DNA of 17,438 bases from Christensenella sp. UBA3700. Lineage in GTDB: Bacteria > Bacillota > Clostridia > Christensenellales > UBA3700. Location of the stretch: contig DFIJ01000134.1 of assembly GCA_002372775.1 (NCBI GenBank), positions 1 through 17,438 on the forward strand, given 5' to 3'. The notes below the pieces were generated by a model that searched no databases, was not told the DNA's origin, and was given only the letters and a program-made list of their open reading frames with translations. The stretch's first letter is position 1. Every line of letters starts with the position of its first letter. Below, piece by piece: positions 1 through 17,438 of this stretch. Position numbers and translations under genes: made by a program.

Positions 1-13
1 TCTTTTGAAATTA

Positions 14-19
14 TATAAT
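14..19 (+). promoter_or_regulatory. possible -10 box upstream of azlC
   Basis: A perfect TATAAT lies 57 nt before the azlC ATG. Its -35 partner would fall before the window start, so the promoter cannot be confirmed. The sequence is very AT-rich, and a chance match is possible. Confidence 0.3.
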
Positions 20-75
20 AGTTTCTAACAAAAACCCAACAAAAAATTGTAAAATATAAATAGTAAGGTTATAAT

Positions 76-849
76 ATGAGCGCTATGGAAAAGAAGTTTT
101 CTTATTTTGATGGACTAAAAGACGGATTACCTATAGGTATTGCATATCTTGCAGTATCATTTACCGTTGGTATTTATGCAGTCCAAAAAGAAATTCCATG
201 GTGGCTTGCAACAACATTCTCTTTAACAAATTTGACATCTACAGGACAAATCGCTGGTATTAACATGATGGCGGCATTTTCTTCGTTCTTTGAGATTGCA
301 CTTGCGATATTAATTATTAATGCTAGATACCTTGTAATGTCTCTAACACTATCTCAACAATTTGATCAAAAAACTCCTACATGGAAAAGATTATTGTTAA
401 GTTGTTTTGTAACGGATGAAATCTTTGCTGTATGTACGGTTGCTGGCAAAAACTTAAAGCCAAAATATATGTTTGGCGTAGCAACATTCCCTTACTTTTT
501 ATGGGCACTTGGAACGCTGCTTGGAGCTCTTGTAAATAACGTTTTACCAGAAAGCTTACAAATCGCACTTGGCATTGCTATTTATTGCATGTTTATAGCA
601 ATAATTGTGCCACCTGCACGTTCTAATAAAGCAATTATAGTATGTATTGCTATAGCTACTGCTTTATCTTGCCTTTTATATTACACACCTTATCTGAACA
701 GAATTAACGAAGGTTTCAGAGTAATTATATCTGGCATTGTTGCTGCAGCAATTTGTGCTTTCTTATTCCCTATTGAAGATCCTATGGATTCTTATGAGTA
801 TAAAGAAGATCTAGAGATAAAAGATAATGACAAGGAGGCAAGCGTATGA
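76..849 (+). CDS. azlC: AzlC family branched-chain amino acid exporter, large subunit
   Basis: This 257-residue, highly hydrophobic protein matches AzlC, the large subunit of the LIV-E type exporters, which expel branched-chain amino acids and analogues such as 4-azaleucine across the cytoplasmic membrane. The N-terminal segment with GLPIGIAYLAVSFTVG (about residues 17-32) is typical of the family, and several membrane-spanning stretches follow. The charged tail (about 233-257, rich in Asp, Glu and Lys) is cytoplasmic in character. The ATG at 76 has TAAGG 7 nt upstream; a second ATG at codon 4 is a weaker alternative. The stop overlaps the azlD start in an ATGA arrangement, so the two subunits are translationally coupled. 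The substrate is inferred from the family. The neighbouring genes make aromatic amino acids, but nothing shows that this pair exports them. Confidence 0.9.
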   Translation: MSAMEKKFSYFDGLKDGLPIGIAYLAVSFTVGIYAVQKEIPWWLATTFSLTNLTSTGQIAGINMMAAFSSFFEIALAILIINARYLVMSLTLSQQFDQKTPTWKRLLLSCFVTDEIFAVCTVAGKNLKPKYMFGVATFPYFLWALGTLLGALVNNVLPESLQIALGIAIYCMFIAIIVPPARSNKAIIVCIAIATALSCLLYYTPYLNRINEGFRVIISGIVAAAICAFLFPIEDPMDSYEYKEDLEIKDNDKEASV

Positions 850-1157
850 GTAATATAGTTTACCAAGTTCTTGCCGTTCTAGTTATGGGTCTTGTTACAT
901 ACCTTTGTCGTATGATTCCACTTGTGTTTATGAAAAAGCACATCGAGAATAAATATGTTAAATCTTTCTTATTCTATATTCCATATGCTGTAATTGCAGC
1001 ATTAACATTCCCTGCTATATTCTATTCAACAGGTTCAATTTGGACAGCTGTTATTGGAACAATAGTAGCACTAGTCATGGCATTCTTTAAGATTAACATG
1101 ACCATTGTTGCTATAGTATCCGTTGTTGTTGTTTTTGGTTTTGGATTTATTATTTAA
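846..1157 (+). CDS. azlD: AzlD family branched-chain amino acid transport small subunit
   Basis: This 103-residue protein consists almost entirely of hydrophobic helices (about three or four membrane segments), with one basic loop (FMKKHIENKYVKS, about residues 28-40). That size and the CRMIPLVF motif near residue 21 are typical of AzlD, the small partner of AzlC. The start overlaps the azlC stop (ATGA) and follows a near-perfect AAGGAGG at 832-838, so it is probably made in equal or higher amounts than AzlC. The stop codon lies inside the 3' end of the convergent aroE-aroK gene. No terminator hairpin is visible after it, so transcripts probably run antisense into aroE-aroK. Confidence 0.9.
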   Translation: MSNIVYQVLAVLVMGLVTYLCRMIPLVFMKKHIENKYVKSFLFYIPYAVIAALTFPAIFYSTGSIWTAVIGTIVALVMAFFKINMTIVAIVSVVVVFGFGFII

Positions 1158-2376
1158 TTAAATCAAGTATTGTATCTACAACCTCATTAATAGTTCCGTT
1201 ATCATCTACAATATATTTTGCTGCTTTTTTATATAACTCAATACGATTATTATATAGATTTTGAATAGCTTCTTTTGATGAAGATAAAGGTCTTCCATCT
1301 GATGCTAGTTTATCTATATCTCTATCTAAGAATATAACAAGACCGTTACCCTTTAGTGCAGTAACATTATTATCTCTTAATACAGCGCCACCACCTGTAG
1401 CTATAACAAGACCTTGCTTTTTAGAGATTTCTAAAATACATTCTTCCTCGATATCTCTAAATGCTTTTTCTCCTTCTTCTTTAAAAATCTCTGGGATAGT
1501 TTTTCCAGCTTTTTGAATTATTTCACTATCTATATCTACAAATGTCTTATTTAGGCTGTTTGCAAGTTCCTTACCTATCGTAGACTTACCACAGCCTGGC
1601 ATACCAATTAATACGATATTTAATTTATCGTTTTCTATCTCTTTAATAATCTTTTCAATTATTGAATTATCTATTTTATTTCCAAAGAATAAATCTCTTG
1701 CAAATTTTGCTTGAGCAACTAGCATAGCAAGACCATTACAATGATATTTATCTCCCCACTTTTCATCTGCTTCTAATAGAATCTTAGTCTTTAGTGGATT
1801 ATATATAGCATCAAAAAGTCCAGTTAATTTTGTAAATGGTTTAATAGAAATTATTTGATCTTCATTATGTGGGTACATACCAACTGGCGTTGTATTAATA
1901 ATAACTTCTGCATCATAATGTTTTTGAATGTTATCGTATGTATTCTCCCCATTTCTAGAAACTTTAATCTCTTCTTTTGCACCTTTCATTTTACAAAGAG
2001 CTGTTGCTGTTGCATAAGTGCCGCCAGAGCCAAGTATTATTACTTTCTTATCTTTTAATACTATCCCTGCTTTATCAAAAGCGTATTCCATACCATAGAT
2101 ATCTGTGTTATATCCATAAAGAACACCATCTCTATTAACAACAGTGTTAACTGAACCAATTAATTTAGCTGAATCGTCTATTACATCTAGCATTGGCATT
2201 ATTACTTGCTTATAAGGAATTGTAACATTATATGCCTTATATTTCTTTGCATTAACAAAGTCTTGAAGTTTATCTTTTTCAACTTCTACAAGATCATATT
2301 CATAGCCCATCTTTTCATGAATTATCTTTGAAAAGCTATGTCCTAGTTTTTCTCCTATAAGACAATAATCTGCCAT
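1150..2376 (-). CDS. aroE-aroK: bifunctional shikimate dehydrogenase / shikimate kinase (AroE-AroK fusion)
   Basis: One 408-residue chain carries two consecutive shikimate pathway enzymes. Residues 1 to about 245 are shikimate dehydrogenase: the shikimate-binding GHSFSK (12-17), catalytic Lys56 in NVTIPYK, the second catalytic residue Asp92 in YNTDIYG, the NADP-binding loop GSGGT (116-120), and INTTPVGMYP (160-169). Residues from about 252 to 408 are shikimate kinase: Walker A GMPGCGKST (258-266), DID (281-283), Arg307 in FRDIE, GGG (328-330) and the lid GRPLS (361-365). All key residues of both halves are present, so both activities are expected. They turn 3-dehydroshikimate into shikimate 3-phosphate. 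The linker is very short (about 245-252). It is the last gene of the operon, 3 nt after pheA, and its 3' end overlaps azlD by 8 bp in the convergent direction. The two genes are usually separate; the continuous frame and intact motifs argue against a sequencing artefact. Confidence 0.95.
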   Translation of the reverse strand: MADYCLIGEKLGHSFSKIIHEKMGYEYDLVEVEKDKLQDFVNAKKYKAYNVTIPYKQVIMPMLDVIDDSAKLIGSVNTVVNRDGVLYGYNTDIYGMEYAFDKAGIVLKDKKVIILGSGGTYATATALCKMKGAKEEIKVSRNGENTYDNIQKHYDAEVIINTTPVGMYPHNEDQIISIKPFTKLTGLFDAIYNPLKTKILLEADEKWGDKYHCNGLAMLVAQAKFARDLFFGNKIDNSIIEKIIKEIENDKLNIVLIGMPGCGKSTIGKELANSLNKTFVDIDSEIIQKAGKTIPEIFKEEGEKAFRDIEEECILEISKKQGLVIATGGGAVLRDNNVTALKGNGLVIFLDRDIDKLASDGRPLSSSKEAIQNLYNNRIELYKKAAKYIVDDNGTINEVVDTILDLIK

Positions 2377-2379
2377 ACT

Positions 2380-3516
2380 TTATATAATCTCCGTATATCC
2401 ACCAAGGAATGTGAATTGTTCTGTTCCAAAATCTAAATCAGCTAAAAGCTTTAGGACGTTATCGTCTTCAATACAGCCATCAAAATCAAAATAGAATGTG
2501 AATTCAAAATCTGTATTTGGCATTGGTCTAGATTCAAGCTTTGTTAAGTTAAGTCCCATTGTTGAGAACTTATTTAATATCTTGTTTAGTGAACCTTTTT
2601 CATGAGGAAGAGTAACCATGATGCTTATTTTGTTAGATTTTTCAAAAACTTGTAAATCCTTAGATATACAAATAAATCTTGTAAAGTTAGCATTAGCGTT
2701 TTGAACATTACTCTTTAAGATATTAAGACCATATATATCTGCACATTCTTTTGAAGATAAGCATGCTATATCTGTACGTTTTGATTTAGCAACCATTTGT
2801 GCTGCCATAGCTGTGTTTTCACATACAGTAATTTTTACACCAAGTTGAGATAATAAATCTGAGCATTGATCTAGTGCTTGTTGATGTGAAACTATTTCTT
2901 TTATGTCTGATAAAGCTACACCTTTCTTTGCTAAAAGATTGTGTGAGATTCTTAACTTTATTGATCTAACGATATAGAAATTGTGTTCTTTCATTAAATC
3001 GTAAACTTTGTTTACTGAACCTGCTGTTGAATTTTCAATAGGTAACACGCCATAATCGCATAGCCCTTTTTCTACAGCATCAAACACAGCGTCCCATGTT
3101 TTGAAATATAGGTTTGTGTTTAATTCAAATAATCTATCTGCAGCAATTGAAGAATAAGCACCTTCTACACCTTGACAAGCAACTGTAGCAGAGATTGGGA
3201 ATTGTTTAACCCCCTCTTCAATAGTTTTTCTAATCTTTGCAGAGATTGCACTTTCGTTATGTATAAATTGTCTTTGATAAGCCTTAGAAGTCTCAAATAT
3301 AGTTTCATATATTTGCTTAACATATAATCTATATTCAGGAGAAACCAATGATGTTACTCTATTAACAACATTCTTTTCTCTACCTTTATCTAACACAACA
3401 GTTTCCATCTTGGCTTTTTCTTCGCCAATCTTTTTAGATACCTTTAGTCTTTCGTCTAAAAGTTTAGCAAGCTGTGTATCGATGTCATCTATTTGCTTTC
3501 TATATTCATCAAGCAT
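2380..3516 (-). CDS. pheA: bifunctional chorismate mutase / prephenate dehydratase
   Basis: This 378-residue P-protein converts chorismate to prephenate and then phenylpyruvate, the committed route to phenylalanine. Residues 1 to about 87 form an AroQ-type chorismate mutase helix bundle (start LDEYRKQIDDID, then DERLKVSKKIGEEKAK). Prephenate dehydratase follows at about 110-285, with CQGVEGAYS (114-122), LPIENSTAGSV (158-168), HQQALDQC (211-218) and the catalytic TRF triplet (279-281). The C-terminal ACT domain (about 297-378) carries ESRP (328-331), the element that binds phenylalanine for feedback inhibition. The start is supported by AAAGGAG 7-8 nt upstream of the ATG. It lies 13 nt after aroC. 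The enzyme is thus probably controlled by phenylalanine allosterically and by the operon leader transcriptionally. Confidence 0.96.
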   Translation of the reverse strand: MLDEYRKQIDDIDTQLAKLLDERLKVSKKIGEEKAKMETVVLDKGREKNVVNRVTSLVSPEYRLYVKQIYETIFETSKAYQRQFIHNESAISAKIRKTIEEGVKQFPISATVACQGVEGAYSSIAADRLFELNTNLYFKTWDAVFDAVEKGLCDYGVLPIENSTAGSVNKVYDLMKEHNFYIVRSIKLRISHNLLAKKGVALSDIKEIVSHQQALDQCSDLLSQLGVKITVCENTAMAAQMVAKSKRTDIACLSSKECADIYGLNILKSNVQNANANFTRFICISKDLQVFEKSNKISIMVTLPHEKGSLNKILNKFSTMGLNLTKLESRPMPNTDFEFTFYFDFDGCIEDDNVLKLLADLDFGTEQFTFLGGYTEII

Positions 3517-3529
3517 ATTTATACTCCTT

Positions 3530-4603
3530 TTATAGCAAACTATCTAATAATGCTATTTCGACAACTGATTCAACGCAAACTACAGCGCGAGGAACAATAC
3601 ATGCATCATGTCTTCCTTTTATCTCTAGTTCTACGTTTTCTTTTGTCTCCATATTAATTGTTTTTTGTTTTTGAGCAATTGATGGTGTTGGCTTAAATGC
3701 TACTCTTAATGTTATAGGCATACCATTTGTGATTCCACCATTAATACCACCATTGTGGTTTGTATATGTTTTTACGACTTTATTATCATCATAATAGAAA
3801 CTATCATTAGCTGTAGATCCTTTCATATTTGAGATATCAAAGCCTGCACCAAATTCAATACCTTTAACAGCAGGAATTGCAAACATTGCATAAGCAAGTT
3901 TGCCCTCAAAGCCTTCAAATAATGGACCACCTAACCCAACAGGAACGTTAAATGCCATACAATCAACTGTACCGCCAACAGAATCCATATTTGATTTCGC
4001 CTCTGAAATCTTCTCCATCATTTGAGCGCCTTTTTCTTCATCAAGCACTCTAAATAAAGGATTTGCTTTATTAATTTCTTCTATTGTTAAATCCTTATCC
4101 TTATATGATGTTGATTTAATTCCAGCAATTGAAGAGATATATGCTTCAACATCAATGCCATATTCTCGTAATAGTTGACGAGCAATTCCACCAAGAATAC
4201 AAATAGTTAATGTCATTCTTCCTGAGAAAATACCGCCACCTCTCATGTCCATTTCGCCTTTATATTTAACCTTAGCAACATAATCTGCATGACCAGGTCT
4301 TGGTGTATTTACAAGGTTGTTATAATCATTAGAATGTTGAGATGTATTCAAAACATAGGCCTCAAGCTTTTCTCCTGTAAGAGTGCCATCTTCGGTAATA
4401 CCTGAAGCAAAATGTATAACATCACCTTCAAGTCTTGCTGTTGAAAAGGCTGCCTTTTGAGCTTTTCTTCTATCCACGTACTCTTGTAATTCTTGAATAT
4501 TAATCTTCTTTCCTTTTGGAAGTCCTTCAACAAATAAAGATATCTTCTCCGCATGAGAAGCACCATATATTTCAATCTTAAGTTTGTCTAGTGCACTAAA
4601 CAT
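3530..4603 (-). CDS. aroC: chorismate synthase, divergent subfamily
   Basis: This FMN-dependent enzyme converts 5-enolpyruvylshikimate 3-phosphate to chorismate. Recognisable elements are RPGHADY (102-108), RGGGIFSGR (121-129), HNGGINGG in the last third, and GRHDACIVPRA (330-340). At 357 residues it is close to the short end of the family. Two signature positions differ from the usual consensus: the N-terminal motif reads GASHA (14-18) instead of GESHG, and the C-terminal motif reads RHDAC rather than RHDPC. The catalytic His17 is kept, so activity is expected. The gene starts inside the last codons of aroA (8-bp overlap); its GGAGGT ribosome binding site lies within aroA coding sequence, giving translational coupling. 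Confidence 0.94.
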   Translation of the reverse strand: MFSALDKLKIEIYGASHAEKISLFVEGLPKGKKINIQELQEYVDRRKAQKAAFSTARLEGDVIHFASGITEDGTLTGEKLEAYVLNTSQHSNDYNNLVNTPRPGHADYVAKVKYKGEMDMRGGGIFSGRMTLTICILGGIARQLLREYGIDVEAYISSIAGIKSTSYKDKDLTIEEINKANPLFRVLDEEKGAQMMEKISEAKSNMDSVGGTVDCMAFNVPVGLGGPLFEGFEGKLAYAMFAIPAVKGIEFGAGFDISNMKGSTANDSFYYDDNKVVKTYTNHNGGINGGITNGMPITLRVAFKPTPSIAQKQKTINMETKENVELEIKGRHDACIVPRAVVCVESVVEIALLDSLL

Positions 4604-5843
4604 TACATTTACCTCCTAAGGATTTATAATCTTCAAAGAATGTTGGATAAGACTTTTCTACGGCCTCTACTCCTTGAATTGTAGAATCACCACTTGCAAT
4701 TGATGCAGCTATTGCTTGCATCATTACCATTCTATGGTCATTATAAGATATACCACTAAATGGCTTTATAACGCCACCTTTTATATATAAAGTATTAGAT
4801 TCATATCTATTCTCTATACCCATTCTATCTAAGGTTTCTTGTACAGCTTTTAATCTATCTGTTTCTTTTATCTTTAGACGATCTACATTAGTGATTTTTG
4901 ATTCACCCTCTGCGCAAGCCATAAGGATAGATACTATTGGTACTAGATCAGGTATATTCTTTGCATCTAATTCTATGCTATGTAATGGTGCTTTTGTTAC
5001 ACTAACCGAATTATCAAATTTATTAACCTTAGCGCCCATTTTTTCAACTATATCAATAATCTCTCTATCCCCTTGATTTGAATCAAGAACCAAATTATTT
5101 ACTTTAATATCTTTATTTATTGCTCCTAGCACTATAAAGAAAGCCGCATTGGACCAATCGCCTTGAACTGCTAAATTATCCGGCATTATATACTTTTGAT
5201 TTCCTTTAATAGCATAACCCCAAGTTTCTTCTTTAATATATATTTTAAACAATCTTAACACTTCTAGTGTTATGTCTAAGTAACTCTTTGAAACTAAATT
5301 GCCTTCAATAACAATTTTACTATCTCCACTAAGGATAGGGAGTGCCATTAAAAGTCCTGTTATATATTGAGAAGATATTGAGCCATTAATTCTATATTCT
5401 CCACTCTTTATCTCTCCACTCATATTAAGAGGAAGTGTATCACTATCTACATATTCACCATTTTCTCTTAATACTTTTATAAGATCTATAAGAGGTCGTT
5501 TTTGAAGTCCTTCTTTGCCTGTTACAAATGCATTAACTTTTAGCGCTGCCAATATAGATAAAATAAATCTTACTGTTGAGCCAGATTCTATACAATCTAT
5601 ATTTGCTGTCTTTGGAATATCTCCAGAAGATAAATAGAATTTATTATCTTTAATATCTACTTTTGTATTAAGTGCATTTAAAAAATTAATTGTTGCCTTA
5701 ATATCTTTACTTTCAACTACGTTATTAATAACTCCATTATCTCGCGTAAGCATAGCACACATAAGCATTCTATGTGCATATGATTTACTTGCGATGGCAC
5801 TTACCTCGCCACCCATTATCGCTGGAGTTATTTTTATATCCAT
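4596..5843 (-). CDS. aroA: 3-phosphoshikimate 1-carboxyvinyltransferase (EPSP synthase)
   Basis: This 415-residue enzyme joins shikimate 3-phosphate and phosphoenolpyruvate. Visible motifs are SKSYAHR (19-25, substrate Lys20 and Arg25), ESGSTVR (86-92), the phosphoenolpyruvate site EGLQKRP (111-117), SSQYITGLL (157-165), catalytic Asp299 in NIPDLVP, KETDR (326-330) and NDHR (368-371). The 86-92 motif has ESGST where many class I enzymes have NAGTA, so it looks more like the forms of low-GC Gram-positive bacteria. No conclusion on inhibitor tolerance is drawn. It follows aroB by 2 nt, with AAAGGAT upstream of the ATG, and its 3' end contains the aroC ribosome binding site and start. Confidence 0.95.
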   Translation of the reverse strand: MDIKITPAIMGGEVSAIASKSYAHRMLMCAMLTRDNGVINNVVESKDIKATINFLNALNTKVDIKDNKFYLSSGDIPKTANIDCIESGSTVRFILSILAALKVNAFVTGKEGLQKRPLIDLIKVLRENGEYVDSDTLPLNMSGEIKSGEYRINGSISSQYITGLLMALPILSGDSKIVIEGNLVSKSYLDITLEVLRLFKIYIKEETWGYAIKGNQKYIMPDNLAVQGDWSNAAFFIVLGAINKDIKVNNLVLDSNQGDREIIDIVEKMGAKVNKFDNSVSVTKAPLHSIELDAKNIPDLVPIVSILMACAEGESKITNVDRLKIKETDRLKAVQETLDRMGIENRYESNTLYIKGGVIKPFSGISYNDHRMVMMQAIAASIASGDSTIQGVEAVEKSYPTFFEDYKSLGGKCNV

Positions 5844-5845
5844 TA

Positions 5846-6895
5846 TTATATTAAATCCTTTACCTTATCTAGTGGAATTGATTCAATTCTGCAATCGCCA
5901 ATAGCATATGGTATTACAAAATTAATATTTCCATTTTCTACTTTCTTATCTACATTCATAACGTTTATCATGTCTTGCATTGAATAATCCGTTATTCTTG
6001 GCATTTCATATTTCTCTAAAAGATTAATAATCTTATTATAATCTAAATCGTTTAGTTTTCCTTGTTTATGAGATATATCTGAAATTATTCTCAAACCTTC
6101 TGCTACACATACTCCATGAGGTATTGTGTAATTAGATAACTTTTCAATTGAATGAGCAAAAGTATGACCAAGATTTAAAAGTCTTCTTAGATTAGATTCT
6201 TTCTCGTCCTTTTCTACAATATTTGCTTTTGAGGTAACACAAAGTTTTATAAACTTTCCTATTTCGTTAGCACATGAACATCTAATACCTTTTTCAACGA
6301 TTGGTATTAGCTCTCCGCCATCCAAAACAACATACTTAATCCCTTCTCCCATGCCATTCTTGTATTCTGTACAAGGAAGGGTTGTCAAAGTTGCTGTATC
6401 TATTAAAACCATTATTGGTTGATAGAATGAACCTACTAAATTTTTGCCTGATGGTAAATCGACGGCAGTCTTTCCGCCGACTGATGAATCAATCATAGAA
6501 AGAAGAGTTGTTGGCACTTGAACATAATCAATTCCTCTCATATATGTTGATGCCGCAAAGCCCGCCATATCTCCAGTAACGCCACCGCCAAGAGCGACAA
6601 CAAGGTCAGATCTTGTAAATGCGCTTTCTGCTAAGAAATTTAAAATATTGCCATATGTTATTAGATTTTTACTCTTTTCTCCATGTGGGAATGTATATTC
6701 GAAAACATTGTAGCCACAAGTAATCAAACTGTCGGCTACAATCTTTCCATATAAATCGTGAACAATATCATCAGATACTACTAGCACCTTACATTTTGGC
6801 TTTATTGTTGAAATCTCTTCACCTACTGTATATAACAAATCCTTCTCGATTTTTATATCGTAAGTCTTTGATGCATGAACTTTAACAATCTCCAT
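5846..6895 (-). CDS. aroB: 3-dehydroquinate synthase
   Basis: This 349-residue, NAD- and metal-dependent enzyme closes the ring of DAHP to give 3-dehydroquinate. The NAD-binding GGGVTGD (103-109), PTTLLSMIDSSVGGKTAV (128-145) and the three expected metal ligands Glu184 (GMGEGIKY), His244 (NLGHT) and His260 (PHG) are all present. Length is normal for the family. It begins 1 nt after tyrA, with its AGGTGG ribosome binding site in the tyrA tail, and ends 2 nt before aroA. Its product needs 3-dehydroquinate dehydratase for the next step, and no such gene is in the window. Confidence 0.96.
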   Translation of the reverse strand: MEIVKVHASKTYDIKIEKDLLYTVGEEISTIKPKCKVLVVSDDIVHDLYGKIVADSLITCGYNVFEYTFPHGEKSKNLITYGNILNFLAESAFTRSDLVVALGGGVTGDMAGFAASTYMRGIDYVQVPTTLLSMIDSSVGGKTAVDLPSGKNLVGSFYQPIMVLIDTATLTTLPCTEYKNGMGEGIKYVVLDGGELIPIVEKGIRCSCANEIGKFIKLCVTSKANIVEKDEKESNLRRLLNLGHTFAHSIEKLSNYTIPHGVCVAEGLRIISDISHKQGKLNDLDYNKIINLLEKYEMPRITDYSMQDMINVMNVDKKVENGNINFVIPYAIGDCRIESIPLDKVKDLI

Positions 6896-6896
6896 A

Positions 6897-7769
6897 TTAT
6901 TTATCCACCTTCTTAGAAAGCATCTGAGCTCTCATCGCTTCAACTTTTTCTTTTATATCGCTACCTTCTTGTAATAATCTTGTTAGTTTCTCTTCATCTT
7001 TATTTGCTAACGCATCTTTATAGTCTTCAAGATTCTTTATTATTACGCTTATCTGTTCTACTAAATAATCACTGTTATTAAACATTAACTCTGTCCACAT
7101 TTGAGGATTCAATCTAGCAACTCTTGTCATATCCCTAAATGAGCCCGCAGAGAAACCATAGTGTTCTGTAGCAAGCTTATTCTTAACATATGCACTAGAT
7201 ACTATATGCGCAAGCTGAGATGTATAGGAAATCATCTCATCATGCTCAGCAGCATTAGTTATTACAACACCACTAAAGCCTAACTCTTGAACTAAATGTT
7301 TAATAGTAGCTCTAACTTCTATAGGTGTATTGTTTATTGGAACAAGTAAGAAAGTTGCGTTATCAAATACTGTTGTTGTTGAATGCGAGAATCCACTGAA
7401 CTCCCTTCCTGCCATAGGGTGGCCACCTACAAAATGCAAATCTGGATACTCTTGCTGTAACTTCTCCATTTCTGCACAAATACCTCTTTTATTACCACCA
7501 CAGTCTATTAATATTGCACCTTTTTTCATAAAAGGAGCATATTCTTTTAAGTAATCAATTATTGCTTGTGGATATAAAGCAATAAATAATATATCTAATT
7601 CCTTAGCGTTATCTTTTGAAAGGACTTTATCATAAGCTCCTGCTAAATAAGCATTCGCCATAGTCTTTTCAGAACGAGTATAAGCATAAACAGTATGCTC
7701 TGTTTTCTTTTTTAATGTTCTACAAATAGAACCTCCAATAAGACCAAGTCCAATAACGCCAATATTCAT
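6897..7769 (-). CDS. tyrA: prephenate dehydrogenase (TyrA)
   Basis: This 290-residue enzyme oxidatively decarboxylates prephenate to 4-hydroxyphenylpyruvate, the tyrosine branch point. The N-terminal Rossmann fold starts with GVIGLGLIGGS (4-14), and the catalytic histidine is His117 in GGHPMAG (115-121). There is neither a chorismate mutase domain nor a C-terminal ACT domain, so it lacks the usual tyrosine feedback module; control may rest on the operon leader and on AroF. After the second beta strand the sequence reads YTRSEK, with no acidic residue at the position that usually selects NAD, so use of NADP is possible (inference). A GGGAG site precedes the start, 1 nt after aroF. Confidence 0.93.
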   Translation of the reverse strand: MNIGVIGLGLIGGSICRTLKKKTEHTVYAYTRSEKTMANAYLAGAYDKVLSKDNAKELDILFIALYPQAIIDYLKEYAPFMKKGAILIDCGGNKRGICAEMEKLQQEYPDLHFVGGHPMAGREFSGFSHSTTTVFDNATFLLVPINNTPIEVRATIKHLVQELGFSGVVITNAAEHDEMISYTSQLAHIVSSAYVKNKLATEHYGFSAGSFRDMTRVARLNPQMWTELMFNNSDYLVEQISVIIKNLEDYKDALANKDEEKLTRLLQEGSDIKEKVEAMRAQMLSKKVDK

Positions 7770-7770
7770 A

Positions 7771-8784
7771 TTATTTACGCTCCCTATTTACAAGTGGTAA
7801 CATTACATCAATTTTCTTTACTAAATCTTCAAATTGTTCAGGACGAAGAGATTGTGCACCATCACATAATGCATGTGGTGGATCATTGTGTACTTCAATA
7901 ATTAAACCATCAGTGCCAGCACCTACTGCAGCAAGTGACATTGGAGCTACTAGTTTTGCAATGCCTGAAGCATGTGAAGGATCTACTATTACTGGTAAAT
8001 GTGTTAAATCTCTAAGAAGAGGAATGGCAGATAAGTCTAAAGTGTTTCTTGTATATGGTTCAAATGTTCTAATTCCTCTTTCACAAAGAATAACATTTGG
8101 ATTTCCTTCAGACATAATGTATTCAGCACTCATTAACCATTCTTGAATAGTATTAGCTAAACCTCTCTTTAATAAGATAGGCTTCTTTGTTTTACCAACT
8201 GTTTTTAATAAATCGAAATTTTGCATATTTCTAGCACCAATTTGAATGATATCTACATCTTCAAAAAGGTCTAAATACTTTTCAGCCATAAGTTCAGTAC
8301 AAATTGGCATACCTGTTTCTTCTTTAGCTTTAAGTAATAGCTTTAATCCATCTCCACCTAATCCTTGGAATGCATATGGAGAAGTTCTTGGCTTAAATGC
8401 GCCACCACGAAGGATGTTAGCACCTGCAGCTTTTACTGCATTGGCAATGCCAATAATTTGTTTTTCATTTTCAACAGAACACGGACCAGCTATAATTTGG
8501 AAGTTATTACCACCAAACTTATGTCCAGCAACATCAACAATAGTGTCTTCTGGGTGGAACTTTCTATTAGCTAGCTTATATGGCTCTTGAATTCTTTTAA
8601 CTGATTCAACAATATCTAAAGATTGAATTAAATCCACATCTACTTTAGATGTATCACCAACTAATCCTAAGATTTGTGTATTCTCACCATTAGATCTATC
8701 TATTCTAAGACCTTGTTTTTCAATCCAACTTGTTAGATTGTCTAATTGTTTTTTGTCACAACCATTTTTGATTACAATAATCAT
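7771..8784 (-). CDS. aroF: 3-deoxy-7-phosphoheptulonate (DAHP) synthase, type I-beta with N-terminal regulatory domain
   Basis: This is the first enzyme of the shikimate pathway, condensing phosphoenolpyruvate and erythrose 4-phosphate. The 337 residues split into an N-terminal ferredoxin-like domain (about 1-68, the type that binds Tyr or Phe for feedback in Thermotoga-like enzymes) and a TIM barrel. Barrel motifs include AGPCSVE with metal-ligand Cys102, RGGAFKPRTSPY (126-137), IGARNMQNF (182-190), KRG (206-208), a CERGIRTFEPY segment, VDPSHASG, and EVHNDP with a downstream ALCDGAQS. Its ATG follows TAGGAG by about 9 nt and lies 22 nt behind the attenuator terminator, so it is the first gene controlled by the leader. 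Feedback by tyrosine or phenylalanine is inferred from domain architecture. Confidence 0.95.
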   Translation of the reverse strand: MIIVIKNGCDKKQLDNLTSWIEKQGLRIDRSNGENTQILGLVGDTSKVDVDLIQSLDIVESVKRIQEPYKLANRKFHPEDTIVDVAGHKFGGNNFQIIAGPCSVENEKQIIGIANAVKAAGANILRGGAFKPRTSPYAFQGLGGDGLKLLLKAKEETGMPICTELMAEKYLDLFEDVDIIQIGARNMQNFDLLKTVGKTKKPILLKRGLANTIQEWLMSAEYIMSEGNPNVILCERGIRTFEPYTRNTLDLSAIPLLRDLTHLPVIVDPSHASGIAKLVAPMSLAAVGAGTDGLIIEVHNDPPHALCDGAQSLRPEQFEDLVKKIDVMLPLVNRERK

Positions 8785-8805
8785 ATTTCACATCTCCTAT
8801 ATAAC

Positions 8806-8835
8806 AAAAAAACCACCATTTTGTTGGCGGTTCTT
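8806..8835 (-). terminator. attenuator terminator in front of aroF
   Basis: On the minus strand AACCGCCA (8832-8825), a 6-nt loop and TGGTGGTT (8818-8811) form an 8-bp stem with one G-U pair, running straight into seven T residues (8812-8806). It lies between the promoter and the first gene, 22 nt before the aroF ATG, so it cannot be an end-of-operon terminator and acts as an attenuator. Its 5' arm is shared with the antiterminator. Confidence 0.92.
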
Positions 8836-8943
8836 AAATTTCATTTTATTTACTCATTTTCTTCAAGTTTGTTTATTCTAAAAACCGCATTAAACATCTA
8901 GGCTATAATAGTAGCCGTAAAAGTAATATGCGCTAAAATAAAC
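8827..8943 (-). promoter_or_regulatory. Tyr/Phe attenuation leader RNA: competing antiterminator and protector hairpins
   Basis: Two exclusive folds can be drawn. Antiterminator: GCGGTTTTTAGA (8888-8877), right after the leader stop codon, pairs with TTTAAGAACCGC (8838-8827) over 12 bp (two G-U), capturing the 5' arm of the terminator. Protector (1:2) structure: GTTTATTTT (8943-8935, leader codons 5-7) pairs with AGAATAAAC (8879-8871), CGCAT (8932-8928) with ATGCG (8890-8886), and GGCTA (8916-8912) with TAGCC (8905-8901). The protector arms overlap the antiterminator arm and their left halves lie in the Tyr codons. Expected logic: a ribosome stalled at Tyr or Phe codons opens the protector, the antiterminator forms and aroF is read; with charged tRNA the ribosome reaches the stop, covers 8888-8878 and the terminator forms. 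Pairings are seen by eye; energies were not calculated. Confidence 0.88.
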
Positions 8944-8955
8944 TTGCTTTCTCAT
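8890..8955 (-). CDS. aromatic operon leader peptide, Tyr/Phe-rich
   Basis: A 21-codon frame, ATG to TAA, with Tyr at 6, 10, 11, 13, 15, 16 and 17 and Phe at 7 and 12; its core reads YYFYGYYY (10-17). Nine of 21 residues are the end products of the operon that follows, and there is no Trp, in keeping with the absence of trp genes. It starts 11 nt downstream of a perfect -10 box and ends immediately before the antiterminator arm. This is the layout of regulatory leader peptides such as PheL of Escherichia coli, whose function is to sense aminoacyl-tRNA through ribosome stalling. The sequence AAGGCG precedes the ATG, but the predicted transcript start is only about 2-6 nt upstream, so translation may be leaderless. 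The frame is far too short for ordinary gene callers. Confidence 0.9.
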   Translation of the reverse strand: MRKQVYFSAYYFYGYYYSLDV

Positions 8956-8965
8956 ATCGCCTTTT

Positions 8966-8994
8966 ATTATATAGGTGCAAATATATGATGTCAA
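8966..8994 (-). promoter_or_regulatory. consensus sigma-A promoter of the aromatic amino acid operon
   Basis: TTGACA (8994-8989), a 17-nt spacer and TATAAT (8971-8966) match the consensus at all 12 positions with ideal spacing. Upstream is an A/T-rich tract (about 8995-9025) that could act as an UP element. The predicted start is around 8957-8960. A maximal promoter fits an operon whose output is set downstream by attenuation rather than by promoter strength. Confidence 0.93.
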
Positions 8995-9025
8995 GGTGTG
9001 TAATTAAAAATTCAAATATATGAAT

Positions 9026-9060
9026 AAAAACGAGAGGATTATGAATATATTAGCCTCTCG
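9026..9060 (-). terminator. terminator after the SGNH esterase gene
   Basis: On the minus strand CGAGAGG (9060-9054) and CCTCTCG (9037-9031) form a perfect 7-bp stem with a 16-nt A/T-rich loop, followed by TTTTT (9030-9026). It lies 31 nt after the esterase stop and separates the glycan unit from the aromatic operon promoter. The 307 bases between the two genes therefore hold this terminator, the promoter, the leader peptide and the attenuator. Confidence 0.85.
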
Positions 9061-9091
9061 AATATATAATTTATTAGCATATAACACCATT

Positions 9092-9820
9092 CTATCTAAA
9101 AGATTCTATATATTCATATATTCCAGCAGCTATCCTCTTTGCTCCTTTTGCATTTGGATGAACCCCATCATCACTATAATAATCATTTGACGACAACATG
9201 CTTCTAACATCAATTGTAGATATTTTCAACTCTTCTGCCACTTCGCAAATTGCATCTCTAATCTCACTTTGAATTCGATTATTATCTATATCAAAAACAT
9301 TATCATAGGCATTTATTGGCAATAACAAATAAACTCTATTCACAGAAGATAATGATTTATAATCTTCAACTATACACTTATAATCTTCTTTAAAAACCTT
9401 CTTTGAAGAATAGTTATAAGATTTAGAATCATTTGTGCCAAGCATAATAAGCACAATCGTTGGATTGCAGTTTATACTATCCTTATACTCGCTCGTTTTT
9501 GCATAGGGATTGTTTGTATTAATACTTGCAGTCGCACCATTTACCCCAAAATTTTTTACGGAATACTCGGTTTTCAATTTATATTGTAATTGCCCAGGAT
9601 AACTATAATACTTTTGCATATTTATTCCATAACCATACGTTATACTATCCCCTACGCACGCAACTATTCTTTCAGCCTTAATATATACTGAATACTTTAC
9701 AAATGGAATCATAAATATCAAAACCAGCATCAAGACGAATATCAAAGCTAGCGCGATAATAATACGATATTTATTTCTTATTTTAGAGTTCCCTAATTCT
9801 TTTTGCTGGACATCCAACAT
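9092..9820 (-). CDS. membrane-anchored SGNH/GDSL-family esterase
   Basis: A short basic N-terminus and one membrane segment (about residues 21-41 of this start) precede an extracytoplasmic SGNH hydrolase domain. All four blocks are visible: GDSITYG with the nucleophile Ser, GVNGAT with the block II Gly, GTND with the block III Asn, and DDGVHPN with the catalytic Asp-x-x-His pair. The family removes acyl groups, often O-acetyl, from lipids, peptidoglycan or glycans. The gene overlaps the 3' end of the acetyltransferase by 38 bp, so the two are coupled; one may add and the other remove or transfer an acyl group (inference). The ATG at 9820 is preferred because AAAGAGA sits about 9 nt upstream; an ATG at 9829 is possible but too close to that site. 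It is the last gene before a terminator. Confidence 0.85.
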   Translation of the reverse strand: MLDVQQKELGNSKIRNKYRIIIALALIFVLMLVLIFMIPFVKYSVYIKAERIVACVGDSITYGYGINMQKYYSYPGQLQYKLKTEYSVKNFGVNGATASINTNNPYAKTSEYKDSINCNPTIVLIMLGTNDSKSYNYSSKKVFKEDYKCIVEDYKSLSSVNRVYLLLPINAYDNVFDIDNNRIQSEIRDAICEVAEELKISTIDVRSMLSSNDYYSDDGVHPNAKGAKRIAAGIYEYIESFR

Positions 9821-10277
9821 AAACACCATTCTCTTTTGTATCTTTAACTACGGTACTATTAGCTCCAATAATACACCCTTTCGCAATATTTACTCCTGGC
9901 AATATAGTCACCCCTGCACCAATCCAACAATTATCTCCAACGACAATGCCTTTATAAATATTCTCCCCTGCACGTCTTATGTCACTACCTTTATTGATTT
10001 CATGCGTAACACATATAAAACGACAATCACAACCTATATCAACATTGTCCCCTATTCTTATCATAACGTTTGAATAGCCTGTATAGAACTTAGTATGTTT
10101 TTGCACACTGGAGCCTTCACCTATAACTATATTTTTCCCATTGTCCATGAACACGCCCGGATATAATTGCGCGTTTTTGCCTATAGTGCATCCCCCCAGT
10201 TTCAATAAAACTATTCTCATTTTTGATGGGAATAAACCAATAATATTGTTGTACGCTTGAAAAAAACGATTATTCAT
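9783..10277 (-). CDS. left-handed beta-helix (hexapeptide repeat) O-acetyltransferase
   Basis: About 164 residues. From about residue 30 the sequence runs in hexapeptide turns (for example IGKNAQ, IGEGSS, IGDNVD, VGDNCW, IGAGVT, IGANST), the coil pattern of LbH acyltransferases of the maltose acetyltransferase/CapG type. VTHEI carries the likely catalytic His. It is expected to be a cytoplasmic trimer that transfers acetyl from acetyl-CoA to a sugar hydroxyl; the acceptor is unknown. The ATG at 10277 is chosen because AAAAGGG lies about 10 nt upstream; the frame is open to a TTG at 10286 that is too close to that site. It sits about 37 nt after the cytidylyltransferase and overlaps the esterase, so it belongs to the same glycan unit. 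Confidence 0.85.
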   Translation of the reverse strand: MNNRFFQAYNNIIGLFPSKMRIVLLKLGGCTIGKNAQLYPGVFMDNGKNIVIGEGSSVQKHTKFYTGYSNVMIRIGDNVDIGCDCRFICVTHEINKGSDIRRAGENIYKGIVVGDNCWIGAGVTILPGVNIAKGCIIGANSTVVKDTKENGVYVGCPAKRIREL

Positions 10278-10314
10278 GACTACCAAACCCTTTTAAATAT
10301 TATATAAATTATCA

Positions 10315-10977
10315 TTAGTGCTTTCTGCCATTCTTCAATTTTAATTCCATCATACACTCTAAAAAATCTAAATCTTCTAAATATGTTAATTTATAATTTT
10401 CTTTAAAATCGTAATAATAATACACTTTTGTATTTGAAGGATACATCTGCAACACCTCTACTATTTTTGAATCACGATCAAGATTCTTTTCAAGCTTTGA
10501 AAACTCAAAAGACATCGGAGAAGCTGTCAAAAAATATCTATCTCTATCGCATGTCTTCATGTCTAAACAATTTAGACTATCCGTTATCTTAGAAGTTGTA
10601 ACACAGATATCATATCCACTCTTTATAATATCTAAATATTTATCTATTAGTTCTCCCGTTACAAAAGGCCTAACTGCATCTAGCACAATCACGCTCTCGC
10701 ATTGATAATTCTCTTTTATAAAATCGACCCCGTTTCTTAATGATTTATTTCGAGTATCTCCACCTTCCACATAGATTAGATTTGGGTACTCTTGCTGTAA
10801 ATCCTCGATAAATGGATGATGGGCGACAACTATAATCTTATCCAATTTTTGTGCTTTTAAAGCAGCTTCTATAACATAAGAGACAACCATTTTGCCACAA
10901 ATCTTTAAATATTGTTTTGGAATAGTGCTACCCAATCTTTGTCCAATCCCACTAGATAGTATCAATGCAACATTCAT
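10315..10977 (-). CDS. IspD/TarI-family cytidylyltransferase, probably making a CDP-activated polyol or alcohol
   Basis: The 220 residues match the IspD fold. The nucleotide loop is SSGIGQRLGSTIPKQYL (8-24) with Arg14 and Lys21 in the places of the CTP-binding Arg and Lys. GGDTRNKSLRNGV (72-84), LDAVRPFV (99-106) and the C-terminal KLTYLEDLDFLE follow the IspD pattern. The usual AAG start of the loop is SSG. The family joins CTP to methylerythritol phosphate (IspD) or ribitol phosphate (TarI, human ISPD). The position 6 nt after a licD gene makes a role in supplying the LicD donor much more likely than isoprenoid synthesis. No TarJ-like reductase is next to it, so ribitol phosphate as substrate is not proven. 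LicC-like choline phosphate use is also possible, although LicC has a different loop pattern. Confidence 0.85.
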   Translation of the reverse strand: MNVALILSSGIGQRLGSTIPKQYLKICGKMVVSYVIEAALKAQKLDKIIVVAHHPFIEDLQQEYPNLIYVEGGDTRNKSLRNGVDFIKENYQCESVIVLDAVRPFVTGELIDKYLDIIKSGYDICVTTSKITDSLNCLDMKTCDRDRYFLTASPMSFEFSKLEKNLDRDSKIVEVLQMYPSNTKVYYYYDFKENYKLTYLEDLDFLECMMELKLKNGRKH

Positions 10978-10983
10978 CTTTTC

Positions 10984-11802
10984 CTATTTCTCCTCGATAA
11001 TAAAAGCTTCATAATTATGTGTTAGTACTTGTTTTTCTTTTGGCGGAAGTTTCATATAATCCCCATAAAACATCTTTAAAATCGTTTTGTACTCTTTAGG
11101 AACAGAAAATGTTATCCCTTCAAATTCTAATTCACATTTTCCATCATAGAATTCCTTTTTATGAATTCTCCTATCTCCAACCTCATCTACGAACGACCCT
11201 ACATAACTACTTTCATCAAATTTATATGTCAATGCTAGATCTTTAATTTTTTTCGATAGATATTTATGGCCAAACAACTTAGCTACTAAATAGGCCCCGC
11301 AAACCAAACAATTCTTATAAAATGGAACATTCTTTCTCCATTTATCCACCCTATAGCTCATTAATAAATCAATTGGCATTTTTATTTTTTTAAAAACTTT
11401 ATGAGCATCTTCCATAGATTCACCAAGGCCATCAATTGGGAAAATATCAAGATATACCCCCATATCGACGCCATTTTTCGCACCTTTTTCATATAACAAA
11501 GTGTTTTTCGCCGCAATTTTTATAAAAGAATATAGATATTTATCATTAGTTTCTTGTGCGTAAAGAATATTATTTCCGCCTGATTTTGAGTAGATTTCAA
11601 TAAATCTCTCGTAATCTGGACGAGGCATATGCATATCAATATCATCGTCCCATGGTATAAAGCCTTTATGTCTTACTGCTCCTAGGAGAGTACCGCCCGA
11701 TAGGTAGTATCTCAAGTTGTTCTCTTCGCAAATCCTTTTTACTTCGCAAGCAAGATTCAATAATATCTCTCTAATTTCTTTAATGTCTTCTATTTTTCTC
11801 AT
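10984..11802 (-). CDS. LicD-family phosphotransferase (second copy)
   Basis: This 272-residue protein has the LicD signature: SGGTLLGAVRHKG (35-47) followed by PWDDDID (50-56), the metal- and phosphate-binding acidic cluster of this nucleotidyltransferase-like fold. LicD proteins move phosphocholine, and the related fukutin and FKRP move ribitol phosphate, from CDP-linked donors to glycans. No signal peptide or clear membrane segment is seen, so it should act on the cytoplasmic face. It resembles the LicD at 12852-13679 along its whole length, with identical register of the core motif, which indicates an old duplication. GAGGAA precedes the ATG by 5 nt. It heads the licD-cytidylyltransferase-acetyltransferase-esterase unit. 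Confidence 0.9.
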   Translation of the reverse strand: MRKIEDIKEIREILLNLACEVKRICEENNLRYYLSGGTLLGAVRHKGFIPWDDDIDMHMPRPDYERFIEIYSKSGGNNILYAQETNDKYLYSFIKIAAKNTLLYEKGAKNGVDMGVYLDIFPIDGLGESMEDAHKVFKKIKMPIDLLMSYRVDKWRKNVPFYKNCLVCGAYLVAKLFGHKYLSKKIKDLALTYKFDESSYVGSFVDEVGDRRIHKKEFYDGKCELEFEGITFSVPKEYKTILKMFYGDYMKLPPKEKQVLTHNYEAFIIEEK

Positions 11803-11823
11803 ATAGTTCCTCTTTATTATTTT

Positions 11824-11829
11824 ATTATA
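11824..11829 (-). promoter_or_regulatory. possible -10 box for the second licD unit
   Basis: TATAAT lies 21 nt before the licD ATG and downstream of the terminator at 11876-11906, so a promoter is expected here. No good -35 hexamer is found at 15-18 nt spacing, so it would be weak or activator-dependent, or read-through from upstream may matter. Confidence 0.35.
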
Positions 11830-11875
11830 TTACTTAAGGTAAAACAATGACTGAAATTACTTCCTACTCTTTATA

Positions 11876-11906
11876 TAAAAATCGGCGTTAAACCAGCCGA
11901 TTTATT
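11876..11906 (-). terminator. terminator after the cyclodeaminase-like gene
   Basis: On the minus strand AAATCGGC (11903-11896), a 9-nt loop and GCCGATTT (11886-11879) form an 8-bp stem that runs into a short T stretch (11881-11877). It lies 44 nt after the stop codon. The T stretch is short, so termination may be partial. Confidence 0.7.
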
Positions 11907-11949
11907 GTTTTAAAGTCTTTTTTTTAACTTTCTTATCAAGTTACAATCT

Positions 11950-12846
11950 TTAACGCTGATTTGTTAATTTATTGAATATATGATTTGCTAATGCTATATC
12001 ATGAATCGCGATACCAATGTTGTAGCAAATAATCCTTTCTGTATCGCTAGTTCTTCCCTTATTTTCCCCATTCAACACACTTGAGACTTCTGCAAATCTG
12101 GAAAGAAATTGATTATAATATTTAAAACCACGTAAATGTCCTTCATCATCTCCAAACACCTTATCAAAAGCTAAATCACATTCCATAAAGCCTCTTGTAT
12201 GAATGGGAACAACTAAACAGCCAGGTTTAAAACATTCTACTGAAACAAAATCATCTTGCATATATGTTACTGCCGAAATAACTACGTCAGTATTTTTTAT
12301 GCAATCTTCATAACTCTCATAAACTTCCCATCTAGGAGAATAGTTTTTGAACTCTTGTATTATTCTTTCCGCACAATTCTTGTGATTGTATATCTTTAGT
12401 ACATAATCATCCCCGAAATAATCTAAGAAAAATTTAAGCGTAGTGCGACCTATTTCTCCCATTCCTATAAAAGCCACTGACTTAAAGCCATCTTTTGCAA
12501 ATAAATTTATCGAATGAATTGCGACTGCAGAAGTTCTTAGGGTTGTTATCAAGTCTGCATCAAAAAAAGCTTTTAAGTCTCCATTTCTGTAATCATACAA
12601 AAGCAAATTGCTCTTAAGGCATGGTTTATTGTTTGGATATCTATTTACAACTTTCACCCCAGCAATGTCAAACTTTGGCATAATGCATGGCATAACATTA
12701 TAAAAATTATCCGGGTTAATCTTCATGCTAATTTTTGGAGGCAACACATCATCTTTCTTGTTTTTCAATGTATCATCAACTAGATTGACAAGTTCTTTAG
12801 CAGATAGGCCTAAGCTATCTATGTCTTTATTTGTAATATATTTCAT
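11950..12846 (-). CDS. ornithine cyclodeaminase / mu-crystallin family NAD(P)-dependent protein
   Basis: This 298-residue protein matches the OCD/mu-crystallin family. GVKVVNRYP carries the likely catalytic Lys65; DADLITTLRTSA (96-107) includes the conserved Arg104. The Rossmann motif is GMGEIGR (128-134), and the C-terminal GIAIHDIALA (278-287) contains the conserved Asp283. Members convert ornithine to proline, reduce cyclic imines, or act as alanine or N-carboxyethyl amino acid dehydrogenases, so the exact reaction cannot be assigned. Its place between two licD genes is unusual; it may make a small molecule that ends up on the glycan, or it may be a passenger (inference). The ATG at 12846 is preferred because AGGAG lies 8 nt upstream; a GTG at 12855 overlaps the preceding TGA and leaves the Shine-Dalgarno too close. 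Confidence 0.85.
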   Translation of the reverse strand: MKYITNKDIDSLGLSAKELVNLVDDTLKNKKDDVLPPKISMKINPDNFYNVMPCIMPKFDIAGVKVVNRYPNNKPCLKSNLLLYDYRNGDLKAFFDADLITTLRTSAVAIHSINLFAKDGFKSVAFIGMGEIGRTTLKFFLDYFGDDYVLKIYNHKNCAERIIQEFKNYSPRWEVYESYEDCIKNTDVVISAVTYMQDDFVSVECFKPGCLVVPIHTRGFMECDLAFDKVFGDDEGHLRGFKYYNQFLSRFAEVSSVLNGENKGRTSDTERIICYNIGIAIHDIALANHIFNKLTNQR

Positions 12847-12851
12847 ATAAC

Positions 12852-13679
12852 TCACTCCTGTTCTTTTATTAATAATCTATACCCATGTGTATTAATTTGT
12901 TTTTCAGGCGGAGGCAACGTCATATAATCACCATACGTCTGCTTTAAATATAAGTCAAAATTCTCCATTCCTAAGAATTTTTCGCCTTCGAACTGCATTG
13001 GGATAAGCCTTGAATAAACACTTTCCTTATTAAAAATTCTCTTATCTCCAGTTGCCTCCATATATTGTCCGACATATGCACTATTTCTATATGGACAGTC
13101 GTGTGCAATTTTACTAATCTTGCGATACAATCTATCTTTTCCATAACATAAAGCCACTATTTTTAACATAAAAACTGCTAAATTTTTAGCAAGAGAGGCT
13201 TCCTTTCTCCATAAATCTATAGACAATGAAACAATCAACGAATTGTAAAGAAACATTTTCCTCATTTGCTTTTTTGCTTCACTGTACGTATTGCCTAAGC
13301 CATCAATTGGGAAAATGTCTACATACAACCCTAATTCAACACCACAATTACATCCTTTTTCATATAGTATAGAACTTGTATCAACATATTTAGCATATGG
13401 ATAATTGTAATCTTTATTTAATTCATGACAATATAATTTATATCTAGAGGTTGAATTAGACAACTGCATTATCCGAATCAACTTATCATAATCATCTCTT
13501 CTCATATAAAAGTCAATATCATCATCCCATGGAATAAAGCCTTTATGTCGCACGGCGCCAAGCAAAGTGCCTCCGCCCATAAATAATTGTAGACTATTCT
13601 CTTCACATATATTTCTTAGTTCTATAGCGGCGGCCAATAATCTTTGTTTTATCTCTTTTATGTCGCGAACTTCCCTCAT
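12852..13679 (-). CDS. LicD-family phosphotransferase (first copy)
   Basis: This 275-residue protein has the LicD core GGGTLLGAVRHKGFIPWDDDID (35-56) and is similar throughout to the copy at 10984-11802, including the start (REVRDIKEIKQ against RKIEDIKEIRE) and the end (PPPEKQINTHGY against PPKEKQVLTHNY). The acidic cluster DDDID is intact, so activity is expected. The two copies may transfer the same group to two positions, as LicD1 and LicD2 do in pneumococcal teichoic acid (inference). The ATG at 13679 is chosen because AGGGAG lies 6 nt upstream and because it aligns with the paralogue; the frame stays open to a TTG at 13697 that precedes the binding site. It is followed within a few nucleotides by the cyclodeaminase-like gene. 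Confidence 0.9.
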   Translation of the reverse strand: MREVRDIKEIKQRLLAAAIELRNICEENSLQLFMGGGTLLGAVRHKGFIPWDDDIDFYMRRDDYDKLIRIMQLSNSTSRYKLYCHELNKDYNYPYAKYVDTSSILYEKGCNCGVELGLYVDIFPIDGLGNTYSEAKKQMRKMFLYNSLIVSLSIDLWRKEASLAKNLAVFMLKIVALCYGKDRLYRKISKIAHDCPYRNSAYVGQYMEATGDKRIFNKESVYSRLIPMQFEGEKFLGMENFDLYLKQTYGDYMTLPPPEKQINTHGYRLLIKEQE

Positions 13680-13716
13680 AAACATCTCCCTAAACAATTC
13701 TTATTAATACTACTCT

Positions 13717-13744
13717 ATTATAATAATTTTGTAAATAATAACAA
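13717..13744 (-). promoter_or_regulatory. candidate sigma-A promoter of the first licD unit
   Basis: TTGTTA (13744-13739), a 16-nt spacer and a perfect TATAAT (13722-13717) lie 38 nt before the licD ATG, downstream of the lipoprotein terminator. The -35 box matches 4 of 6 positions. Confidence 0.55.
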
Positions 13745-13764
13745 AACCCGTAGCGAATCCTTTT

Positions 13765-13799
13765 ATAGGAGATTTGATAAGACTAACCTAATCACCTAT
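13765..13799. repeat. imperfect inverted repeat between lipoprotein gene and licD
   Basis: ATAGGAGATT (13765-13774) and AATCACCTAT (13790-13799) are inverted copies with one mismatch, separated by 15 nt. No T-run follows on the minus strand. It lies just upstream of the licD promoter, so it could be an operator or a leader hairpin; no function is established. Confidence 0.35.
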
Positions 13800-13821
13800 G
13801 GCTTTTATGTGTCTGATAATT

Positions 13822-13874
13822 AATAAAATACGCATCAACACATATTTTTACATTGTTCTATAGTTGATGCATAT
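13822..13874 (-). terminator. probable terminator after the lipoprotein gene
   Basis: On the minus strand a 12-bp stem with one G-U pair forms between ATATGCATCAAC (13874-13863) and GTTGATGCGTAT (13839-13828), with a 23-nt loop, followed by TTTTATTA. It begins 31 nt after the stop codon. The long loop and interrupted T-run lower confidence. Confidence 0.6.
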
Positions 13875-13904
13875 TCTATATAAAATCGTTTATACTATAA
13901 AAAC

Positions 13905-15878
13905 TTACGTTACTTCTACATAACCAGTGCCACTGTCCTTATAATATGTTATAGCATCTGTCTCTAAACAATATAACGCAATATCAGCTGATGAATTCTC
14001 TTTTATTTCAACAAGACAATATGTATTATCAACTTCAAGTGTTATTCCATAAGCAGCACCTATGTCACTCTTTAGTTGAGTGTTGTCACTTGCAACATAT
14101 GTAAAGTAAGTCTCTAGCAAATCAGCGTAATAATTAGAAGACTCACGCACGCCATACACGCCATTTGCATTTTCATCGGTTCCGCTTTCGAAAGTTGTTG
14201 ATTGATATCCAACCATTTCAATATCTTCAAAGAAGAACAAGAAAAACTCTGCGGCAACCGCTGCCTCCAACTCATTTACAACAAGCCCATCATTTGCAAG
14301 ATTATCTATCATTGCTGCTCTTTGAGAATTATTAGCCCATCCTGGATGTGGTTTATAATAGTAAGCATAATCATCTCCATAAATCTTAGCCGTTGCTCTA
14401 ATATAAGTCTCTAGATTACCACTCTCTCCTCCTGCTGAAGTTCCCAATATCATCATAATCTTTTTATCTCCAGCTGCGGCAAAAGTATTCTCGTCAATAT
14501 GATATGTAGTTTTAAATGCTGACTTCTCATCTGTGCTCAAAGCATTTAGTAAACTATTTAAATAAAATTCTTCTCTTCCATGATTCTTTGAGCCATTGAC
14601 TGCAAAATCTGCAAATTCAGAATCAGATAGGATTACATTTTCTGTTGTTCTCAATCTTCCTGTATACCATTTTACATTCTCCATTTCATTACAAACAACT
14701 AGCGAATAATTCGGAATAGCATATGATGTATAAGGCAAATTACGCACCCCGGTTTCAACATAAGAATTCCAGGCAGTTGCCATTTCATCATACTTTGTTT
14801 GTGGATCTTCGACATTAAATGTATCAACGAGATACCCTGCCGTACCTGAACCATCCGAATACATAATAGCAGAATAATTTTCTACAGGAATTCTATTTCC
14901 TAAAAACATCATTCCTAATAAATAAATACTATTATCCGTAAAATGGAACGTAAATCGGATATTATTATTCATACTATATAATTCCTTAATCCATCTTGCC
15001 GTATTACTAGCTGCAGTATCCCAATCCTTTCCAAAGGCTACTGGATTTTTAGTGATATTACTAGGCAAGTTGTTCCAGTCATATGCTTTAGGCCTTGATA
15101 AATAAACATAAGACTTAGCACCTGAATCCAATTTCGTGCTGTCTGCATCTGCTTTCATTAATGTATATATAGAAACTGGAAACGTTCCATTAAAGAATGC
15201 AATGTCTATTACCGAAGTGCTAACCTCCACGTTTTCGGCATATTCTATAATCTCTAAACCAGATTGAGACCTAGCTTTTATCTCAATATTATAACAGCCA
15301 TAAAAGATATCATCAAAAACATAATTCCCGCTAGAGATGTTATCTACACTATCAATTGTATGAGTAGCCACGACATCCTCTCCGTGTTTAGCTGAAATAA
15401 CCAAGGATTCTATTTCTTCTGGAACTCCTTCCCAATCAACTTGAATTTCTTCGTTATTATTGCCTAATTGTGCGGCGGTAACCGTAAAACTTTTATCTAC
15501 CCAAATTGCATATAGCGTAGTAGATTCAACGAATCTATATTCTGCCTCGTCTGTATATAGAACTTCACCATCTATAGCAGTTGCCCAGCCTGCAAAATCC
15601 TTTAATTCCTTGGAAAATAAATTCTTGCTTAACCTTTTAGTTTCTCCCATTTTAGAGGTTTGACTACCCATTGTTCCAACCCCACCATTTGCATTAAACA
15701 CTACAGTAACGGTAGCTATATTTGCATTTGGGTCTATAGTTCCAGAATCTACTCCTGAATTCTCTAATCCAGAAGTTACACCAGATTCTCCACTGTTATC
15801 TTCTACTATATTAGAACAGGCAGAAAGCATCAGTATACATAAAACTACGACTATTATAATTCCTATACTCTTTTTCAT
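13905..15878 (-). CDS. surface lipoprotein with InlB-type repeat and GT80 sialyltransferase-like domain
   Basis: This 657-residue protein begins with a lipoprotein signal (KK, hydrophobic stretch, lipobox LSAC with Cys21), then a Ser/Gly/Asp/Asn-rich linker. Residues about 55-130 match one InlB B-repeat (Listeria-Bacteroides type: VTVVFNANGG, FAGWAT, TLYAIW). A beta-rich, Ig- or FN3-like segment spans about 131-230. The rest (about 233-595) looks like a GT-B glycosyltransferase with the GT80 pattern: YSDGS (340-344, D342 as the base), YYYKPHP (506-512, His511), and GYQSTTF (557-563) where the phosphate-binding Ser pair of GT80 lies. In the reference enzymes the first motif reads YDDGS, so the first Asp is Ser here. 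Marine vibrio GT80 enzymes are also lipoproteins with an Ig-like domain (recalled knowledge). GAGGG precedes the ATG. It follows the phosphotransferase by 26 nt. The GT80 assignment is motif-based and needs a profile search. Confidence 0.75.
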   Translation of the reverse strand: MKKSIGIIIVVVLCILMLSACSNIVEDNSGESGVTSGLENSGVDSGTIDPNANIATVTVVFNANGGVGTMGSQTSKMGETKRLSKNLFSKELKDFAGWATAIDGEVLYTDEAEYRFVESTTLYAIWVDKSFTVTAAQLGNNNEEIQVDWEGVPEEIESLVISAKHGEDVVATHTIDSVDNISSGNYVFDDIFYGCYNIEIKARSQSGLEIIEYAENVEVSTSVIDIAFFNGTFPVSIYTLMKADADSTKLDSGAKSYVYLSRPKAYDWNNLPSNITKNPVAFGKDWDTAASNTARWIKELYSMNNNIRFTFHFTDNSIYLLGMMFLGNRIPVENYSAIMYSDGSGTAGYLVDTFNVEDPQTKYDEMATAWNSYVETGVRNLPYTSYAIPNYSLVVCNEMENVKWYTGRLRTTENVILSDSEFADFAVNGSKNHGREEFYLNSLLNALSTDEKSAFKTTYHIDENTFAAAGDKKIMMILGTSAGGESGNLETYIRATAKIYGDDYAYYYKPHPGWANNSQRAAMIDNLANDGLVVNELEAAVAAEFFLFFFEDIEMVGYQSTTFESGTDENANGVYGVRESSNYYADLLETYFTYVASDNTQLKSDIGAAYGITLEVDNTYCLVEIKENSSADIALYCLETDAITYYKDSGTGYVEVT

Positions 15879-15904
15879 TAAACCCTCAGATTCTCCTTGT
15901 TATT

Positions 15905-16657
15905 CTATTCATAATCCACAACGTCAGTCCATTTTAATAAAAACTCTCTTTCTTCTGGCTTTCCTTTAACCAATTGAGAAGCAGCTACTATTGGAATCCA
16001 CTTTTGAATATATTGTTTTGCTGTATCACTCTTTTTAGAGAATATATCCAAATATTTATTTGCTATTTCCTCACCATAATTCAATGAGAATAATAAATAT
16101 GATCTGGCAACGTCCGCTGATGCATTCCCTTGTGTTGCATGAGACCAATCAATAACATATGCATCACCATCTTTGTCTGAAATAATAATATTACTTGGAT
16201 TAAAGTCTCCATGACATACTTTATTATGCTTTGGCATACCATCTAATCTAGTATGTAATTCATATCTAGTTGTTGCATCAATAGGAGATTCAGAAATCTT
16301 TCTATTCATTTTATCCTTTAATTTGTTTAACAAAGGAGCTTTTTGTGTAAAGATATGCATTTGTAAATCGACAAAATAATTCAAATATTCATCCATCTTC
16401 TTTGGATTTTCTTTCATTAATTGTTCTAGCGTCTTTCCTGGGATGTACTCCATAACAATAGCCCATTTATCTTTAATCTTTGTTACCTCAAGAAGTTTTG
16501 GAATCTTAATATCAGTTTCTTCTACTCTTGCTTGATTTAATGCTTCATTTAAGATATCTGCTTTTGAGAAATCTTTATCAAAGCTTTTAATAACCTTGTC
16601 ACCATCAAGATAAATTGCCTTGTTTTTACGTGTTGCAATAACATTATCTAAATTCAT
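15905..16657 (-). CDS. APH/choline-kinase-fold small-molecule phosphotransferase
   Basis: About 250 residues with the aminoglycoside phosphotransferase fold. The catalytic loop reads HGDFNPSNI, with the catalytic Asp and the metal-binding Asn, followed by the DWSHA metal site; EYIPGKTLEQLM forms the hinge region. Members phosphorylate choline, ethanolamine, homoserine, aminoglycosides and other small molecules, so the substrate is open. A choline kinase (LicA-like) role would suit the LicD genes downstream, but no choline permease is present. The ATG at 16657 is chosen because AAAAGGGGGGA lies just upstream; the frame stays open to an upstream ATG (16699) that would put this site inside the coding sequence. 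A lipoprotein gene follows after 26 nt, so the two are probably cotranscribed. Confidence 0.82.
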   Translation of the reverse strand: MNLDNVIATRKNKAIYLDGDKVIKSFDKDFSKADILNEALNQARVEETDIKIPKLLEVTKIKDKWAIVMEYIPGKTLEQLMKENPKKMDEYLNYFVDLQMHIFTQKAPLLNKLKDKMNRKISESPIDATTRYELHTRLDGMPKHNKVCHGDFNPSNIIISDKDGDAYVIDWSHATQGNASADVARSYLLFSLNYGEEIANKYLDIFSKKSDTAKQYIQKWIPIVAASQLVKGKPEEREFLLKWTDVVDYE

Positions 16658-16690
16658 AAGAATCCCCCCTTTTCTGTTCTTATTAAATAT

Positions 16691-16719
16691 ATTATACAAT
16701 TTCTAATTACACTTTTCCA
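16691..16719 (-). promoter_or_regulatory. candidate sigma-A promoter for the phosphotransferase-lipoprotein unit
   Basis: TGGAAA (16719-16714), a 17-nt spacer and a perfect TATAAT (16696-16691) lie 34 nt before the ATG at 16657. The -35 matches 4 of 6 positions. The preceding terminator makes an own promoter necessary. Confidence 0.6.
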
Positions 16720-16732
16720 TAACGATAATTAG
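16703..16732. repeat. 7-bp inverted repeat flanking the -35 box, possible operator
   Basis: CTAATTA (16703-16709) and TAATTAG (16726-16732) form a perfect inverted repeat with 16 nt between them, bracketing the -35 hexamer at 16714-16719. The placement suits a repressor site, but the repeat is AT-only apart from its end bases, so chance is a real alternative. Confidence 0.3.
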
Positions 16733-16742
16733 CTCATTGTGC

Positions 16743-16771
16743 AAAAAAATATGAGGCGAATGCCTCATATT
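16743..16771 (-). terminator. adhE terminator
   Basis: On the minus strand AATATGAGGC (16771-16762), a 4-nt loop and GCCTCATATT (16757-16748) form a perfect 10-bp stem that continues into TTTTT. It starts 21 nt after the adhE stop codon and is the strongest-looking terminator in the window. Confidence 0.92.
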
Positions 16772-16791
16772 CTTTATAATAGTGTTTCTTA

Positions 16792-17438
16792 TTATACCTT
16801 TTCTCTGTTTGGATTGCCATAATAAGCATGTAAGTACATTTGCTTAATTTCGCTTATTAATGGATATCTTGGATTTGCTCCAGTACATTGATCATCAAAT
16901 GCTTGTTCGCACATTGCATCAAGTCTATTTAAGAAGTCTTGTTCATCAATATTGTAATCCTTAATTGTCTTCTTAATACCAACCTTAGCTTTTAATTCAT
17001 CAATGTAATCAATTAAGTTCTCAAGCTTTTCTTCATTTGTCTTACCCTTTACTCCTAGATAATCTGCAACCTCACAGTATCTTTCTAGTGTATGTGGATA
17101 TTGATATTGAGAGAATGTACCCATCTTTGTTGGAACAGGGTTAGCATTAAATCTTAATACTTCACCAATCATTAAAGCATTTGCAATACCATGTGGTAAG
17201 TGATGGAAAGCACCAAGCTTATGAGCCATAGAGTGACAAACTCCTAAGAACGCATTTGCGAATGCCATACCTGCCATATTAGCAGCATTACCCATCTTTT
17301 CACGAGCTTCTGCATCATGCAATCCATCTTCATATGCTCTTGGTAAATACTCAAAGATTATCTTTAGAGCTCTTAATGCAAGACCATCTGTATAATCTGT
17401 AGCCATAATTGATGCATATGCTTCTAATGCGTGAGTAA
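16792..17438 (-). CDS. adhE: aldehyde-alcohol dehydrogenase AdhE, C-terminal part, cut by the window edge
   Basis: The reading frame is open to the window edge: the codons before the internal ATG at 17406 read THALEAYASI, a conserved AdhE stretch, so this ATG is not the start. Only the last 215 residues are visible, all from the iron-dependent alcohol dehydrogenase domain. GVCHSMAHKLGAFHHLPHG holds the His residues of the iron site, and FSQYQYPHTLERYCEVADYLG is typical of AdhE. The complete protein normally has about 860-890 residues, with an N-terminal acetaldehyde dehydrogenase, and makes ethanol from acetyl-CoA in fermentation. A monofunctional iron alcohol dehydrogenase is possible, but the C-terminus favours AdhE. 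Confidence 0.9.
   Translation of the reverse strand, partial: THALEAYASIMATDYTDGLALRALKIIFEYLPRAYEDGLHDAEAREKMGNAANMAGMAFANAFLGVCHSMAHKLGAFHHLPHGIANALMIGEVLRFNANPVPTKMGTFSQYQYPHTLERYCEVADYLGVKGKTNEEKLENLIDYIDELKAKVGIKKTIKDYNIDEQDFLNRLDAMCEQAFDDQCTGANPRYPLISEIKQMYLHAYYGNPNREKV

Follow-up and report, generated by a model that had tools for sequence, protein, structure and literature searches.

The aromatic amino acid operon aroF-tyrA-aroB-aroA-aroC-pheA-aroEK, carried on the window (the whole stretch of 17,438 nucleotides that was analyzed), is very likely under ribosome-mediated transcription attenuation, the sensed signals being charged tRNA-Tyr and, second to it, charged tRNA-Phe. Transcription of the operon very probably depends on how fast a small Tyr-rich leader is translated, and switches of this kind recur in many relatives, with the amino acids of the leader matched to the genes behind it. 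An earlier note on this DNA had proposed that a ribosome-mediated attenuator governs the entire operon in a Firmicute. The organism belongs to the class Clostridia, and this reading is strongly supported by both comparison with relatives and modelling.

Elements of the probable attenuator in the window

The seven genes downstream of the leader, identified by NCBIfam matches, are closely packed on the minus strand and comprise aroF, encoding a DAHP synthase of the PRK08673 subfamily (7771-8784); tyrA, prephenate dehydrogenase (6897-7769); aroB, 3-dehydroquinate synthase (5846-6895); aroA, EPSP synthase (4596-5843); aroC, chorismate synthase (3530-4603); pheA, chorismate mutase/prephenate dehydratase (2380-3516); and an aroE-aroK fusion, shikimate dehydrogenase/shikimate kinase (1150-2376). 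The matches for aroF, aroB, aroA, and aroC were above their cut-offs, and the best matches for tyrA, pheA, and the aroE-aroK fusion were below theirs. No trpE was found in genome G000 (82% complete) or G003 (98% complete), so the aromatic pathway seems to serve only Tyr and Phe, which fits a Tyr/Phe sensor placed on the whole operon.

The promoter, leader, and terminator sit between a gene ending at 9092 and the start of aroF at 8784 on the minus strand. The promoter, of the sigma-70 type, includes a -35 hexamer, TTGACA (8989-8994), and a -10 hexamer, TATAAT (8966-8971), separated by a 17-nt spacer, and this element (8994-8966) was the sole 12/12 match among 81 promoter-like sites found in a scan of the window. 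The -10 hexamer ends 10 nt before the leader AUG. Judging from this spacing, transcription would be expected to start at purines 5 to 9 nt after the -10 hexamer (8957-8961), which would give a 5' untranslated region of about 2 to 6 nt with no room for a Shine-Dalgarno sequence. The candidate leader peptide, MRKQVYFSAYYFYGYYYSLDV, is encoded at 8955-8890 by 21 codons and a stop codon, including 7 Tyr and 2 Phe codons, and the frame is enriched in codons for the end products of the pathway, as leader-peptide attenuators require. When the 300 nt upstream were dinucleotide-shuffled 5000 times, no shuffle reached its density of 9 Tyr/Phe residues in 12 codons.

An intrinsic terminator (8804-8835), consisting of an 11-bp stem (8835-8808) and a U tract, lies between the leader ORF and aroF, the first gene. 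Its 11 pairs were the most among nine terminator-like sites found in the window, and its fold had a z score of -5.2 (0/200 shuffles). A 12-bp antiterminator is formed by a 5' arm, GCGGTTTTTAGA (8877-8888), and a 3' arm (8827-8838) that overlaps the terminator 5' arm; the two structures share 8835-8827 and are therefore mutually exclusive, as the two arms of an attenuator must be. All 12 pairs are standard, two being G-U, and this complementarity was reached by 0/2000 shuffles; the isolated antiterminator had a z score of -3.9 (0/200 shuffles). The core of the 5' arm, GCGGTTTT, is invariant in the four aligned sequences from the genus. The leader region also contains a protector, the left arm of which (8928-8943) lies inside leader codons 5 to 10 and the right arm of which (8871-8890) overlaps the antiterminator 5' arm. 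The left-arm segments 8943-8935 and 8932-8928 pair with 8879-8871 and 8890-8886 (P = 0.92 and 0.91 in free RNA), enclosing a GGCTA/TAGCC inner hairpin (8901-8916, with 8916-8912 pairing with 8905-8901; P = 0.97). All 9+5+5 protector pairs are standard, one being G-U, and the protector half of the leader folded with a z score of -3.3 (1/200 shuffles). The 21-codon frame with its 7 Tyr and 2 Phe codons, the perfect promoter before it, the terminator before the first gene, the 12-bp antiterminator, and the protector had all been described in the earlier note and are all present on the minus strand at the coordinates given there. Folding with an energy model, which the note had suggested as a check, gave a z score of -3.7 for the leader, with 0/200 shuffles as stable, together with the switching described next.

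The folded transcript began at 8960 and stopped with the terminator loop, just before the terminator 3' arm emerges, and a ribosome covering 30 nt was positioned on each codon in turn. In this model, the window leader passes through three states, as a classical attenuator would. RNA without a ribosome is mostly in the protector (0.92), with little antiterminator (0.06); placing the A site on any of the Tyr or Phe codons between 6 and 17 raises the antiterminator to 0.95-0.97; and a ribosome with its A site at the stop codon reduces it to 0.00. The outcome was retained with a downstream footprint of 9 or 15 nt, for which the Tyr and Phe codons still gave at least 0.91 and the stop codon gave 0.

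The proposed mechanism would run as follows. Transcription would start 2 to 6 nt before the leader AUG, so that ribosomes would have to bind an almost leaderless 5' end of the nascent RNA; Shine-Dalgarno-less initiation in a Firmicute is assumed here. When Tyr or Phe is scarce, the ribosome would stall within codons 6 to 17 and cover the protector left arms, 8888-8877 would pair with 8838-8827, and the operon would be transcribed without a terminator being formed. When both amino acids are ample, the ribosome would reach the stop codon and cover the antiterminator 5' arm, allowing the terminator at 8835-8808 to form. If the leader is not translated at all, the protector would hold the antiterminator arm, and transcription would again terminate.

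Leaders, competing structures, and starts among relatives

A comparison of leaders across aroF relatives, also suggested in the earlier note, drew on at least 80 loci from named contigs and on genome searches in which aroF was matched in 4/5 genomes of the genus, 26/46 of the family, and 159/297 of the order; at the order level, 100 stretches were taken from among the matches listed. Only aroF matches preceded by 150 nt or more of sequence, 244 in number, were used; 40 of these were duplicates over their last 150 nt, leaving 204 distinct regions, the window among them. A leader was scored when an ATG-initiated ORF of 8 to 45 codons within 300 nt contained at least 6 Tyr/Phe residues in 12 codons. 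This rule picks the shortest ATG ORF of top density and sometimes falls on an inner ATG, which lengthens the gap to the -10 element, or on another ORF, as in L091, where the ORF picked differs from the likely leader.

Tyr/Phe-dense leaders were present in 111 of the 204 distinct upstream regions, compared with 2 of the 204 when the same regions were reverse-complemented and an average of 1.55 after shuffling. They were found in both sources of sequence (38/80 named-contig loci and 73/124 from the genomes given G handles) and were distributed by the gene following aroF: 87/116 with tyrA, 8/13 with pheA, 6/35 with aroB, 0/6 with aroA, 0/1 with aroC, and 10/33 where no following gene was seen. 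The remaining 29 of the 116 aroF-tyrA operons had no leader at this threshold. Within the window's family, leaders occurred in the window's own genus, g1 (4/4 aroF loci), and in genus g4 (5 loci, of which L143 scores 5); aroF had no such leader at the 5 loci of genus g2 or the 13 loci of genus g5, and in these two genera aroB follows aroF. The family includes "Candidatus Alloclostridium intestinigallinarum" (L092 is identical to L044 over the 150 nt before aroF) and the order includes "Candidatus Parachristensenella avicola" (L234 is identical to L060 over the same length), both of which are placed in the Clostridia in NCBI. Codon-position differences among relatives (179, 204, and 277 at positions 1, 2, and 3 in 847 aligned codons from 42 pairs) point to coding but were set aside as evidence of it, since the pairs had been aligned as peptides and the test is biased.

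A terminator of -10 kcal/mol or better followed the leader start in 105 of the 111 leaders. Competition between structures was assessed at 107 of the 111 leader loci or in 59 cluster representatives. Pooled over the 107 loci, modelled sequestration of the terminator 5' arm was 0.73 with the ribosome stalled, 0.58 in free RNA, and 0.45 with the ribosome at the stop codon, compared with 0.58, 0.54, and 0.47 when the spacer was shuffled. The differences between real and spacer-shuffled loci were significant by the Wilcoxon test for both stalled versus free (7e-6) and stalled versus stop (1.4e-10), and the effect exceeded the locus's own null in 69/107 and 82/107 cases, respectively. The 59 cluster representatives gave p = 0.002 for stalled versus free (37/59) and p = 0.0002 for stalled versus stop (41/59).

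The post-leader segment was likewise complementary to the terminator arm beyond expectation in the pooled set (Fisher 4e-7 against shuffles and 4e-6 against swaps with other species), although the complementarity was significant singly in only 15/59 representatives against shuffles and 11/59 against swaps, and the swap ranks are not mutually independent. The mean duplex energy was -13.5 for a locus's own pairs, -10.5 for swapped pairs, and -11.3 for shuffled pairs; the own duplex was better than the swap mean in 45/59 and than the shuffle mean in 41/59. For distant groups, the per-sequence antiterminator test is weak. The arms can differ on both sides between species and still pair, as in GCGGTTTTTAGA/TTTAAGAACCGC in the window, TCGGTTATTTTT/AGAAGTAGCCGA in L185, AGGTCGCT/AGCGACCT in L091, and CAGGCCTTGTCT/AGAAGAGGCCTG in L076. 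The trait that recurs in the models is high sequestration with a stalled ribosome and low sequestration at the stop codon. The protector, which the earlier note had made part of the switch, is predicted to form in the window but appears not to be a conserved part, since in three of three genus relatives (L146, L084, and L147) it is ineffective: modelled sequestration is equally high (0.81-0.98) with and without a stalled ribosome, and ribosome-free RNA would already favor the antiterminator.

The codon content of the leaders follows the genes behind them. The Tyr share of Tyr plus Phe codons was 0.52 when tyrA follows aroF (43 clusters) and 0.24 when pheA follows (6 clusters), a difference reached in 1 of 100000 permutations. 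In G187 and G198, a separate pheA lies behind a leader made almost purely of Phe codons. A pheA search in the order (108/294 genomes) provided 60 pheA loci that were looked at, of which 11 had no aro gene in the stretch examined upstream. A clear Phe leader preceded 5 of these 11 separate pheA loci (L291, L297, L338, L339, and L356; scores of 5 to 8), and two more were recognized by eye, in L337, with a GTG start, and in L342, with 4 Phe codons, where the rule picks another ORF. No leader was found at the separate pheA loci L306, L340, and L351. L344 scores 6 but was not counted because the ORF in question extends over the promoter. At the 49 pheA loci preceded by an aro gene, one of them a duplicate, no score exceeded 3.

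Pairs of leaders within one genome could be compared in nine genomes, seven with a separate pheA and two (G013 and G014) in which aroF is present twice, one copy preceding pheA and the other tyrA. The pheA-type leader had the lower Tyr share in 9/9 genomes and a Tyr share of zero in 6/9; the nine genomes represent three genera (six from g49, two from g4, and one from g1), so a sign test would overstate their independence. G001, from the window's genus, retains only pheA residues 1 to 81, the mutase part, in its aro operon; its aroF-tyrA genes follow a Tyr-rich leader, and a full, separate pheA lies behind MTKLLVFTFGGFFTNCSK. The 29 trpE loci found in the order had no consistent Trp-rich leaders before trpE, and leader-peptide control of trp is not claimed.

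The close spacing of promoter and start codon, which the earlier note had not remarked on as such, was surveyed in the 110 of 111 leaders with enough upstream sequence. A promoter matching at least 9 of 12 positions was present within 45 nt of 82 of the 110 leaders (mononucleotide-shuffle mean of 11.6 and maximum of 16 in 20 rounds). The gap between the -10 element and the AUG was exactly 6 nt in 18 of the 82, a distance at which the usual start of transcription falls on the AUG itself, and was 10 nt in the window and 9 nt in its three genus relatives. A gap of 12 nt or less was found in 26 of the 82, and a Shine-Dalgarno motif was present in 0/26 of these, compared with 33/56 of the leaders with longer gaps. 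Beyond the leaders, eight genomes of the order contained the promoter pattern followed by an ATG 5 to 7 nt after the -10 element 106 times, compared with 44 times at 11 to 13 nt and 9 times for the same pattern read backwards. The corresponding counts in four genomes of the genus were 34, 25, and 18, and the genome-wide sign of leaderless starts in the window's genus is weak. An ORF of at least 200 codons began at such an ATG in 10/23 cases in the order and 1/8 in the genus (31 matches in 30 loci). This promoter spacing suggests leaderless translation in Firmicutes, and leaderless starts may be general in some families of the order rather than peculiar to the attenuator.

Alternative readings of the leader region

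The switch could be real and yet be run by a riboswitch, by an RNA-binding protein of the TRAP-like or TyrR-like kind, or by a tRNA binding a T-box, with the leader ORF being incidental, a reading that is considered improbable. A tRNA-sensing RNA is available to the organism, as the window's genome contains four T-box matches, two of them above the cut-off. Their specifiers and the genes behind them were read by eye as Trp ahead of an ABC substrate-binding protein gene, Phe ahead of pheS, Cys ahead of cysE, and perhaps Thr. The T-box (RF00230) resembles the proposed switch in acting on a terminator according to how far one particular tRNA is charged, and one is present before pheS in this same genome, but it needs no translation; the T-box covariance model gave no match at the aro leader. 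No Rfam family reached its gathering score anywhere in the window, and among five weak matches at E values up to 10, only Phe_leader (RF01859) spans the leader; its match, over the full model length, scored 21.4 bits against a gathering cut-off of 55, so the window leader is not a member of that family. Furthermore, the RNA sequence diverges widely among relatives while the Tyr/Phe density of the peptide persists, and the shares of Tyr and Phe codons shift with the gene controlled, which a ligand-binding RNA would not require. T-box control and leader-peptide control seem instead to coexist in the window's genome.

Marginally less credit is given to the idea that the leader senses a general slowing of ribosomes, brought about by antibiotics or low translation, as do uORFs before resistance genes. 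In the window model, nearly every stall position between codons 2 and 20 also produces the antiterminator (0.77-0.97), so the geometry alone needs no Tyr or Phe, and amino acid specificity would have to reside in the codons; a general sensor is nevertheless difficult to reconcile with an excess of Tyr/Phe codons that goes far beyond chance ahead of an aromatic operon and with Tyr versus Phe content matched to tyrA versus pheA. A chance origin, in which T/A-rich intergenic DNA encodes Tyr and Phe by accident between an ordinary promoter and terminator, can be virtually dismissed: the DNA here is A+T-rich and so prone to contain TAT, TAC, and TTT codons, and terminator-like hairpins of -8 kcal/mol or better are so common upstream of aroF (185/204 regions) that a hairpin alone is unspecific, but the leader density was matched in 0/5000 shuffles in the window and recurs in 111/204 regions against 1.55 expected, and the three-state behavior weakens when the spacer is shuffled.

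Known attenuators and significance

Attenuation by a translated leader is known in kind; the Tyr-dominant codons, the breadth among Clostridia, and the apparently near-leaderless starts are new. The closest precedent and nearest tested analogue of the window leader is AroR of Corynebacterium glutamicum, described as a Phe-Tyr-Phe leader before aroF at which Phe limitation raises transcription and Tyr is without effect (PMC4046766, PMC11802643, PMC11525245). Compared on the basis of these descriptions, both are leaders with Phe and Tyr codons placed before a DAHP synthase operon, with stalling raising transcription. AroR differs in belonging to the Actinobacteria, in having only Phe-Tyr-Phe, and in reportedly responding to Phe and not to Tyr, whereas the window leader has 7 Tyr and 2 Phe codons, stands before an entire operon that includes tyrA and pheA, and is one of a wide Clostridial set of leaders whose codons match their genes. 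Leaderless short ORFs are also described for C. glutamicum (PMC4046766). The earlier note had held Tyr to be the dominant signal, and the 7 Tyr codons against 2 Phe codons favor this; on the other hand, stalling at either Phe codon yields full antitermination equally well in the model, and the single Tyr codon of AroR is reported to be unresponsive to Tyr.

Several other systems share parts of the arrangement. The pheA/pheST (RF01859), trp, and his leaders of Proteobacteria resemble the window in combining an ORF rich in codons for the end product with a terminator, an antiterminator, and, in the window, a protector, and in having a stop codon placed so that a finishing ribosome blocks the antiterminator. 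They differ from the window, where Tyr predominates, the common pathway and both branches would be controlled, and the start would be near-leaderless. The uORFC-13-1 motif before aroF is described from 24 examples in Acholeplasma or environmental sequences, with a ribosome binding site and at least one Phe codon (PMC8632094). As in the window, this uORF lies just before a terminator upstream of aroF and has been proposed to act through translation speed; its published description, on which the comparison is based, does not include Tyr codons or codon-to-gene matching (PMC8632094).

His leader peptides have been described in bacilli, where their authors thought them the first outside Proteobacteria and Actinobacteria (PMC2965389), and His attenuators are reported from the Bacillus cereus group, Eubacteriales including Clostridioides difficile, and Erysipelotrichales (PMC9413887), with Peptostreptococcaceae among the hosts (PMC2965389, PMC9413887). 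Branched-chain amino acid leaders are reported from Staphylococcus aureus (PMC5794164) and Listeria (PMC5864092). Like the window, these Firmicute systems are described as having a leader peptide, a terminator, and an antiterminator; they serve other amino acids and operons, and the accounts cited make no mention of leaderless starts for them. The leaderless polycysteine attenuators of mycobacteria (Canestrari 2020, as cited in PMC9031893) resemble the window in that a leaderless short ORF with the sensed codons controls downstream genes, but they are actinobacterial, sense Cys, and are described in that citing source without a terminator-antiterminator pair (PMC9031893). A 2005 survey of Actinobacteria is reported to have found no conserved RNA elements for Phe or Tyr (PMC1262725). 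The remark in the earlier note that leader-peptide attenuation is best known from Proteobacteria therefore needs qualification, as such control is not unknown in Gram-positive bacteria (AroR, the His and branched-chain leaders, and the Acholeplasma Phe uORF). A report combining Tyr codons, a leader peptide, and attenuation was not found in a search of open-access papers, nor was a Clostridial aro leader seen there. Escherichia coli uses TyrR and is not known to use a Tyr leader.

The leader upstream of aroF in the window extends attenuation of the aromatic pathway, as represented by Proteobacterial pheA and Corynebacterium aroF, to a large group of mostly uncultured Clostridia that also carry T-boxes. 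It would make Tyr a main sensed amino acid, which for AroR is reported to be without effect. The relatives provide natural experiments, in that a separate pheA has an almost pure Phe leader while the leader of aroF-tyrA keeps Tyr. It is conceivable, if somewhat short of probable, that many Clostridia run their aromatic pathway with near-leaderless attenuators, in which the transcript begins at the AUG or directly beside it, a 70S ribosome binds the new 5' end immediately, and the balance of Tyr and Phe codons records which branch enzymes lie downstream. If this is true, Tyr would join the amino acids sensed by leader peptides, and leaderless initiation would be part of the coupling between polymerase and ribosome from the first nucleotides.

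Surroundings of the aro promoter

A candidate hairpin on the minus strand (CGAGAGG...CCTCTCG followed by TTTTT, window 9060-9025), found by eye and with a loop that exceeds the loop limit of the terminator scan, lies 3' of the gene upstream of the aro promoter. This long-looped structure is likely the 3' terminator of that gene and, as such, would probably insulate the aro promoter. By eye, the neighboring genes at window 76-1157 (plus strand) resemble an AzlC/AzlD amino acid exporter pair and the region at 9092-13697 (minus strand) a surface-polysaccharide cluster that includes two LicD-like proteins and a cytidylyltransferase.

Leaders of aroF and pheA in other genomes

The leader is absent before aroF in g5 and g2, two genera of the window's own family, where a promoter-like block is conserved in the last 110 nt upstream of the gene (loci L095-L107, g5 and also g2); perhaps another kind of regulator controls aroF there. 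Genus g36 (L228-L232) carries two adjacent, divergently oriented aroF copies at which no clear Tyr/Phe leader was seen by eye; L232 satisfies the leader rule (at least 6 Tyr/Phe in 12 codons), but via an open reading frame of doubtful position. Tyr/Phe-rich open reading frames also precede aroF at L010, L024, L026, L028, L058, L066, and L068, on contigs labeled as Kiritimatiellae, Lentisphaerae, Verrucomicrobia, Synergistaceae, and Fusobacteriaceae, which, if the labels hold, would indicate broad distribution or transfer.

In G001, a genome of the window's genus, the aro operon retains only the chorismate-mutase part of pheA (L147 4044-3802, minus strand), and a second, complete pheA is found elsewhere (L342) behind its own Phe-only leader. 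Genus g49 has separate pheA genes (L291, L297, L337, L338, L339, and L356) with leader codons that are almost purely Phe; a -10-like box lies just a few nucleotides before the start codon, which is GTG in one of these leaders.

T-boxes and tryptophan supply

The window's own genome contains four T-box matches (L110 1727-1501, minus strand; L111 1501-1715, plus strand; L112; and L113), two of them above the cut-off. With gene names assigned by eye, specifiers were read as UGG upstream of a TrpX-like ABC substrate-binding protein, UUC upstream of pheS, and UGC upstream of cysE; the fourth, perhaps ACC, belongs to a gene without an assigned name. Since trpE was not found in a search of genomes G000 (82% complete) and G003 (98% complete), both organisms are likely tryptophan auxotrophs, in agreement with the Trp T-box on a transporter gene.
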